Shown: positions 1 through 64,000 of the stretch, piece by piece
Position numbering within the stretch: position 1 is the first letter of the stretch
How the letters are laid out: each line of letters begins with the position of its first letter
NCBI GenBank assembly: GCA_017859785.1
Contig: JAFMMJ010000002.1
Span: 1-64,000 of the forward strand
DNA length: 64,000 nucleotides
Direction: 5' to 3'
Source of the DNA: Ilumatobacteraceae bacterium
GTDB taxonomy: Bacteria; Actinomycetota; Acidimicrobiia; Acidimicrobiales; Ilumatobacteraceae
Notes under the pieces: generated by a model
What the model was told of the DNA's origin: nothing
Seen by the model: the letters and a program-made list of their open reading frames with translations, nothing else
Databases searched by the model: none
Program-made: the position numbers and the translations under genes

Positions 1-650
1 GCGTCGTGGAGTCGATCGAGCCGGTCGAGGACATCGACGAGGAGGGCGGCGAGGTCGTCGCGCTCATGATCGGCGAGGTCGCAGAGACCGCCACGGCGCT
101 CGATGGGCGCGAGGCGCAACTCGATGGGAAAGGTGGGGGCGTGCGGCACCCAAGCTGACCAGGAACCGACGGTCGCGACGGCGCGCTCACCCGGATGGAG
201 GTCGGGTTGCCATCCGGCGGCGAGAACGCGCGCGGGGCGGTCGGGCACGTGGTCGAAGGCGTAGATCTGTCCGTGTGGATGGGTGATGGTCGCGCCAACC
301 GCCGCCCCGCGATTCTCGAAGATCAGCACGTAGTCGACGTCGGGGGCGGAACCTAGGGCGGTGGTGCGCTCGGTCCAGAGGTCGACCACCTCTCGGGCGC
401 CGCTCACACCGAGGGAGGGAAACGTCGCGTCGTGGTCGGAGGTGTAGAGCACGACTTCGCAGCGACCAGGTCCGAGGGCTGGCCAGCGATTCGGGAACGA
501 CTTCACCCGGTACGGCTCGGGTGACTCGAGACCGCCAACGCAGAAGGGGCAACCGGTCGCCGGAAGGGTCGGCCGTTCGAGACGGCTGCCGTCGACGAGC
601 ACCCGGGTGCCGAGGAACGGGTCGCGCCGCAGCTCAGGCAACTCCGACAC
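1..650 (-). CDS. galT: Galactose-1-phosphate uridylyltransferase (C-terminus beyond window edge)
   Basis: Transfers UMP between UDP-glucose and galactose-1-phosphate in the Leloir pathway (cytoplasmic). The visible 216 codons contain a CPFC zinc-type pair at residues 34-37, a FENRG motif at 112-116 and the family signature HPHGQ at 124-128, whose second His is the uridylylated nucleophile. The rest of the enzyme lies left of base 1. The GTG at 650 overlaps the end of the DeoR gene by 17 bases, so the two genes are translationally linked; a TTG four codons later is an alternative start. Position behind a DeoR regulator and divergent from a sugar importer suggests a sugar operon that includes galactose. 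Family call is firm; exact start is not. Confidence 0.9.
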   Translation of the reverse strand, partial: MSELPELRRDPFLGTRVLVDGSRLERPTLPATGCPFCVGGLESPEPYRVKSFPNRWPALGPGRCEVVLYTSDHDATFPSLGVSGAREVVDLWTERTTALGSAPDVDYVLIFENRGAAVGATITHPHGQIYAFDHVPDRPARVLAAGWQPDLHPGERAVATVGSWSAWVPHAPTFPIELRLAPIERRGGLCDLADHERDDLAALLVDVLDRLDRLHD

Positions 651-1500
651 CTCCGGCCTCTGCGGAGGTGAGCACCACCACGAGGTCTCGCACCTGTGCC
701 GACAAGAAGTCGATGGTCTGGTCGGCGAGGCCGGCATCGGTCACGAGCGTGTCGACACCGTCGAATCCGGTGATGGTGGCGAGACCGGTAACGCCCCACT
801 TCGCGTGGTCGGCAAGCACGGTGACGCGGTCAGCGGCGGTGATGAATGCACGGTTCGTCTCAGCCTCAAGGAGGTTGGGTGTGGTGAATCCGGCACGCTC
901 ATGCATCCCGTGAACTCCCATGAATACGTGATCGAGGTGGAATGAACCAAGGGAGTCGACGGCGACTGGTCCGACGAGGGCTTCAGAGGGTGTGCGCTCC
1001 CCGCCGGTCAGGATCACCGTTCGGTCGCTACGGGGGCTGCCGGCGAACGTCTGGGCGACCCGCATGGAATTGGTCACCACAGTGAGGTCGGCGATCGCCG
1101 CGAGCTCGATTGCCATCCGAGCGGTTGTGGTGCCCGCGGTAAGCCCGATCGACGACCCGGCCTCGACGGCGAGAGCTGCAGTTCGCGCGATCGACTCCTT
1201 CTCGGGGGCGTTCAACATGAACTTCGCGTCGAACCCTGGCTCGTCGGTGGTGTGCCGAAATCGGAGTGTCGCTCCACCGTGCACCTTCTCAGCCAGACCA
1301 GCCGCGTCAAGGGAGTCGAGATCGCGTCGAACGGTCATCTCGCTGACGTCGAGTTCGGCGGCGAGTTCGGCCACGCGGACTGCGCCGTTGCGTCTGAGTT
1401 CGCCAAGGATGATCTCTCGACGATGACGGGCGAGAGTCCGTCGACCGAGATGATGAGTGGACCCTCCGGGTGAGGGGTGTCCTCGGTCGGTCGCGGGCAT
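634..1500 (-). CDS. DeoR-family transcriptional regulator of sugar metabolism
   Basis: A 288-residue regulator. An N-terminal DeoR helix-turn-helix (about residues 28-80) has the recognition helix segment SEMTVRRDLDSL and the family HGGA signature just after it. The rest (about 95-265) is a DeoR sensor domain of the kind that binds phosphorylated sugars. I chose the ATG at 1500 because residues upstream in the longer frame do not resemble the family. It precedes galT in the same direction and is divergent from the ABC importer at 1789, so it probably controls one or both by binding the AT-richer region 1501-1788. The inducer cannot be read from sequence. Confidence 0.9.
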   Translation of the reverse strand: MPATDRGHPSPGGSTHHLGRRTLARHRREIILGELRRNGAVRVAELAAELDVSEMTVRRDLDSLDAAGLAEKVHGGATLRFRHTTDEPGFDAKFMLNAPEKESIARTAALAVEAGSSIGLTAGTTTARMAIELAAIADLTVVTNSMRVAQTFAGSPRSDRTVILTGGERTPSEALVGPVAVDSLGSFHLDHVFMGVHGMHERAGFTTPNLLEAETNRAFITAADRVTVLADHAKWGVTGLATITGFDGVDTLVTDAGLADQTIDFLSAQVRDLVVVLTSAEAGGVGVA

Positions 1501-1507
1501 CCCGCAC

Positions 1508-1536
1508 AGCATGGAGCGCACGTGATTGGAAGTCAA
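1508..1536 (-). promoter_or_regulatory. Candidate promoter for the DeoR-galT operon, possibly leaderless
   Basis: On the minus strand TTGACT (1536-1531) is followed after 17 bases by CATGCT (1513-1508). The ATG at 1500 begins seven bases later, so transcription from here would start at or next to the start codon. The -35 match is good and the -10 match is poor. This is a pattern-based guess. Confidence 0.35.
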
Positions 1537-1710
1537 CAGAATCGAACAAATCAACTGAAAATTTGGACATAAACGACCGATTTGGCGCTCTGTACGTACG
1601 GCCTCGTGGTTGAAGCCGTGTTCACAAGGGGATTTTCATTGTCAGTTCGTTGCTGGCACCTTGCGACAGCGAACATCATTCGAGGGTGTGACCTGTGCGA
1701 ATTCGTGACA

Positions 1711-1754
1711 AAGAGAACAAAACTCTTGACCAACTCCGCCGCACAGGGAAGAAT
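1711..1754 (+). promoter_or_regulatory. Candidate promoter and overlapping inverted repeat before the sugar importer
   Basis: TTGACC (1726-1731), 17 bases, then AAGAAT (1749-1754) form a plausible promoter with the start site about 28 bases before the ATG at 1789. An inverted repeat AAGAG-N7-CTCTT (1711-1727) overlaps the -35 box, where a repressor such as the neighbouring DeoR protein could act. The surrounding 1501-1788 spacer is AT-richer than the coding sequence and I see no gene in it. Confidence 0.35.
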
Positions 1755-1788
1755 CCGGTACACACACCGACTCCAAGGGGGGATTCAC

Positions 1789-3090
1789 ATGGGAGATATG
1801 GATCGTTCGGTACTGACGTCGCAGGGCTTCCGCCCGAACCGACGCCAGTTCCTCATCGGCGCGGCCGGGGTTCTCGGCGCCGGCGCCCTGATGTCAAGCT
1901 GCGGGGGCTCGTCCTCGCTCTCGTTCGGCGCTCGAACCGTTGACGATGGACCGACGAGGCAGTTGAAGGGCCTCATCTCCGCGTATGAGGCGGCGTCGGG
2001 CAACACCGTCGTCTACAACGCGACCGAGTCGAACGCCTTCCAGAACAACCTGTCGCAGTACCTGCAGGGCACTCCTGACGACTGCTTCCAGTGGATGGCC
2101 GGCTACCGCATGCAGTTCTTCGCCGAGCAGGGTCTGCTCACCGACATCAGCGACGTGTGGGACGAGATCGGCGACCAGTTCAACGACTCCTACAAGATCG
2201 CGTCCACCGGCCTCGACGGCAAGCAGTACTTCGTGCCGCAGTCGTGGTACCCGTGGGGTCTGCACTTCCGCAAGTCGATGCTCGCCGAGCTCGGCATCGA
2301 CCCCGATGGCATCTACAACTGGGACGACTTCATGGGGATGCTCGACGGCATGAAGTCCAAGGGCCTCATCGGCTTCGCCGCCGGCGACAAGGGTGGCTGG
2401 GAAGCGATGGGCACCTTCGACATCCTGAACGCCCGCATCAACGGCTACCAGTACCACGTCGACCTGATGGCCGGTCGCGAGCAGTGGACCGACGCCCGCA
2501 CCCGCGAGGTGTTTACCTACTGGGAGCAGCTCGTGCCCTACATGAACGACAACGTTCTCGACCTCGAGTGGGACGGAGCCATGCAGCTCCTTCTGCAGCG
2601 CAAGGCCGGCGCCATGCTCATGGGTTCCTGGTTCGGCGGGAACTTCCTCGAGCAGTCGCAGGAGGACTACGACGACCTCTGGATCATCCCCTTCCCGGAG
2701 ATCAACCCGGAGCACGCTCGCGACACGATCGACGCACCGATCGACGGCTTCTGCGTGGCGGCCAACGGCGAGAACAGCGACGGGGGCAAGGACCTCATCA
2801 AGTTCGCCGGCTCCAAGGAGGGCATGCAGGCCATGCTCGATACCGGAGAGCCGATGACGTCCGCCAACAAGAACCAGGACACATCGTCGTACGACGCCTT
2901 CCAGAAGCAGCAGCTCGCTGTCATGGAAGAGGCGAAGTACATCACGCAGTTCCTCGACCGCGACACCCGGCCCGACTTCGCCGGACCCGTTGTCGGCCCT
3001 GCCATCCAGCAGTGGTTCCGCGATCCGTCCTCGGTCGACGGCATCTTGGAGAGCCTGCAGGAGCAGTGGGACGCCCTCCCGCCGCTCTGA
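1789..3090 (+). CDS. ABC sugar transporter, extracellular solute-binding lipoprotein (Tat-type signal)
   Basis: A 433-residue family 1 extracellular binding protein that delivers a carbohydrate to the permeases encoded next. The N-terminus has a twin-arginine motif NRRQFL (residues 17-22), a hydrophobic stretch and a lipobox-like LMSSC ending at Cys38, so it should be a folded, Tat-exported lipoprotein held on the outer face of the membrane. The ATG at 1789 is preceded by a strong ribosome site AAGGGGGGA. The gene is first in an operon with the two permeases (25 bases, then a 4-base overlap). No ATPase gene is present, so a shared MsiK-like ATPase elsewhere is likely. The sugar is not identifiable. 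Confidence 0.9.
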   Translation: MGDMDRSVLTSQGFRPNRRQFLIGAAGVLGAGALMSSCGGSSSLSFGARTVDDGPTRQLKGLISAYEAASGNTVVYNATESNAFQNNLSQYLQGTPDDCFQWMAGYRMQFFAEQGLLTDISDVWDEIGDQFNDSYKIASTGLDGKQYFVPQSWYPWGLHFRKSMLAELGIDPDGIYNWDDFMGMLDGMKSKGLIGFAAGDKGGWEAMGTFDILNARINGYQYHVDLMAGREQWTDARTREVFTYWEQLVPYMNDNVLDLEWDGAMQLLLQRKAGAMLMGSWFGGNFLEQSQEDYDDLWIIPFPEINPEHARDTIDAPIDGFCVAANGENSDGGKDLIKFAGSKEGMQAMLDTGEPMTSANKNQDTSSYDAFQKQQLAVMEEAKYITQFLDRDTRPDFAGPVVGPAIQQWFRDPSSVDGILESLQEQWDALPPL

Positions 3091-3115
3091 CGCACACCAT
3101 CGCTGACAACTGAAC

Positions 3116-4033
3116 ATGTCCGTGACGACAGCAGGGGAGCCGCGCTCCCGCCGTCGCCGACGCCTGTCATCACGTGGGGACCGAGTAACCCTCGGTTTGT
3201 TCGTCGGACTCCCGACGTTCTTCCACGTGTTGCTGGTGTGGCTGCCGGCGATCGCGACGATCCTGCTGTCGTTCACGTTCTGGACGGGGATCAACTTCTC
3301 CGACATCACCTGGGCCGGCTTCGACAACTACGACAACATCTTCTTCTCGACGCCGGCCTTTTACGACGCGTTGCGAAACAACGCGATCTGGCTGGGGTGG
3401 TTCTTCCTCATCGCCACGCCCCTCGGCGTGTTGCTCGCCTATCAGATCGACCGAGAGATCCGTGGGCATCGCTTCTACCAGTCGGCGTATTACATCCCCG
3501 TCGTCCTGTCCCTCGCCGTTACCGGCATCATCTGGAACTTCATGCTCCGGCCCGATGGTTTCGTGAACGGGTTGCTCGGGCGTGACATCGACAACGCCGT
3601 GTCGTTCTTCGGCAACTACGACATCAACATCTACGTCATCATGGTGATGGCGTCGTGGCGACACATCGGCTACATCATGCTTCTCTACCTCGCGGGTTTG
3701 AAGGCGGTCGACCCGGCCCTTCGTGAGGCCGCCGCCATCGATGGCGCCACTGAATGGGAGACCTTCCGCAAGGTGGTACTTCCGACGATGCGGCCGGTCA
3801 ACATCATCATCGTCGTCATCACGATGATCGAGTCGCTCCGAGCCTTCGACATGGTCTACGTGATCTACGGGACGAGCGCGGGTCTGCCGATCCTCGGCAT
3901 CCTCGTCTTCCAGAACATCGCCGGGGAGGGCGCGTCAATGAAGGGTGCGGCCTACGCGGTCATCCTCTTCGTGCTCTCAATTGGTCCGATCATCGCGTAC
4001 CTGCGACAACAGTTCCGGCAGGACGTCTCATGA
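3116..4033 (+). CDS. ABC sugar transporter permease (MalF/UgpA-like)
   Basis: A 305-residue inner-membrane permease with about six hydrophobic helices. The cytoplasmic EAA loop that contacts the ATPase is clear (REAAAIDGATEWETF, followed by LPTMRP). The N-terminus is short and basic. It follows the binding protein gene and its stop overlaps the start of the second permease (ATGA), which indicates coupled translation and a heterodimeric permease. Homology class is certain; the transported sugar is unknown. Confidence 0.92.
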   Translation: MSVTTAGEPRSRRRRRLSSRGDRVTLGLFVGLPTFFHVLLVWLPAIATILLSFTFWTGINFSDITWAGFDNYDNIFFSTPAFYDALRNNAIWLGWFFLIATPLGVLLAYQIDREIRGHRFYQSAYYIPVVLSLAVTGIIWNFMLRPDGFVNGLLGRDIDNAVSFFGNYDINIYVIMVMASWRHIGYIMLLYLAGLKAVDPALREAAAIDGATEWETFRKVVLPTMRPVNIIIVVITMIESLRAFDMVYVIYGTSAGLPILGILVFQNIAGEGASMKGAAYAVILFVLSIGPIIAYLRQQFRQDVS

Positions 4034-4911
4034 CGGCCACGATCTCCCGTCGGTACCGGGGACGTCAGCGGGTGAAGGACCGCTTCATCTCGATCTTCAT
4101 CGGCATCTTCGCTCTGGTGTGGATCTTCCCGATCGTCTGGACCCTGTGGAGTTCGCTGCGTCCCTACAGCGAGATTCGCGCGAATGGTGTGTTCTCGGTG
4201 CCGGAGAGCATCGGACTTGACAACTACAGCACCGCCATCCAGCGCATGGATCTGCCGACCTACCTGTGGAACTCGTTGATCATCACGGCACCGGCCGTGT
4301 TCCTCACGTTGCTCTTCGGGTCGGTGACCGCCTTCGTCGTCTCGAGGTACTCCTTCCGGTGGAACGTGTCGATGCTGCTGCTGTTCACCGCCGGCAACCT
4401 GCTGCCACCACAGCTCGTCTTCATTCCCGTGTTCAAGGCGTACCTCACCGTCGGAGACTGGCTCGGCAATCGGCGCTTGTTCTACGACTCTCAGTGGGGA
4501 GTGGTGCTCATCCACGTCGCCTTCCAGATGGGCTTCGCCACGTTCGTGCTGTCGAGCTACATGAAGACAATCCCGAAGGAGATCTCCGAGGCGGCGAAGG
4601 TCGATGGTGCTTCGGTCTTCCGCCACTACTGGAATGTCATGCTCCCGCTGCTGCGACCCCCGCTTGCTTCGTTGGCGGTGCTCATGACCACCTGGATCTA
4701 CAACGATTTCTTCTGGGCGCTCGTGCTCATGTCGAACGACTCGAAGCGGCCGATTACCTCGGCGCTCGGCCGATTGCAGGGGGAGTTCGTCACCGATTAC
4801 AACCTGCTCGCCGCGGGTGCCATGATCGCTGCCCTGCCGACCCTCGTCGTGTTCTTCATCCTTCGCCGACAGTTCGTGTCCGGCCTCACGCTCGGAGCGA
4901 CAAAGGGCTGA
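4030..4911 (+). CDS. ABC sugar transporter permease (MalG-like)
   Basis: A 293-residue partner permease. It has about six transmembrane helices and an EAA loop ([12 protein letters not shown] followed by LPLLRP) near the C-terminal third. The ATG at 4030 sits in the ATGA overlap with the previous permease. With the binding protein it makes a carbohydrate-uptake CUT1-type importer. A polytopic N-terminus preceded by basic residues fits the MalG class, and nothing in the sequence looks damaged. Confidence 0.92.
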
Positions 4912-5002
4912 GCCGGAGTGTTCGTCGGCGGGGCCCGTTAGCATCCGCGGAGACGTCGGACCTCTTGGTCGGACGCATGCAACAAGTAAGGGAGTACCCC
5001 AC

Positions 5003-5203
5003 ATGGCCAGTGGCACCGTGAAGTTCTTCAATGATCAGAAGGGCTTCGGATTCATCAGCCGCGACGGCGAGGACGACCTGTTCGTCCACTTCTCGAACAT
5101 CGAAGGCTCCGGCCGACGCACCCTGCTCGATGGTCAGCAGGTTGAGTTCGAGGTTGGCGAGGGACGCAAGGGTCCTGAAGCCATCAACGTCAAAGTCGTC
5201 TGA
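5003..5203 (+). CDS. csp: Cold-shock domain protein
   Basis: A 66-residue single OB-fold nucleic-acid-binding protein. Both RNA-binding motifs are intact: KGFGFI (RNP1) and DLFVHFS (RNP2). It binds single-stranded RNA or DNA and acts as an RNA chaperone. The ATG at 5003 is preceded by an AAGGGAG ribosome site. A TAGCAT element at 4939-4944 could be its -10 box, giving a leader of roughly 50 bases. A strong hairpin terminator follows, so it is probably a monocistronic transcript. Confidence 0.96.
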
Positions 5204-5249
5204 TTCCACAGACCCCGTTCGATTCGGGTCCTCCCGATAGCACGCGCCG

Positions 5250-5291
5250 ACTCCCGCCTCGCTGAGCGAGCCGGGAGTTCGTCGTTTTCGA
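5250..5291 (+). terminator. Bidirectional rho-independent terminator
   Basis: A near-perfect hairpin has arms ACTCCCG (5250-5256) and CGGGAGT (5272-5278), an inner stem CTCGC/GCGAG and a TGA loop. It is followed by a T-rich run at 5283-5287. It lies between the convergent cold-shock and ppc genes and could stop transcription from both sides. Confidence 0.85.
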
Positions 5292-5297
5292 CCCCAT

Positions 5298-7982
5298 TCA
5301 GCCGCTGTTGCGCAGGCCGGTCGCGATTGCGTTCAGGGTCAGTTGGATACCGCGCTGCACGAGTTCTCCGTCATCGCCCGCCCGCAGGCGCTGCAAGAGA
5401 TCGACCTGAAGGACGTGGAGCGGGTCGAGATAGGGGAACCGGTTCGTGATGCTGCGGGCGAGCACGGGGTTATCGCCGAGGAGATCCTCGGCACCGGTGA
5501 CCTCGCTCAAGAGGCGGAGCGTCGATGAGTGCTCCTCGCTGATCACGGCGAAGAGCCGCTCCGCGGAGGCCCGGTCGACCGCGAGACGGTCCACGTAGCG
5601 TTCGGCGATCCCGAGGTCGACCTTGGCCAGCACCATCGCCGCGTTCGATAGTGCGGTTCTGGTGAAGCGCGAGTCGCGATTCAGTCGAGCCACCTCGTCG
5701 AGGCGGCCGGCGGCCTCCGCGGTCTCGAGCGCAGCGCCGAGTCCGAACCATCCAGGAAGAGACAGTCGGCATTGGCTCCAAGCGAACACCCAGGGGATCG
5801 CGCGGAGGTCGTCGATGCGGTCCGAAGCGGATCGGGAGGCCGGGCGGCTTCCGACGTTGAGTCGGGAGATCTCACTCACCGGGGTGACCGCTCGGAAGAA
5901 GCTGGCGAAGTCGGGGTCGTCGTGAACGAGCGACCGGTAGGCGCGATGGGAGGCGTCAGCGAGGAGGTCCATGAGATCGCTCTCAACGACCGGGTCGTCA
6001 TCGTCGCCGGATCTCAGGGTCGCGGTCAATGTCGCCGACACAAGGGTTTCGAGGTTGCGCGCAGCGGTCACCGGCCGTGAGTACTTCGCAGCGACCATCT
6101 CGCCCTGCTCGGTCACTCGGATATCGCCGTTCACCGTTCCGACGGGCTGCGCGAGGATCGCCTCGTGGGCCGGTCCACCGCCGCGCCCGACCGTTCCCCC
6201 TCGGCCGTGGAAGAGGCGTAAGTGCACACCGTGGCGGGTGGCCACACCGACGAGGCGCCGCTGCGCGCCGTGGAGCGACCACTGCGACATGAGGTAGCCG
6301 CCGTCCTTATTCGAGTCGGAGTAGCCGATCATCACCTCCTGAACGTCCCCGAGAGCCGCCACGCGGCTTCGGTAGGCGGGGAGGGAGAGCAAGCGATCGA
6401 TGACCTCGGGGCCAGACCGCAGGTCGTCGATCGTCTCGAACAGGGGGGCGACGTCGAGCGGGTCGAGACCCGCGTGATCGGCGAGAACCGCGACTTCGAG
6501 GACATCGCTCACCGACTCGGCCTTCGAGATGATCAGTTGACCGAGCACCTCGCTCCCATGGCGTTTCTGAGCGCGGGCCGCTGTATCGAGCACCGCCAAC
6601 TCCGAGAGCACCGCGGGCTCGGAAGCGTCCCCGAGTGTCGCTCGGCCCTCCATGAGATCGATGAGGATTGCGACTCGGTCAGCCTCGGCCGCGGATCGAT
6701 AGTCGAGCCCTAATGATCGGGTGAGATCGGCGATGACCTGTTCATGCACCGCCGAGTTCTGACGGAGATCAAGGCGGCAGAGATGTGTTCCGAAGGTGGC
6801 GATCGCTCGTCGGAGCGGAGCAACCCGATGTCGGGCGAGATCCCCGGCGCCGTGCGACGCGAGGGAACGCTCAACCGCGCGGAGATCATCGACGCAGTCC
6901 ACGATCGATCCGTAGGGGGAGAGCGGTGCTCTCGGCTCGGGCCCCGGAACCGCGTCGAGGACCTGGTCGAAGGTCGCCCAGAGGCGGGCGTGGATGCCTC
7001 GGAGCGCCCTCCGGTAGGGCTCGTCGGCTCGGAAGACCGAGTCGTCACCCGAGGCGTCGGCGAGAGCGAGCAGCTCGGCGGTTGGGGTCACGAGGCGCGC
7101 CGACATCGAGAGGCTGCGCGAGAGATCGATGAGCCCGAGCAGATGGTGGCGGGCCGCTGCTGTCGCGTTCGCCGTGACCGCGTGCTCGAGGACCTCAGAG
7201 GTGACGAAGGGGTTGCCGTCACGGTCCCCTCCGATCCACGACCCCATTTGGATGAGGCCGGTGCCGTCGATCTTGGCGCCAAGTCGTTCCTCAGCGAGGC
7301 GCTCAACCTCCGCCTGGAGTTGTGGCACAACGATGAAGAGACTCGACGCGTAGTAGCGGAGCGCTTCGTTGACCTCGTCGTTGACCCGCAACTTCGAGAG
7401 GCGCAGGATCGCCGTCTGCCAGAGGGTGAGCACCTCGTCGCGCATCGCTGCGTCGACCTCGGCGGTGGCTGATACCGAGGAGGCGACGAGCCTCCGATGC
7501 TCGAGGTGGCCTGAGATTCGCTCGACGACATCGAGGATGGTCTGGCGTCGTACCTCGGTCGGATGGGCGGTGAGCACCGGGGACACGTGAAGTCGACCGA
7601 GGGCCTCGAAGACATCGGTTGGATCGACGCCGCTGTCGAGGAGCGCACTCATTGTCGCGGCGACACCGCCGGGACGGTCGGTCTCTCCGGCGTCGAGGTG
7701 CTCGCGACGTCGATGCTCGAGGTGGAGATCCTCAGCGGTGTTGGCGAGCAGGGCCAGCCACCCGAAGGCTCGGACGACGTGCAAGATGTCGTCGATTTCC
7801 GCCCCGTCGAGGTCGGCACCGAGATCGGAGATCGGGGAGTGCCCTTGGCGTCGCGACTCCACCGCAGTGCGCCGTACCCGTTCGATGAGATCGAACACGG
7901 CCTCGCCGGCCTGCTCGGCGATCACCTCGCCGAGAATTCGGCCAAGGAGGCGGATGTTGTCTCCGGAGTCGATGTCGGTCAT
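5298..7982 (-). CDS. ppc: Phosphoenolpyruvate carboxylase
   Basis: An 894-residue enzyme that carboxylates PEP to oxaloacetate, replenishing the TCA cycle. Catalytic landmarks are in order: TAHPTE with the essential His140, GGDRDGNPFVT, SDSNKDGGY, the glycine loop FHGRGGTVGRGGGP, and NVGSRPASR near the C-terminal third. The protein ends RNSG, a conservative variant of the usual RNTG tail. I chose the ATG at 7982, preceded by a GGGGGGAC ribosome site; the frame stays open 5' of it but looks non-coding. It is divergent from glgA with 82 bases between them. Confidence 0.97.
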   Translation of the reverse strand: MTDIDSGDNIRLLGRILGEVIAEQAGEAVFDLIERVRRTAVESRRQGHSPISDLGADLDGAEIDDILHVVRAFGWLALLANTAEDLHLEHRRREHLDAGETDRPGGVAATMSALLDSGVDPTDVFEALGRLHVSPVLTAHPTEVRRQTILDVVERISGHLEHRRLVASSVSATAEVDAAMRDEVLTLWQTAILRLSKLRVNDEVNEALRYYASSLFIVVPQLQAEVERLAEERLGAKIDGTGLIQMGSWIGGDRDGNPFVTSEVLEHAVTANATAAARHHLLGLIDLSRSLSMSARLVTPTAELLALADASGDDSVFRADEPYRRALRGIHARLWATFDQVLDAVPGPEPRAPLSPYGSIVDCVDDLRAVERSLASHGAGDLARHRVAPLRRAIATFGTHLCRLDLRQNSAVHEQVIADLTRSLGLDYRSAAEADRVAILIDLMEGRATLGDASEPAVLSELAVLDTAARAQKRHGSEVLGQLIISKAESVSDVLEVAVLADHAGLDPLDVAPLFETIDDLRSGPEVIDRLLSLPAYRSRVAALGDVQEVMIGYSDSNKDGGYLMSQWSLHGAQRRLVGVATRHGVHLRLFHGRGGTVGRGGGPAHEAILAQPVGTVNGDIRVTEQGEMVAAKYSRPVTAARNLETLVSATLTATLRSGDDDDPVVESDLMDLLADASHRAYRSLVHDDPDFASFFRAVTPVSEISRLNVGSRPASRSASDRIDDLRAIPWVFAWSQCRLSLPGWFGLGAALETAEAAGRLDEVARLNRDSRFTRTALSNAAMVLAKVDLGIAERYVDRLAVDRASAERLFAVISEEHSSTLRLLSEVTGAEDLLGDNPVLARSITNRFPYLDPLHVLQVDLLQRLRAGDDGELVQRGIQLTLNAIATGLRNSG

Positions 7983-8064
7983 GTCCCCCCATTGTGCGTC
8001 GGATCGGGGCGGATCGGACGACTGCTCAGGTGCGCTCGGGTCGACGATCCACCACAATGTGGAC

Positions 8065-9447
8065 GTGCGCATCACCTTCGCGACCGCCGAGCTCGCGCCA
8101 TTGGCCACGGTCGGCGGCCTCGCCGCCGCGGCAAGTGGGCTGGTCGGGGCGCTCCGTCGCGCGGGAGTTGAGGTTGATGTCCTCCTGCCGGACTACGGCG
8201 GTGTGGAACTCGCCGATGCGGAGCGAATCCCCCTCGTGCTCCCGGACTGGGCGGGACCGGGTTCGATCCGTGTCGGAGAACATCCCATCGCCGGTCGTGT
8301 TCATTTGGTTGAGGTGCCTGGTATCGCTCGAAGTCACCCGTACCTACAACCCGACGGGCGGGGTTGGCTGGATAACACCGAGAGATTCCTTCGATTCGCG
8401 CGCGCCGTCGCGGCGTTCGTCGAGTCGACCCGCCCCGATGTCGCCCATCTCAACGACTGGCATACGGCGACCGCGCTGGCCGCGATCGCCCCCGGAGTTC
8501 CCTCGGTGCTCTCGCTCCACAACCTCGCTCATCAGGGGGCGACGGGGTCGGAGTGGCTCGAGGTGATCGGCCCTCGCGGTCATCACTATGAGTGGTGGGG
8601 AGGGATGAACCCGCTGACGGGAGCGATCGCTCTCGCCGACCGCGTCGTCGCCGTCTCGCCACACCACGCATCGGAGATCTTGAGCGTCGACGGAGGGTTC
8701 GGCCTCGATGGCCCGCTCCGCGATCGGGGAGGGGCCGTGTCGGGGATCCTCAATGGGATCGACACCTCGCTCTGGGATCCGGCATCGGACCCGGCACTCC
8801 CGGCTTCGTTCTCGGTCGATGACCCAGAGCCAAGGGACCAGTCGCGCGCGGCCCTCTCTGAGCGGCTCGGGTTTGCCGACGATGGTCAACTGCTCGCGGT
8901 TGCCGTGACTCGGCTCACCGATCAAAAGGGCATCGACCTCCTCGAACCGGTCGTGCCGCTGCTCGACGAGTTCCCGATGCGTCTCGCCGTTCTTGGCTCG
9001 GGGGAGCGCGATCTCGCCGACCGACTCGGGGCGCTCTCCATCGCCCACCCGGAGCGATTCGCTTTTGTCGAGGGCTATGACGAGCAACTGGCCCACCTCA
9101 TGTTCGCCGGCTCCGACCTTTTCGTGATGCCGAGCCGCTTCGAGCCCTGTGGGCTCACCCAAATGCAGGCGATGCGCTACGGCTCGATTCCGGTGGTGAC
9201 CGGCGTCGGCGGTCTCGTCGACACCGTCCCCGACGTCGACGCCCATCCGCGAGCGGGTCGCGGTTTCGTCGCCGATGGGGCCGAGGTCGGACCCATCATC
9301 TCCGCGTTGCATCGCGCTGCCCGTCGATGCTCGGATCGGCGACGGCTCTCCACCCTTCGCCGTCGTGTCATGTCGGTCGACTGGTCGTGGGACGGCCCAG
9401 CTCGCGAGTACGTCGAGATCTACCGGCAGCTTTCTCGCGGCCACTAA
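8065..9447 (+). CDS. glgA: Glycogen synthase-like glycosyltransferase (GT5)
   Basis: A 460-residue GT-B enzyme that should elongate alpha-1,4-glucan from ADP-glucose. The C-terminal half has the expected RLTDQKG and SRFEPCGLTQMQAM catalytic segments, plus NGID in the middle. The N-terminal donor loop reads TVGGL at residues 15-19 where the family norm is Lys-x-Gly-Gly-Leu, so the usual ADP-glucose-contacting Lys is Thr. Start is the GTG at 8065 (an in-frame GTG at 8059 is possible). glgC follows 43 bases later and supplies ADP-glucose, which supports a glycogen role despite the substitution. Confidence 0.85.
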   Translation: MRITFATAELAPLATVGGLAAAASGLVGALRRAGVEVDVLLPDYGGVELADAERIPLVLPDWAGPGSIRVGEHPIAGRVHLVEVPGIARSHPYLQPDGRGWLDNTERFLRFARAVAAFVESTRPDVAHLNDWHTATALAAIAPGVPSVLSLHNLAHQGATGSEWLEVIGPRGHHYEWWGGMNPLTGAIALADRVVAVSPHHASEILSVDGGFGLDGPLRDRGGAVSGILNGIDTSLWDPASDPALPASFSVDDPEPRDQSRAALSERLGFADDGQLLAVAVTRLTDQKGIDLLEPVVPLLDEFPMRLAVLGSGERDLADRLGALSIAHPERFAFVEGYDEQLAHLMFAGSDLFVMPSRFEPCGLTQMQAMRYGSIPVVTGVGGLVDTVPDVDAHPRAGRGFVADGAEVGPIISALHRAARRCSDRRRLSTLRRRVMSVDWSWDGPAREYVEIYRQLSRGH

Positions 9448-9490
9448 GCCAACCCGAACCGGGTGACGCCGAGCGGTACGCTCAACGCCG

Positions 9491-10717
9491 ATGGCTCTCG
9501 ACCCGAAGGTCCTGGTGATGGTGCTCGCTGGCGGCGAGGGCAAACGCCTCCTACCGCTCACCAACGACCGGGCGAAACCGGCGGTTCCCTTTGGCGGCAC
9601 CTATCGCATCATCGACTTCGCGCTGTCGAACTTCGCGAACGCCGGCTACCTGAAGATCGTCGTGCTCACCCAGTACAAGAGCCACAGCCTCGACCGGCAT
9701 ATCTCTCAGACCTGGCGGTTCTCGACGCTTCTCGACAACTACGTGACGCCGGTACCCGCCCAGATGCGCCGTGGGCCTCAGTGGTTCCGGGGTTCGGCCG
9801 ACGCGGTGTATCAGAACCTCAACCTCATCTACGATGAGCGACCCGACATCGTTGCCGTGTTCGGTGCCGACCACATCTATCGGATGGACCCGCGCCAGAT
9901 GGTCGAGCAACACCGGGCGCGCGGGGCTGGTGTGACCGTTGCCGCGATCCCGGTGCCACGTTCTGAGGCCTCCCAGTTCGGTGTGATCGAAGCCGATCAC
10001 GACGGGCGCATCATCGCCTTCCACGAGAAGTCGGCGAATCCTCCGACGATGCCCGGCGACGACACCCGCTGTCTCGCGAGCATGGGCAATTACGTCTTCG
10101 ACACCCAGACCCTGATCGACATCGTCACCCCGAACGAGGAAGAGCCGCTCTTCGACATGGGCGGTGACGTCATCCCCGCCCTCACCCGTCAGGGTGTCGC
10201 CCAGGTCTACGACTTCTCCACCAACGTCATCCCCGGTCAGGACGAGCGAGAGAACGGCTACTGGCGTGACGTAGGAACCATCGACGCCTTCTACGAAGCC
10301 AACATGGATTTGATCGCTCCCGTGCCGGTGTTCAACCTGTACAACGAACGCTGGCCCGTCTACACCTACCGCAAGGCGCTACCACCAGCGAAGGTCTCGC
10401 GGGGTGTTGGTGGCGAGCCCGCCTTCGTCGACGGCAGCCTGCTCAGCCAGGGCTCGATCGTGTCGGGCTCGCATGTCGAGCGTTCGATCATCTCGCCTCG
10501 CGTGTTCATCGACCACGACGCTCACGTCACCGACTCCATCATCATGGAGGGCGTACACATCGGCGCCGGCGCCCGGCTCAACCGGTGCATCGTCGACAAG
10601 AACGTGGTCATCCCGAACTTCGAGAGAATCGGACTCGACCGCGCTGCTGACGCCGAGCGTTACACGGTCAGCGACAACGGCATCGTCGTCATTGAGAAGG
10701 AACGCCGCTTCGGCTGA
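9491..10717 (+). CDS. glgC: Glucose-1-phosphate adenylyltransferase
   Basis: A 408-residue ADP-glucose pyrophosphorylase, the committed step of bacterial glycogen synthesis. The N-terminal nucleotidyltransferase signature GGEGKRLLPLT, the segment RGSADAVYQN and the FGADHIYRMD active-site region are present. The last third (SIVSGSHVERSIIS and following) has left-handed beta-helix hexapeptide character, where allosteric sites lie in this family. It is downstream of glgA in the same direction. Its stop directly abuts the stop of the convergent LLM gene. Confidence 0.97.
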   Translation: MALDPKVLVMVLAGGEGKRLLPLTNDRAKPAVPFGGTYRIIDFALSNFANAGYLKIVVLTQYKSHSLDRHISQTWRFSTLLDNYVTPVPAQMRRGPQWFRGSADAVYQNLNLIYDERPDIVAVFGADHIYRMDPRQMVEQHRARGAGVTVAAIPVPRSEASQFGVIEADHDGRIIAFHEKSANPPTMPGDDTRCLASMGNYVFDTQTLIDIVTPNEEEPLFDMGGDVIPALTRQGVAQVYDFSTNVIPGQDERENGYWRDVGTIDAFYEANMDLIAPVPVFNLYNERWPVYTYRKALPPAKVSRGVGGEPAFVDGSLLSQGSIVSGSHVERSIISPRVFIDHDAHVTDSIIMEGVHIGAGARLNRCIVDKNVVIPNFERIGLDRAADAERYTVSDNGIVVIEKERRFG

Positions 10718-11659
10718 TCAGCGTCCGCTCAACTCGGCGACGACCGGGGCGAAGGCCTCTGCCTCGTCGGGGCCAACGATGACATAAGAGAAGCCCCAGC
10801 GTTCTCGACGGGCGAGAAGATCCTCGACAAGCTTCGACGGCGGGCCGATCAGCGCGAACGGAGATTCGGCGATCATGTCGCTTGAGGCGCCCGTGAAGGC
10901 GGCGATGCCGTCGATCGCGCCGGACACGTCATCGGTGACCTGGACAAGGAACGCGCGAACGTTCATCTCGATCTGCGCCATTCGCTCACCGGCCGCCTCC
11001 ACCACGATTTGGTGCTTCGTGTCGACCGCCTCGGCTGACATCGAGTCGAAGGTTGAGCCGTCGACGGCGCCCGAGGTGAGCGTCGCGTTGATGCCGACGA
11101 TGTCGGCGTGCCGAGCGGCGAACTTCAGCACGCGCGGACCCCCACCCCCGATGAGGATCGGCGGGCACGGTCGCTGCACCGGTTTCGGCAAACCGTCGTA
11201 ATCGGTGATCGTGTAGTGCTCCCCGGAGAACGAGAACGGCCCATCGGCGAGGCAGCCTCGGATCACCTCGAGACCCTCGATGAAACGGCTGACCCGCACT
11301 CCAGGTGGGTCGTAGGGGATGCCTGACCGCTCGTAGTCGACGGCCATCCAACCGGCGCCGAGGCCGATCTCGAGTCGGCCGTCGGAGAGCACGTCCATCG
11401 TCGCGAGTTCCTTCGCGAGCACCAGTGGGTGCTTGTAGTCGTTGTCGTGGACGAGGGCCCCGACTCGTAGCGTCGTCGTGGCGTCCGCCACCGCCTGCAG
11501 AGCGGGAATCGGGGCGAGTTGGCTGTCGAAGTGATCGGGCATGGTGAGCGCCGCATAACCGAGTTCCTCGTAGCGACGAGCGGCCCCCACCCAGGCGCTC
11601 CGGTCGGGTGCGGAGGACGCCTGGATGCCGAAACGGAAGGGACGGGGGGAGTCGGGCAT
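10718..11659 (-). CDS. LLM-class oxidoreductase, probably F420-dependent
   Basis: A 313-residue luciferase-like TIM-barrel oxidoreductase. Family features are RFGIQASS at the N-terminus, TMPDHF (about residue 40), the RVGALVHDNDYKHPLVLAKE segment and the GLGAGW and GGGGPRVLKFAARHAD segments around the flavin or F420 pocket. Related actinobacterial proteins use coenzyme F420, so that cofactor is inferred rather than shown. The ATG at 11659 begins the conserved sequence. It is a lone gene between glgC (convergent) and the PBP gene (divergent, 47 bases). The substrate is unknown. Confidence 0.85.
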   Translation of the reverse strand: MPDSPRPFRFGIQASSAPDRSAWVGAARRYEELGYAALTMPDHFDSQLAPIPALQAVADATTTLRVGALVHDNDYKHPLVLAKELATMDVLSDGRLEIGLGAGWMAVDYERSGIPYDPPGVRVSRFIEGLEVIRGCLADGPFSFSGEHYTITDYDGLPKPVQRPCPPILIGGGGPRVLKFAARHADIVGINATLTSGAVDGSTFDSMSAEAVDTKHQIVVEAAGERMAQIEMNVRAFLVQVTDDVSGAIDGIAAFTGASSDMIAESPFALIGPPSKLVEDLLARRERWGFSYVIVGPDEAEAFAPVVAELSGR

Positions 11660-11706
11660 GAACGGACACCGTAGTCGTCCATCGGTACGCTCGATCCGTG
11701 GGCCGC

Positions 11707-13968
11707 ATGAGTTGGATTCTGCGCCTCGGCCTCGTGATCGGCGCCGCCTCACTACTCATCACCGGTGTCGTCGCGGCGATCGCCCCTCAGATCTGGCGGG
11801 TCGCCAACGCTCATCGAGAGACCCCGGTGGAGTTGCCCGACTTCATTCCGCTCTCCCAGCGCAGTTACGTCTACGACCGAGCCGGTAACGAGATCGCGGT
11901 CTACGAACTCGAGAACTCCCAGCCGGTCACCCTCGCTGAGGTCCCCGGACACGTCATCGACGCCTTCGTCGCGGTGGAGGACAACGAGTTCTGGGTGCAC
12001 CACGGCGTGAACGTGCGAAGCCTGGTTCGCGCCACCCTCTCGAACTTCGCCTCCGAGGGTCCGGTCCAAGGCGCCTCCACCATCACCATGCAGGTCGTCA
12101 AAAACGACTTCATGGCAGGTTTCGAGCGGGACAGCCGCTACAAGATCCTGCAGATCGCCTACGCCGTGCGCCTCGAGAAAGAGATCTCGAAGACCGAGAT
12201 CATGGAGCGCTACCTAAACACGGTCTTCTTCGGCAACAACTCCTACGGCATCGCCGCCGCCGCGGAGACGTACTTCGGCAAGTCGGTGCCCGAACTCGAC
12301 TTCATCGAGGCGGCGTTCCTCGCGGGACTGGTGAGAGCCCCATCGAGTTACGACCCGATCAACCGACCCGAGCGCAGTCGTGCTCGGTTCCGCCAGGTGC
12401 TCTCTCGACTCGTGGAGGACGAGTTCCTCACCGAAGCCGAGGCGGAAACGATCGAAGCCGAGTTCGTCATCCCGGAGCGCGTCAAGCGCATCCCGACCCG
12501 CGAGGTCGATCGCACCTACTACACCGAGGCGTTGCGCGAGTATCTGTTGAACGGCTCCGACCTGCTCGGTGAGACCTACGAGGATCGCTACACGGCCCTG
12601 TATCGGGGAGGCCTGCGCATTTACACCACCCTCGACCCCGTGTTGCAGGCGGCGGCAGAGGAAGCGCGCGATCTGCTCCCCGACACCGTCGAGGGGTTCG
12701 ACGCCGCGCTCACCTCGCTCGACACCTCGACGGGCGCGATCCGCGCGATGGTCGGCGGCCGCGGTTTCGTGCCTGGCCAGAACGAGGTGAATCTGGCCCT
12801 CGCGCCGAGTCAAACCGGATCGAGCATCAAGATCTTCATTCTCGCTGCGGCCCTCCAGGCTGGCGCGATCCCTGAGGATGTCATTGACGGCACCCGGCCG
12901 TGCTCGCTTCCCAATGTCGGCAACAACATCGAACCGGTCTTCGAGATCACCGGTGGGGTCGACGGAGGAATCGCGACCCTTCGAGAGCACACGTACCGGT
13001 CGATCAACTGCGCCTTCGCCCGACTGTCCCAGATCGTCGGGCTCAACCGAGTCGTCGACACCGTCTATCGCATGGCTGGATCGATCTACCTCGACCGCGA
13101 GCTTCCGGCTGAGGTCCGACTGCCGATCGAACCCTTCGCGAGCTTCGCGACCGGTGCGAACGAGATGAGCACCCTCGACATGGCTGCCGGTATGCAGACG
13201 CTCGCCAACGCCGGAGAGCACCTCGAGCCCTACTACGTGGAGCGAATTGAGGACTCGAGCGGACGGCGGCTCTTCACGCATCGTGGTGAGCCGTCGCGGG
13301 TGCTCGATCCCGGTGTGGCATTGACCGCGATCGACATCATGAAGGACACCCTCACCCTCGGTACCGCTCGACGGGAGTTGTCCGAGTTCGCGGCTCAGCG
13401 GCCCGCTGCCGGAAAGACGGGGACTCAGCAGAACAACTACACGGCGTGGTTCGTGGGCGGGACTACCGATCTCGTCACCGCGGTCATGGTGCGCGATCCC
13501 GACCGATACACCGCGATGGTCTCGATTCCCGAGTTCGTCGAGCAGGGCGTCCCGCGAGTCCAAGGTGGCACCTTTCCCGCGAAGATCTGGGGGGCCTATA
13601 TGACCGAGGCCCACCGGGGTGTGCCCGTCTCCGACTGGAGCGCCCCTCCTCCTGCTCTTCGAGCACCGGCTCGGCTGTACCTGCCGGGGACCGAATGCGC
13701 GCAGATCGTCGTCGGCTACCAGCAACCGGTCCCGACGACCACCCTGCCCCCGGTCATCGACCCCGATACCGGTCTGCCGGTCGAGACCGTTCCTCCGGTG
13801 GTCGAGGCACCCATCGACGGAGTGGATCCGAACGCGCCGATCCCGATCCTTGAACCGGTGACCACCGCGACCACGATCCCGCCGGAGGTGCTCGACCCCT
13901 ACGCGCCTCTGCCCTCGGTGCCCCTCGACGCCTATGTTGAGGCCTGTGCTCCGCCTGAGGGATCCTGA
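11707..13968 (+). CDS. Class A penicillin-binding protein (transglycosylase-transpeptidase)
   Basis: A 753-residue bifunctional peptidoglycan synthase. One N-terminal membrane helix (about residues 4-28) is followed by a GT51 domain with catalytic Glu91 in EDNEFWVHHG, GASTITMQ and the RYLNTVFFGNNSYGI segment. The transpeptidase domain has SSIK (active serine), SINC (SxN) and KTGT. The tail is Pro/Thr-rich and probably extends through the wall. I use the ATG at 11707; an in-frame GTG at 11698 is also possible. It acts outside the membrane on lipid II. Six bases separate it from the zinc-ribbon gene. Confidence 0.95.
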   Translation: MSWILRLGLVIGAASLLITGVVAAIAPQIWRVANAHRETPVELPDFIPLSQRSYVYDRAGNEIAVYELENSQPVTLAEVPGHVIDAFVAVEDNEFWVHHGVNVRSLVRATLSNFASEGPVQGASTITMQVVKNDFMAGFERDSRYKILQIAYAVRLEKEISKTEIMERYLNTVFFGNNSYGIAAAAETYFGKSVPELDFIEAAFLAGLVRAPSSYDPINRPERSRARFRQVLSRLVEDEFLTEAEAETIEAEFVIPERVKRIPTREVDRTYYTEALREYLLNGSDLLGETYEDRYTALYRGGLRIYTTLDPVLQAAAEEARDLLPDTVEGFDAALTSLDTSTGAIRAMVGGRGFVPGQNEVNLALAPSQTGSSIKIFILAAALQAGAIPEDVIDGTRPCSLPNVGNNIEPVFEITGGVDGGIATLREHTYRSINCAFARLSQIVGLNRVVDTVYRMAGSIYLDRELPAEVRLPIEPFASFATGANEMSTLDMAAGMQTLANAGEHLEPYYVERIEDSSGRRLFTHRGEPSRVLDPGVALTAIDIMKDTLTLGTARRELSEFAAQRPAAGKTGTQQNNYTAWFVGGTTDLVTAVMVRDPDRYTAMVSIPEFVEQGVPRVQGGTFPAKIWGAYMTEAHRGVPVSDWSAPPPALRAPARLYLPGTECAQIVVGYQQPVPTTTLPPVIDPDTGLPVETVPPVVEAPIDGVDPNAPIPILEPVTTATTIPPEVLDPYAPLPSVPLDAYVEACAPPEGS

Positions 13969-13974
13969 TCGCTG

Positions 13975-14679
13975 ATGAGTGCCGCCGAGGCTCTGCTCGA
14001 GCTCCAACGGATCGACACCGGTGCCGATCAACTCCGGCACCGACGCGAGCATCTCGACGAACGCGACCGACTCGTGGAGGCGACGGCTCAGGTCACCAAG
14101 TGGGAGTCGACACGCCAGGCGCTGCTCGCACGCATCGCCGAGAACGCCGAGATCGTCGAACGGGCCGAGGCCGAAGGTCAGCGCATCGACGCTGAGACCG
14201 CTCGCCTCAACGCCCAGATGCGAACGGTGATCGCTCCCCGTGAGGCGGAGGCCCTCCAACACGAGCTCGAGACGCTCGCCACCAAGCGGGCTGAGTCCGA
14301 TGAGCAGGGTCTCGTCGCCCTCACCGAACAGGGTGATGCTGAAGCCGAACTCGTGGGGCACCTCAGCGCTGAGGAGTCGATCCGAGAGGCCGCGCGTTCA
14401 GCCGATGAGCGACTCCAGATCGCCGAAGCCGCCATCGAGGCCGAGCTCGACGAGCTCGAGCGACGGCGGTCCGATACCCGGGCGCTGCTCGCCGATGGCC
14501 TGCTCGCTCGCTACGACCGAATCCGCTCGAAGATCGGCGTCGCCGCCGCACGACTTACGGGCTCGCGATGCGAGGGTTGCCACCTCGATCTGTCGGCCGC
14601 CGAGGTTGACGAGGTCCGCCGGGCCGGTGACGACGAGTTCCCCGACTGCCCGCAATGTGGGCGGATGCTGGTGCGCTGA
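13975..14679 (+). CDS. Coiled-coil zinc-ribbon protein (CT398/Rv2229c-like)
   Basis: A 234-residue protein. Residues 1 to about 180 are a long, charged Glu/Arg/Leu-rich coiled coil. The C-terminus is a zinc ribbon with two Cys pairs (CEGC and CPQC). This is the architecture of the widespread zf-RING_7 family, which in mycobacteria lies beside an RNase H/phosphatase gene; here a histidine phosphatase follows one gene later, so the neighbourhood is partly kept. Molecular function is not established. The stop overlaps the next ATG by one base. Confidence 0.85.
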   Translation: MSAAEALLELQRIDTGADQLRHRREHLDERDRLVEATAQVTKWESTRQALLARIAENAEIVERAEAEGQRIDAETARLNAQMRTVIAPREAEALQHELETLATKRAESDEQGLVALTEQGDAEAELVGHLSAEESIREAARSADERLQIAEAAIEAELDELERRRSDTRALLADGLLARYDRIRSKIGVAAARLTGSRCEGCHLDLSAAEVDEVRRAGDDEFPDCPQCGRMLVR

Positions 14680-15161
14680 TGCTCTTCTGGTTCGTCGCCA
14701 CGGCGGTGCTCTCGGTGCATCTGGTGTTCAGAGACCTCGCCTTCGATCACCGGCTCCTCATCGTCGGTGCGATCGTTCCCGTGCTGGGCGGGCTCGTCGG
14801 CGACGCTTCGGCGGTGTTGTTGTCGATGGCCACGCCGGTCGTCGTGCTCGCCGTCCTGATGGCTGTGACCACGGGCCGTAAGCCGATTCGACGCACCTTG
14901 CTCGGCCTGCCGATTGGAATGTTCCTCCATCTGGTGTTCACGGGATCGTGGACGGAGGGGCAGCGTTTCTGGTGGCCGGCGCTTGGTGGCTCGATCGCCG
15001 ACATCACATCGCCGGTCGCGTCTCGAGGCCTCTGGAACTTGCCGCTTGAACTGCTCGGCTTTCTCCTGTTGGTCGCGCTGCTCAGAAGAGCCCGACTCGA
15101 CGATGTGGAGCGGCGCCGAGAGTTCATCTCGCGGGGCGTACTCGATCTCTCGGTTCGATGA
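14679..15161 (+). CDS. Small integral membrane protein of unknown function
   Basis: A 160-residue protein with about four hydrophobic segments (N-terminal LFWFVATAVLSV, the LLIVGAIVPVLGGLVG region, VVLAVLMAV, and LELLGFLLLVALL near the C-terminus). A conserved-looking LPIGMFLHLVFTGSW segment lies mid-protein. The ATG at 14679 shares one base with the zinc-ribbon stop, and the next gene begins two bases after its stop, so it is the middle gene of a tight trio. I do not recognise a function. Confidence 0.75.
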   Translation: MLFWFVATAVLSVHLVFRDLAFDHRLLIVGAIVPVLGGLVGDASAVLLSMATPVVVLAVLMAVTTGRKPIRRTLLGLPIGMFLHLVFTGSWTEGQRFWWPALGGSIADITSPVASRGLWNLPLELLGFLLLVALLRRARLDDVERRREFISRGVLDLSVR

Positions 15162-15162
15162 C

Positions 15163-15744
15163 GTGTTGATCCTCGTCCGTCACGCCCGGACCGCGTTGAA
15201 CGCCGGCGGGCGCCTCCAGGGGCGGACCGACGCGCCGCTCGACGAGGTGGGGGAGCAGCAGGCGATGGCGCTCGCGGATCGACTCTCGGCGATCTCAGCG
15301 ACACGGATACTGACCAGTCCGCTTGCTCGTGCGCGGGCGACCGCCGCAGCAATCGCCGAACGTCACGGCATGACCGCGGAGGTTGACGACAACTGGATCG
15401 AACTCGACTACGGAGAGCTCGAGGGGACGTCGATCACCGAGGTCGACGCATCGGTGTGGGTCTCGTGGCGCGAGGATCCCGAGTTCGCGCCAGTGGGTGG
15501 GGAGTCGTTCTCACAACTTGACCGCCGGGTCCATGGCGCCTGCCGCCGGCTTCGCGAGGCGGCGGCTGACGCTGACGTCATCGTCGTCAGCCACGTCTCG
15601 CCGATCAAGTCCGCGGTCGCTTGGTCGATGGGCGCGCCCACGTCGATCGTGCACCGCATGCGACTGGGTCAGGCCGCGATCTCCCGGATCGACCTATCTG
15701 GCGCGAATCCGGTGCTGGTCACCTTCAACGAAGAGCCCGGCTGA
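15163..15744 (+). CDS. Histidine phosphatase superfamily protein (phosphoglycerate-mutase-like)
   Basis: A 193-residue enzyme of the branch-1 histidine phosphatase fold. The phosphohistidine motif LVRHARTALN lies at the N-terminus, followed by QGRTDAPLDEVGEQQA, LTSPLARARATA, and the second catalytic His in VVSHVSPIKS. These residues are complete, so it should be an active phosphatase; the substrate is open (sugar phosphate, alpha-ribazole phosphate or other). Start is GTG 15163. It is third in the operon with the zinc-ribbon and membrane proteins. Confidence 0.88.
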   Translation: MLILVRHARTALNAGGRLQGRTDAPLDEVGEQQAMALADRLSAISATRILTSPLARARATAAAIAERHGMTAEVDDNWIELDYGELEGTSITEVDASVWVSWREDPEFAPVGGESFSQLDRRVHGACRRLREAAADADVIVVSHVSPIKSAVAWSMGAPTSIVHRMRLGQAAISRIDLSGANPVLVTFNEEPG

Positions 15745-15748
15745 CGGG

Positions 15749-16012
15749 TCAGCGCTCGTAGATCGGCACCTCGCGACCGAGGTAGTCGCGAAAGAGCGCC
15801 AGCACCTCCCCGGGTTCAGCGTGTCGACCCGTCGAGTGCTTGGAGTAAATCACCTCGCCGTCGACCACTACGTCGAACACCCCGGCTGAGCCGGTCACCA
15901 GCGTCAATTCGGCGATGACGTGCTGGTAGTCGTGCATGATGTCCCTCGCCGCGCCCACGGCGCGGTCCGAATAGTCTCAAGGGACGCAGTAGGTAATCGA
16001 GACACGATGCAT
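15749..16012 (-). CDS. SelW/Rdx-family redox protein, predicted selenoprotein (in-frame UGA = Sec12)
   Basis: An 87-residue thioredoxin-like Rdx protein if the UGA at 15979-15977 is read as selenocysteine. The N-terminus MHRVSITY leads into Cys9-Val-Pro-Sec12, the CxxU/CxxC redox motif of SelW relatives. Further on, LTLVTGSAGVFDVVVDGEVI and YSK match the conserved second half of the family. A GTG at 15958 would give a 69-residue fragment lacking the whole redox motif and first strand, which makes no sense as a protein. A SECIS-like hairpin follows the UGA. The gene starts 10 bases after the stop of a small membrane protein gene, with AGGG as a modest ribosome site. No selA/B/C/D genes are in the window. 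Confidence 0.85.
15949..15979 (-). promoter_or_regulatory. Candidate bacterial SECIS element (UGA plus stem-loop)
   Basis: After the UGA (15979-15977) come 11 bases and then a perfect 7-bp stem CCGCGCC (15965-15959) / GGCGCGG (15955-15949) closed by a GUG loop (15958-15956). Eighteen bases separate the UGA from the loop and the first loop base is G. Both fit the general bacterial SECIS description of a G near the start of a small apical loop about 16-37 bases from the UGA. The hairpin lies inside the coding sequence, as bacterial elements do. Confidence 0.75.
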
Positions 16013-16022
16013 CGCTTCGACC

Positions 16023-16214
16023 CTACTCGTGACGCGTGGTGGCGTGCCGAGAGCGACGAAATGCTCCATCGGTGGCGAGGAAGACGAGGCACGCGACGGC
16101 CCAGATGACGCTGCCGATGATCACCAACCAATCACCGGTTCGGATGCCCGCCGCGAGGTAAACCATCGCCGAGGCGAGAAACAACAGCCAGCCAATGAGG
16201 TGCCCCCGACGCAT
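16023..16214 (-). CDS. Small two-helix membrane protein upstream of the SelW-like gene
   Basis: A 63-residue protein with two hydrophobic segments (LIGWLLFLASAMVYLAAGI and WLVIIGSVIWAVACLVFLA) separated by a short RTGDW loop, and a basic, His-containing tail. It ends 10 bases before the SelW-like start, so the two are probably cotranscribed and the small protein may anchor or partner the redox protein. I recognise no family. Hydrophobic pattern and codon use look genuine. Confidence 0.6.
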   Translation of the reverse strand: MRRGHLIGWLLFLASAMVYLAAGIRTGDWLVIIGSVIWAVACLVFLATDGAFRRSRHATTRHE

Positions 16215-16255
16215 GGTTCGACCCTAGTGAGGGTGCTCGAGTGGGGGAGTGGGCA

Positions 16256-16360
16256 GTGTCGTTCGAATTCTTCGCACTCGGCTGGCGCAAGGGCGCCGTC
16301 ATCGAAGCGTGGCGGCCACTGATGAACGCGCGATCGACGTTCGGTCATGCACCGTCATGA
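16256..16360 (+). CDS. Possible short protein (34 residues)
   Basis: A GTG at 16256 preceded by a GGGGGAG ribosome-type sequence seven bases upstream opens a 34-codon frame beginning MSFEFFALGWRKG and ending with TGA. It lies in the otherwise empty spacer between the divergent small membrane protein and the desaturase. The composition looks protein-like, but the frame is too short to judge and could be chance. Confidence 0.25.
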   Translation: MSFEFFALGWRKGAVIEAWRPLMNARSTFGHAPS

Positions 16361-16362
16361 TC

Positions 16363-16378
16363 GTGCGGCATGCCACAC
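16363..16378. promoter_or_regulatory. Near-perfect palindrome upstream of the desaturase
   Basis: GTGCGGCATGCCACAC reads the same on both strands except for one symmetric mismatch. It sits 47 bases before the GTG of the desaturase, a typical place for a TetR- or GntR-type operator controlling fatty-acid genes. The regulator is not in the window. Confidence 0.3.
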
Positions 16379-16424
16379 GGCGGCGGGGTAACCGGCGACG
16401 CCCCTGACCGCCTACGGTGAGGCC

Positions 16425-17351
16425 GTGATCGAAGAACGAGGGATGCTGAGAGAACTCGACTCAGATGTCGAGCGACTCCTTGAACGCCACCTCGAGCGGT
16501 CAAAAGAGTGGTTCCCGCACGAATACGTTCCGTATGAGCGCGGTCGTGAACGCCGAGAGGGTGACTGGCAGGACACCGACGCCGATCTCGGCGGGGCAGT
16601 CATCAATGACGCTGTGCGTTCATCGCTCATTGTCAACCTTCTCACCGAGGACAACCTTCCCTACTACTTCAGAACCGTTGAAAGCACGCTTGGCAGCGAT
16701 GGTGCCTGGGGTGAATGGGTGCGCCGATGGACGGCGGAGGAGGGTCGCCACTCAATGGCGATTTACGGCTACCTCATGACCACCCGCGCGGTGGACCCTG
16801 TCGCTCTCGAACGTGACCGGATGGCTCAGGTCAGCTCGGGGAAGATCCCTGAGCCGCCATCGGTATGTGATGCACTCGTGTATCTCTCATTGCAGGAACT
16901 CGCCACGCGAATCGCGCACCGTTCCACCGGAGCAATGATCGGTGACCCAGTCGGGCAGGAAGTGATGTCACGGGTTGCCGCCGACGAGAACCTTCACCAC
17001 CTGTTTTACCGAGACCTCGCGGCAGCGGCGTTCAAAGTTGCGCCAGACCAGATGATGTCAGCGGTCCTACGACAGGTGTCCGGATTCGAGATGCCTGGCT
17101 TCGGTATTCGAGACTTCGCCGCTCATGCCCGCCGCATCGCTTCGGCAGGGATCTACGACCTCGCGGTCCACCACAAGCAGATTCTCGTGCCGGTCGTCCT
17201 ACATCAATGGGCAGTCGACAAGATGTCGGGCTTGAGTGATGCTGGTAACAAGGCTCGTGAGGCACTGATGGTTCGACTCGACAAGAGCGCTCGTGTCGCA
17301 GAGCGGCTACTTGAGCGTCGAGGCAACGCCATGGCTGCTCCAGCGCTGTAA
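16425..17351 (+). CDS. Acyl-ACP desaturase (soluble di-iron, DesA type)
   Basis: A 308-residue soluble fatty-acid desaturase. The four-helix di-iron ligand set can be read: Glu in LTEDNLPYY, EEGRH, Glu in LSLQELATR and DENLHH. Members introduce a double bond into acyl-ACP using O2 and ferredoxin. The GTG at 16425 is the start; an ATG six codons later is an alternative. The TAA stop lies in the A-run that forms the U-tract of the convergent rnpB terminator. No electron-transfer partner is adjacent. Confidence 0.9.
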   Translation: MIEERGMLRELDSDVERLLERHLERSKEWFPHEYVPYERGRERREGDWQDTDADLGGAVINDAVRSSLIVNLLTEDNLPYYFRTVESTLGSDGAWGEWVRRWTAEEGRHSMAIYGYLMTTRAVDPVALERDRMAQVSSGKIPEPPSVCDALVYLSLQELATRIAHRSTGAMIGDPVGQEVMSRVAADENLHHLFYRDLAAAAFKVAPDQMMSAVLRQVSGFEMPGFGIRDFAAHARRIASAGIYDLAVHHKQILVPVVLHQWAVDKMSGLSDAGNKAREALMVRLDKSARVAERLLERRGNAMAAPAL

Positions 17352-17381
17352 AAAATCACCTCGCCGCAGGCGTCGGGTGGT
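17349..17381 (-). terminator. Terminator of rnpB
   Basis: On the minus strand the 3' flank of the RNase P RNA forms a GC hairpin (CGCC/GGCG with TGC loop, extended by CACC/GGTG after a bulge) followed by six U's (17355-17350). This is a standard intrinsic terminator. Confidence 0.75.
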
Positions 17382-17733
<352 letters not shown>

Positions 17734-17750
17734 GCTGCGGAGTGTACGGG

Positions 17751-18575
17751 TCAGCAGGACTGGTAGGCGTAGACGAAGGTGTTCTCCGCTGGCGTCTGCA
17801 ACAGGGTCGAGAACCGCGAACCGTCGTCGTCGACCGCGCCCACGACCACTTCGATCTGATCGACGCGCCCGAAGGTGGATGGCACCGCGTAGGGGATCGG
17901 GAACCCGTCGGAGGTGTTCTCCGGCGAGCCCGCGAGGTCCGGCCCGAGGTAGCCGTGGAGGGCAGCGGTGCTCTGAACAGCGAGGGTCGCGGAGCGACGA
18001 CTCGCGGCGGCGCCTTGCACCATCGCCGCCCGGCGATGAGTGGGGGCGTCGAGCAGGCCGACCACGTGCTGGTAGGAGTGGGCGAGCATCGTCTCGAGCG
18101 CGTGGGACACGGCTCGTACATCGCGCACCTCGTCGTCGGTGCCCTGGACCGCGGCGAAGATCGGCTCAATGTAACGCGACATGACCCACTCGTTTGGGCA
18201 GGCGTGCTGCTCGCCACCCCCCGCCTCGATGATCTCTCCGAGAGCGCCGGCCGCGGCGACATGGTCGGAGATGAACCGCTCGATATAGGTCGCCTGAGCA
18301 GCGGAGAACATCCCGGCGTCGGCCATGGCCGAGAGGCCCGCGACCACCGTGTGCTCAAGGGACTGCATGGTGCGCATGAGCACCACATCGTCGACCACGC
18401 CGTCGGGAAGGGGCGTGCCCTCATCAGCGAGCCCGACCCGGCCCGGCGCTGTGTCGCCACCGAAGTCAGCGGCGCAGGCGGACAGCACCGCCCCACCGAG
18501 AAGTGTCACGCCTCCCGCTCGCAGGAGCGTCCGGCGGTCGAATCCATTAGGTCGTGCAACTCGAGAGTCGTTCAT
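17751..18575 (-). CDS. Tat-exported ferritin-like lipoprotein (DUF4439-like)
   Basis: A 274-residue protein with a Tat signal DRRTLLRAG (residues 13-21), a hydrophobic stretch and lipobox LSAC with Cys34, so it should be a surface lipoprotein. The body is a four-helix ferritin-like domain with Glu/His pairs in the first three helices (SLEHTVVAG, YIERFISDH, LETMLAHSYQH). The fourth helix, where a Glu-x-x-His pair is expected, reads AAASRRSATLAV and lacks it. Fourteen bases separate it from the upstream ferritin-like gene, so the two form an operon. Iron handling is plausible but unproven, and the site may be degenerate. Confidence 0.75.
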   Translation of the reverse strand: MNDSRVARPNGFDRRTLLRAGGVTLLGGAVLSACAADFGGDTAPGRVGLADEGTPLPDGVVDDVVLMRTMQSLEHTVVAGLSAMADAGMFSAAQATYIERFISDHVAAAGALGEIIEAGGGEQHACPNEWVMSRYIEPIFAAVQGTDDEVRDVRAVSHALETMLAHSYQHVVGLLDAPTHRRAAMVQGAAASRRSATLAVQSTAALHGYLGPDLAGSPENTSDGFPIPYAVPSTFGRVDQIEVVVGAVDDDGSRFSTLLQTPAENTFVYAYQSC

Positions 18576-18589
18576 CGTCGGTCTCCGAA

Positions 18590-19180
18590 TCAGGCGGGGA
18601 GGATGGGCTGGGCGTCGTTGACTAAGAGAGCGGTCAGATCGGTGCCGCGACCGGTGAGGTCAGCGAGCACCACGCAGTGCCGCGACTCGGCCGAGATGAT
18701 CGACGCCACCAGCTGCGACGCCGGACGGTGGGTCAGCAGACCGAGCACCTCGATGTGCGTGGCCGCTGCCGCGGACTCGAGGTCGTAGGCAGCCTCGGCG
18801 GCATCGGATGAGGAGAAGGCCCCGACGAGAGCATCGAAGACCTCGTCATTGCGGCTATCAGCCGAGAGGCCGGTGAGTCCGGCAATCGACTGCGCGTAGG
18901 CCTCGTGCTGCTCGCTCATCGCCTCCCAAATTGCTCCGGTCGCGCCGGCCGCCATCGCCGCGTCGTAGAGATCACGCGCGGTCAACTCGAGACGCTGAGC
19001 GAAGCGAAGGACGTCGAGCTCCGCGGCGGTGAAGTCGTTCTCGGCGGCGGAGACCTTCGAGGCGCCAGCGATCGCGGCTACGGCTCCGGCCAACCCGGCG
19101 ACGAGCATCGTTCGTCGGTCGCGGGCTCCGGTCTCAGTGGCCTCGTCCAGATTGTCAATTCCCCTGGGGGCGTCGTTCAC
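18590..19180 (-). CDS. Tat-exported ferritin-like protein
   Basis: A 196-residue protein from the GTG at 19180, chosen because AAAGGA stands at proper spacing before it. DRRTMLVAGLAGAVAAIAG (from residue 21) is a Tat signal ending near VSA-AEN (about residue 45) with no lipobox, so the product is secreted or anchored by the signal. Four helices carry ferritin-type ligands including RLELTARDLY, MSEQHEAY and SAESRHCVVL. It is the first gene of the two-gene ferritin-like operon. A role in extracytoplasmic iron or oxidative-stress handling is an inference. Confidence 0.75.
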   Translation of the reverse strand: MNDAPRGIDNLDEATETGARDRRTMLVAGLAGAVAAIAGASKVSAAENDFTAAELDVLRFAQRLELTARDLYDAAMAAGATGAIWEAMSEQHEAYAQSIAGLTGLSADSRNDEVFDALVGAFSSSDAAEAAYDLESAAAATHIEVLGLLTHRPASQLVASIISAESRHCVVLADLTGRGTDLTALLVNDAQPILPA

Positions 19181-19255
19181 GGGGAGGTCCTTTCGGTGGT
19201 CGTCGAGCGTCGGCTGCGGGCTCATTCTGCCCGACGGCCGGTGCGGCTCCACATT

Positions 19256-20698
19256 CTAGAAGTCGAGGGCCGAGAGGCCGGGAATCCACTCGCGTGATCG
19301 CTCGATCGCATCGCTCCAGCGATCGCGAAGCGAGCTCGGGCGCGACTCGATCACCTCGATGGGCTGCCACTCACCGTCGAGGTCGCGCACCGTGGGCCAG
19401 ACCCCGCCCGCGACCGCCGCGAGTCGGGCCGCGCCGAGCGTGGTCGCCTCCACCTGAGGGGAGACCTCCACCGGTCGACCGGTCGTATCGGCGAGCGCTT
19501 GGAGGAACGTCGGGTTGCGGCTCATCCCCCCGTCGACACGAAGTGAAGTGATGCGGATCCCGCTGTCGGCCTCCGCTGCCTCGACCAAGTCTGCGCCACG
19601 GTTCGCGACGCCCTCCAGGACCGCGCGAACCACATGGGTTCTCTCGCTGCCCCTCGTCAATCCGAGCAGCGTGCCACGCGCCCCGTAATCCCACGACGGG
19701 GTGCCGAGCCCGAGCGGGGCTGGCACGAAGACGACTCCAGCGGAATCTTCGCAGCCCGAAGCGAGGTCGTGGCTCTCGGCGCTCGTCGCGATCAGGCCGA
19801 GATCGTCGCGGAGCCAGTCGACGTTCGAACCGGCAGCGAGCATGACCGCCTCCAAACCCCACTCAAGCACCCCCCGCTCCGCCCAACCAACGATCGGGAA
19901 ACAGCCGTTCGCGGCTCGGCGAGCCTCAGCTGGTGCGTCGCCGCCGACGACCATGTCGAGCATCCCCCCGGTCCCGAACGTGATTTTGGCGATGCCCGGG
20001 CGCACACACGACTGTCCGATCATCGAGGCTTGCTGATCGCCGACGATGGCTCTGATCGGTGGTGACCCGGGAATCGCCTCGGCGAGTGCGAGCTCGCCAC
20101 AGGAGTCGAGAATGCTCGGGAGTGATTCAGGATCGAGACCGAAAATTCGACAGGCCGCCTCGTCCCATCCATCGCCCGTGAGTGAGTACAACCCGGTAAC
20201 CGCCGCGTTGGTGTGGTCGGTCACGTGCGCAGAGCCGGCGCTCAGCGTCCACGCGGCCCATGCGTCGATCGTGCCGATCAGCACCTCATCGGGACTGACC
20301 CCACTGCTCGAGATCAGGTGGGCGGCCTTGGTCGCGGTCTGGTTGGGCGCGATATCGATGCCGTGCTCGGCTCGAGCGGCGAGGCAGTCGCCGATCGTTC
20401 GCAAATCCTGCCAACCGAGTCCGGTCGCCACGGGTTCGCCAGTCGCTCGATGCCACACCACGGTGCTCGCCCGTTGCGCGGTGATCGCGACCGACTCGGG
20501 CGCGCCATGGCGCGACACGACCTCGCGGGCGCATGACAACAGGGTCGAGGCGAGCTCCGACGGGTCGAACTCGACCAGTCCCGGTGCTGGAGTCGCCGGC
20601 GGGAAGGCCGCCTGCACGACATCGACGATGACGCCGGGGCCGGCATCGACCGCGGCCGCTCGGATGCTCGAGGTGCCGATATCAATGACGAGGATCAT
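19256..20698 (-). CDS. FGGY-family carbohydrate kinase
   Basis: A 480-residue two-domain sugar kinase. The N-terminal phosphate loop reads VIDIGTSSIRAA, with WQDLRT in the acceptor region, GDQQASMIGQ mid-protein, and the C-terminal ATPase motif RVDGGMSRNPTFLQALADT. It is related to glycerol and xylulose kinases, but the substrate residues do not let me name the sugar; a true glycerol kinase lies elsewhere in the window. Its ATG overlaps the stop of the upstream membrane protein gene by four bases. Confidence 0.85.
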   Translation of the reverse strand: MILVIDIGTSSIRAAAVDAGPGVIVDVVQAAFPPATPAPGLVEFDPSELASTLLSCAREVVSRHGAPESVAITAQRASTVVWHRATGEPVATGLGWQDLRTIGDCLAARAEHGIDIAPNQTATKAAHLISSSGVSPDEVLIGTIDAWAAWTLSAGSAHVTDHTNAAVTGLYSLTGDGWDEAACRIFGLDPESLPSILDSCGELALAEAIPGSPPIRAIVGDQQASMIGQSCVRPGIAKITFGTGGMLDMVVGGDAPAEARRAANGCFPIVGWAERGVLEWGLEAVMLAAGSNVDWLRDDLGLIATSAESHDLASGCEDSAGVVFVPAPLGLGTPSWDYGARGTLLGLTRGSERTHVVRAVLEGVANRGADLVEAAEADSGIRITSLRVDGGMSRNPTFLQALADTTGRPVEVSPQVEATTLGAARLAAVAGGVWPTVRDLDGEWQPIEVIESRPSSLRDRWSDAIERSREWIPGLSALDF

Positions 20699-21120
20699 CG
20701 GCCGTGGCGCTCGTGTGACGGGAGAAGGCCCTTGGCTCGGAGCCGCCCACCGAGAAACCCGCCGAGCAGGCCGGCCCCGAGCACGACCGTCAACTGGAAC
20801 ACAATGTTGAACCAGTTGACCTCGTCACCGGTGAGCAGTTCAACCAGCACGAGCACCGCCTGAGCGAGGAGGTAGGTGGCACCGGCTGCCACGAGGCCGT
20901 GCATGAGGGGCATGCCGACCCGCTGCACCCAAGCCGCGCAACCACCACCGACAACGAAACCACCGATGAACACGAGGTAGAGCACCGGTACGACGCCCGG
21001 TGCCGCGGAGTCGGCAACCAGTCGCGCGATCACCGCCGCCGGAACAGCGAATACGAGCGACACGGAGCCTCCCGCGCGGAGGGCCCCGATATCCCAACGT
21101 CGCGCTGGTGTCTCGGACAT
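20695..21120 (-). CDS. Four-helix membrane protein of unknown function
   Basis: A 141-residue protein with four hydrophobic segments (SLVFAVPAAVIARLV, VPVLYLVFIGGFVVGGGCAAW, MHGLVAAGATYLLAQAVLVL, IVFQLTVVLGAGLLGGFLGG). It starts at the ATG at 21120, and its stop overlaps the FGGY kinase start, so the two are cotranscribed. I recognise no function. The gene is divergent from the Fur-family regulator. Confidence 0.7.
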   Translation of the reverse strand: MSETPARRWDIGALRAGGSVSLVFAVPAAVIARLVADSAAPGVVPVLYLVFIGGFVVGGGCAAWVQRVGMPLMHGLVAAGATYLLAQAVLVLVELLTGDEVNWFNIVFQLTVVLGAGLLGGFLGGRLRAKGLLPSHERHGR

Positions 21121-21183
21121 GAGGGGAATGTAGGCCGCGGTGACGGGCTCACGCCTGTTCGTCCACTTTTCACGGAAAGTTTG

Positions 21184-21200
21184 TCTGCACATCTTGCAGA
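21184..21200. promoter_or_regulatory. Candidate operator of the Fur/PerR-type regulator
   Basis: A perfect inverted repeat TCTGCA-N5-TGCAGA lies 30 bases upstream of the regulator's GTG in an AT-richer spacer. Autoregulation is usual for Fur-family proteins next to katG, so this is the best candidate for its binding site. The assignment rests on position and symmetry only. Confidence 0.5.
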
Positions 21201-21229
21201 TTGGCTTATGCGTCGCCTACGTTCACGGC

Positions 21230-23882
<2,653 letters not shown>

Positions 23883-23904
23883 CCGAACCGAAGTGACTGA
23901 CGCG

Positions 23905-23966
23905 AACCGGGTCGGGTCGTCTCCGCGGGTTTATCCCGCGGGACCCGGCCCGGTTCCGTCGTTTTC
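23905..23966 (+). terminator. Rho-independent terminator after katG
   Basis: A long hairpin has outer arms starting AACCGGG (23905) and ending CCCGGTT (23955), an inner CCGCGGG/CCCGCGG stem and a TTTAT loop. It is followed by GTCGTTTTC. It should end the fur-katG transcript. Confidence 0.85.
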
Positions 23967-23997
23967 ATGCTGCTGCGATCGCTCGGATACATGACTG

Positions 23998-24420
23998 ATG
24001 GCTGACCTTGCAGGCTCTCGGTCACTCGACAATCTCCGGGCCGCGTTCTCCCTTGAGGCGCAGTCGAACCGCCGCTATCTGTGGTTCGCTCAGCAGGCCG
24101 ATGTCGAGGGCCTACCGGAGGTGGCGGAGTTGTTCCGGTCGATCGCAGAGTCGGAGACCGGACACGCGATCGGACACCTCGAGTTCCTCGCCGACTCCGG
24201 TGACCCGGCAACCGGTGCGCCGATCGGGTCGAGTCGAGACAACCTTCGGTCGGCGATGCTGAGCGAGCAGCGTGAGGCGCAGGAGATCTACCGGGGCTTC
24301 GCCGACTCGGCGCGCGCTGAGGGTTTCGAGGATCTCGCCGAGTGGTTCGAACTGGTCGGGGCCGCCGAGGCCCGGCACGCCGAGCGCTTCCGCGCTGTAC
24401 TCGATCGACTCGAGGGGTGA
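23998..24420 (+). CDS. Rubrerythrin-type di-iron protein (no rubredoxin domain)
   Basis: A 140-residue four-helix protein of the rubrerythrin domain class. Ligand motifs are FSLEAQSNRRYLWFA, ESETGHAIGH, LSEQREAQEIY and AAEARHAERF, so a di-iron site is likely intact. Rubrerythrins reduce H2O2 with electrons from a redox partner. The classic C-terminal rubredoxin is absent, so an external donor is needed; the Fe-S protein encoded 49 bases downstream is the obvious candidate. It lies just beyond the katG terminator. Confidence 0.88.
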   Translation: MADLAGSRSLDNLRAAFSLEAQSNRRYLWFAQQADVEGLPEVAELFRSIAESETGHAIGHLEFLADSGDPATGAPIGSSRDNLRSAMLSEQREAQEIYRGFADSARAEGFEDLAEWFELVGAAEARHAERFRAVLDRLEG

Positions 24421-24469
24421 CCGCAACTCACTCGGTGGGCATTCACCGGCCGCCTAGGGTCGTCGTGAG

Positions 24470-25720
24470 ATGAGCGGCTCGAACTCGACCACCGACTTCG
24501 GTGAGCACTCGGCTCGAATCGAGTTGGCTCGCTGCCTCGATGTGTGCCTCGACTGTCGACAGTGCGTCGAGATGTGTGGCGTCTTTCCTGCCACGATCGA
24601 ACTCGTCGAGGAACGGCCGGGCAGCGACGCGGGTCTGCTCACCCCACTTGATCAGGACCAGATCATCTCGCTCTGCTCCCACTGCGACCTCTGTCGTGAC
24701 GGGTGCCCACATCGCCCTGGGATCGGAACCGCAGCGGTCGATCTCCCCGCGGCTGTCGAGGCGCTTCGGTTCTCCCTCCAGCGATCGGGTCGAGTTGGGT
24801 GGCGCGCTGGATTCGTCGGTCGGGTGCTCGCTTCGGATCGAACTCTGCGGTTGACCCGTTGGCTTCGGCGCCCCGTCAACTGGCTGCTCCGTGGGCGCGA
24901 TGGTGGCGTCGGTCGGCGCGCCCTGTCCCTCATCTTTGGCCTCACCCGTGCTCGGCCGCTTCCGGTGCTCGCCGACGAGTCCTTCGCCCACTGGTTCTCC
25001 CGTCGGCGCGCGTCGGGTGATGCAACTCAGCATTCAGTCGTGATCGTGCCGACCTGTCTGGTTGACCAGTTCGCTCCGGAGGTCGGACGCGAGTCAGTGC
25101 GCGCGCTCGAGGGAGGCGGTGCCGCTTGCGCTCTCGCCGGGGTCACCTGTTGCGGGGGAGGGCTCCTCGAATCAGGTCAGATCGACCGGTTCCTCCGGCT
25201 CGCCGAGCGGAACTCGCAGGTGCTGTCTGAATCCGACGGCCCCATCGTCGTGTTGCAGCCGAGTTGCCTCGAGGTGCTCCGGTCGGACTACCCGCGACTT
25301 CTCGGCTCATCGGCTGATGGGCTCGCGGCGCGAGTTCGCGGCGTGGTCGAGCACCTCGATGTCACGGTGCCCGATGCCGGTGCGCGCGCATCGTCCTTGC
25401 TGCCGGTCGCGATCGGTCTCATCGGGTCGCCTCGCGGGCGCGCGACGGGGGAGGACGAACGGCTCGCGGCTCGCCTTGAACGCAGGGGCGTGCGAGTGGT
25501 CCACATCGAAACTGGATCGCTCGGGGAAGGGCCGGGCGCGCTTACTGAGGCGCGCGATGCGGCGGAGTCGTTCGTCGCGCCATCGGATGTTCCTGACGAT
25601 CTTCCGCTCTTTGGCTCGAGCGTCATCATCAACCGGATGTTCCAGGAGCGCCTCGGTCGACCGGTTGAGCCTGCTCAGGCGCTTTTGGCGGTGCTCGCCA
25701 CAGATGAGGCGAATGGCTGA
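24470..25720 (+). CDS. Fe-S oxidoreductase, GlpC/HdrD-like
   Basis: A 416-residue protein. The N-terminal third has two 4Fe-4S Cys clusters (CLDVCLDCRQCVEMC and CSHCDLCRDGCPH, about residues 22-82). The C-terminal part has CCG-type domain remnants (VPTCLVDQF, GVTCCGGG, LQPSCLEVLRSDY), as in GlpC and heterodisulfide reductase subunits. In many bacteria a gene like this follows a rubrerythrin and precedes a DUF3501 gene; here the first two are present and DUF3501 is not. It probably passes electrons to the rubrerythrin. The native donor is unknown. Confidence 0.82.
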   Translation: MSGSNSTTDFGEHSARIELARCLDVCLDCRQCVEMCGVFPATIELVEERPGSDAGLLTPLDQDQIISLCSHCDLCRDGCPHRPGIGTAAVDLPAAVEALRFSLQRSGRVGWRAGFVGRVLASDRTLRLTRWLRRPVNWLLRGRDGGVGRRALSLIFGLTRARPLPVLADESFAHWFSRRRASGDATQHSVVIVPTCLVDQFAPEVGRESVRALEGGGAACALAGVTCCGGGLLESGQIDRFLRLAERNSQVLSESDGPIVVLQPSCLEVLRSDYPRLLGSSADGLAARVRGVVEHLDVTVPDAGARASSLLPVAIGLIGSPRGRATGEDERLAARLERRGVRVVHIETGSLGEGPGALTEARDAAESFVAPSDVPDDLPLFGSSVIINRMFQERLGRPVEPAQALLAVLATDEANG

Positions 25721-25764
25721 GGCGCTTCCGGCAGTTCCGAATAGCCAACGCCCTGTCGCTCTGG

Positions 25765-25789
25765 GCGATCACAGCAACTGTGTGATCGC
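25765..25789. promoter_or_regulatory. Perfect 9-bp inverted repeat upstream of whiB
   Basis: GCGATCACA (25765-25773) and TGTGATCGC (25781-25789) are exact complements around a 7-base spacer. A further partial copy of the right arm (TGTGAGCGATC) follows at once. It lies about 90 bases before the WhiB start and 45 after the upstream stop. No T-run follows, so an operator is more likely than a terminator. Confidence 0.45.
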
Positions 25790-25877
25790 TGTGAGCGATC
25801 GTGGGTCCGCGCCTCTGGAATCGGGCCGAAAGTCGTTCTATTGTCGGGATCTCGCAGGAGACCAGGGGGGCTTCACG

Positions 25878-26117
25878 TTGGCGAACCACGAACTGGAATG
25901 GCGGATGTTGGGGGCGTGTCGAGGACTCGACGCCTCGCTCTTCTATCCCGATGAGGACGACACAGCCGATGAGGCGAAGTTGGTCTGCGAGCACTGCTCG
26001 GTTCGCGTCGCTTGCCTCGACTACGCCCTCGCCAACCGGGAGAAGGTCGGTGTTTGGGGCGGCGCCACCGAGCGCGAACGTCGACGCCTCCTGCGTCAGC
26101 GTCGCCGCACCGCCTAA
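25878..26117 (+). CDS. WhiB-family Fe-S transcription factor
   Basis: A 79-residue WhiB-like protein with the four cluster-binding Cys at 14, 37, 40 and 46 (GACRG; VCEHC; ACLDYAL), the GVWGG turn and a basic tail (RRRLLRQRRRTA) for DNA binding. WhiB proteins bind a 4Fe-4S cluster sensitive to O2 or NO and act with the primary sigma factor. The likely start is a TTG preceded by GGGGGG seven bases upstream; in-frame GTG codons exist further 5' but the conserved region begins here. Its place after katG, rubrerythrin and Fe-S genes suggests redox control. The specific WhiB subtype cannot be named. Confidence 0.9.
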   Translation: MANHELEWRMLGACRGLDASLFYPDEDDTADEAKLVCEHCSVRVACLDYALANREKVGVWGGATERERRRLLRQRRRTA

Positions 26118-26160
26118 CGCGCCTGAGCCGCGACGCGGCGACACCCCTAACCTGCACGCG

Positions 26161-27222
26161 ATGGGATCAACCGACCCGCTCACCGAACACGGCGGCTGGC
26201 CCGCGCTCATCGGTGCCCTGCTCGCTCGTCAACACCTCACCGCGACTCAAGCCCGCGACGCGATGACCACGATCTTGAGCGGGAACGCCACCCCGGCGCA
26301 GCTCGTCGGGTTCGTCGTCGCGCTGCGGTCGAAGGGGGAGACGGCCGAGGAACTGTCTGGCCTCCTTGACGCGGTGCTGTCCGAGGCCGAGGTTGTCCCA
26401 CTTGACGACGCCATCCTCGATCGCGCGGTCGACATCGTCGGCACCGGAGGCGACCGCTCCCACTCGATCAACATCTCGACGATGGCTGGCCTGGTCACCG
26501 CCGCCGCTGGCATTCCAGTCTGCAAACACGGCGCCCGCGCCGCCTCGTCGAAATGCGGGACCGCTGACGTGCTCGAAGCCCTCGGCGTGGCCGTCGAACT
26601 CGGGCCCGTCGAGGTGGCCGCATGCGTCGCCGATGTGGGTTTCGGATTCTGCTTCGCACCTCGATTTCATCCGGCGTTCCGATTCGCGGCTCCCGCCCGA
26701 CGCGAGATCGGTATCCCGACTGTCTTCAACTTGCTCGGACCGATGGCGAATCCGGGCCGTGTGCGTCGCCAGGTGATCGGCGTGGCCGACCCGAGCTTCG
26801 CCGACCGAATGGTCGAGACCCTCGCCACCCACGGCTCCACCCATGCCTGGGTGGTCCATGGAGGCGGTCTCGACGAGCTGAGCACCACCGGCCCATCGGA
26901 GGTGATCGAGCTGCGCGACGGCGTCCAGCGCCGCCTGACCGTGGATCCGGTCGCGCTCGGCCTGGCGAGGGTGACTGATGACGACCTCCGCGGAGGCGAC
27001 CCTGAGCACAACGCCGACGTGGTTCGCCGGGTGCTCGGTGGTGAGCACGGCCCCCACCGAGAGATCGTGCTGCTGAACGCGGCAGCGGCGCTCACCGTGG
27101 GTGGAGCTGTCGACGGGCTCGCCGAGGGAATCGAACTCGCGGCGGCAGCGATCGACGACGGCCGAGCCACGGACCTCCTGGAACGTCTCAAGCGACGCTC
27201 AAGCGAGCTCGCGAATGGGTGA
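26161..27222 (+). CDS. trpD: TrpD-family phosphoribosyltransferase (anthranilate PRT-like)
   Basis: A 353-residue enzyme of the nucleoside-phosphorylase/TrpD fold. GTGGD (residues 94-98), the NISTMAGL segment and GPMANPG are standard. The anthranilate pocket motif, normally KHGNR, reads KHGAR (Ala125 in place of Asn), and a Tyr of the M. tuberculosis enzyme's pocket aligns with Phe173, while the key Arg (Arg180) is kept. No other trp gene is adjacent. It is most likely the tryptophan-pathway enzyme, but an altered acceptor is possible. Confidence 0.82.
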   Translation: MGSTDPLTEHGGWPALIGALLARQHLTATQARDAMTTILSGNATPAQLVGFVVALRSKGETAEELSGLLDAVLSEAEVVPLDDAILDRAVDIVGTGGDRSHSINISTMAGLVTAAAGIPVCKHGARAASSKCGTADVLEALGVAVELGPVEVAACVADVGFGFCFAPRFHPAFRFAAPARREIGIPTVFNLLGPMANPGRVRRQVIGVADPSFADRMVETLATHGSTHAWVVHGGGLDELSTTGPSEVIELRDGVQRRLTVDPVALGLARVTDDDLRGGDPEHNADVVRRVLGGEHGPHREIVLLNAAAALTVGGAVDGLAEGIELAAAAIDDGRATDLLERLKRRSSELANG

Positions 27223-27252
27223 GTTCGCCCGAGCAGATCTGAGGGGCGTTTC

Positions 27253-28104
27253 ATGACTGCGGTCTCCGCACCGGCCTCGTCAGCGAACCTCGGGCCGGGA
27301 TTCGACGTGCTCGGGCTCGCGTTGTCGCGACGCACCGTCGTTGGCACTGGGTCTGCGCCAGCGGCGGGCAGAGAGTTGGAGGAGTCCCATCCAGCGGTGG
27401 TCGCCCACCGGGCCGCTGGTGGCAGCGGCTTGCTGTGGGGCGTGGGTGGCATCCCGATGGGTCGCGGTCTTGGCTACAGCGGCGCGGTGCGGGTCGCTGG
27501 GGCCATGCTCGCCCATGTGGAACGCAACGGGGTGGCGGCAGCGGCCGACCATGACACCCGAGTCGAGGTTCTCCGCCTCACCGCGGAGCTCGAGGGCCAT
27601 CCCGACAACGTCGCGGCTTCGGTGTTCGGAGGCATGGTGATCGCCGACGGCGACCTCGTCAGCCCAGCATCGGTCGACCTTGGCCTCAGCGTCGTCGTTT
27701 GGGTTCCGGCTGCCGACTCGACCTCCACCGATCGCTCCCGAGCCACTCTTCCCACCGTCGTCAACCGACCCGACGCGGTGTTCAACATGGCGCGGGTCGC
27801 CACGCTGATCACCGCGGTGGCAGCAGGAGACCTTGGACTACTGCGTCGCTCAGTCGCCGATCGACTCCACCAAGACATCCGCTTCGCGGCGGCGCCAGCA
27901 TCGGCGCAAGCGGCGACCGCGATGGAGTCGATTCCCGGTGTGCATGGTGTGTGGCTGTCCGGCTCGGGTCCGACGGTTGCTGGTTGGGTCAAGGCAGACG
28001 AGCTCGACCAGGTCGTCGCCGCCGTGCGGGACGCGACCGGAGCGTCCGCTGATCAGGTCCTTGGCCTCGCGGTCGACCGCGAGGGTGTGCGCGTCGACCC
28101 CTAG
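27253..28104 (+). CDS. thrB: Homoserine kinase-like GHMP kinase
   Basis: A 283-residue GHMP kinase. The N-terminal APASSANLGPGFDVLGLAL segment is typical of homoserine kinase. The phosphate-binding loop reads MGRGLGYSGAVRVAGA, where GLGSSAA is usual, so the first Ser is Tyr. LEGHPDNVAASVFGG and the C-terminal WLSGSGPTVAG motif are normal. It would phosphorylate homoserine in threonine synthesis. It follows trpD by 30 bases; no thrC or hom is beside it. Confidence 0.82.
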   Translation: MTAVSAPASSANLGPGFDVLGLALSRRTVVGTGSAPAAGRELEESHPAVVAHRAAGGSGLLWGVGGIPMGRGLGYSGAVRVAGAMLAHVERNGVAAAADHDTRVEVLRLTAELEGHPDNVAASVFGGMVIADGDLVSPASVDLGLSVVVWVPAADSTSTDRSRATLPTVVNRPDAVFNMARVATLITAVAAGDLGLLRRSVADRLHQDIRFAAAPASAQAATAMESIPGVHGVWLSGSGPTVAGWVKADELDQVVAAVRDATGASADQVLGLAVDREGVRVDP

Positions 28105-28137
28105 AGCGGAGACCCGCTCAACGGTTACGCGCTCTAG
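28101..28137. terminator. Nested inverted repeat between convergent genes
   Basis: An outer perfect repeat CTAGAGCG (28101-28108) / CGCTCTAG (28130-28137) contains the TAG stop codon of both convergent genes in its arms. Its left half also forms a tighter hairpin GAGCGG-AGAC-CCGCTC (28104-28119). No T-run is present, so terminator function is uncertain. Confidence 0.35.
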
Positions 28138-29732
28138 ACAGCGAGGGCGAGTCGAGGCACTTCAGTATCGAAGAGCAGAGGAAAGCGCCATTCGCCGCTG
28201 CACGAGACGACCTCCACGCGGCCTGCGATTCGCTCGAGGTGTCGACCGAGCATGAGGGCCTCACCGATCGGGTCGACCGGATCGTGTCCCTCGAGCGCCG
28301 GGTGATGGAGCACCCCGTGCTCGATGCGGAACTCGAGATCACCGTCGCGCACGGTGAGAGCACCAGCGTCGAGCACCGCGCGCACGAGGGCGGTGCGTTC
28401 GAGGGCTCCGAGCAGCTCAGCCAGCCGATCGCGGCAGGCTGCGGCCTCCTCGAACCGCTGTCCGAGCGCGAGATCGCGCATGCGCGTCGTCGCCGCCTCC
28501 ACGACAGCGGTCGTCTCACCTTGGAAGAGGCCGACGATGGTCGCGACCGCAAGGTCATACTCGGCGCGGTCGGCGAAACCGGCGCACGGACATGGGGCGA
28601 CCCCGAGCTGGTGCGCTGTGCAGGGCGTGGCCTCTGGACGTGGGGTGTGGCCTCTCGGCAGTCGCACCGAGCAGCGGCGGATCGGCACGACCGACTCGAT
28701 GGCCTCGATCACCGCGGCGGCGCGACGGTGCGAACCGACCGGGCCGAGATGCGGTGATCGCCCATCGTCAGCGCGAACCACCGAGAGCCGTGGCCACTCC
28801 TGACTGGTGTCGAGACGAATCCACGTTGGTCGCCGTGGATGACGTCCGACCCGGTTGAACCGCGGGCTCGAGCTGATGATGAGGCGACGCTCGAGGATCT
28901 CGGCGGTGAGGGGATCCGGGGTCGGAAGATGCTCGATGGTGGAGAGTTGCCTCAGCATCGGGCCGACGGTTCGACGGTCGTCGCCACCGAAGTAGCTCCT
29001 CACCCGCTGACGCAGGTTGGTCGCCTTTCCCACATAGATGATGTCTCCCATCGCGTCGCGGAACAGGTAGACGCCGGGGGAGCGTGGGAGGTCGGTGGTC
29101 AGACGCAACTTTGCTGCCTGGGGGTGGCCGCCGATCGTTCCAAGTTGCATGAGGTCGTCGATGCCGGTGACCCCCCACGCGGAGGCTCGTTCGATGAGCA
29201 GGTGAAGGAGATCCGCTGTCGCTCGAGCGTCATCAAGGGCCCGATGGCTCGGTGAGTTCGCGAAGCCGAACCGCTCAGCCAAGGTTCCGAGACGGAAGTT
29301 CGGCACCTCGTCGCGCAGTAGTCGTCGGGCGATGGCGAGCGTGTCGAGCACTGGCGGGCGGAACTCCTCGCGCCCTGCCCGCTCGAAGGCGGCCCGAAGG
29401 AAACCGACGTCGAACCGCGCGTTGTGCGCGACGACGACGCAGCCCTCGCAGAACGACTCCAGGCTCGGAAGCACCGATTCGATACGAGGGGCGGTGGCGA
29501 CCACGGCGTCGGTCAGTCCGGTGATCAGTGTGATCTGCGGAGGGATGGGACGACCCGGGTTGACGAGGGTCTGATAGGTGCCGAGCACCTCACCTCCGCG
29601 CACCTTGACCGCTCCGATCTCGGTGATCGCGTCCGAGTCGGCTCGGGTGCCCGTGGTCTCGAGGTCGACGACGCAGAAGGTCACCTCCGAGAGCGCCAGC
29701 CCTAAGTCGTCGAGGCTGCGCTGGCGATACAC
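28134..29732 (-). CDS. DEDDh exonuclease fused to UvrC-like GIY-YIG endonuclease
   Basis: A 532-residue fusion. Residues 15-190 are a DEDDh 3'-5' exonuclease as in DnaQ (Asp23 and Glu25 in VVDLETTG, Asp108 in HNARFDVGFL, His163 and Asp168 in HRALDDARA). About 215-295 is a GIY-YIG nuclease (GVYLF, YVGK, LRQRVRSYF, TAEILERRL), followed by a UvrC-like region with a UVR-type helix (FEEAAACRDRL). Mycobacteria have a similar fusion and UvrC-like Cho proteins assist nucleotide excision repair. The GTG at 29732 starts 15 bases from a LexA-type box, so SOS induction is likely. Confidence 0.88.
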   Translation of the reverse strand: MYRQRSLDDLGLALSEVTFCVVDLETTGTRADSDAITEIGAVKVRGGEVLGTYQTLVNPGRPIPPQITLITGLTDAVVATAPRIESVLPSLESFCEGCVVVAHNARFDVGFLRAAFERAGREEFRPPVLDTLAIARRLLRDEVPNFRLGTLAERFGFANSPSHRALDDARATADLLHLLIERASAWGVTGIDDLMQLGTIGGHPQAAKLRLTTDLPRSPGVYLFRDAMGDIIYVGKATNLRQRVRSYFGGDDRRTVGPMLRQLSTIEHLPTPDPLTAEILERRLIISSSPRFNRVGRHPRRPTWIRLDTSQEWPRLSVVRADDGRSPHLGPVGSHRRAAAVIEAIESVVPIRRCSVRLPRGHTPRPEATPCTAHQLGVAPCPCAGFADRAEYDLAVATIVGLFQGETTAVVEAATTRMRDLALGQRFEEAAACRDRLAELLGALERTALVRAVLDAGALTVRDGDLEFRIEHGVLHHPALEGHDPVDPIGEALMLGRHLERIAGRVEVVSCSGEWRFPLLFDTEVPRLALAV

Positions 29733-29744
29733 GCACCTAGTCGA

Positions 29745-29764
29745 ACACGAACATCTGTTCGTGT
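29745..29764. promoter_or_regulatory. LexA-type SOS box
   Basis: A perfect 9-bp inverted repeat ACACGAACA-TC-TGTTCGTGT contains the core CGAAC-N4-GTTCG (29748-29761) of the Gram-positive/actinobacterial SOS box. It lies between the divergent exonuclease-endonuclease gene (start 29732) and the NYN-domain gene (start 29805) and could repress either. Confidence 0.8.
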
Positions 29765-29804
29765 CAAGCCATCCCGTGCGTGGGCGCGCCGGTACGATCG
29801 TCAC

Positions 29805-31031
29805 ATGGCTCGATCGGGGGCGAGACGCGAGGTTCCCCCCAATGATCCCCGGCACCTCCGTCCCCTGGTCGAGGCGCTCGTCCCACTGCTCGTGCCTCGT
29901 GATGGGCCTCCGCTCGACTGGTGTCCTGACGCGGTGGTCGACACGGTGACGAATGCCCCTCGTCGCGACCGCCTCGGGCTCGGCCATATCACGCGAATCG
30001 TGGAGGCGCTCTCCGCTGAGGACATGCGGAAGCGCTGCGCTGAGATCGTAGATGCCGGTCAGCTCGACGAGCGCTGTCGTGCGTGGCTGGCGGGAGCACC
30101 CGATTGGTGGGGAATGGCCGGCACGTCGGACGCCGGCCTCGGTGACGATCCATCGGCGGTACGTCGCGAGGTTCGTAAGCGCCTCGCCGCCGAGCAGAAG
30201 TCGGCTCGGGCTGAGGAGGCACTCGCTCGTGAGCGGACCGAGGTGAGCGACCTCCGAGCGAGAGTCTCCGAGCTCGAGGCAGCTCTCGAGAAGTCCAGCG
30301 CCGAGAGCGCCGCCCTCGACGAGTCGCTCCAAGCCGCGCGGATGGACCTCCGGCACGAACGCGACCGACACGCCGCCACCAAGGGTCGACTCGAGCGGGC
30401 CATCGATCAGGCCGGCATCGCCGATGCGGCCACTCAGGAGGCTGAGGAGGTGCGCGACCGCGTGCTCGACGAGCGGCGGGAACTTCTCAGCGACATCGAG
30501 CATCTGAGCGGCATGGTGAAAAGCGCTGAGACCCTGCTGGCCGGGCTTCGCGCCATGCTCCCAGCGCCACGAGAAGGCGACCGTCGCGAGCCCGTCCAGA
30601 TCCCCGGCGCCTACACCGGTTTGCCCGACCGCGCGGCTGACCATCTAATGCGATGTGGAGCGACCGTGATCGTCGATGCCTACAACGTCACCCTCGGTCG
30701 GCTTGGACACCTGGAGATCGCCGAGCAGCGCGAGCGCCTCCTGAGCGCCTGTGAGCAGCTCGCCGCCCGTACCGGCGCGGACATCGTGGTGGCGATCGAC
30801 GGGGCGTCGATCGTCGGTGCCCACGCTCGTGGCCGTCGACACGTTCGAGTCCTCTACTCGCCAGAGGGTGTCGACGCCGACGACACGATCCGCGAGGAAC
30901 TCAGTCGCGTGCCGGTCACCCGCCCGGTCGTCGTCATCACCGACGATCAAGCGGTGAGATCGGATGCCCGCGCTCTTGGCGCCAACTTGATCAACAGCCC
31001 GGTCTTCGCCGACCTGTTGTGGGGCAGGTGA
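29805..31031 (+). CDS. Coiled-coil protein with C-terminal NYN (YacP-like) nuclease domain
   Basis: A 408-residue protein. An N-terminal helical region (1 to about 115) is followed by a long charged coiled coil (about 120-245) and a YacP-like NYN/PIN domain (about 283-408). The NYN acidic residues are in VIVDAYNV, DADDTIREEL and VVITDDQAV. Such domains cleave RNA, so it may be a ribonuclease; homologs are standard in actinobacteria but the substrate is unknown. It is divergent from the exonuclease-endonuclease fusion with the SOS box between them. Confidence 0.8.
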   Translation: MARSGARREVPPNDPRHLRPLVEALVPLLVPRDGPPLDWCPDAVVDTVTNAPRRDRLGLGHITRIVEALSAEDMRKRCAEIVDAGQLDERCRAWLAGAPDWWGMAGTSDAGLGDDPSAVRREVRKRLAAEQKSARAEEALARERTEVSDLRARVSELEAALEKSSAESAALDESLQAARMDLRHERDRHAATKGRLERAIDQAGIADAATQEAEEVRDRVLDERRELLSDIEHLSGMVKSAETLLAGLRAMLPAPREGDRREPVQIPGAYTGLPDRAADHLMRCGATVIVDAYNVTLGRLGHLEIAEQRERLLSACEQLAARTGADIVVAIDGASIVGAHARGRRHVRVLYSPEGVDADDTIREELSRVPVTRPVVVITDDQAVRSDARALGANLINSPVFADLLWGR

Positions 31032-31058
31032 GCGGTCACACGACCGGCTGAAGTCGAC

Positions 31059-32132
31059 ATGAGACGCAACGCTCCACTTCCAACCCTCGATGAGATCCGA
31101 GATCGCCTCCGAGAACAGGGCATCACCGCACTCGGTGTGGCCCCAGCCGAGGTGCTCGATCGCGCTCGATCGGCGCTCAACGAACGCCGCGCCGATGGGT
31201 TGGCCGACTCGATGGAGTTCACTTACCGCGATCCGGAGCGCTCCACCGATCCTCAGCGCGCGGTGGATGGGGCCTGCTCGATCATCGTCGCAGCGATGCC
31301 CTACGCGGCCGGCGTCGAGCCCGAACCGGTCCGACCGGGTTGGGCACGGGTGGCCCGCTACGCGCGAGCCGACCACTACGAGGACCTTCGCCGAGCGCTC
31401 CGCGCCGAGGCGCGACTGATCCGAGCCGCTGGGCACCGGGCGGTCGCCTTCGCTGACGACAACTCGCTCGTCGACCGGGAAGCCGCATATCTCGGAGGTC
31501 TCGGCTGGTTCGGCCGCAACGCGAACCTGCTCATCTCCGGAGCGGGAAGCTTCTTCATCCTCGGGTCGATCATCACGACCGCCGACTACCCCCGCTCCGA
31601 GCCAGTCGCTGACGGGTGTGGAACCTGCTCACGGTGCGAACCCGCATGTCCTACTGGGGCCATCGTCGCGCCCGGGGTGATCGACGCCAGACGCTGCCTG
31701 GCCTGGCTCATGCAGAAACCCGGGACCTTCCCGGTCGAGTACCGCGAAGCTCTCGAGGATCGCCTCTACGGCTGCGACGACTGTCAGGAGGCCTGCCCGC
31801 CGACCGTCCGACTCAGCCCACGGTCCGCGGTTGCCGTCGGCGCCAGCGGACCGTCTCATGTGGACGCCCTCGAACTCCTCGCCTCCGACGATGAGACGCT
31901 GCTCGATCGTCATGGACGTTGGTACCTCGCCGACCGCGATCCGACGTGGCTCCGTCGCAACGCGGTGATCGTCCTCGGCAACACGGCGACACCCGGAGAT
32001 GAAGCGGTGGTCGAGGTTCTCGAGCGGCTCGCTGAGGGCGACGAGGCGATGCTCGCAGAGCACGCTCGGTGGTCGCTTGAGCGCCTTACCGAACGGGGTC
32101 GTGTCGAGATGCTCGGAGGCCCCGCCAGATGA
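31059..32132 (+). CDS. queG: Epoxyqueuosine reductase
   Basis: A 357-residue cobalamin-dependent enzyme that reduces epoxyqueuosine to queuosine in tRNA, the last step of queuosine synthesis. The first 4Fe-4S motif is C187-x2-C190-x2-C193-x3-C197, and the second is near CDDCQEACP. The segment SLVDREAAYLGGLGWFGRN carries the catalytic Asp139. C-terminal HEAT-like helices are present. The next gene overlaps its stop by four bases. Other queuosine genes are not in the window. Confidence 0.93.
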   Translation: MRRNAPLPTLDEIRDRLREQGITALGVAPAEVLDRARSALNERRADGLADSMEFTYRDPERSTDPQRAVDGACSIIVAAMPYAAGVEPEPVRPGWARVARYARADHYEDLRRALRAEARLIRAAGHRAVAFADDNSLVDREAAYLGGLGWFGRNANLLISGAGSFFILGSIITTADYPRSEPVADGCGTCSRCEPACPTGAIVAPGVIDARRCLAWLMQKPGTFPVEYREALEDRLYGCDDCQEACPPTVRLSPRSAVAVGASGPSHVDALELLASDDETLLDRHGRWYLADRDPTWLRRNAVIVLGNTATPGDEAVVEVLERLAEGDEAMLAEHARWSLERLTERGRVEMLGGPAR

Positions 32133-33247
32133 AACATCTCCTCGTCACCAACGACTTCCCACCGAAGGTCGGGGGCATCCAGTCGCTGCTCTGGGAATGG
32201 TGGCGGCGGCTTCCGCCGGAGTCGTTCTCCGTGCTGACCAGTCCACACCGAGATGCTGAGGCCTTCGACGCGGAGCAGTCGTTCGAGGTGAAACGAGTGC
32301 GGGAGCCGGTGCTGCTCCCGCACCGGTTGATGGTCTCAAGGGTGAGAACGTCCGTCGAGCGCACCGGGTCCGAACTCGTCGTTCTCGACCCCGCGGTGCC
32401 CCTCGGCATGATCGGCCCGCGACTCGGCCTGCCCTATGCCGTCGTACTGCATGGAGCAGAGGTCACCGTGCCCGGTCGCCTCCCGGTGACACGGCCGATG
32501 CTCGCCAAGGTGCTCCGAGGGGCGAGCCTCGTCATCTCGGCGGGGGAGTACGCCGCCGCGGAGGCTGAGCGCGCGGCCCGCTGCCAACTGCCGGTCACCG
32601 TGATCCCGCCCGGGGTTGACGTCGAGCGATTCCGGCCGCTGAGTGCCTCTGAGAGATCGGCCGCCCGGGCGCGATATGGCTTGCGACCTGAGCACGAGGT
32701 CGTGGTCGCGGTGTCGCGGCTCGTGCCGAGGAAGGGTTTCGATGTGCTCATCCGAGCGGCGGCGCGACTGGCCCCCTCCCGGCCGAACCTGCGGGTCCTG
32801 ATCGCGGGGGCAGGGCGAGACGACCGACGCCTACGGCGCCTCGTCGACGAGACCGGGGCCCCGGTGAACCTGCTTGGACGGGTTCCCGACGCCGAGCTTC
32901 CTGCCCTCTACGCGATTGGTGACGTCGCCTCGATGCTCTGTCGCACCCGGTGGCTCGGGCTGGAACAGGAGGGCTTTGGGATCGTGTTCCTCGAGGCCGC
33001 TGCGAGCGGTGTTCCCCAACTGGCCGGGCGCAGTGGGGGAGCGGCGGAGGCGGTGGACGACGGAGTTACCGGGATGATCGTCGATCGCCCGGATTCGGTG
33101 AATGACGTCGCGGCAGCGCTCAACTCGTTGCTCGACGACCCTGCGAGACTGGCCCTCATGGGAGAGCGGTCCCGAGAGCGAGCCGAACGCCACTTCACCT
33201 ACGACCTCCTCTCGGCACGCCTGGCCGAGGTGCTGGGGGCCACATGA
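32129..33247 (+). CDS. GT4-family glycosyltransferase, PimB'-like
   Basis: A 372-residue GT-B enzyme. LLVTNDFPPKVGGIQSLLWE is typical of GDP-mannose-dependent PimB'-type mannosyltransferases. The donor-site motifs SRLVPRKGFDVLI and EGFGIVFLEAAASG with Glu-x7-Glu geometry are intact. PimB' adds the second mannose to phosphatidylinositol mannosides on the cytoplasmic membrane face. The exact acceptor cannot be proven from sequence. It overlaps both neighbours by four bases. Confidence 0.82.
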   Translation: MKHLLVTNDFPPKVGGIQSLLWEWWRRLPPESFSVLTSPHRDAEAFDAEQSFEVKRVREPVLLPHRLMVSRVRTSVERTGSELVVLDPAVPLGMIGPRLGLPYAVVLHGAEVTVPGRLPVTRPMLAKVLRGASLVISAGEYAAAEAERAARCQLPVTVIPPGVDVERFRPLSASERSAARARYGLRPEHEVVVAVSRLVPRKGFDVLIRAAARLAPSRPNLRVLIAGAGRDDRRLRRLVDETGAPVNLLGRVPDAELPALYAIGDVASMLCRTRWLGLEQEGFGIVFLEAAASGVPQLAGRSGGAAEAVDDGVTGMIVDRPDSVNDVAAALNSLLDDPARLALMGERSRERAERHFTYDLLSARLAEVLGAT

Positions 33248-33759
33248 GCGAATCCACCGACTCCGGAGTGATGGCTGATGCCCTCGTTCGTGTGCACCTC
33301 GGGCTGACCGCGCTCTTCGTCGTGACCGCGGCCTATGCCGCCGCATCGTTCTCGACCGCGGCCCAATGGGTGGGGGCCGTCACCGCCCTCGCGCTCTTCG
33401 CGATCGGGGTGGCGACCTTCCTCTGGGGTTTCTTCAACGCGGTGCAGCGGTCGAGAACCGAGGAGATCTCGGTTACGCAACTCTTCTTGCTGCTCGGCCC
33501 GTCTGTCCCTTCACCGGTGACCCGGGTGATGAATTTGGCGCTCGCGGTCCAAGTCATCGTCGCTCTCACCACCACGCTCGCGCGCCCAAACGGCCCCGAC
33601 GGCAATCCTGGATCTTCGCTCGCAGTCGGGTTTCTCGTGCCGATGCTCGGGCTTGGGCTCAACGGACTCTGGGCGGCGCACCACGGTCGCTTCGAACCGC
33701 GGCGCGGCGCTGTCACCCCCGAGGAGGACGCGATCGGGCAGAATGAGGGCCATGGCTGA
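33244..33759 (+). CDS. Actinobacterial membrane protein of unknown function
   Basis: A 171-residue protein with four hydrophobic helices (LTALFVVTAAYAAA, WVGAVTALALFAIGVATFLWGFF, MNLALAVQVIVALTTTLA, LAVGFLVPMLGLGLNGLWAA). It is sandwiched between the PimB'-like gene and a START-domain gene with overlaps on both sides, an arrangement that suggests membrane-lipid context. No catalytic motif is visible. Confidence 0.7.
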   Translation: MSESTDSGVMADALVRVHLGLTALFVVTAAYAAASFSTAAQWVGAVTALALFAIGVATFLWGFFNAVQRSRTEEISVTQLFLLLGPSVPSPVTRVMNLALAVQVIVALTTTLARPNGPDGNPGSSLAVGFLVPMLGLGLNGLWAAHHGRFEPRRGAVTPEEDAIGQNEGHG

Positions 33760-34186
33760 CAGCGCTTCGGAGACGATCACCATCGAAGCCCCGATCGATC
33801 GCGTCTGGTCGATCGCCACCGACATCGAGGGCTACCCGACTTGGGCTCATGATGTGAAGGAGGTTGTGGTCCGCGCGCGAGACGATGAGGGGCGCCCAAC
33901 CGAGGTCGAGTTCCGGGCCTCAGCACTCGGCCGCAGCACCCACTACACGCTCCGCTACGACTACTCCTCGGCGCCTGGTCGCCTGGTCTGGTCGATGGTG
34001 GACGGCGACATCCAGCGCTCGATCGATGGGGCCTACACGCTCGAGTCGGTCGACGACTCGCGTACACGCGTCACCTACGACCTCGCCATCGAACTGGTCG
34101 TTCCGCTCCCCGGCTTCGTGAAGCGTCGAGCCGAGCGCCGCATCCTTAACGCGGTCCGCGGCCTCAAGGATCTGGCCGAGGCCTGA
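33752..34186 (+). CDS. SRPBCC (START/polyketide-cyclase-like) domain protein
   Basis: A 144-residue single-domain helix-grip protein. The family pattern is ETITIEAPIDRVWSIATDIEGYPTWAHDVKEV at the N-terminus (beta1-alpha1-alpha2), with a long amphipathic C-terminal helix ending RRILNAVRGLKDLAEA. Such folds bind lipids or other hydrophobic ligands. The ATG at 33752 overlaps the previous stop by eight bases. Function is unknown. Confidence 0.82.
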   Translation: MADSASETITIEAPIDRVWSIATDIEGYPTWAHDVKEVVVRARDDEGRPTEVEFRASALGRSTHYTLRYDYSSAPGRLVWSMVDGDIQRSIDGAYTLESVDDSRTRVTYDLAIELVVPLPGFVKRRAERRILNAVRGLKDLAEA

Positions 34187-34217
34187 GCGTGCCCGGAATC
34201 GAACCGGGGCACCGCTC
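34185..34217. repeat. Hairpin resembling a tRNA T-arm
   Basis: GAGCG...CGCTC arms enclose TGCC/GGCA and CCGG pairs (two single-base bulges) with a 7-base loop. Read on the minus strand the loop is TTCGATT inside CCCGG/CCGGG, exactly a tRNA T-stem and loop, followed by seven acceptor-like bases. No matching 5' acceptor, D-arm or anticodon arm is present. It sits in the spacer before glk and has no T-run. Confidence 0.5.
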
Positions 34218-34220
34218 CCT

Positions 34221-35171
34221 GTGACGAACGGGTTCCGCCTCGGCATCGACGTCGGCGGCACGAAGTGCCTCGGAGTTGTCCTCGATGATGCCGGAACGGT
34301 TATTGACGAGGCCCGTCAGCCGACGCCGAGGGGATCGGGCAGCCTTCCGCTCCTGATCGACACCCTCGCCGAGATGGTCTCCGATGTTGAGACTCGGATC
34401 GGTCCGGTGATGACGGTCGGCATCGGTGTGCCCGGCCTCGTTACCTACGCCGGCGTGCTGCGCGCGGCTCCGAACCTCGACGGCGTCGCTGACTTCGACG
34501 TCGCCGGTCTGCTCGGCGCCCGGCTCGCACAGCCAGTGCGGGTCGACAACGACGCCACTTGCGGCACCCTCGCTGAGTGGCGACTCGGTGCCGGCACCGA
34601 CAGCGACGATCTGATGCTCGTCACCCTCGGCACGGGAATCGGTGGAGGAGTGGTCGCCGGTGGCGCCCTGCAACGCGGCGCGCACGGCTTCGCCGGCGAG
34701 TACGGCCACATGGTTGTCGACCCGGACGGGCCTCCATGCCCCTGTGGGCGTCAGGGATGTTGGGAGCGTTACGCCTCCGGATCCGGTCTCGCGCGACTCG
34801 CCCGCGAGTACGCGGTCGGTCGTCGGGTGTCGAGGGTGCTCGAGTTGGCCGGAGGAGATCCCGAATCGGTTCGCGGGGAGCACGTCCAGGCGGCCGCTCG
34901 CGAAGGCGACCCCGACTCACTCAGAGTGATCGACGCCTTCGGCCGGTGGGTGGCTCTTGGCTTGGTCAACCTCACCAACATCTTGGACCCTGACCTCTTC
35001 GTGCTCGGGGGAGGCCTCGCCGCCGGGTCCGATCTCTACCTCGGGCCGATCCAGCGATGGTTCGGGGAGTTGCTCTACCAGCCCGATCTGCGTCCTCATC
35101 CCCGGGTGAAGTTCGCTGAGTTCGGTGAGCGAGCCGGGGCGGTCGGCGCCGCGCTCCTTCACGAGACCTGA
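34221..35171 (+). CDS. glk: ROK-family glucokinase
   Basis: A 316-residue ROK kinase. GIDVGGTKCLGVV is the phosphate loop, Asp111 in VDNDATC is the catalytic base, GTGIGGGVV binds ATP, and the zinc-binding segment reads CPCGRQGCWERYASG after EYGHM. It phosphorylates glucose for glycolysis and glycogen synthesis, working with the PFK and GlgC encoded nearby. The GTG at 34221 is the start. Specificity for glucose is inferred from overall similarity to actinobacterial Glk. Confidence 0.9.
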   Translation: MTNGFRLGIDVGGTKCLGVVLDDAGTVIDEARQPTPRGSGSLPLLIDTLAEMVSDVETRIGPVMTVGIGVPGLVTYAGVLRAAPNLDGVADFDVAGLLGARLAQPVRVDNDATCGTLAEWRLGAGTDSDDLMLVTLGTGIGGGVVAGGALQRGAHGFAGEYGHMVVDPDGPPCPCGRQGCWERYASGSGLARLAREYAVGRRVSRVLELAGGDPESVRGEHVQAAAREGDPDSLRVIDAFGRWVALGLVNLTNILDPDLFVLGGGLAAGSDLYLGPIQRWFGELLYQPDLRPHPRVKFAEFGERAGAVGAALLHET

Positions 35172-35200
35172 GGAACCGGTCCGCCGGTAGCGTTCCCGCC

Positions 35201-36406
35201 GTGGAGTTCCGCCGGATCACCAACCTCCCTCCGTACGTCTTCACGATCATCAACGGTCTGAAGCTCGAGGCACGACGGTCCGGGGCCGACGTCATCGACC
35301 TCGGATTCGGTAACCCCGACATCCCGTCGCCCGATATCGCCGTTGAGAAATTGGCCGAGGCCGCGAGGAACCCGCGCAACCACCGCTACTCGCTCAGCCG
35401 CGGTCTACCGCGTCTTCGAGAGGAGGTCGCGAAGTACTACGCCACGAACTGGGGGGTCGATCTCGATCCTGAACTCGAGATCACGAACACCATCGGCTCC
35501 AAGGAGGGGTTCTCGCACCTCATGTGGGTGTTGCTCGAACGAGGTGACGCGGCCATCGTGCCGACTCCGTCCTATCCGATCCACATGTACGGACCGCTCT
35601 TCGCTGGAGCTGACCTTCGTCAGGTGCCGATCCGCGGGTTGAGTAACCCCGATGACCGTGACGACTTCGAGGAGGGCTTCTTCGAGTCGCTCCACACCGC
35701 TTACGAGGTCGGTTGGCCGAAGCCGCGCGTGCTCGTCATCTCCTTCCCGCACAATCCGACCGGAGCCAGTGTCGACCTCGCCTTCATGCAGCGGGTCGTC
35801 GATTTCTGTCGCGAGCGCGAAATGATCGTGGTGCACGACTTCGCTTACGCCGATATCGGCTTCGGCGGCGTGCGTCCGCCGAGCATCCTCCAGGCGGAGG
35901 GCGCCAAGGAGGTAGCCGTCGAGCAGTACTCGATGACGAAGTCGTTCTCCATGGCGGGTTGGCGCTCGGCCTTCATGGTCGGCAACGCCGAGGTTGTCCA
36001 GGCCCTCGTCAAGTTGAAGAGCTACCTCGACTACGGGATGTTCCAGCCCGTGCAGATCGCCGCCACCGTCGTGTTCAGGCAGGAGCCCGACTATCCGAAG
36101 GAGATCTGCTCCATTTACGAGAGTCGGTGCGACACCCTCATCGATGGCTTGGCCAAGATCGGCTGGGATGTGCCCAAGCCCGGGGGCACGATGTTCGTGT
36201 GGGCCCCGATCCCCGAGGCCTACCGCGAGATGGACTCGGTGGAGTTCTGCTCGATGCTGGTCCGCGAGTGCGATGTCGCCCTCTCGCCCGGTGTCGGCTT
36301 CGGTCCCGGTGGTGAAGGCTTTGTCCGGTTCGCGCTGATCGAGAACGAGCAGCGCATCACCCAGGCGATGCGCAACCTGAAACGCGGCCTCGTCAAACTC
36401 GGCTGA
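35201..36406 (+). CDS. Class I/II aminotransferase, AlaC-type (alanine transaminase)
   Basis: A 401-residue PLP enzyme. The opening RRITNLPPYVFTIINGLKLEARRSG and the GSKEGFSHLMW segment are characteristic of AlaC-type alanine transaminases. PHNPTGAS carries the Asn that contacts PLP, VVHDFAYADIGF supplies the Asp, and the Schiff-base Lys is in SMTKSFSMAGWRSAF. It interconverts pyruvate and alanine with glutamate. Start is GTG 35201. An ACT-domain gene follows 51 bases later and may encode a regulator of amino-acid metabolism. Confidence 0.9.
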   Translation: MEFRRITNLPPYVFTIINGLKLEARRSGADVIDLGFGNPDIPSPDIAVEKLAEAARNPRNHRYSLSRGLPRLREEVAKYYATNWGVDLDPELEITNTIGSKEGFSHLMWVLLERGDAAIVPTPSYPIHMYGPLFAGADLRQVPIRGLSNPDDRDDFEEGFFESLHTAYEVGWPKPRVLVISFPHNPTGASVDLAFMQRVVDFCREREMIVVHDFAYADIGFGGVRPPSILQAEGAKEVAVEQYSMTKSFSMAGWRSAFMVGNAEVVQALVKLKSYLDYGMFQPVQIAATVVFRQEPDYPKEICSIYESRCDTLIDGLAKIGWDVPKPGGTMFVWAPIPEAYREMDSVEFCSMLVRECDVALSPGVGFGPGGEGFVRFALIENEQRITQAMRNLKRGLVKLG

Positions 36407-36457
36407 CGCGCACCGTCTCGTCACACGGTCGAAACCCGGCTGCCGTAGCCTGCGGGC

Positions 36458-37066
36458 GTGCATACCGTCGTCGTCCGAGTGTGGCTGCCGGACCGTCCGG
36501 GCGCTCTCGGGCAGGTGGCGAGCCGGATCGGAGCCGTTCGCGGTGATGTGCTTGGCATCGAAGTCCTCGAGAGCGGAGCGGGCAGCGTGATCGACGAACT
36601 CGTCGTCGTGCTCCCCGATGAGGGACTCGTCGCCCTCATGGTCAACGAGATCGACGCCGTCGATGGCGTCTCGGTGGAGGATGTCCGGGCAATCGAGGGC
36701 GGCCATGTCGATCCCGACTTGACCGCCCTCGCCCTTCTCGCCGAGGTCGCCGAGTCGGCCGCCGGTGAGCGCCCATCGACCTTGGTGACGGCGCTCGCCG
36801 AACTGATCGGCGCCGACTGGGCGGTCCTGCTACGCGATGGGGACGAGGTTGCCCGAGCCGGCGAGTTGCCCGATGAGGGTGCTCTCGACCCCTACCGCCG
36901 AGGCCGGGAGCATCCGCTGTCGGCCGGACCGGAGAGCGACGTGTTCTGGTCGAGTCATCCCGATGGGCCAGTTCTTGTCGCCCGACGCTCCGGTCGGCCG
37001 ATCCACACCCGAGAGCGCGACCGGGTCGACGCGATCATGCGGGTCGCGGCGAGCCTCCTCGACTAA
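36458..37066 (+). CDS. ACT-domain protein
   Basis: A 202-residue protein. The first 75 residues are an ACT domain (VVVRVWLPDRPGALGQVASRIGAV...), the ligand-binding fold of amino-acid-regulated enzymes. The second half (about 90-202) resembles a small GAF-type sensor but without clear motifs. No enzyme domain is attached, so it probably acts as an amino-acid sensor for a partner. It lies downstream of the alanine transaminase gene in the same direction. Confidence 0.72.
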   Translation: MHTVVVRVWLPDRPGALGQVASRIGAVRGDVLGIEVLESGAGSVIDELVVVLPDEGLVALMVNEIDAVDGVSVEDVRAIEGGHVDPDLTALALLAEVAESAAGERPSTLVTALAELIGADWAVLLRDGDEVARAGELPDEGALDPYRRGREHPLSAGPESDVFWSSHPDGPVLVARRSGRPIHTRERDRVDAIMRVAASLLD

Positions 37067-37072
37067 GTCGGT

Positions 37073-38554
37073 TCAGGCCGTCGCCCAACCGCGGGACCGC
37101 TCGACGGCCCGCAACCACTCGCCGTGACCGAGGTCGGCGAGTGTCCGGTCGGGTTCGGGATCGAAGGAAGCCTCGACGGACCAAGCCGCGGCGAGCGTTT
37201 CCTCATTCGGCCAGACCCCCTCGGCGAGCCCGGCGAGGTAGGCGGCTCCGAGCGCGGTCGACTCACGGTCCACCGGTCGGATCACGCGCACCCCGAGCTG
37301 ATCGGCCTGGAACTGGAGCAGCAAATCCATGACCGATGCTCCGCCATCGACACGGAGGTCAGTGATCGGCACTCCGCTCGCGGAGACCATTGCGTCGACG
37401 ACATCGCGCACCTGATACGCCATCGACTCGACCACCGCGCGGGCGAGATGCGCCCGTGAGGACCCACGGGTCAGTCCGCAGATCGTGCCGCGGGCCCACG
37501 GGTCCCACCAGGGTGAACCGAGGCCGGCAAAGGCCGGTACGACGTAGACACCACCAGAGTCTGGGACTGAAGCCGCGAGTGGGCCGATCTCCGCAGCCTC
37601 GGAGATGATGCCGAGACCGTCGCGCAGCCACTGGATAGCCGCGCCGGTCACGAAGACCGCCCCTTCGAGCGCGTAGGTGACGGACCCGTCGGCGAGTTGC
37701 CAAGCGACCGTGGTCAGCATGCCCGGGGTCGGCTCGGGACAGGTATCCCCGACGTTCAGCAAGATGAAGCTGCCGGTGCCGTAGGTGTTCTTCGCCTGCC
37801 CGGGCCGCAGACAGTTCTGGCCAAAGAGCGCCGCCTGCTGATCGCCGGCGATTCCCGAGACCGGGATGCCCGATGGCAAGCCCTCGGCCGCGGTAAGGCA
37901 CAGACGTCCGCTCGATGGCCGCACCTCGGGGAGCGCCCCGATCGGCACCGAGAGGAGATCGCAGAGCTCGGCGTCCCATTCGAGTCTCCGGATGTCGAAG
38001 AGCATCGTTCGAGACGCGTTCGTCACGTCGGTGAGGTGCGCCTCGCCGGAGGTGAGGCGATGGATCAGCCACGAGTCGATCGTGCCGAGCGCGAGTCGAT
38101 CATCGGTGGGAAGGGATCGTTCGCGGATCAGCCATTCGAACTTGGTCCCGCTGAAGTAGGGATCGAGAACCAGGCCGGTGCGGGTCCGGATCATGTCGAG
38201 GTGTCCATCGGCGGCGAGCGCATCGCAACGATCGGCGGTGCGGCGGTCCTGCCAGACGATGGCGGTGCCGAATGGCTCGCCCGTGGCGCGATCCCAGGCG
38301 ACCACGGTCTCGCGTTGGTTGGTGATGCCGATCGCGGCGACGTTGTCGACTCCCACTTCGGTGATGACCTCCGACAGGGTGGTCGCCACGGCGGTCCAGA
38401 TCTCGTTCGGATCGTGCTCGACCCAGCCGGGGTTCGGGAAGTGTTGAGTGAACTCCCGGTAGGAGGCGACCGGGGGCCGCCCGTCGACGAAGACCGCCCG
38501 CGACCGAACACCGGTCGTGCCAGCGTCGATAGCGATCACGCAGTTGGCGCTCAT
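37073..38554 (-). CDS. glpK: Glycerol kinase
   Basis: A 493-residue FGGY kinase that makes glycerol-3-phosphate. AIDAGTTGVRSRAVF is the phosphate loop, NQRET and WQDRRT contact the acceptor, GDQQAALFGQ carries the catalytic region, and RVDGGASVMDLLLQFQAD is the C-terminal ATP motif. These match glycerol kinase closely. The ATG at 38554 is the start. It is convergent with the ACT gene (six bases between) and downstream of a small membrane protein gene on the same strand. Confidence 0.95.
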   Translation of the reverse strand: MSANCVIAIDAGTTGVRSRAVFVDGRPPVASYREFTQHFPNPGWVEHDPNEIWTAVATTLSEVITEVGVDNVAAIGITNQRETVVAWDRATGEPFGTAIVWQDRRTADRCDALAADGHLDMIRTRTGLVLDPYFSGTKFEWLIRERSLPTDDRLALGTIDSWLIHRLTSGEAHLTDVTNASRTMLFDIRRLEWDAELCDLLSVPIGALPEVRPSSGRLCLTAAEGLPSGIPVSGIAGDQQAALFGQNCLRPGQAKNTYGTGSFILLNVGDTCPEPTPGMLTTVAWQLADGSVTYALEGAVFVTGAAIQWLRDGLGIISEAAEIGPLAASVPDSGGVYVVPAFAGLGSPWWDPWARGTICGLTRGSSRAHLARAVVESMAYQVRDVVDAMVSASGVPITDLRVDGGASVMDLLLQFQADQLGVRVIRPVDRESTALGAAYLAGLAEGVWPNEETLAAAWSVEASFDPEPDRTLADLGHGEWLRAVERSRGWATA

Positions 38555-38585
38555 GGGGCGATGGTACCCGTAGCCCTTGGATCGC

Positions 38586-38894
38586 TCAGCGGCGCGGGCG
38601 ACCACCGCCGGTGCGGCGGGTGGGGGCTGGTCGCGGACGAGTGGCGGGTTCGGGAGCAGGTTCGGTGGCCCGAGGTTGAGCGCGACGCAGACGGTCGCGC
38701 TTGTACCCGAACTTGGCGAGCACCGCGCCGAAGGCGACATAGAGCGGACCCGACACGAGCAGTCCCGCTACGGCACCGATCCGGTCGGCGCCGTCGACCA
38801 CGAGGACGAGCACGACGAGCATGACGAAGACGTAGACGATCCACTCCCGAACGAGACGCCCCCACGGGACAGGTCGAGTCGAATCCCACGCCAC
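38586..38894 (-). CDS. Small membrane protein with basic Pro/Arg tail
   Basis: A 102-residue protein with two hydrophobic helices (WIVYVFVMLVVLVLVV and AGLLVSGPLYVAFGAVLA) and a tail of Arg, Pro, Thr and Ala (residues 68-102) that should lie in the cytoplasm or bind acidic partners. It is 31 bases upstream of glpK on the same strand and divergent from pfkA. No family recognised. Confidence 0.65.
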   Translation of the reverse strand: MAWDSTRPVPWGRLVREWIVYVFVMLVVLVLVVDGADRIGAVAGLLVSGPLYVAFGAVLAKFGYKRDRLRRAQPRATEPAPEPATRPRPAPTRRTGGGRPRR

Positions 38895-38933
38895 GCGTTC
38901 GTTCTAGCAGCGCTCACTCGTAGTATCCGACTG

Positions 38934-39971
38934 GTGCGCGTGGGTGTCCTGACAGGGGGCGGAGACTGCCCGGGCCTGAACGCCGTGATCCGCGCGATCG
39001 TGCGCAAGGGCGAGCGCGTCCTCGGCGACGATGTGGTCGGCTTTCTCGACGCCTGGGACGGGGTCATGGATCGACGCACGATGCCGCTCACGGTGGAGAG
39101 CATGCGCGGGAGCCTTCCCCGCGGTGGCACGGTGCTCGGTACGCGACGCGGGAGCCCACTCGACCACAGTGACGGAGTCGAGCGCGTTCGATCGACGATC
39201 CACGATCTCGGTCTCGACGGCATCATCGTGATCGGTGGCAATGGCTCGTTGACCGTCGCCGAGATCCTGTATCGCGAACACGGAATCCCTGTGCTCGGGG
39301 TGCCGAAGACGATCGACAACGACATCGTCGGCACCGACCTCACCTTCGGCTTCAACACCGCCGTCCAGATCGCCACCGACGCGATTGACCGCCTCCACAC
39401 CACGGCGGAGAGCCACGACCGCGTCATGGTGGTCGAGGTCATGGGCCGCAATAGCGGTTGGATCGCGACGCACGCCGGTATCGCCGGCGGTGCCACCGTG
39501 GTGCTGGTCCCGGAGCATCCCTTCGACATCGATCAGGTGTGCGAACGCCTCACTCGACGTCACAGCCGAGGTCGATACGCCTCGATCGTGGTAGTGGCCG
39601 AGGGAGCCGTTCCCGCCGAGGGATCCCTCCCCGGAGGGCCTGATCCGGAGGTCGATCGATTCGGACATGCCCAACTCGGGGGAATCGGGCACATCGTCGC
39701 CGACGAGATCGGACGACGAACCGGCTTCGAGACCCGACCGGTGCTGCTCGGTCACGTCCAGCGTGGCGGCACACCGACCGCCTTCGACCGCGTGCTCTCA
39801 ACGCGCTTTGGGGTCGCGGCCATCGACGCCGTCCATGCTGGAGCGTGGGGTTCGATGGTGGCGCTTCGGGGCAGCGAGATCGTCACCGTTCCGCTCGCCG
39901 AGGCCGCGGGCCGCAGCCGCCCGGTCGACCTCGCGCTGTTCACCGAAGTCGCGGAGATCTTCTTTGCCTGA
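38934..39971 (+). CDS. pfkA: 6-phosphofructokinase (group III type)
   Basis: A 345-residue PFK that makes fructose-1,6-bisphosphate. GGGDCPGLNAVIR (residues 8-20) and PKTIDNDIVG are signatures of the ATP/PPi mixed clade. At the phosphoryl-donor site it has Gly104, as in ATP enzymes, and Lys125, as in PPi and actinobacterial ATP enzymes. The preceding residue is Asn103 (GGNGS) where Asp or Glu is usual. Thus ATP use is likely but not certain. Start is GTG 38934, divergent from the small membrane gene. Together with glk it feeds glycolysis. Confidence 0.92.
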   Translation: MRVGVLTGGGDCPGLNAVIRAIVRKGERVLGDDVVGFLDAWDGVMDRRTMPLTVESMRGSLPRGGTVLGTRRGSPLDHSDGVERVRSTIHDLGLDGIIVIGGNGSLTVAEILYREHGIPVLGVPKTIDNDIVGTDLTFGFNTAVQIATDAIDRLHTTAESHDRVMVVEVMGRNSGWIATHAGIAGGATVVLVPEHPFDIDQVCERLTRRHSRGRYASIVVVAEGAVPAEGSLPGGPDPEVDRFGHAQLGGIGHIVADEIGRRTGFETRPVLLGHVQRGGTPTAFDRVLSTRFGVAAIDAVHAGAWGSMVALRGSEIVTVPLAEAAGRSRPVDLALFTEVAEIFFA

Positions 39972-39974
39972 GCC

Positions 39975-40574
39975 TCACACCCGGGCGGGGAGCACCGGGT
40001 AGTCCGGCTGTGCGGAGACGGCGTAGCCCGGGAAGTCGTAGGGGCGCAGCAGGCCGGTCGTGGTGGCTCCGTCTGGTCGGGGCCAAGGGAAGCGCTGGCC
40101 GTCGACGGTGAGCTGCACCGCGTCAACCCCCGCGATGTCCGTCGCGGTGAACACGATCTGAGCCACGGCGAGGGTGAGGCCCGAGCCCGACAGCTCGGCG
40201 ATCGCTGAGGAGAGGTCGACGTAGAGCACTGAGCCCACCGAGCGGGTGCTCAGCACCTCGAGCTCGGCCGGCAAGGCGGAACTGAGTGGCAGGGAGAGCT
40301 CACCGTCGGTGGGTCCGGCGACGAGGGCGGCGAGCAGATCGTCGCGGGTGCCCGTTGACCGGGTGACCGAGCGGACCTGACGAGGTTCGGTGGGTGTGAG
40401 GAGGTAGATCCGCGCGTCCCCGCCCGACGCTCCGGCTGCCGAGATCGGCGAGGCGGGGAGTGATCGATCCTCGATCGGGATGTCCCGCGGAGCTGCATCG
40501 GGTCGAATACCGCAACCGGTGACGAGCGCCATGGCGACGACCGTGATCGGGGCGAACCGGTCGACGCGCCTCAC
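39975..40574 (-). CDS. GerMN-domain lipoprotein (LpqB-like position)
   Basis: A 199-residue lipoprotein: signal peptide with lipobox VTGC and Cys21. A GerMN domain (about 50-165) contains the pattern RDDLLAALVAGPT...YVDLSSAIAELSGSGLTLAVAQIVFT and ends VQLTVDGQ. In mycobacteria LpqB is the lipoprotein partner of MtrB; here the gene overlaps the MtrB-like kinase gene by four bases but the protein is much shorter and lacks the C-terminal propeller. It may modulate kinase signalling at the membrane surface. Confidence 0.82.
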   Translation of the reverse strand: MRRVDRFAPITVVAMALVTGCGIRPDAAPRDIPIEDRSLPASPISAAGASGGDARIYLLTPTEPRQVRSVTRSTGTRDDLLAALVAGPTDGELSLPLSSALPAELEVLSTRSVGSVLYVDLSSAIAELSGSGLTLAVAQIVFTATDIAGVDAVQLTVDGQRFPWPRPDGATTTGLLRPYDFPGYAVSAQPDYPVLPARV

Positions 40575-42043
40575 GACTCATCTCCGAGGTCCTCGGCGGG
40601 CAGCTCGATAACGAAGGTCGATCCGAGTCCCTCGGGTCCCGATTCCACCCAGACTGAACCCGAGTGGAGGCGGACGTGCTCGGCCACCAACGCGAGACCG
40701 AGTCCTGCTCCATCGTTGTCGCGTCGTCGACCGGCTCCACCGCCTCGGGCGAACCGTTCGAAGATGAGGCGCCGTTCCTCCTCCGGAACTCCAGGTCCGG
40801 AGTCGGAGACCTCGATGCGCACGCGGGTGATGTCGCTATCCATCACCGGGACCTCGACTCGGATCCGTGCCGAGCCACCGCCGTGGATGCGGGCGTTGTC
40901 GATGAGGTTGGCGATGACTCGCGCGAGTCGCCGACGGTCACCGGTGATGAGGGTGTTCTCAGCCCGTTCATCGATGATCACCGGGGTATCGGGGAGAGAG
41001 CTCACCGCGACCGCTTGGGTAACGAACTCGGCGGTGAGGAGCTCATCGAGATTCGGTCGCACGGCGCCGGCGTCGAAGCGGGAGATCTCGAGGAGGTCCT
41101 CCACGAGGGTCCGGAACCGAGCCACGTCGCTCGACAGCAGATCGACGGCGGCACGAGCCCGATCGGGCATCTCGTCGCGACGACCTTCGATGACCTCGAT
41201 CGAGGCGGCGAGGGTCATCAGCGGTGAGCGAAGCTCGTGGCTGACATCGGACGCGAACCGCGCGTCGCGCTCGATGCGCTCCTGTAGGGCGCGCGCCATC
41301 TCGTTAAACGAGTCAGCCAACGCGCCGAGATCAGGGTCGGCGGTCGTGGCCAGACGGGTCTCGAGTCGCCCGCCCGCGATCGCCTTTGCCGCCATGGCCG
41401 CGTCAGCGACGGGACGCACCGCGCGCCGTGAGAGCACCACACCGGCGATGATGGCGAGGGCGATCGTGATCCCACCGGCGAGGTAGAGCGACAACTGCAC
41501 GCTCTGCAGGGTGGTGGAGACATCGTCGAGGGTGAAGAACTCGAAATAGGCCGCACCCTCGGCGAGCGGCCAGCCGACGACGACGTGGGGTTCTCCGTCG
41601 ACATCGGTGATCATCCGGGCCGGGATCACGTCGTCGATCACCCGATCGACCAACGCTTGGGGGAGTGCCGCCGCCTGATATCGGTTGCTTGCGGCCCACC
41701 ATTGATCGTTCGACCAGATCAACGCTCGCTGCACGCCGAGCGACTCGAGCGCGTCGATGGCCGGTTGGGCCGACGGCGCCGGTCCGCGCAGGTTGTTCTG
41801 CACGGTCTGGGCGTTTCGGCGGGTCGCGTCGATGCCGGCGGTCTCGGTCTGCTGCACGACGTTCGATCGCGTGAGCGCGTAGGTGGCCCCCGCGAGCAGG
41901 ACGGCGAGCACCGCCGAGCCGAGGGTGAAGATGAGGAGGATCCTGCGCCGAAGTCCGCCGTGAAGCCCACGCCGGAGACCCGAGCGTTGGCTTGGGGTGT
42001 CGGTCGGGTTCCGAGGCGTTGGGGCCTCGGCGATGACGGTCAC
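40571..42043 (-). CDS. mtrB: MtrB-like sensor histidine kinase
   Basis: A 490-residue membrane kinase. It has a first transmembrane helix (about 32-53), an extracellular sensor region of about 120 residues, a second helix (SLYLAGGITIALAIIAGVVLS), a HAMP linker, and a HisKA domain with the phosphoacceptor in SDVSHELRSPL. The ATPase domain has NLIDNARIHGGG, VSDSGPGVPEEE and GAGLGLALV. It overlaps the response regulator gene by four bases. In actinobacteria MtrB/MtrA controls cell-wall and division genes. Name assigned by context and similarity. Confidence 0.88.
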   Translation of the reverse strand: MTVIAEAPTPRNPTDTPSQRSGLRRGLHGGLRRRILLIFTLGSAVLAVLLAGATYALTRSNVVQQTETAGIDATRRNAQTVQNNLRGPAPSAQPAIDALESLGVQRALIWSNDQWWAASNRYQAAALPQALVDRVIDDVIPARMITDVDGEPHVVVGWPLAEGAAYFEFFTLDDVSTTLQSVQLSLYLAGGITIALAIIAGVVLSRRAVRPVADAAMAAKAIAGGRLETRLATTADPDLGALADSFNEMARALQERIERDARFASDVSHELRSPLMTLAASIEVIEGRRDEMPDRARAAVDLLSSDVARFRTLVEDLLEISRFDAGAVRPNLDELLTAEFVTQAVAVSSLPDTPVIIDERAENTLITGDRRRLARVIANLIDNARIHGGGSARIRVEVPVMDSDITRVRIEVSDSGPGVPEEERRLIFERFARGGGAGRRRDNDGAGLGLALVAEHVRLHSGSVWVESGPEGLGSTFVIELPAEDLGDES

Positions 42044-42726
42044 GTTTGGAGGCGGTACCCGAGGCCCCGGACGGTGACGACATGTCGCGGATTCGCCGGG
42101 TCGGCCTCGATCTTGGTGCGGAGCCGCCGGACATGGACGTCGACGAGCCGACCGTCACCGAAGTAGTCGTAGCCCCAAACCTTGTCGAGGAGGGCTTCGC
42201 GGGAGAAGACCTTGCCGGGGTTATCGGCGAGCTCGCACAACAGTCGGAACTCGGTCTTCGTGAGGTGCACCTCGGCGCCACTTCGAAGCACCTTCCCCTC
42301 GTCGGGAACCAGTTCGAGGTCACCGAACACGAGACGCGCGTGCGGGGTTGATCCTGGGCGTGCGCGGCGCAAGAGTGCACGGATCCGCGCCGACAACTCC
42401 TTCGGAGCGAAGGGCTTGGTGAGGTAGTCGTCGGCCCCCGCCTCGAGCCCGGCGACGATGTCGTGGGTGTCGTTGCGGGCGGTGACCATCACCACGGGCA
42501 CATCGCTCGATCGTCGGATGCCGCGACAGAGCTCGAATCCGTCCATGCCTGGGAGCATGATGTCGATCAGCACGACATCGGGAGGGGTGGTCTGGAAGAT
42601 GGCGACGGCGTCCTCGCCGCTCTCCGCCTCGTCGACGGTCCATCCCTCGTCCTCCAGGGCGAGGCGCACGGCGGTTCTGATCCGCTCGTCGTCCTCTACG
42701 GTGAGGATTCGCGTTCCCACGCTCAC
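42040..42726 (-). CDS. mtrA: MtrA-like OmpR-family response regulator
   Basis: A 228-residue regulator. The receiver domain (1-120) has VEDDE, the phosphoacceptor Asp in VVLIDIMLPGMDG and the conserved Lys in DYLTKPF. The winged helix (130-228) has LTKTEFRLLCELADNPGKVFSREALLDKVWGYDYFGDGRLVDVHVRRLRTKIE, very close to MtrA. It starts the mtrA-mtrB-lpqB-like operon and should respond to the kinase it overlaps. Confidence 0.93.
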   Translation of the reverse strand: MSVGTRILTVEDDERIRTAVRLALEDEGWTVDEAESGEDAVAIFQTTPPDVVLIDIMLPGMDGFELCRGIRRSSDVPVVMVTARNDTHDIVAGLEAGADDYLTKPFAPKELSARIRALLRRARPGSTPHARLVFGDLELVPDEGKVLRSGAEVHLTKTEFRLLCELADNPGKVFSREALLDKVWGYDYFGDGRLVDVHVRRLRTKIEADPANPRHVVTVRGLGYRLQT

Positions 42727-42749
42727 AGTCTGCCCGATCCGCGGCTCGG

Positions 42750-43553
42750 TTACCCGTCGCGCGATCGGCGGAGTAGTTCAAGCATCGCGGTGTGAACGCC
42801 GGGGGAGGCGACCAAGACCGACCCAGGGTGAACCTTCGCACCCCCGAGGTCGCTGACGGTGGCGCCGGCCTCGCTCGCGATCAGAAGTCCAGCGGCCACA
42901 TCCCACTCATTGAGATGCTCCTCGTAATACACGTCGAGGGATCCTTCGGCGACGAGGCAGAGGTCGACAGCAGCGGATCCGGTTCGGCGGATATCGCGCA
43001 CCTCGCCGATCAACCGGGCGACGGTACGGGCCTGAGCGCGCCGGCGGTCGGCGTCGTAACCGAAACCCGTTCCGACAAGGGCGAGCGGGATATCGGTCGT
43101 GGGCGAGATCGAGATCGGACGTCCGTCGACGGTCGCTCCGCCTTCGAGGTGGGCCGAGTAGGTCCGACCGAGCGCCGGTAACCGGACCGCACCTGCAATC
43201 GTTGCGCCCTCATGGGACACGGCGACAGAGGTGGCCCAGAGCGGCAGGCCATAGGCGAAGTTGGTGGTTCCATCGATCGGGTCGATCGCCCAGCGATAGC
43301 CGGTGGACCCGGGGCTCGAACCTTCCTCCTCGCCGAGGATCGCGTCTCCGGGTCGAGTCTGCGCGAGAGCGTCCCTGATGGAGCGTTCCGCCGCGAGGTC
43401 GTGCTTCGTCACCATGTCGGTGTGGGACGACTTCGTGCTCGCCGACGGGGCGAGATGGCCCCGCCCTTCGAGCGCGATCGCTCCCGCGGTCTCGGCGAGT
43501 TGCTCGCAGAGGGCTCTCAGTTCGGCGGCCGACGGAGCGTCGCCGGTGCTCAC
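42750..43553 (-). CDS. Inositol-monophosphatase-family phosphatase
   Basis: A 267-residue Mg-dependent phosphatase. Metal ligands are Glu in GEEEG, Asp residues in AIDPIDGTTNFAYGLP, and the second motif EWDVAAGLLIASEAGA. Members dephosphorylate inositol phosphate, histidinol phosphate or fructose-1,6-bisphosphate; I cannot choose. The GTG at 43553 overlaps the stop of the upstream small membrane gene by four bases. It sits upstream of mtrA on the same strand. Confidence 0.88.
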   Translation of the reverse strand: MSTGDAPSAAELRALCEQLAETAGAIALEGRGHLAPSASTKSSHTDMVTKHDLAAERSIRDALAQTRPGDAILGEEEGSSPGSTGYRWAIDPIDGTTNFAYGLPLWATSVAVSHEGATIAGAVRLPALGRTYSAHLEGGATVDGRPISISPTTDIPLALVGTGFGYDADRRRAQARTVARLIGEVRDIRRTGSAAVDLCLVAEGSLDVYYEEHLNEWDVAAGLLIASEAGATVSDLGGAKVHPGSVLVASPGVHTAMLELLRRSRDG

Positions 43554-43846
43554 GGTCCGTGTCCGGCTCGTTCCCGGTCCTGGATCTCCCGCCACTCGCC
43601 CATCGCGCGAAGAGCGAGAACACCGACCACAGCCATGCCGAGAGCGGCGGTCATGGCCCCAGCGACGAGCCCGAGGGCGGTTGGAACGCCGCAGTCGCCG
43701 GAGCACTGGATGTCGACGAGGGAGTGGCCGATGAGCCCACCGGCCAGACCGCCGAGGAGGACTCCGACGAAGGCGATGGCGCGAGCGGTCACCGAGGGGA
43801 GGGCCGAGAGACGTCGCTCCTCGTCGATGGGAGTCGAACCGCTCAT
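43550..43846 (-). CDS. Small two-helix membrane protein
   Basis: A 98-residue protein with two Gly/Ala-rich helices (AIAFVGVLLGGLAGGLIGHSLV and ALGLVAGAMTAALGMAVVGVLAL). A short extracytoplasmic loop with two Cys (QCSGDCGV) may form a disulfide. It is translationally coupled to the inositol-phosphatase-like gene and divergent from dinB. Function unknown. Confidence 0.65.
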   Translation of the reverse strand: MSGSTPIDEERRLSALPSVTARAIAFVGVLLGGLAGGLIGHSLVDIQCSGDCGVPTALGLVAGAMTAALGMAVVGVLALRAMGEWREIQDRERAGHGP

Positions 43847-43900
43847 CGACCGGAAACTATCGCCACCAACCCGGGTGGTCGACGTGGGAGTATCGGTTCG

Positions 43901-45115
43901 ATGACCGGTGCCGGGGAGCCGCGCGTGATCCTCCATGTCGATATGGACGCGTTCTATGTGTCCGTTGAGTTGCTCCGACGCCCCGAACTCATCGGTTTGC
44001 CAGTCGTAGTTGGAGGCGACGGAAATCGGGGCGTCGTAGCTGCCGCCTCCTACGAGGCTCGGCGTCATGGTGTCCACTCGGCGATGGCCTCGGTCACGGC
44101 TCGCCGGCGATGCCCGGACGCGGTGTTCCTCCCGGCTGATCACCAGCGTTATGCCGAGGTGAGCGCTCAGGTTCGAGCCGTGTTCGACTCGGTATCTCCT
44201 CACGTCGAGCCACTCGCTCTCGATGAGGCGTTCCTCGACGTCACGGGCGCGCGCGCCCTGCTTGGCGAGCCGATCGAGATCGCCACACTTGTGCGGTCGC
44301 GGGTGGCCGACGAGGTGGGGCTCGGATGCTCGGTCGGTGTGGCGAGCAACAAGTTCGTCGCGAAGTTGGCGTCCGTCGAGGCGAAGCCGATCGCGGCGGC
44401 CGACGGGGTGCGGCCTGGCCGCGGCGTGGTGATCGTCGCCCCCGGCGATGAGGCGTCCTTCGTCGCCGGCCTACCGGTGGAGCGCCTGTGGGGTGTCGGC
44501 CCGAAGACTCTGGCCCGGCTTCACGACATCGGTATCCGTCGAGTCCCCGACATCGTCGAGGCCCCGCCTGGTCTCCTCGAAGCTCGAATCGGTGCAGCGG
44601 CCGGCGCTCATCTCCGTCGGCTCGCGCTCGGGATCGACGACCGTCCGGTGGAGACCGATCGGACCGCCAAATCGATCGGGCAGGAGGAGACGTTTGGTTC
44701 GGACGTCGCCGACCTCGACGCGGCCCGCGCGGAACTGGTTCGGCTCGCCGACGCTGTGGCCGCTCGCCTCCGCACGTCAACCCTCGCTGCCCGCACGGTG
44801 ACGCTGAAGGTGAAGTTCGCCGATTTCCAGACCGTCACCCGGTCGGTGACCGAGGGAGCACCACTCGACACTGCCGTGGAGATCGTGACGCGACTCGAGC
44901 CGGCGCTCGCCGAGGTGGTGAGCCGTGGTGCCCTGCGCCTTCTCGGGGTGTCGGCGTCGAATCTCGTCGAGCCGGTTCGCCAACTCGACCTCTGGTCGTC
45001 GGGTACCGATCAACCCGCTCACGACAGCGCCGACCGCGCTCTCGACGAGATTCGCGCCCGCTTCGGGCGCTCATCGATCGGTCGGGCCAGCGGGCTGAAG
45101 CCGCGCACGCGTTGA
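43901..45115 (+). CDS. dinB: DNA polymerase IV (Y-family)
   Basis: A 404-residue translesion polymerase. Catalytic acidic motifs are HVDMDAFYVSVE and LALDEAFLDVT, with SVGVASNKFVAKLAS and the helix-hairpin-helix segment LWGVGPKTLARLHDIGI following. The little-finger domain covers about 240-350. Near the end QLDLW is a beta-clamp-binding motif. It copies damaged DNA in the cytoplasm. I see no LexA box in its 54-base upstream spacer, unlike the exonuclease fusion gene. A DUF3040 gene follows. Confidence 0.95.
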   Translation: MTGAGEPRVILHVDMDAFYVSVELLRRPELIGLPVVVGGDGNRGVVAAASYEARRHGVHSAMASVTARRRCPDAVFLPADHQRYAEVSAQVRAVFDSVSPHVEPLALDEAFLDVTGARALLGEPIEIATLVRSRVADEVGLGCSVGVASNKFVAKLASVEAKPIAAADGVRPGRGVVIVAPGDEASFVAGLPVERLWGVGPKTLARLHDIGIRRVPDIVEAPPGLLEARIGAAAGAHLRRLALGIDDRPVETDRTAKSIGQEETFGSDVADLDAARAELVRLADAVAARLRTSTLAARTVTLKVKFADFQTVTRSVTEGAPLDTAVEIVTRLEPALAEVVSRGALRLLGVSASNLVEPVRQLDLWSSGTDQPAHDSADRALDEIRARFGRSSIGRASGLKPRTR

Positions 45116-45185
45116 GGATCCGCCCTCGAGGTGACAAGATGTGCTTCGCGCGGCCACATCGGCTCGCGGTACCGCGAGGTCAAAC

Positions 45186-45500
45186 ATGCCCCTCTCCGAA
45201 GACGAACAGCGCATCCTCCGCCAGATCGAGCAAGAGCTCGAGCAGGATCCCACCTTCGCCGAGCGCGGCTATCGGGTCTCGCGTCGCCGATTGGCGCTGT
45301 CGGCAGTTGGTGCGATCATCGCCCTTTTCGTCACGGTGATCGGCCTTGCCGTCAGCTTCTTGCTGTCGTTCGTCGGTTTCGTGGTGGTGCTGGTGCTCGC
45401 CTCGGTTGTCGCCTCCGAGGTGAGGCTGATCGGGCGCGAGCGTCTCGCTGAGTCCCCGGTGGCGAATTGGCTCGCCTCCGGGTGGCCGCGTCGTGGCTGA
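45186..45500 (+). CDS. DUF3040-family small membrane protein
   Basis: A 104-residue protein. The N-terminus MPLSEDEQRILRQIEQELEQDP is the hallmark of the actinobacterial DUF3040 family. Two hydrophobic helices follow (LALSAVGAIIALFVTVIGLAV and LLSFVGFVVVLVLASVVA). The ATG at 45186 starts the conserved motif. It overlaps the degenerate ROK gene by eight bases. Function unknown. Confidence 0.85.
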   Translation: MPLSEDEQRILRQIEQELEQDPTFAERGYRVSRRRLALSAVGAIIALFVTVIGLAVSFLLSFVGFVVVLVLASVVASEVRLIGRERLAESPVANWLASGWPRRG

Positions 45501-46395
45501 GCCCTCGACCGAGCCAAGCGAACAGCCGTTCAACGTTCTCGCTGTAGATCTCGGCGTACGGCATTTGGTCGCCGGGGTGGTCGGGCCCGACGGAGAGGTG
45601 GGGGTGCGGGATCGGGTGGTGCCTCCAACTCGCCAACCCTGGGTCGCCCTTGCTCGGCTCGTTGACCGGGTGCTGGCCGCCACGCCGCCCGAGTCGCGTC
45701 CTTCGGTGTGCGGGGTCACGGGTCCTGGACCGGTGCTTGCCGACATCGGCGAGTTCCGTTCGGTGACCGTTCACGGTTGGGAGGGTGTGCCGCTCCGGCG
45801 CCTCGTGGCGGAAGCCACCGGGCTGCCGACGGTGCTCAGCTCGACGGGTCACGCCCACGCGGTAGCGAACGCCCCGGAGCGCGGATCGCTCATCGGGCTG
45901 TATCTCGGTGATCAGGTCGACGGAGGCATCGTCCGCGATGGGCGTCTGCTCGGGGGCGCGAACGGGCACCTCGGTGGGTTCGGCCACATGCTGGTGGACC
46001 CCGATGGTGCGGTGTGTCCCTGCGGTTCGCCGGGATGCCTCGATCTGTACGCCGGAGCGGTCAGCCTCGAGTCGCAGTTTGGGCGCGAGGTGTCGAGGGT
46101 GCCGGAGACGACGATCGATCGGGCGGGGATCATGCTCGCCCGGGCCTGCGCCTCGTTGGCCGCCATGCTCGACATTCATCGCATCGTGATCGGCGGTCCG
46201 GTCGTGACAGCGCTTGGTCGCCGTCTCACCGACGCCTTGAGCGCGGAACTCGATCAGCGGAGTCGGTTGGTACACCTCGAGGAACTGCATATCCGCGCGG
46301 TACGTCAACATGTGCTCGTTGGAGCCGCGGCGGTGGCTCGGCACCGGGTAGCCACGGGCGGGATAGATCCCGTTCCGGCGATGACGCCGTCCTGA
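45493..46395 (+). CDS. Degenerate ROK-family protein (likely pseudokinase or sugar sensor)
   Basis: A 300-residue ROK fold. The zinc loop is intact (CPCGSPGC, residues 175-182, after GHLGGFGHM) and the overall layout follows ROK kinases. However, the phosphate loop reads VDLGVRHL instead of DxGGTxx, the catalytic Asp segment reads LSSTGHAHAV (compare VDNDATC in the glucokinase of this window), and the GTGxGGG motif is LGDQVDGG. It should not transfer phosphate. It may bind a sugar as a sensor. The start overlaps the DUF3040 gene and acyl-CoA dehydrogenase follows. Confidence 0.78.
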   Translation: MAEPSTEPSEQPFNVLAVDLGVRHLVAGVVGPDGEVGVRDRVVPPTRQPWVALARLVDRVLAATPPESRPSVCGVTGPGPVLADIGEFRSVTVHGWEGVPLRRLVAEATGLPTVLSSTGHAHAVANAPERGSLIGLYLGDQVDGGIVRDGRLLGGANGHLGGFGHMLVDPDGAVCPCGSPGCLDLYAGAVSLESQFGREVSRVPETTIDRAGIMLARACASLAAMLDIHRIVIGGPVVTALGRRLTDALSAELDQRSRLVHLEELHIRAVRQHVLVGAAAVARHRVATGGIDPVPAMTPS

Positions 46396-46415
46396 GCCCG
46401 CACTACTCTCCGAGC

Positions 46416-47636
46416 ATGCGCCCCACCTACGAACCCTCCGCCGAGGCCTATCGCGAAAAGGCACAGGCCTTCCTCGCTGAGAAGCTCCCCTCCAACTGGT
46501 CGGGCATCGGCTCGCTGGAGGGCGCCGCGCTCGAGGAGTTCGTCACCGAATGGCGTCAGACGCTCTTCGAAGCCGGTTATCTCGCCCCGGGGTGGCCGGT
46601 CGAGTACGGCGGTGCCGGGCTCTCGGCCCTCGAGCAGGTCATCCTCGCTGAGGAGTTCGCCCGCGCGGGGGTGCCGACTGGAGGCCCGAACGATGTGTTC
46701 GGTATCCAGATGCTCGGTAACACGCTGCTGCTCATGGGCACCGACGAACAGAAGGAGCGTTACCTGCCGAGGATCCTCTCCGGAGAGGACACCTGGTGCC
46801 AGGGCTACAGCGAGCCAAACGCCGGCTCCGACCTCGGGAACCTCGGTCTGAAGGCGGTTCGCGACGGCGACCAGTGGATCCTGAACGGTCAGAAGATCTG
46901 GACCTCGGCCGGCCACCTCGCCGACCACATCTTCACCCTCGCTCGAACCGACCCTGACGCTCCGAAGCACAAAGGGATCTCGTTCCTTTTGGTCGACATG
47001 CGCCAGCCGGGCATCGAGGTGCGGCCGATCAAGATGATCTCGGGTGAGAGCGAGTTCAACGAGGTCTTCTACACCGATGCCGTCTGTCCGGTCGATGAGG
47101 TCGTCGGAGGGCTGAACAACGGTTGGGCTGTCGCTATGACGCTCCTCGGCTTCGAGCGAGGGGAGGCGGCCGCCACCGCGCCGATCCGATTCCAAGCCGA
47201 GGTGGACCGACTCGTGCTGCTCGCTCGAGAGCGCGGACTCGACCAAGATCCGGTCATCCGCCAGAGAATCGCTCAGGCGTACTCGAAGGTTCAGGTCATG
47301 CGGTACAGCGGGATGCGGGTGCTCACGCAATTCCTCGCCGGCGCGCATCCGGGCCCCGATGGGGCGATCTCGAAACTCTTCTGGAGCGAGTACCACCTCA
47401 CGGTCACCGAGTTGGCGGTCGACATCCTCGGCGCCGAGGCGATGGTCCCGTCGGGCCGTCAGCCCTCCTCGGCGTTCCAGACCGATGACGCAGGGGCTCC
47501 CAACTCGTCCGCGTCCTGGGTGGGCACCTTCCTCAATGCCCGGGCCGGAACGATCTACGCCGGCTCGTCGCAGATCCAGCGCAACATCATCGGCGAGATG
47601 GTTCTCGGACTGCCGAAGGAGCCCCGACCGGCGTGA
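46416..47636 (+). CDS. Acyl-CoA dehydrogenase
   Basis: A 406-residue FAD flavoenzyme. YSEPNAGSDLGNL (the FAD/substrate loop), NGQKIWTSAGHLADHIF and the C-terminal GTIYAGSSQIQRNIIGEMVLGLP signature are present. The usual catalytic Glu position of short-chain enzymes is not evident at the C-terminal loop, as in the FadE subfamily where it differs. It oxidises an acyl-CoA or similar thioester; the substrate is unknown. The ATG at 46416 begins the gene and the next gene overlaps by four bases. Confidence 0.92.
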   Translation: MRPTYEPSAEAYREKAQAFLAEKLPSNWSGIGSLEGAALEEFVTEWRQTLFEAGYLAPGWPVEYGGAGLSALEQVILAEEFARAGVPTGGPNDVFGIQMLGNTLLLMGTDEQKERYLPRILSGEDTWCQGYSEPNAGSDLGNLGLKAVRDGDQWILNGQKIWTSAGHLADHIFTLARTDPDAPKHKGISFLLVDMRQPGIEVRPIKMISGESEFNEVFYTDAVCPVDEVVGGLNNGWAVAMTLLGFERGEAAATAPIRFQAEVDRLVLLARERGLDQDPVIRQRIAQAYSKVQVMRYSGMRVLTQFLAGAHPGPDGAISKLFWSEYHLTVTELAVDILGAEAMVPSGRQPSSAFQTDDAGAPNSSASWVGTFLNARAGTIYAGSSQIQRNIIGEMVLGLPKEPRPA

Positions 47637-47917
47637 GTCTCCGAGTCGCCGTCCGCGCGCTCGCGGCGGTGTTGCGTCGCCCCGCGCTGTGGCCAACGGC
47701 GTTTCGGCAATTCGTTGTGCTCTCGCCTCCGAGATGGTGGCGTTCGGGTGCCCGTCGGCCGGGACCCCCGCCGGACTACCTACGCTTCCGGCTCGTCACC
47801 CAGTACGGCGGCGACGGATCGGCTCGGGGAGGTCGCTCGGCGGAGCCATGGGATGTGGTGAACTATCTCGCGTGGTGCCGCGACTGGCGGAAGACGATCC
47901 GCTCACACGAGGGCTGA
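47633..47917 (+). CDS. Conserved-type small hypothetical protein
   Basis: A 94-residue basic, Trp/Arg-rich protein (WPTAFRQF, PPRWWRSG, PPDYLRFRLVTQYGG, VVNYLAWCRDWRKTIRSHEG). The GTG is inside the acyl-CoA dehydrogenase stop (GTGA), so it is translated from the same message. Similar short ORFs accompany HNH nuclease genes in actinobacteria as far as I remember, but I cannot name a function. Confidence 0.7.
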   Translation: MSLRVAVRALAAVLRRPALWPTAFRQFVVLSPPRWWRSGARRPGPPPDYLRFRLVTQYGGDGSARGGRSAEPWDVVNYLAWCRDWRKTIRSHEG

Positions 47918-47934
47918 GAGGCTCCCTCTGACCG

Positions 47935-48432
47935 ATGCGGAACGTGCTCGTGCTCAACGCCTCCTACGAGCCGCTGAGCATCGTCTCGTTCCGCCGCGCC
48001 ACCTGCCTGGTCCTCGACGACAAGGCTGAGATCATCGAACACGACGGGGGTGTGCTCCGCTCACCCTCGCTGACGGTGCCGGTGCCTTCGGTGGTGCGCT
48101 TGCGGTACATGGTGCGCGTCGCTCGCCGCCGCCAAGCGGTGCTGTCGCGTCGGGCTGTGTTCGCTCGCGACGACCACACCTGTCAGTACTGCGGCGGGCC
48201 CGCCGATTCGATCGATCATGTGCTGCCCCGTTCACGTGGTGGCGGCCACGATTGGGAGAACTTGGTGGCGGCCTGTCGACGGTGCAACTTGGCGAAGCGC
48301 GATCGGACCCCGGAGGAGGCGGGTATGAGGCTCCGGCGGCCGGGTTGTCCTCCTCGGCCCGGGAGTTGGGTCGTTGTCGGCGCGTCGCGGATGCCCGACG
48401 CCTGGAAGCCCTACCTCGCTCGGGCGAGCTGA
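47935..48432 (+). CDS. HNH endonuclease-family protein
   Basis: A 165-residue HNH nuclease. RDDHTCQYCGG and CRRCNLAKRDRTPEEAG provide two Cys pairs for zinc, and DHVLPRSRGGGHDWENLVAAC carries the catalytic His-Asn-His pattern. The N-terminus (VLVLNASYEPLSIVSFRRA) is typical of a widespread housekeeping HNH family of unknown biological role. It is in the same direction as its neighbours, 17 bases after the small hypothetical gene. Confidence 0.88.
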   Translation: MRNVLVLNASYEPLSIVSFRRATCLVLDDKAEIIEHDGGVLRSPSLTVPVPSVVRLRYMVRVARRRQAVLSRRAVFARDDHTCQYCGGPADSIDHVLPRSRGGGHDWENLVAACRRCNLAKRDRTPEEAGMRLRRPGCPPRPGSWVVVGASRMPDAWKPYLARAS

Positions 48433-48469
48433 GGTCCGACGCGGCCCGTCCGGGCCTAGCGTCGTCGTG

Positions 48470-49141
48470 GTGATTGAGCGCGCTATCGCCGAGGTGTGGA
48501 GCCCCGCTGAGGCGCTTCACTCTTGGGACCCTCCCGATGAGGCGGTGCTCACGGTTCGCCGATGCCGGCCGACCGTGCCGGCGGCCGTGCTTGGCTCCCG
48601 TCAGGGCGACACCCTTCTCGACCCGTTGGCGCTGGAGAGGGCAGGGGTCGGGCTGGTCCGACGGAACTCCGGCGGCGGGCTGGTGCTGGTAGACGATGCT
48701 CTCGCGATCTGGGTCGACGTGTGGATCCCGAATCGGCCGGGTTCGGTGGCCGCGGACGTCCGCGCCTCGATGGATGTGGTCGGTCGGGCGTGGGTGGCAG
48801 CGCTCTCTTCGCAGGATGAGTCCTTGGCGGAGCGTCTCGACGTTCATCGCGGGGGAGTGACACGGGGAGAGTGGGCGGACCTTGTTTGCTTCGCCGGTCT
48901 CGGTCCCGGCGAGGTGCTCCTCGACGGCTTGAAGTTGGTCGGTCTGAGCCAGCGGAGGTCGCGCGATTGGTGCCGTGTCCAGTGCCAGGTGCACACGGCC
49001 GACACCGATCCCTTCCCGCTTCAGCTACTCGCGACGGCGGCTCGGCCTGATGGAGCGGGTCCGCCGGCGATCGCCTGGTTGCCTCGCGCGACGGTGGAGG
49101 CGGCCCTCGCCGGCCTGCCCACCGCTCTTCTCGCGGACTGA
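48470..49141 (+). CDS. Lipoate-protein ligase A-family protein
   Basis: A 223-residue cofactor transferase of the biotin/lipoate ligase fold. RRNSGGGLVLVDDALAIWVDVWIP corresponds to the family RRxSGGGxVxHD motif, and GLKLVGLSQRRSR carries the catalytic Lys. It attaches lipoate or octanoate to 2-oxoacid dehydrogenases. The His usual in the first motif is Asp here, as in some actinobacterial members. GTG 48470 (or 48467) is the start. It is the last gene before the mraZ regulatory region. Confidence 0.82.
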   Translation: MIERAIAEVWSPAEALHSWDPPDEAVLTVRRCRPTVPAAVLGSRQGDTLLDPLALERAGVGLVRRNSGGGLVLVDDALAIWVDVWIPNRPGSVAADVRASMDVVGRAWVAALSSQDESLAERLDVHRGGVTRGEWADLVCFAGLGPGEVLLDGLKLVGLSQRRSRDWCRVQCQVHTADTDPFPLQLLATAARPDGAGPPAIAWLPRATVEAALAGLPTALLAD

Positions 49142-49156
49142 CGGGCCGCTCGAACG

Positions 49157-49201
49157 GGCGCGTCAGCGCGCCAGTGCCTTGTGTCGGCGCGGTTCGCGCC
49201 G
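49157..49201. terminator. Two GC-rich hairpins after the lipoate ligase gene
   Basis: GGCGCG-TCAG-CGCGCC (49157-49172) and CGGCGCG-GTT-CGCGCCG (49185-49201) are perfect hairpins in the 268-base spacer between the lipoate ligase gene and mraZ. Neither is followed by a T-run, so they could be weak terminators or structural elements. No gene is visible in the spacer. Confidence 0.4.
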
Positions 49202-49274
49202 CATGTTCCCGCTCGCGACGGCGGTCGATCTCGATGCTCGTGTGGCGTCCTTCTGGAGTATCGGCGGATGTGTC

Positions 49275-49327
49275 TGGATGTATTTGGTGAGGAATGGTTG
49301 ACATTGGTGAAGATTGGAGGCCATACT
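49275..49327 (+). promoter_or_regulatory. mra promoter with MraZ-binding repeats
   Basis: Five direct repeats TGGAT, TGGTG, TGGTT, TGGTG and TGGAG start at 49275, 49285, 49295, 49305 and 49315, exactly 10 bases apart; CGGAT at 49265 may be a sixth. MraZ is known to bind TGGGN repeats with 10-base spacing. The repeats overlap a consensus -35 TTGACA (49298-49303) with CATACT (49322-49327) 18 bases on as a -10. MraZ made from this message would repress its own operon. Confidence 0.8.
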
Positions 49328-49409
49328 TCTTGAGCCGTCGGGTCCGCCTCCCGACGCGCGGCAGAGGCAGCCACCGAAAGCGGATGACAGGAAGGCGAGG
49401 ACACGGAAG

Positions 49410-49835
49410 GTGTTCGTCGGGGTCTACGACCGCAGCATCGACGACAACGGTCGTCTGTCGCTTCCGTCGTCGTTCCGTGGCGACCTCGGTGATCGGTGCT
49501 ACGCCACGCTCGACCCCCAGGGATGCGTGACCCTGCGAACCGCTTCGGTCTTCGAGGCTGAGGCCGCTGAGGTGATCGAAGCCGTGAAGCGCGACGAGGC
49601 CGCTCCCGGCGTCAGGCGGTCACTCGCCACCAACACCACCGCCGTCGCCGTCGACAAGCAGGGTCGCCTCACCCTCGACGAGAAGGCCCGCGAGTTCGCC
49701 GGGCTGACCGAGGCCGGCACCGCGATGATCGTTGGCAACCTCAACACGATCGAGCTCTGGCGTCCCTCCCGTTACGAGACCGTCTCGGCCGAGGACGACT
49801 ACGAGGTCGCCCCGCGGGTGTGGAGGGACGAGTGA
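49410..49835 (+). CDS. mraZ: Division/cell-wall cluster transcriptional repressor MraZ
   Basis: A 141-residue AbrB-like DNA-binding protein with two tandem repeats: VYDRSIDDNGRLSLPSSFRGDLG and VAVDKQGRLTLDEKAREFAGL. It assembles into a ring that binds repeats upstream of the operon. The GTG at 49410 is chosen because VFVGVYDRSIDDNGR is the conserved beginning. Its stop overlaps the rsmH start by four bases. Confidence 0.95.
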   Translation: MFVGVYDRSIDDNGRLSLPSSFRGDLGDRCYATLDPQGCVTLRTASVFEAEAAEVIEAVKRDEAAPGVRRSLATNTTAVAVDKQGRLTLDEKAREFAGLTEAGTAMIVGNLNTIELWRPSRYETVSAEDDYEVAPRVWRDE

Positions 49836-50785
49836 GCAGCGCCGAGCGTTTCGAACATGACCCGGTCATGCGCGACGAGATCGTCGAGGTCTTTGCCGAC
49901 GTTCCTCCCGGCGTCGTGCTCGACGCCACCTTGGGTGGGGGAGGGCACGCCGAGGCGCTCCTCGAGTCCCGCGCCGATCTACGGGTGCTCGGCCTCGATC
50001 GCGATCATGCCGCTCTTCAGGCGGCGGGCGCCCGCCTTGAGCGATTCGGCGACCGGTTCTCCTCCGCGCACGCCCGATTCGACTCCCTGCGCGAGGTGAT
50101 GAACGAGCGGGAAGTCAGCGAACTGAGTGGGGCGCTCTTCGACCTCGGAGTCTCGAGCCATCAACTGGACAGTGCGGATCGCGGATTCTCGTATCGGCAC
50201 GAGGGTCCGGTCGACATGCGCATGGACGCCTCCGCTGAGTGGTCCGCCGATGATGTCGTCAACGGCTACGACGAGGCTCGCCTCGCCGACGTGATCGAGC
50301 GGCACGGCGATGAGCGCTTCGCTCGACGGATCGCCCGGGCGATCGTCGCCGCTCGACCAATCGAGCGCACCACCGATCTCGCCGCCGTGGTGACCGCGGC
50401 CATTCCTGCCCCTGCCCGACGTACCGGGGGTCATCCCGCCAAGCGGACCTTTCAGGCCATCCGTATCGAGGTGAACGGGGAGCTCGACATCTTGCCTGAG
50501 GCGATCGATCAGGCCGTTGACGCCGTGGCCCCTGGAGGTCGCGTCGCCGTGCTGACCTATCACTCCGGTGAGGACCGCATCGTCAAGGATCGGTTCCGCG
50601 CGGCCTCCGACCGGTGCGTCTGCCCGCCCGAACTGCCCTGTGTCTGTGGAGCCGTCCAGACGGTCCGTTTGGTGCGAGGACACCGGAAGCGGCCGACGGA
50701 GAGCGAGGTGTCGCAGAACCGACGCGCCTCCTCCGCCCGTCTCCGCGTCGTTGAGCGGGTCGCTGCTGAGAGCGGGGATCGCTGA
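49832..50785 (+). CDS. rsmH: 16S rRNA (cytosine1402-N4)-methyltransferase
   Basis: A 317-residue SAM-dependent methyltransferase that modifies C1402 of 16S rRNA. VLDATLGGGGHAEALL is the SAM loop, GALFDLGVSSHQLDSADRGFSYRHEGPVDMRMD is the diagnostic central motif, and RTFQAIRIEVNGEL and VLTYHSGEDRIVKDRFR lie near the end. It is the usual second gene of the dcw cluster. Start GTG 49832 overlaps the mraZ stop, and its own stop shares one base with the next start. Confidence 0.97.
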   Translation: MSSAERFEHDPVMRDEIVEVFADVPPGVVLDATLGGGGHAEALLESRADLRVLGLDRDHAALQAAGARLERFGDRFSSAHARFDSLREVMNEREVSELSGALFDLGVSSHQLDSADRGFSYRHEGPVDMRMDASAEWSADDVVNGYDEARLADVIERHGDERFARRIARAIVAARPIERTTDLAAVVTAAIPAPARRTGGHPAKRTFQAIRIEVNGELDILPEAIDQAVDAVAPGGRVAVLTYHSGEDRIVKDRFRAASDRCVCPPELPCVCGAVQTVRLVRGHRKRPTESEVSQNRRASSARLRVVERVAAESGDR

Positions 50786-51246
50786 TGGCACTGCCGCTCA
50801 TCGACCTGGCGCGCGTCAGGCGCCCGCAGAGTCGTCCGTCGCTGAGCCTCGTCCAAGCGAGAGGTCGCGCCGCTCGGGTCATCATCATCTCGTTCGCCGC
50901 CGCGGCCCTCGGCATGGCGCTCATCGCCGTTCTTCACACTCAGATCGCCGCTCGTCAGTTCCAGATCGACCAACTCGATCGTCGAATCGCCGCCGCCAAC
51001 GAGGACTTCGACGCCCTTCGCAGCATTCGCGCTGAACTCCGGTCGCCAACGCGCCTCGATACCGAGGGGCGTCTTCTCGGAATGGAGCCCGCGTCGTCGA
51101 GTCGTTTCCTGCCGATCGATCCGCAGGTGCTCGCCATCACCATCGCCCGGACCGGAATGTCCCCCGAGATCTCTCAAGCCCCCGACAACCTCGGTCCTCT
51201 CGACCAGTTCCGACTGGTGAAGCGCGTCGGCGGAATGCAGCGATGA
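50785..51246 (+). CDS. ftsL: FtsL-like cell division protein
   Basis: A 153-residue bitopic membrane protein. The cytoplasmic N-terminus (about 30 residues, basic) is followed by one helix (VIIISFAAAALGMALIAVL) and a short coiled coil (IAARQFQIDQLDRRIAAANEDFDALRS). That topology and the position between rsmH and ftsI identify FtsL, which links FtsB and FtsQ to the FtsWI synthase. Sequence similarity in this family is low, so context carries much of the call. Confidence 0.85.
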   Translation: MALPLIDLARVRRPQSRPSLSLVQARGRAARVIIISFAAAALGMALIAVLHTQIAARQFQIDQLDRRIAAANEDFDALRSIRAELRSPTRLDTEGRLLGMEPASSSRFLPIDPQVLAITIARTGMSPEISQAPDNLGPLDQFRLVKRVGGMQR

Positions 51247-53150
51247 GTCGTCGTACCCCGCCTCCGCCGTCGGTTCGTCGTCGCACCCCGACGGTCGCCC
51301 CGCGAAGCGGCCCAAAGCGCAGGCCCGGCGTCACCGTCCCCTCAGGGCACCGCGCCCGCCGTCCCGCCGAGGCTGGCCCCCGCCTGCGGACCGTGCGAAC
51401 CACCCGGCCAGCTACCACCCTCACGGGTGGTGATGCCCGCCGTCGCATGCGTTGGGTGACCCTCGGTATCTGCGCGCTCCTCCTCATCGTCGTCTTGAAG
51501 ATCGTTGAGCTCCAGACGGCCGGGGGAGCGTCACTTCGAGCAGCCGCTACCGATCAGTGGACCCGGACGGCGACCATCTCGGCTGACCGGGGCACCATCT
51601 TCGATCGCAACGGCGAGGAGCTCGCTGTCTCGATTCCCGCCAGCACCATCAGCATCAATCCGAAGCTCATCGACGACCCGTCGTCGACACTCGCGGTGCT
51701 CACCTCAGTGCTCGGCTTGGACGCGGCGGAGCAGGAGCGACTCTGGGGCGAGATGATCGCCAAAGAGCGAGGGTTCGTCTATGTGCGTCGGCAGGTCGAT
51801 GACGCGCTCGGCGAGCAGCTCGCCGAACTCCGCCTGTCCGGGGTCAACGTCGATGCTGAGCCGCGGCGTGTGCTCCCCGGCGGTGATACGGGCCGATCGG
51901 TCATCGGGCTCACCGACATCGACGGCATCGGCATCGCGGGCCTCGAGATGCAGTTCGACTCGATGCTCACCGGTGTCTCAGGGGAACGCCAACGAGAGGT
52001 CGCGCCGGGGGGTCGGTCGATCCCAGGGAGCGAGGTCCCTATCTCGGCTCCGGTTCCCGGTGATGACCTAATCCTCACCATCGATCGCTCGATCCAACAC
52101 GCCTGCGAATCCGCGCTCACCGCGCAGGTGAACCAGATTGGTGCCAAGGCCGGTCAGTGCATTGTCATGGACACCGACACTGGCGACCTCCTGGCTATGG
52201 CGACCGTGAAGCGTGAGGCGGAGTCGGGGGAGGTGCGCATCACCTCGGGCAACCTCGCCGCGGTCGACTCCTACGAGCCGGGATCGGTGGCCAAGGTCAT
52301 CACCGTCGCCGCTGGACTGAACGAGGGCGCCGTCACCGAGGACACGACCTTCATCGTTCCGTGGCGGCGGGAGTACGGCGAGGACCTGCTGAAGGACTCC
52401 CACGAGCATCCCGACGAGGAGATGAGCGTCCGGCGCATCCTCGTCGAGTCCTCCAACATCGGCACGATCGACATCCAGCAGGCGACCGGTCGGCCCATCC
52501 ACTGGGACTACATGAGGCTCTTCGGTCTCGGTTCGGTGTCGGCTCTCGGCTTCCCCGGCGAGTCGGCCGGGATCCTTCACCACTGGACCGAGTTGCAGGG
52601 TTCCGAGCAGGTGACCGTCAGCTACGGCCAGGGTGTCGCGAGCACCGGGATCCAACTGGTGTCGGCCGTCAACGTGATCGCGAACGACGGTCTGTACGTC
52701 GCTCCGCGTCTGGTTCGCGCCACCGTCGATCGGGGAGGAGCGATCGAGCCGATGGCGGCCTCGGCGACCCACGAGGTCGTGACCCCGGCCGTCGCTGAGA
52801 CCGTGCAGTCGATGATGGTCGACGTCATCTGCGCCGGCACCGGGTCGAGGGCTCGAGTCGATTCGTTCAATGTCGCTGGGAAGACCGGTACGGGTTTGAA
52901 GGCTCAACCGAACGGTGGTTACCTCGACGAGAACGGTCGCTACGCCTATTACTCGAGTTTCGTCGGTTTCTTCCCCGCCGAGAACCCGCAGATCACGGTG
53001 CTGATCAGCATCGACGAACCGCCAGCCGGAACGATCAACCGCTTCGGAGGCACCGCCGCTGCGCCGGTGTTCTCACGGCTCGTTCCGACCGTCGCCCACG
53101 AGCTCGGCATGCAGCCGCCCGACACCCCGCCGACCTGCGAGCAGGCGTGA
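51243..53150 (+). CDS. ftsI: Peptidoglycan transpeptidase FtsI (class B PBP)
   Basis: A 635-residue septal class B PBP. A long basic cytoplasmic tail (1-72) precedes one membrane helix (WVTLGICALLLIVVLKIVEL). The dimerisation domain begins ADRGTIFDRNGEELA. The transpeptidase has SVAK (active serine, in EPGSVAKV), SSNIGT (SxN) and GKTGTG. The first ATG is in the ATGA overlap with ftsL. The acidic, Pro-rich end is short. It crosslinks septal wall with FtsW. Confidence 0.96.
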   Translation: MSRRTPPPPSVRRRTPTVAPRSGPKRRPGVTVPSGHRARRPAEAGPRLRTVRTTRPATTLTGGDARRRMRWVTLGICALLLIVVLKIVELQTAGGASLRAAATDQWTRTATISADRGTIFDRNGEELAVSIPASTISINPKLIDDPSSTLAVLTSVLGLDAAEQERLWGEMIAKERGFVYVRRQVDDALGEQLAELRLSGVNVDAEPRRVLPGGDTGRSVIGLTDIDGIGIAGLEMQFDSMLTGVSGERQREVAPGGRSIPGSEVPISAPVPGDDLILTIDRSIQHACESALTAQVNQIGAKAGQCIVMDTDTGDLLAMATVKREAESGEVRITSGNLAAVDSYEPGSVAKVITVAAGLNEGAVTEDTTFIVPWRREYGEDLLKDSHEHPDEEMSVRRILVESSNIGTIDIQQATGRPIHWDYMRLFGLGSVSALGFPGESAGILHHWTELQGSEQVTVSYGQGVASTGIQLVSAVNVIANDGLYVAPRLVRATVDRGGAIEPMAASATHEVVTPAVAETVQSMMVDVICAGTGSRARVDSFNVAGKTGTGLKAQPNGGYLDENGRYAYYSSFVGFFPAENPQITVLISIDEPPAGTINRFGGTAAAPVFSRLVPTVAHELGMQPPDTPPTCEQA

Positions 53151-54598
53151 TCGCCATGGCGACCGGTCTCGGTCTCGACGCGGTCGCGGGGCGAATCCCG
53201 TCCCGATTGCTGCTCGCTGTGGAGACGTCGGGTCTCGCGCTCGACGCCGCTGAGGTGGTGGTCTCCGACGTCCATCACGACTCACGGGAGGTCACATCCG
53301 GCTCGTTGTTCGCCTGCTTGGTCGGCGCCCGCCATGACGGGCACGACCACGCGGCGGAGGCGGTTGACCGCGGCGCGGTCGCGCTGCTCGTCGAGCGACC
53401 CCTTGAACTCGAGGTTCCCCAGATCGTGGTGACCGATACGCGCGAGGCGATGGCCCACATCGCGGTCGCGGTCCACGGGGATCCGGCGACGAAGCTGCTC
53501 ATGGTGGGGATCACCGGCACGAACGGCAAGACCACCGTCGCTCAACTCCTCGGTCAGGTGCTCTCGGCTGCCGGACATGACGTCGAGGTGTTCGGCACGC
53601 TGAGCGGGCCTCGAACCACCCCCGAAGCCTCCGACCTCCAGCGGGGTCTTGCCCGATCGGTGGTCGACGGTCGAACGGCGGTGGTGATGGAGGTCTCCTC
53701 CCACGCGCTGGTCCTCGACCGCGTCACCGGGGTCCGGTTCGACCTTGCCGTGTTCACCAATCTCGGACGAGATCACCTCGACCTCCACGACACGACCGAG
53801 GAATACTTCCGCGCCAAGGCTCGGCTGTTCTCCACCGACTTCTGCGAACGCGCGTTGGTGAACGCCGACGACATCCACGGACGCCTGCTCATCGACGGTG
53901 CTGAGGTGCCGACACAGGCCTACGCGCTGGCCGAGGCCACCGAGGTGGAGCTCGGTGTTACCTCGCTGTCGTTCTCGTGGAGGGGGCATCAGGTCAGCCT
54001 CCCGATGGGGGGAGCGGTCAACGTGCACAACGCGCTGGCAGTGCTTGACTCGGCGGTGCTCCTCGGCGTCGATGAGTCCTCAGCGGTCGCCGCGCTCGGT
54101 CGATGCGCGCCGGTGCCCGGCCGGTTCGAGCCAGTGACTTCGTCGGATCCGACCGCTCCTCTCGTCGTGGTCGACTACGCCCATACACCCGAGGCCCTCG
54201 AGCGTCTGATCCAAGGCGCGAGGGAGGCCGCTCCGACCGCTCGCTGCACGGTCGTCATCGGATGTGGAGGGGAGCGCGACCGGGAGAAGCGTCCCGAGAT
54301 GGGTCGTGCCGCCCTCGCCGCCGACCGCGCCGTGCTGACCTCGGACAACCCGCGGGGTGAACGCCCCGAGAAGATCCTGTCGGACATGCTCTCGGGTATG
54401 TCGGAAGCCGAGCGAGGCACCGTGCTCGTCGAGGTGGACCGCGAGGCCGCCATCCGCCGCGCCATCGTCGAGGCCGGCGCTGGAGAGATCGTGCTGATCG
54501 CTGGCAAGGGACATGAGACGACCCAGGAGGGGGCGGACGGCCTCAGGCACTTCGACGACCGAGAGATCGCCCGCGCCGCGCTCGGGGTCGACCGATGA
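53147..54598 (+). CDS. murE: UDP-N-acetylmuramyl-tripeptide synthetase (meso-DAP adding)
   Basis: A 483-residue Mur ligase adding the third stem residue to UDP-MurNAc-L-Ala-D-Glu. GITGTNGKTTVAQLL is the ATP loop, and SDNPRGERP carries the DNPR motif that selects meso-diaminopimelate. Three Mur domains are complete. The GTG at 53147 overlaps the ftsI stop; an in-frame ATG at 53156 is an alternative. Its stop overlaps mraY by four bases. Confidence 0.96.
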   Translation: MIAMATGLGLDAVAGRIPSRLLLAVETSGLALDAAEVVVSDVHHDSREVTSGSLFACLVGARHDGHDHAAEAVDRGAVALLVERPLELEVPQIVVTDTREAMAHIAVAVHGDPATKLLMVGITGTNGKTTVAQLLGQVLSAAGHDVEVFGTLSGPRTTPEASDLQRGLARSVVDGRTAVVMEVSSHALVLDRVTGVRFDLAVFTNLGRDHLDLHDTTEEYFRAKARLFSTDFCERALVNADDIHGRLLIDGAEVPTQAYALAEATEVELGVTSLSFSWRGHQVSLPMGGAVNVHNALAVLDSAVLLGVDESSAVAALGRCAPVPGRFEPVTSSDPTAPLVVVDYAHTPEALERLIQGAREAAPTARCTVVIGCGGERDREKRPEMGRAALAADRAVLTSDNPRGERPEKILSDMLSGMSEAERGTVLVEVDREAAIRRAIVEAGAGEIVLIAGKGHETTQEGADGLRHFDDREIARAALGVDR

Positions 54599-55644
54599 TC
54601 GCGATCATGATTGCCGGGGCGGTGTCGGCCCTCGTGTCGCTTCTCGGCACACGATTCCTGATCGTGTACTTCCAGGCGCGCGGACAGGGTCAGCCGATCC
54701 TCGTGGAGGATGACCGGACGCTCGGTCTCGAGCACCACATGCCGAAGCAAGGCACACCGACGATGGGTGGTCTCGCCATCATCGGCGCGGCGCTCATCGG
54801 CTGGATCGTCGCCCACGTCCGCGATCTCCCCTTCTCCGATCAAGCGATGATCGTGTGGGTCGGGGTCTTGGCGATGGCCGCGATGGGTTTCGCCGACGAC
54901 TGGATCAAGGTTCGCAAGCGCCACAACCGCGGCATCTTCTGGAAGCAGAAGAACTACCTCACCATGCTGATGAGTTTCGGTATGGCGTGGTGGTTGGTCG
55001 CCTCCACTGGCATCTCTGAGACCATCAGCCTGACTCGGGCTGGTGATCTCGGCTTCGACGTTCCCCAGTTCGTGTGGATCCTGTGGGCGGGCCTACTCAT
55101 CTGGGCGACCACGAACGCGGTGAACGTGACCGACGGACTCGACGGACTCGCCGGCGGCTCGGCCCTCATGGGTTTCGGGGCGTTCACCATCATTGGCTAC
55201 TGGGCCTTCAGGAACCCCGACATCTACGAGGTGGTCAACCCACTCGACATGGGAGTGCTCGCCGCCGCCTTCGCAGGCGCATGTCTCGGCTTTCTCTGGT
55301 GGAACGCGGCTCCCGCACGGATCTTCATGGGCGATGTCGGGGCTCTCGGTATCGGTTCGGCCCTCGCCTTCTCGGCGCTGACCATGAATACCCACCTCCT
55401 GCTCGTTCTCATCTGCGGGATCAACGTTGTCGAGGCAGGTTCTGTCGCGGTGCAGATGGCGGTCTTCAAGGCCTCAGGACGTCGTCGCCGACTCTTCCGA
55501 ATGTCGCCGATCCATCACCACTTCGAACTCGGAGGTTGGCCCGAGACCACCGTGATCATTCGCTTCTGGCTGCTCGCCGCCGTCTCGGTCGCCTCGGCGC
55601 TCGCGATCTTCATCGGTGACTTCACGAGGATCGCGGCCCGATGA
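54595..55644 (+). CDS. mraY: Phospho-N-acetylmuramoyl-pentapeptide transferase
   Basis: A 349-residue polytopic membrane enzyme with about ten helices that makes lipid I. KQGTPTMGG near the first loop, FADDWIKV (catalytic Asp pair), NAVNVTDGLDGLAGG, and the HHHFEL His motif (SPIHHHFELGGW) are intact. It directly follows murE (ATGA) and precedes murD (ATGA). murF, normally between murE and mraY, is missing here. Confidence 0.97.
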   Translation: MIAIMIAGAVSALVSLLGTRFLIVYFQARGQGQPILVEDDRTLGLEHHMPKQGTPTMGGLAIIGAALIGWIVAHVRDLPFSDQAMIVWVGVLAMAAMGFADDWIKVRKRHNRGIFWKQKNYLTMLMSFGMAWWLVASTGISETISLTRAGDLGFDVPQFVWILWAGLLIWATTNAVNVTDGLDGLAGGSALMGFGAFTIIGYWAFRNPDIYEVVNPLDMGVLAAAFAGACLGFLWWNAAPARIFMGDVGALGIGSALAFSALTMNTHLLLVLICGINVVEAGSVAVQMAVFKASGRRRRLFRMSPIHHHFELGGWPETTVIIRFWLLAAVSVASALAIFIGDFTRIAAR

Positions 55645-56993
55645 CGATCACGTCGCTCGTGCACGGACTCGGGATCGCTGGAGCGGCAACCGCTCGCGCG
55701 ATGCAGCGCCTCGGTCACCGAGTCGTCGTGACCGACGACGTGATCGACGACGCAAAGGTCGCGGAGGCCGCCCGGCTCGGTCTCGAGATCGAGCAGCCAC
55801 CCACCAACCTCGATCAGTTCGTCCGCTCGTTCGATCTGATCTCTCCGGCCCCGGGCGTAGCGGAGTCGCATCCGCTGATCCGAGCCGCGCGATCAGCGGA
55901 TCGGCGCATCGCCAGCGAGATCGAACTGGCCTGGATGTGGGAGCGGGAGCGAACCGGAGGCGCGCGCCCGATGGTGGCGGTCACCGGCACTGACGGCAAG
56001 ACGACCACGGTCTCGATGGTCGCGGCGATGCTCGAATCGGCGGGCCGTCGCACGGTTGCCTGCGGAAACACCGATACTCCGCTCCTCGATGCCCTCGAGA
56101 TGGATGTCGACGTGTACGTGGTGGAGTGCTCAAGCTTCCGGCTCGCCTTCACCGAGGAGTTCCACGCCGAAGCCGCGATCTGGCTCAACCTCGCTCCTGA
56201 TCACCTCAACTGGCACGACTCAATGGCGACCTACGAGGCCGCGAAGGCGAAGATCTTTCATCAGCAGACGCCCGGGGATGTCTCGATCGGCAACATCGAC
56301 GATCCGATCGTCAGGCGTCATCTCGCCGGTTCGCCGGGACGGAAGGTGTCGGTGGGAGAGGGCGGCGATTACCGCTGCATCGATGGCGATCTGGTGTGCC
56401 CCGCCGGGGTCATCATCGGAGCACGGGAGATGCGCCGCAGCCTTCCCCACGACATCTCGAACGGTCTCGCGGCGGCCGCCTCGGTGCTCGAGACGGGTCT
56501 CGCCACCGTCGATGAGGTGGCCGGTGCGCTCGCCGCCTTCGAAGCCCCCGCCCATCGGATCTCGCTCGTTGGGCGAGTTGACGGCATCGAGTGCTTCAAC
56601 GATTCGAAGGCGACCACCCCGCACGCCGCCCTCGCTGCCATCCGCTCCTTTCCGAGCATCGTGCTGATCGCTGGGGGTCGCAACAAAGACCTCGATCTCA
56701 GCGTGCTGGCCGAAGCCCGCGATCACATCCGCGGGGTCATCGCGATCGGTGAGGCCGCAGCGGAGATCGAAGCGGTGTTCGCGCCCGGTGTACCGGTGCG
56801 ACACGCGGGGTCGATGGAGTCCGCGGTGCGCGCGGCGATTGAGGAGGCGTCCAATGGCGATGTCGTCCTTCTCTCGCCGGCCTGCGCGAGTTTCGATTGG
56901 TATCCGGCCGGTGGGTACGCCGCTCGGGGGGAGCACTTCGCTCGCGTGGTCGATGACCTCGCTCGGGCGGGTGTGATGGTGAAGGGAGCATGA
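55641..56993 (+). CDS. murD: UDP-N-acetylmuramoylalanine--D-glutamate ligase
   Basis: A 450-residue Mur ligase adding D-Glu. The N-terminal Rossmann domain (VHGLGIAGAATARAM) is followed by VTGTDGKTTTVSM for ATP, LNLAPDHLNWHDSMATYEAAKAKI in the central domain, FNDSKATTPHAALAAI and LLSPACASFDWYPAGGYAARGEHF at the C-terminus. The loop has Asp where Asn is usual in GTNGK, a common variant. It overlaps mraY; ftsW begins one base after its stop. Confidence 0.96.
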   Translation: MTITSLVHGLGIAGAATARAMQRLGHRVVVTDDVIDDAKVAEAARLGLEIEQPPTNLDQFVRSFDLISPAPGVAESHPLIRAARSADRRIASEIELAWMWERERTGGARPMVAVTGTDGKTTTVSMVAAMLESAGRRTVACGNTDTPLLDALEMDVDVYVVECSSFRLAFTEEFHAEAAIWLNLAPDHLNWHDSMATYEAAKAKIFHQQTPGDVSIGNIDDPIVRRHLAGSPGRKVSVGEGGDYRCIDGDLVCPAGVIIGAREMRRSLPHDISNGLAAAASVLETGLATVDEVAGALAAFEAPAHRISLVGRVDGIECFNDSKATTPHAALAAIRSFPSIVLIAGGRNKDLDLSVLAEARDHIRGVIAIGEAAAEIEAVFAPGVPVRHAGSMESAVRAAIEEASNGDVVLLSPACASFDWYPAGGYAARGEHFARVVDDLARAGVMVKGA

Positions 56994-56994
56994 C

Positions 56995-58290
56995 ATGGGT
57001 CTCGCGCTGATCAGGGGGGACGATCTCGCCCGGCGCCGCCGAGCGGCGGTCGAGAAGGGACGTGAGAGCGGTCGAGGGAGCCGACGCCATCAAGACTCGC
57101 GCGGCCGCGAGGGCCTTGCGGGCGCCCTGCGGCGGGAGCAGCTCGATACCGCGCCGCTCTCGTACTACGCGATCATGGTCGTGGTCGCCGTGCTCGTCCT
57201 CCTCGGGTTGGTGATGCTCCTGTCGGCTTCGGCGGCCAAGAACGTCGGAGGGGACGCCTCGCCCTACTCAATGGTCCTGAGGCAGTTGATGTGGACGGCG
57301 CTTGGGATCCTCGGAATGCTTCTCGCGATGCGTGTGCCGTATCGCTCGATCAGGCCGGTCGCGCTTCCGGCGGCAATCCTCGGGTTCGCGATGATGGGCC
57401 TCCCGTTCGTCGATGGGGTCGGCAAGGAGGTCAACGACGCGCGGTCGTGGGTGAACCTCGGGCCGATCGGGTTCCAGCCTTCGGAGATGCTGAAGATCCT
57501 CGTGATCGTCCTGGCCGCCGACATGGTGGCCCGCCGTGAGCGTTCCGTCGGCGACTGGAGGGTGATGGCGGTCCCGGTCGCGGGACTCGGCGGGCTCGCC
57601 TCTGCCGCCTGTATGGCCCAGGGTGACGTCGGCTCCGCCGTCGTGCTCATGGCCGTGGTGATGACGATGCTGCTGTTCTCTGGGGCCCCGTTGCGGCATA
57701 TCGGGGCGATCGCGGGAGCCAGTGGTTTCGTGCTCCTCCTCGTCGTCATGGCTACGCCGCGGCGTTTCAACCGGTTCGTCGCCTTCCTCGACGTCGAGGG
57801 CAACAAGGACTACCTCGCGTACCAGTCCTGGCAGGGCCTGCTGTCGATCGCCAACGGAGGTCTGACCGGCTCGGGTATCGGGGGGAGTCGGTCGAAACTC
57901 GGCTACCTCCCGCTCGCGCACAGTGACTTCATCTTCGCGATCGTCGCCGACGAGCTCGGCATCGTCGGATCGGTCGCCGTCATCGGTGGGTTCGGAATGC
58001 TCGTTTGGTTTGGGATCCAGGCCGCTCTGGCGGCTCCTGATCGATTCGGGCAGATGCTCGCCGCCGGAATCGCCTCGTGGTTCGGTCTGCAAACCCTCGT
58101 GAACGTCGGCGGAGTCGTGGCGATCATGCCGGTCACGGGCATCACCCTCCCGTTCTTCTCATACGGTGGCTCGTCGATGTCGACCTCGCTGGTCGCCGCC
58201 GGCTTGCTGCTCAATGTCGCCCGTCGAGGCGTGTCCGAACGCTCGGAGGCCCCGGCACCCGGACGTCGTCGCACCTCGAAGGCCCGCTGA
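56995..58290 (+). CDS. ftsW: Peptidoglycan glycosyltransferase FtsW (SEDS)
   Basis: A 431-residue SEDS polymerase. A basic N-terminal tail of about 55 residues precedes about ten helices. NDARSWVNLGPIGFQPSEMLKI is the family signature, HSDFIFAIVADELGIVG contains the catalytic Asp region, and TGITLPFFSYGGSSM closes the core. It polymerises septal glycan with FtsI. It starts at ATG 56995, one base after murD. Confidence 0.95.
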   Translation: MGLALIRGDDLARRRRAAVEKGRESGRGSRRHQDSRGREGLAGALRREQLDTAPLSYYAIMVVVAVLVLLGLVMLLSASAAKNVGGDASPYSMVLRQLMWTALGILGMLLAMRVPYRSIRPVALPAAILGFAMMGLPFVDGVGKEVNDARSWVNLGPIGFQPSEMLKILVIVLAADMVARRERSVGDWRVMAVPVAGLGGLASAACMAQGDVGSAVVLMAVVMTMLLFSGAPLRHIGAIAGASGFVLLLVVMATPRRFNRFVAFLDVEGNKDYLAYQSWQGLLSIANGGLTGSGIGGSRSKLGYLPLAHSDFIFAIVADELGIVGSVAVIGGFGMLVWFGIQAALAAPDRFGQMLAAGIASWFGLQTLVNVGGVVAIMPVTGITLPFFSYGGSSMSTSLVAAGLLLNVARRGVSERSEAPAPGRRRTSKAR

Positions 58291-58304
58291 GGTCCGGGCG
58301 CGTC

Positions 58305-59411
58305 GTGGCCGGGATCCGACTGCTGGTCGCCGGGGGTGGCACCGCCGGGCACGTTCTGCCCGCGATCTCGGTGCTCGAAGCCGCGATGGCCAGTGGGTAT
58401 CGGGCCGAGGAACTGCACTACGTCGGGTCCACCCGTGGGGTGGAGCAGGAGATGGTCCCGCCGCTCGGCGTGCCGTTCACCCTGCTGCGCGTCGTCGGGT
58501 TGCAGCGCCGACTCACCGCTTCCAACCTGCTCTTCGCGCCCCTCATGGTGGCGGCGGTCCTATCCTCGCTCGTTCTGCTTCGGCGCCGTCGACCGGCGGT
58601 CGTCGTGTCGGTCGGTGGTTATGCGAGTCTCCCTCCGGTCCTCGCCGCTCGGCTGCTTCGAATCCCGGTCGTCGTCGTGAGCTACGACCGGCGTCCCGGT
58701 CGAGCGAGCGCACTCAGCGCCCGGTTCGCAGCCGCGTCCGCTGTCGCGTTCCCTGATTCCGCGCTCCCGCGGGCGACGTTCACCGGCGCCCCGTTGCGCC
58801 GAGCCATCCTCACCGCCGATCGGGTGGGAGGTCGAGTGACGGCTCGGTCAAGGCTGGGCATCGACGACGACCGATTCCTCGTGGTCGCCCTCGGAGGCTC
58901 CCTCGGTTCGGCCGCCTTGAACGCCGCCGTCATCCGGCTGGTGGAGGACCGCATCGCTGATCGGGGGCTCGCGGTCATCCATCTCGCTGGCCGTCGATTC
59001 GTCGACGGGCTACCGGACGCGCTCGACGGTTCTACCGGAATCCTCTACGCGCCCTCGGGATTCAGCGACGAAATGGCGACGCTCTACGAGGCAGCCGATG
59101 TGGTCATTGGTCGTGGGGGTGCCAGCACGGTGCACGAGGTCGCCGCTGTCGGTGTCCCGTCGGTGCTCGTGCCGTGGGACGGAGCCGCCGAGGACCACCA
59201 GCGAGAGAACGTGCGTTGGCTCGCCGAGAGTGGAGGAGCGGTCGCGCTCTCGGAGATGGAACTCGGCGGACTCGGCTCGCTCGTCGATGAGCTCCGCGCC
59301 GACCGAGCCCGTCTCGACGACCTCGCGCGGCGAGCACGCGAGTTGGGTGAGGTCAGTCGGTCGGGACGCCTGTCGAAACTGATCGACGCGGTGGCGGATG
59401 GTGACACCTAA
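58305..59411 (+). CDS. murG: MurG-like UDP-GlcNAc--lipid I transferase
   Basis: A 368-residue GT28 enzyme that makes lipid II on the cytoplasmic membrane face. GGTAGHVLPAISV (His16), SVGGYASLPPVLAA, the LGGSLGSAALNAAV loop and GRGGASTVHEVAAVGVPSVLVPWDGAAEDHQRENV are in the expected order. The segment usually HEQN.x.PG.N reads SYDRRPGRAS (127-130 Tyr-Asp-Arg-Arg), so part of the acceptor loop differs. Start is GTG 58305, 14 bases after ftsW. Confidence 0.92.
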   Translation: MAGIRLLVAGGGTAGHVLPAISVLEAAMASGYRAEELHYVGSTRGVEQEMVPPLGVPFTLLRVVGLQRRLTASNLLFAPLMVAAVLSSLVLLRRRRPAVVVSVGGYASLPPVLAARLLRIPVVVVSYDRRPGRASALSARFAAASAVAFPDSALPRATFTGAPLRRAILTADRVGGRVTARSRLGIDDDRFLVVALGGSLGSAALNAAVIRLVEDRIADRGLAVIHLAGRRFVDGLPDALDGSTGILYAPSGFSDEMATLYEAADVVIGRGGASTVHEVAAVGVPSVLVPWDGAAEDHQRENVRWLAESGGAVALSEMELGGLGSLVDELRADRARLDDLARRARELGEVSRSGRLSKLIDAVADGDT

Positions 59412-60840
59412 CGTGACCGAGGTGAGCCCACAGCGCCTGCCGACGGTGATCCCCGACCTCTCGGAGCGGCGTCGGATTCACGTCGTCGGTGTCGGCGGGC
59501 CCGGGATGAGCGCGGTGGCGATCGCGCTCGCTGGCATGGGGCACGACGTATCGGGCAGTGACATCCGCGAGCGGCAGGTGCTCGAGCGACTTCGGGCCGC
59601 TGGAGTTCGCGTTCATATCGGCCACGACCGCCGCCACGTGCACGACTGCGATGTGGTCACCGCCTCCACGGCGATCCCCGTCGATCTCAACGAATTGGAC
59701 GAGGCGCGAAAGCGCGGGATCTCGGTGACGTCTCGAGCCGGAATACTCGCGGCGATCTGCGCGAGGACGGGTGCGCTCGCGGTGGCCGGGACTCACGGAA
59801 AGACGACCACGTCCTCGATGCTCATGCTCATGCTCGCCGCCGGCGACCTGCGACCAGGGTTCATCATCGGTGGCGACGTGGCTGACGTCGGCACTGGAGC
59901 GGAGTGGACCGGCTCGGACTGGTTTGTCGTCGAGGCCGACGAGAGCGACGGTACCCACAGCCACCTTCCCCTGGTTGGCACCGTCCTGACCAACATCGAT
60001 CGCGATCATCTCGACCATTTCGGTTCCTTCGCCGCCTTAGTGGAGAGCTTCTCGGAGTATCTGGATCGTGTGGAGGGGCCGCGGGTGGTCTGTCTCGATG
60101 ACCCGGTCGCCGGGCCGCTTGCCCGTCGACCTGACTGCGTCTCCTACGGGCTCGACCCCGAGGCGCGTTACCGCGTCGTCGACGTGGTCGCGGCCGATGG
60201 GCGACAGGATTTCGCCGTGGAGCACCCCGGTGGTCGAACCGAGGTTCGCCTGCCGCTCCGTGGAATTCACAACGCGGTGAACGCGACGGGGGCGTTCGCC
60301 CTCGCGGTGGAGATCGGCGTCGATCCTGATGTGGCGGCCCGCGCTCTCGGTGCCTTCGGCGGCGTTGCTCGCCGGTTCGATATTCGAGCGGTTGACAACG
60401 GAGCCACCTTTGTCGACGACTACGCCCACCTCCCCGCCGAGATCGCCGCCGTCCTCGCTGCGGCGCGTCACTCGGGTGATGGTTGGAAGCGGGTGATCGC
60501 GGTGTTCCAGCCGAATCGGTTCAACCGGATGTCGGAGATCTGGCGCGACTACGCCCACTGCTTCGCAGAGGCCGACCTCGTGGTGTTGACCGACATCTAC
60601 GCCTCTGGCACGACGCCGATTCCCGGGGTCACCGGCAAACTCGTGGTCAACGCCGTCACTGAGGCCGACCCGACGAGACGAGTGGTGTGGATGCGTCAAC
60701 GCGAGGACCTGGTTCGTTTTCTCGCTTCGGAGGTGGGGGAGGGGGACGTGTGCATCTCGATGGGCTGTGGCGATATCGCCTCTCTTCCCGATGAGATCGT
60801 CGAAGCCCGGGTGCGCAGCGGGCGGGGTTCCGCGGCGTGA
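59398..60840 (+). CDS. murC: UDP-N-acetylmuramate--L-alanine ligase
   Basis: A 480-residue Mur ligase, first amino-acid-adding enzyme. VHVVGVGGPGMSAVAIALAGMG, AGTHGKTTTSSM (ATP loop), EADESDGTH and the YAHLPAEIAAVL and FQPNRFNRM segments identify MurC. The ATG at 59398 overlaps murG by 14 bases; the GTG at 59413 two bases after the murG stop is an alternative. Its stop overlaps murB by four bases. Confidence 0.95.
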   Translation: MVTPNVTEVSPQRLPTVIPDLSERRRIHVVGVGGPGMSAVAIALAGMGHDVSGSDIRERQVLERLRAAGVRVHIGHDRRHVHDCDVVTASTAIPVDLNELDEARKRGISVTSRAGILAAICARTGALAVAGTHGKTTTSSMLMLMLAAGDLRPGFIIGGDVADVGTGAEWTGSDWFVVEADESDGTHSHLPLVGTVLTNIDRDHLDHFGSFAALVESFSEYLDRVEGPRVVCLDDPVAGPLARRPDCVSYGLDPEARYRVVDVVAADGRQDFAVEHPGGRTEVRLPLRGIHNAVNATGAFALAVEIGVDPDVAARALGAFGGVARRFDIRAVDNGATFVDDYAHLPAEIAAVLAAARHSGDGWKRVIAVFQPNRFNRMSEIWRDYAHCFAEADLVVLTDIYASGTTPIPGVTGKLVVNAVTEADPTRRVVWMRQREDLVRFLASEVGEGDVCISMGCGDIASLPDEIVEARVRSGRGSAA

Positions 60841-61820
60841 AGGACCGAGGTTCGCTCGCCCTCGCGCTCGAGGCTGTCGCGGGAGTGGCGGTCGAGCGAG
60901 ATCGCCCTCTCGGCGAGCTGACCACCTATCGCATCGGGGGCTCGGCCGCCCTTACCGTCAGCGTTGGCGAGCGCACAGCACTCGTCGAGGTGGGACGGAT
61001 ACTTGCCGCGGCTGATGTGGCGACGGTCGTCCTCGGGAGGGGATCCAATGTCTTGGTCGCCGACACGGGTTTCAACGGTGTCGTTCTCCGGCTGGTTGGC
61101 GACTTCGAGGCGATCGCGATTCCGTCGGTCGTCGACGCTCGTGTGATTGAGGTGACCGCCGGCTCCGCGGCGCCGCTTCCTGTGGTGGCGCGACGTACGG
61201 CTGCCGCCGGACTCGGCGGCTTCGAGTGGGCGGTCGGTGTGCCGGGCACGATCGGTGGCGCGGTGCGGATGAACGCCGGTGGGCATGGTTCCGATATGGC
61301 GGCATCCATCGCTCGGGCGACGATCCTCAGGCTCGGTGGGGCATCGCGACGCGTAGAGGTCGCCGACCTCGGTTTCGGATTTCGAAGTTCGGGCATCGCG
61401 CCGGAGGACGTTGTGCTCGACGCCACACTCGTGTTGCGTCCGCGCGAGGCCGAACAGGCAGAGGCTGAGATCGACGAGATCGTTCGCTGGCGTCGTGAGC
61501 ACCAGCCGGGCGGGCAGAACTGTGGTTCCGTCTTTGTCAATCCGGTGCCGGGGGAGATCTCGGCGGGAGCTCTCATCGATGGGCTCGGCCTACGTGGACT
61601 TCGGGACGGAACCGCTGCGGTGTCGGAGAAGCACGCGAATTTCATTCTCTCTGAACCGGGTGGCGCCGCGTCCGACGTGGTCCGCCTGATGAGCCGTATC
61701 CGCGCGGAGGTTCTGGATCGCACCGGTCACGACCTGCGTTCGGAGGTGCGCCTGCTCGGCTTCGACGTCGAGGTCGCTGCGGCTGCCGGTGCCCGACCTG
61801 CTACCTCGGCTGGTCACTAG
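60837..61820 (+). CDS. murB: UDP-N-acetylenolpyruvoylglucosamine reductase
   Basis: A 327-residue FAD enzyme. LTTYRIGGSAAL and VLGRGSNVLVAD bind FAD, GVPGTIGGAVRMNAGG is the family signature, and QNCGSVFVNP with SEKHANFIL forms the catalytic C-terminal domain. It follows murC in GTGA overlap. MurA, the preceding enzyme of the pathway, is not in the window. Confidence 0.96.
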   Translation: MKDRGSLALALEAVAGVAVERDRPLGELTTYRIGGSAALTVSVGERTALVEVGRILAAADVATVVLGRGSNVLVADTGFNGVVLRLVGDFEAIAIPSVVDARVIEVTAGSAAPLPVVARRTAAAGLGGFEWAVGVPGTIGGAVRMNAGGHGSDMAASIARATILRLGGASRRVEVADLGFGFRSSGIAPEDVVLDATLVLRPREAEQAEAEIDEIVRWRREHQPGGQNCGSVFVNPVPGEISAGALIDGLGLRGLRDGTAAVSEKHANFILSEPGGAASDVVRLMSRIRAEVLDRTGHDLRSEVRLLGFDVEVAAAAGARPATSAGH

Positions 61821-61829
61821 GTTTCGCTC

Positions 61830-62759
61830 ATGGCCGATCGGGACTCCGAACAGCCCTCCGGGTTGCGGCGTGTGCTTTCCATCGTGGATGACGATGGCCC
61901 CGATTCGGTCTACCTCGACGGCGATCTCGACCCGGGCGGGGCTCGTCACCGGGTGGTAATCGTGGACGACGCCGGTGGCGGCCAGCCTCGAGCGACGCGG
62001 TCAGCCGCCGAGACTCGTCTGAGGGCCCGGCGGATCGCGGTCAATCGTCAAGCAGGCCGCCGTCGGCTTCGTCGACTGCTGGTGGTGGTCGCCCTTCTCC
62101 TCGTCGCGGTCGGCGTGCTCGCCTCGCTCGGCTCCTCCTCGTTCGGGGTGCGTGAAGCCAATGTGCGCGTGTCGGGCAACGTGTACACCGACCAGATCGC
62201 GCTTCGGGCGGCGATCGACTCGGTCATCGGCACTCCGGTCATCCTCGTTGACACCGACGAGCTTGAGGTCGAGATCGAGGCGATCCCTTGGGTCGACGAG
62301 GCCACCGTTCGCACCGACCTGCCCTATGGACTGGTGATCGAGATCTCCGAGCGAGAGCCGGTGCTCTCCTATCCGGGCCCCGATGACCTGTTTCGCGTGC
62401 TCGACGGCGAGGGTCGGGTGCTCGATGTGATCGACGGGTGGCCCTTTGAGTACCTCCTCCTCGTTGGCGTGGAGCCTCCGGCGCTCGCCGCGGGAGAGTT
62501 CGCGCCCCCCGGCTATGTCGGCGCGGCCACGCTCGGACGCACCTTGACCGGCTCGATCCTCGATCGGGTCGCCCTCATCCAGGTCGATGAGGCGGGAAAT
62601 GATCTCGTGGTCGTGCTCGACGACGATACGGAGATCCGATTCGGAGCCGCTCGGGATCTCTTCGCCAAGCTCGTTCGGCTTGAGACGGTGTACGCATCGG
62701 GGGCGGCGTCCTCGGCCGTGGTGATCGACGTATCCACGGACGAGGTGACGATCCGCTGA
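61830..62759 (+). CDS. ftsQ: Cell division protein FtsQ
   Basis: A 309-residue bitopic protein. A long acidic-then-basic cytoplasmic tail (about 1-84) precedes one helix (LLVVVALLLVAVGVLASLG), a POTRA domain (FGVREANVRVSGNVYTDQIALRAAID to VIEISEREPV) and an FtsQ beta domain. It docks FtsL/FtsB and the septal synthase. ATG 61830 lies nine bases after murB. Confidence 0.93.
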   Translation: MADRDSEQPSGLRRVLSIVDDDGPDSVYLDGDLDPGGARHRVVIVDDAGGGQPRATRSAAETRLRARRIAVNRQAGRRRLRRLLVVVALLLVAVGVLASLGSSSFGVREANVRVSGNVYTDQIALRAAIDSVIGTPVILVDTDELEVEIEAIPWVDEATVRTDLPYGLVIEISEREPVLSYPGPDDLFRVLDGEGRVLDVIDGWPFEYLLLVGVEPPALAAGEFAPPGYVGAATLGRTLTGSILDRVALIQVDEAGNDLVVVLDDDTEIRFGAARDLFAKLVRLETVYASGAASSAVVIDVSTDEVTIR

Positions 62760-62772
62760 CCTGCGCTAACAT
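62745..62772 (+). promoter_or_regulatory. Candidate ftsZ promoter
   Basis: GTGACG (62745-62750), 16 bases, then TAACAT (62767-62772) overlap the end of ftsQ. They would give a leader of about 125 bases for ftsZ. The leader (62760-62904) is AT-richer in part (AAAAATTTCTC) and contains an imperfect hairpin GGGTCCG/CGGAACC. ftsZ commonly has its own promoter in actinobacteria. Confidence 0.4.
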
Positions 62773-62904
62773 CCGACCAGCCCCGGAAGGGTCCGTAACT
62801 GCGGAACCGAAAAATTTCTCGCCGGGAACCACAGAACTGATGAGACGACTTCGCGACAGCAACCCGCTGACCAACCTGGGTTACGCGATGGAAGGGACCC
62901 TGAG

Positions 62905-63966
62905 ATGAACGGTGCGCCTCAGAACTACCTGGCAGTGATCAAGGTGATCGGTGTCGGTGGCGGCGGCGTCAACGCCGTGAACCGCATGATCGACGCCGGC
63001 CTGCGCGGTGTTGAGTTCATCGCGGTCAACACCGACGCGCAGGCGCTGCTCATGAGCGACGCCGATGTGAAACTCGATATCGGACGCGAGTTGACTCGAG
63101 GCCTCGGGGCGGGAAGCGATCCCGAGGTTGGCCGAAGCGCCGCGGAGGCTCACGCCGACGAGATCGCCGAAATGGTCAAAGGCGCCGACATGGTGTTCAT
63201 CACTGCCGGTGAGGGAGGCGGCACCGGCACCGGCGCCTCCCCGGTCATCGCTGAGATCGCCCGCGAGGCCGGCGCTCTGACCATCGGTGTTGTCACTCGG
63301 CCGTTCTCCTTTGAGGGTCGACGCCGCTCGGTGACCGCCGATTCCGGCGTGCAGCGCCTGAAGGAGAAGGTCGACACCCTGATCGTCATTCCGAACGATC
63401 GCCTTCTCTCCGTTGCGAATGAGAAGACCAGTGTCACCGCGGCGTTCAACATCGCGAACGAGGTGCTGCTGCAGGGTGTCTCGGGCATCACCAACCTGCT
63501 CACCATCCCTGGCCTGATCAACACCGATTTCGCCGACGTCAAGATGGTGCTCGCCAATGCGGGTTCTGCCCTGATGGGAATTGGCGAGGCCTCGGGTGAG
63601 GATCGCGCCGTGAGTGCCGCGAAGTCGGCCATCTCGTCGCCGTTGCTCGAGTCGGCCATCGATGGTGCCCGTGGGGTGCTCCTCAACATCACCGGCCCCT
63701 CCAGCATGGGACTCTTCGAGATGAACGCCGCCGCGGAGATCATCCACGGTGTCGCCCACCCGGACGCGAACATCATTTTCGGCACGGTCATCGACGACGA
63801 GATCGGCGATTCCCTCCGGATCACCGTGATCGCTGCCGGATTCGACCGAGTTGAGTCCCCGGCGTCCGCGTCCAGCGAGCGACCCTCGTCGCGTTTGTCG
63901 GACCTCTTCGGGCCTGATGGCGACGACGAGGACGACGGCTTCGACGTCCCCGAATTCCTGCGCTGA
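62905..63966 (+). CDS. ftsZ: Cell division protein FtsZ
   Basis: A 353-residue tubulin homolog that forms the Z-ring. [34 protein letters not shown] (tubulin signature) and [17 protein letters not shown] (synergy loop) are intact. The C-terminal linker is short (about 30 residues) and ends in the conserved peptide DVPEFLR that binds membrane anchors. ftsA is absent from the cluster, so SepF is the likely anchor. Start ATG 62905. Confidence 0.98.
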
Positions 63967-63970
63967 CATC

Positions 63971-64000
63971 GTGACCTCCGGTTCCGCGCCGGTGGATCCC
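63971..64000 (+). CDS. Possible start of the next dcw-downstream gene (truncated by window end)
   Basis: A GTG four bases after the ftsZ stop opens a frame of ten codons (VTSGSAPVDP) to the window edge. In actinobacteria a laccase-domain protein (PgeF) often follows ftsZ, so this may be its beginning. Too short to identify. Confidence 0.3.
   Translation, partial: MTSGSAPVDP

Follow-up and report, generated by a model that had tools for sequence, protein, structure and literature searches.

A gene of 87 codons on the minus strand of the window (the whole stretch of 64,000 nucleotides analyzed here) almost certainly encodes a SelW-like CxxU oxidoreductase in which an in-frame UGA would be decoded as selenocysteine (Sec) by way of SelB and a SECIS hairpin. 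The gene spans the UGA in a single frame, the UGA and the hairpin behind it are conserved across homologs, and the genome carries the machinery for Sec use; from these observations we infer Sec insertion, expression, and a redox role for the product. The features concerned are as follows.

15749..16012, minus strand: SelW/Rdx-family selenoprotein gene, 87 residues with UGA (Sec) at residue 12 (from translation with TGA read as U, Pfam Rdx, and TIGR02174)
15977..15979, minus strand: in-frame UGA, the predicted Sec codon, at the second redox position of CxxU in YCVPU (from TGA in 80/80 homologs and 30/30 further loci)
15949..15965, minus strand: putative bacterial SECIS hairpin (CCGCGCC-GUG-GGCGCGG) with a stem of 7 bp and its loop 18 nt downstream of the UGA (from a published model and compensatory changes)

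The coding span runs from ATG 16012 to 15752 and is terminated by a second TGA (15751-15749); its translation with TGA read as U is MHRVSITYCVPUDYSDRAVGAARDIMHDYQHVIAELTLVTGSAGVFDVVVDGEVIYSKHSTGRHAEPGEVLALFRDYLGREVPIYER, with Tyr-Cys-Val-Pro directly before the internal TGA (15979-15977). An earlier note, made from the sequence alone, had described a single in-frame UGA between ATG 16012 and 15749 and had predicted that ordinary gene calling would report only a 69-residue fragment from GTG 15958; the sequence is exactly as claimed, and mechanical ORF calling lists only that short ORF. The frame extends 47 codons upstream of the UGA without a stop, with ATGs at 11 and 30 codons, and ATG 16012 is favored as the start because a start codon lies 10 to 15 codons before the UGA in most homologs. 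Across the window, 21 ORFs have a CxxU, UxxC, or TxxU motif around an in-frame TGA; the majority lack coding-type base composition and were dropped on codon composition. One long ORF that contains a TGA and a CxxU-like motif (59098-60840, plus strand) has a base composition resembling that of coding sequence and is possibly an out-of-frame or antisense artifact.

For protein searches, the UGA was entered as Cys. The read-through protein matches Pfam Rdx (PF10262) with 64.7 bits (E = 9e-18; curated cut-off, 22.6) and TIGR02174 CXXU_selWTH with 45.3 bits (curated cut-off, 34.2). The best-scoring NCBIfam model is the (seleno)protein model NF041051 SelTWH_Campy (73.6 bits, E = 1.1e-20), whose curated equivalog cut-off of 88 bits places the window protein outside that group. 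An AlphaFold model (pLDDT 95.8) has a thioredoxin-like fold in which the motif C9-V-P-U12 follows strand 2-9, and its fold matches are the Rdx proteins of PDB codes 2fa8, 3dex, and 2obk, with mouse SelW lower in the ranking. Among proteins of solved structure, the closest in sequence are Rdx proteins of the Cys type, which carry YCTQC at this position. The best of them (E = 2e-10), and also a top fold match, is the Cys-containing actinobacterial Rdx protein SAV_2001 (PDB code 3dex), which differs from the window protein in having Cys where the latter has Sec. Alignment to Cys-containing homologs thus bears out the earlier placement of the UGA at the second Cys of the Rdx CxxC redox motif: CxxC is what the solved Cys homologs have there. 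The gene resembles the bacterial SelW-like (SELENOW-like) family (PF10262 Rdx, CxxU) in fold family, CxxU motif, and small size, as well as in the scarcity of Cys homologs among Sec users and the bSECIS-type hairpin after the UGA (PMC1794560, PMC2398784, PMC13188914); it is set apart by its host, an uncultured member of Acidimicrobiia, and by a motif that is mostly YCVPU.

Homologs were collected by scanning the GTDB r220 contig collection, which gave 80 loci from Acidimicrobiia, Anaerolineae, and other lineages with 47 to 87% identity. All 80, each from another genome, have TGA at the aligned codon, so that the in-frame UGA aligns with the conserved Cys/Sec of homologs, as is expected of a selenoprotein. 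The scan was not biased toward TGA, because the sole pattern covering the UGA (one of six peptide patterns) was built with Cys. A second collection, consisting of loci from the class survey described below, has TGA at the site in 30/30 cases, with species that may overlap those of the first 80. Mean identity over 81 sequences at codon positions 1, 2, and 3 is 0.78, 0.82, and 0.52 over the 7 codons that precede the UGA and 0.77, 0.83, and 0.61 after it; further upstream it falls to about 0.27 at every codon position. This pattern of codon-position conservation argues that the sequence preceding the UGA encodes protein and indicates protein-coding constraint on both sides of it. The earlier observation is thus not a product of chance. 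A frameshifted or unconserved upstream region in relatives, which the earlier note had named as counterevidence, was looked for; the frame and the UGA are kept in 80/80 and 30/30 loci.

The published bSECIS model specifies a stem of 4 to 16 bp and a loop of 3 to 9 nt with G in one of its first two positions, lying 16 to 37 nt after the UGA with an energy of at most -7.5 kcal/mol (PMC13188914). The window hairpin conforms to it (7-bp stem, loop GUG, 18 nt, -12.8 kcal/mol), as do about 10% of random positions. A hairpin at UGA+17/18 is found in 67 of 81 sequences, against 9% of random positions; the full model is passed by 45/81, again against about 10% at random, and 36/81 miss its strict criteria. 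In a six-pair core aligned over 64 sequences, 88% of the cells are paired and four pairs have changes on both sides. Cells changed on both sides number 18, versus 5.0 in shuffles, a count reached by none of 500 shuffles (covariation score, 0.182 versus 0.114), and sliding the partners out of register gives a worse fit than the actual pairing. When the UGA region was folded as a single sequence, the window hairpin was no more stable than shuffles (z = -0.84); the SECIS claim therefore rests on cross-species comparison. We regard the covariation as good but not absolute evidence for a SECIS element, because this segment is also under coding constraint and the shuffle test is inflated by relatedness among the sequences.

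Next to the gene lies one further feature.

16023..16214, minus strand: predicted small protein of 63 residues with hydrophobic stretches, whose stop is 10 nt before the SelW start

This gene is possibly cotranscribed with SelW; among the 80 loci it accompanies SelW in only the two closest, L017 and L018. A phosphatase neighbor is conserved in nine of the 80, and the gene order comparison placed selA, selB, or selD beside SelW in none of them. The sole Rfam match in the window at gathering thresholds is a class A bacterial RNase P RNA (17383-17728, minus strand, 216.6 bits).

The window's own genome (1.96 Mb in 114 contigs, 98.8% complete) encodes selA, selB, selC, and selD, all four of which the earlier note had listed for a search. 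It has a tRNA-Sec with anticodon TCA (63.1 bits), a selB at 249.7 bits, just above the cut-off of 242.25, and a selD at 308.7 bits. A selA-like gene lies immediately upstream of selB on one contig; it was called by sequence and by this position rather than by a profile. At least two further UGA genes are present besides SelW. In the gene for an FdhA-type formate dehydrogenase alpha subunit (L129; G000:C110:60200-63600), an in-frame UGA at positions 1146-1148 of that locus, in the context NNIDSCNRT-U-HAPSV, aligns with the residue that is Cys or Sec in Fdh/HDCR chains of known structure, and the gene likely encodes another selenoprotein. A ResA/TlpA-like thioredoxin-fold gene on the minus strand (L130; G000:C1:18900-20300) has an in-frame UGA in the UxxC motif FWAPY-U-VTC and is probably the third selenoprotein gene of this genome. 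A search for AhpD-like proteins (PF02627) gave no match in the genome. That selenocysteine is used in this uncultured lineage, as the earlier note had proposed, can hardly be doubted.

We surveyed 295 genomes of Acidimicrobiia, scoring tRNA-Sec as present at a best E of 1e-10 or less, a threshold placed by eye in a gap. Of these genomes, 114 gave a hit to the SelW alignment that contains an in-frame TGA, whose position was read in 30, and 187 (about 63%) have a strong tRNA-Sec match. Strong tRNA-Sec matches occur in 104 of the 114 genomes with UGA-SelW versus 83 of the 181 without it (Fisher P = 1.2e-16, kinship ignored). The other ten UGA-SelW genomes all have SelB above the cut-off, and tRNA-Sec or SelB is present in 114/114. 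The only covering SelW match without a stop, judged by the absence of that stop, is from a genome (G004) that has neither SelB above the cut-off nor a strong tRNA-Sec; SelB above the cut-off is also absent from three other checked genomes without tRNA-Sec. In the genus to which the window's genome belongs, two genomes (G027 and G204) have tRNA-Sec and SelB and gave no SelW match, and the SelW gene is therefore dispensable. Within this genus SelW is thus patchy while Sec use persists.

Other readings of the UGA can be weighed against these data. Were it a true stop, the locus would be a pseudogene or would encode a short protein starting downstream at GTG 15958, and standard ORF calling does yield exactly that 69-residue ORF; yet the upstream frame is conserved at the protein level, the codon is TGA in every homolog read, and a protein starting only at GTG 15958 would be left without its first strand and redox motif, which makes a true stop highly improbable. 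Genome-wide reassignment of UGA to Trp, Cys, or Gly, or its read-through as Cys without the Sec pathway, would also account for the open frame, beyond which nothing was found in favor of this reading. The SelW gene itself, however, ends with UGA and its homologs with TGA, TAG, or TAA; tRNA-Sec, SelA, SelB, and SelD are all present; and, within the class, the occurrence of UGA-SelW follows that of the Sec machinery, so that we give reassignment very little credence. The fragmented draft state of the assembly (114 contigs) might suggest a sequencing or assembly error converting TGC or TGT (Cys) to TGA, but 80 other assemblies, with proteins as little as 47% identical, share this TGA; being independent, they refute such an error, whose probability is close to nil.

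On the selenoprotein reading, the product would be a SelW-like oxidoreductase of the Rdx family, with a thioredoxin-like fold and the redox motif CxxU. SelB carrying Sec-tRNA(Sec) would be recruited by the predicted SECIS hairpin 17 to 18 nt downstream of the UGA and would insert selenocysteine there. SelW proteins are thought to cycle through a selenenylsulfide, and the Cys-Sec pair of the window protein probably does likewise.

SelW-like CxxU proteins are listed among the bacterial selenoprotein families (PMC13188914), were noted to have few Cys-containing counterparts in organisms that use Sec (PMC1794560), and form the most abundant selenoprotein family in the Global Ocean Sampling data, with 427 Sec versus 56 Cys forms (PMC2398784). 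The earlier statement that such selenoproteins occur in bacteria and are common in marine metagenomes is confirmed by these reports (PMC2398784, PMC13188914), and our findings agree with the published picture. A literature search for selenoproteins with Acidimicrobiia or Ilumatobacter returned nothing relevant; as we found no paper joining a SelW-like selenoprotein to Acidimicrobiia, its breadth there may be undocumented. Tentatively, and with less than even confidence, we suggest that Sec use, particularly in the form of Sec-containing SelW, occurs broadly in Acidimicrobiia, where the Cys form is almost absent, and that this class may be a main, as yet unnamed source of the SelW-like selenoproteins dominating marine metagenomes. 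The window gene adds to a well-known bacterial selenoprotein family and is not new in kind; since the family is already known, the gain lies in annotation and distribution rather than in mechanism. It corrects a gene shortened by ordinary callers, and, with strong tRNA-Sec matches in about 63% of the genomes and UGA-SelW in 114, selenoproteins may have been annotated in truncated form in many genomes of this class.
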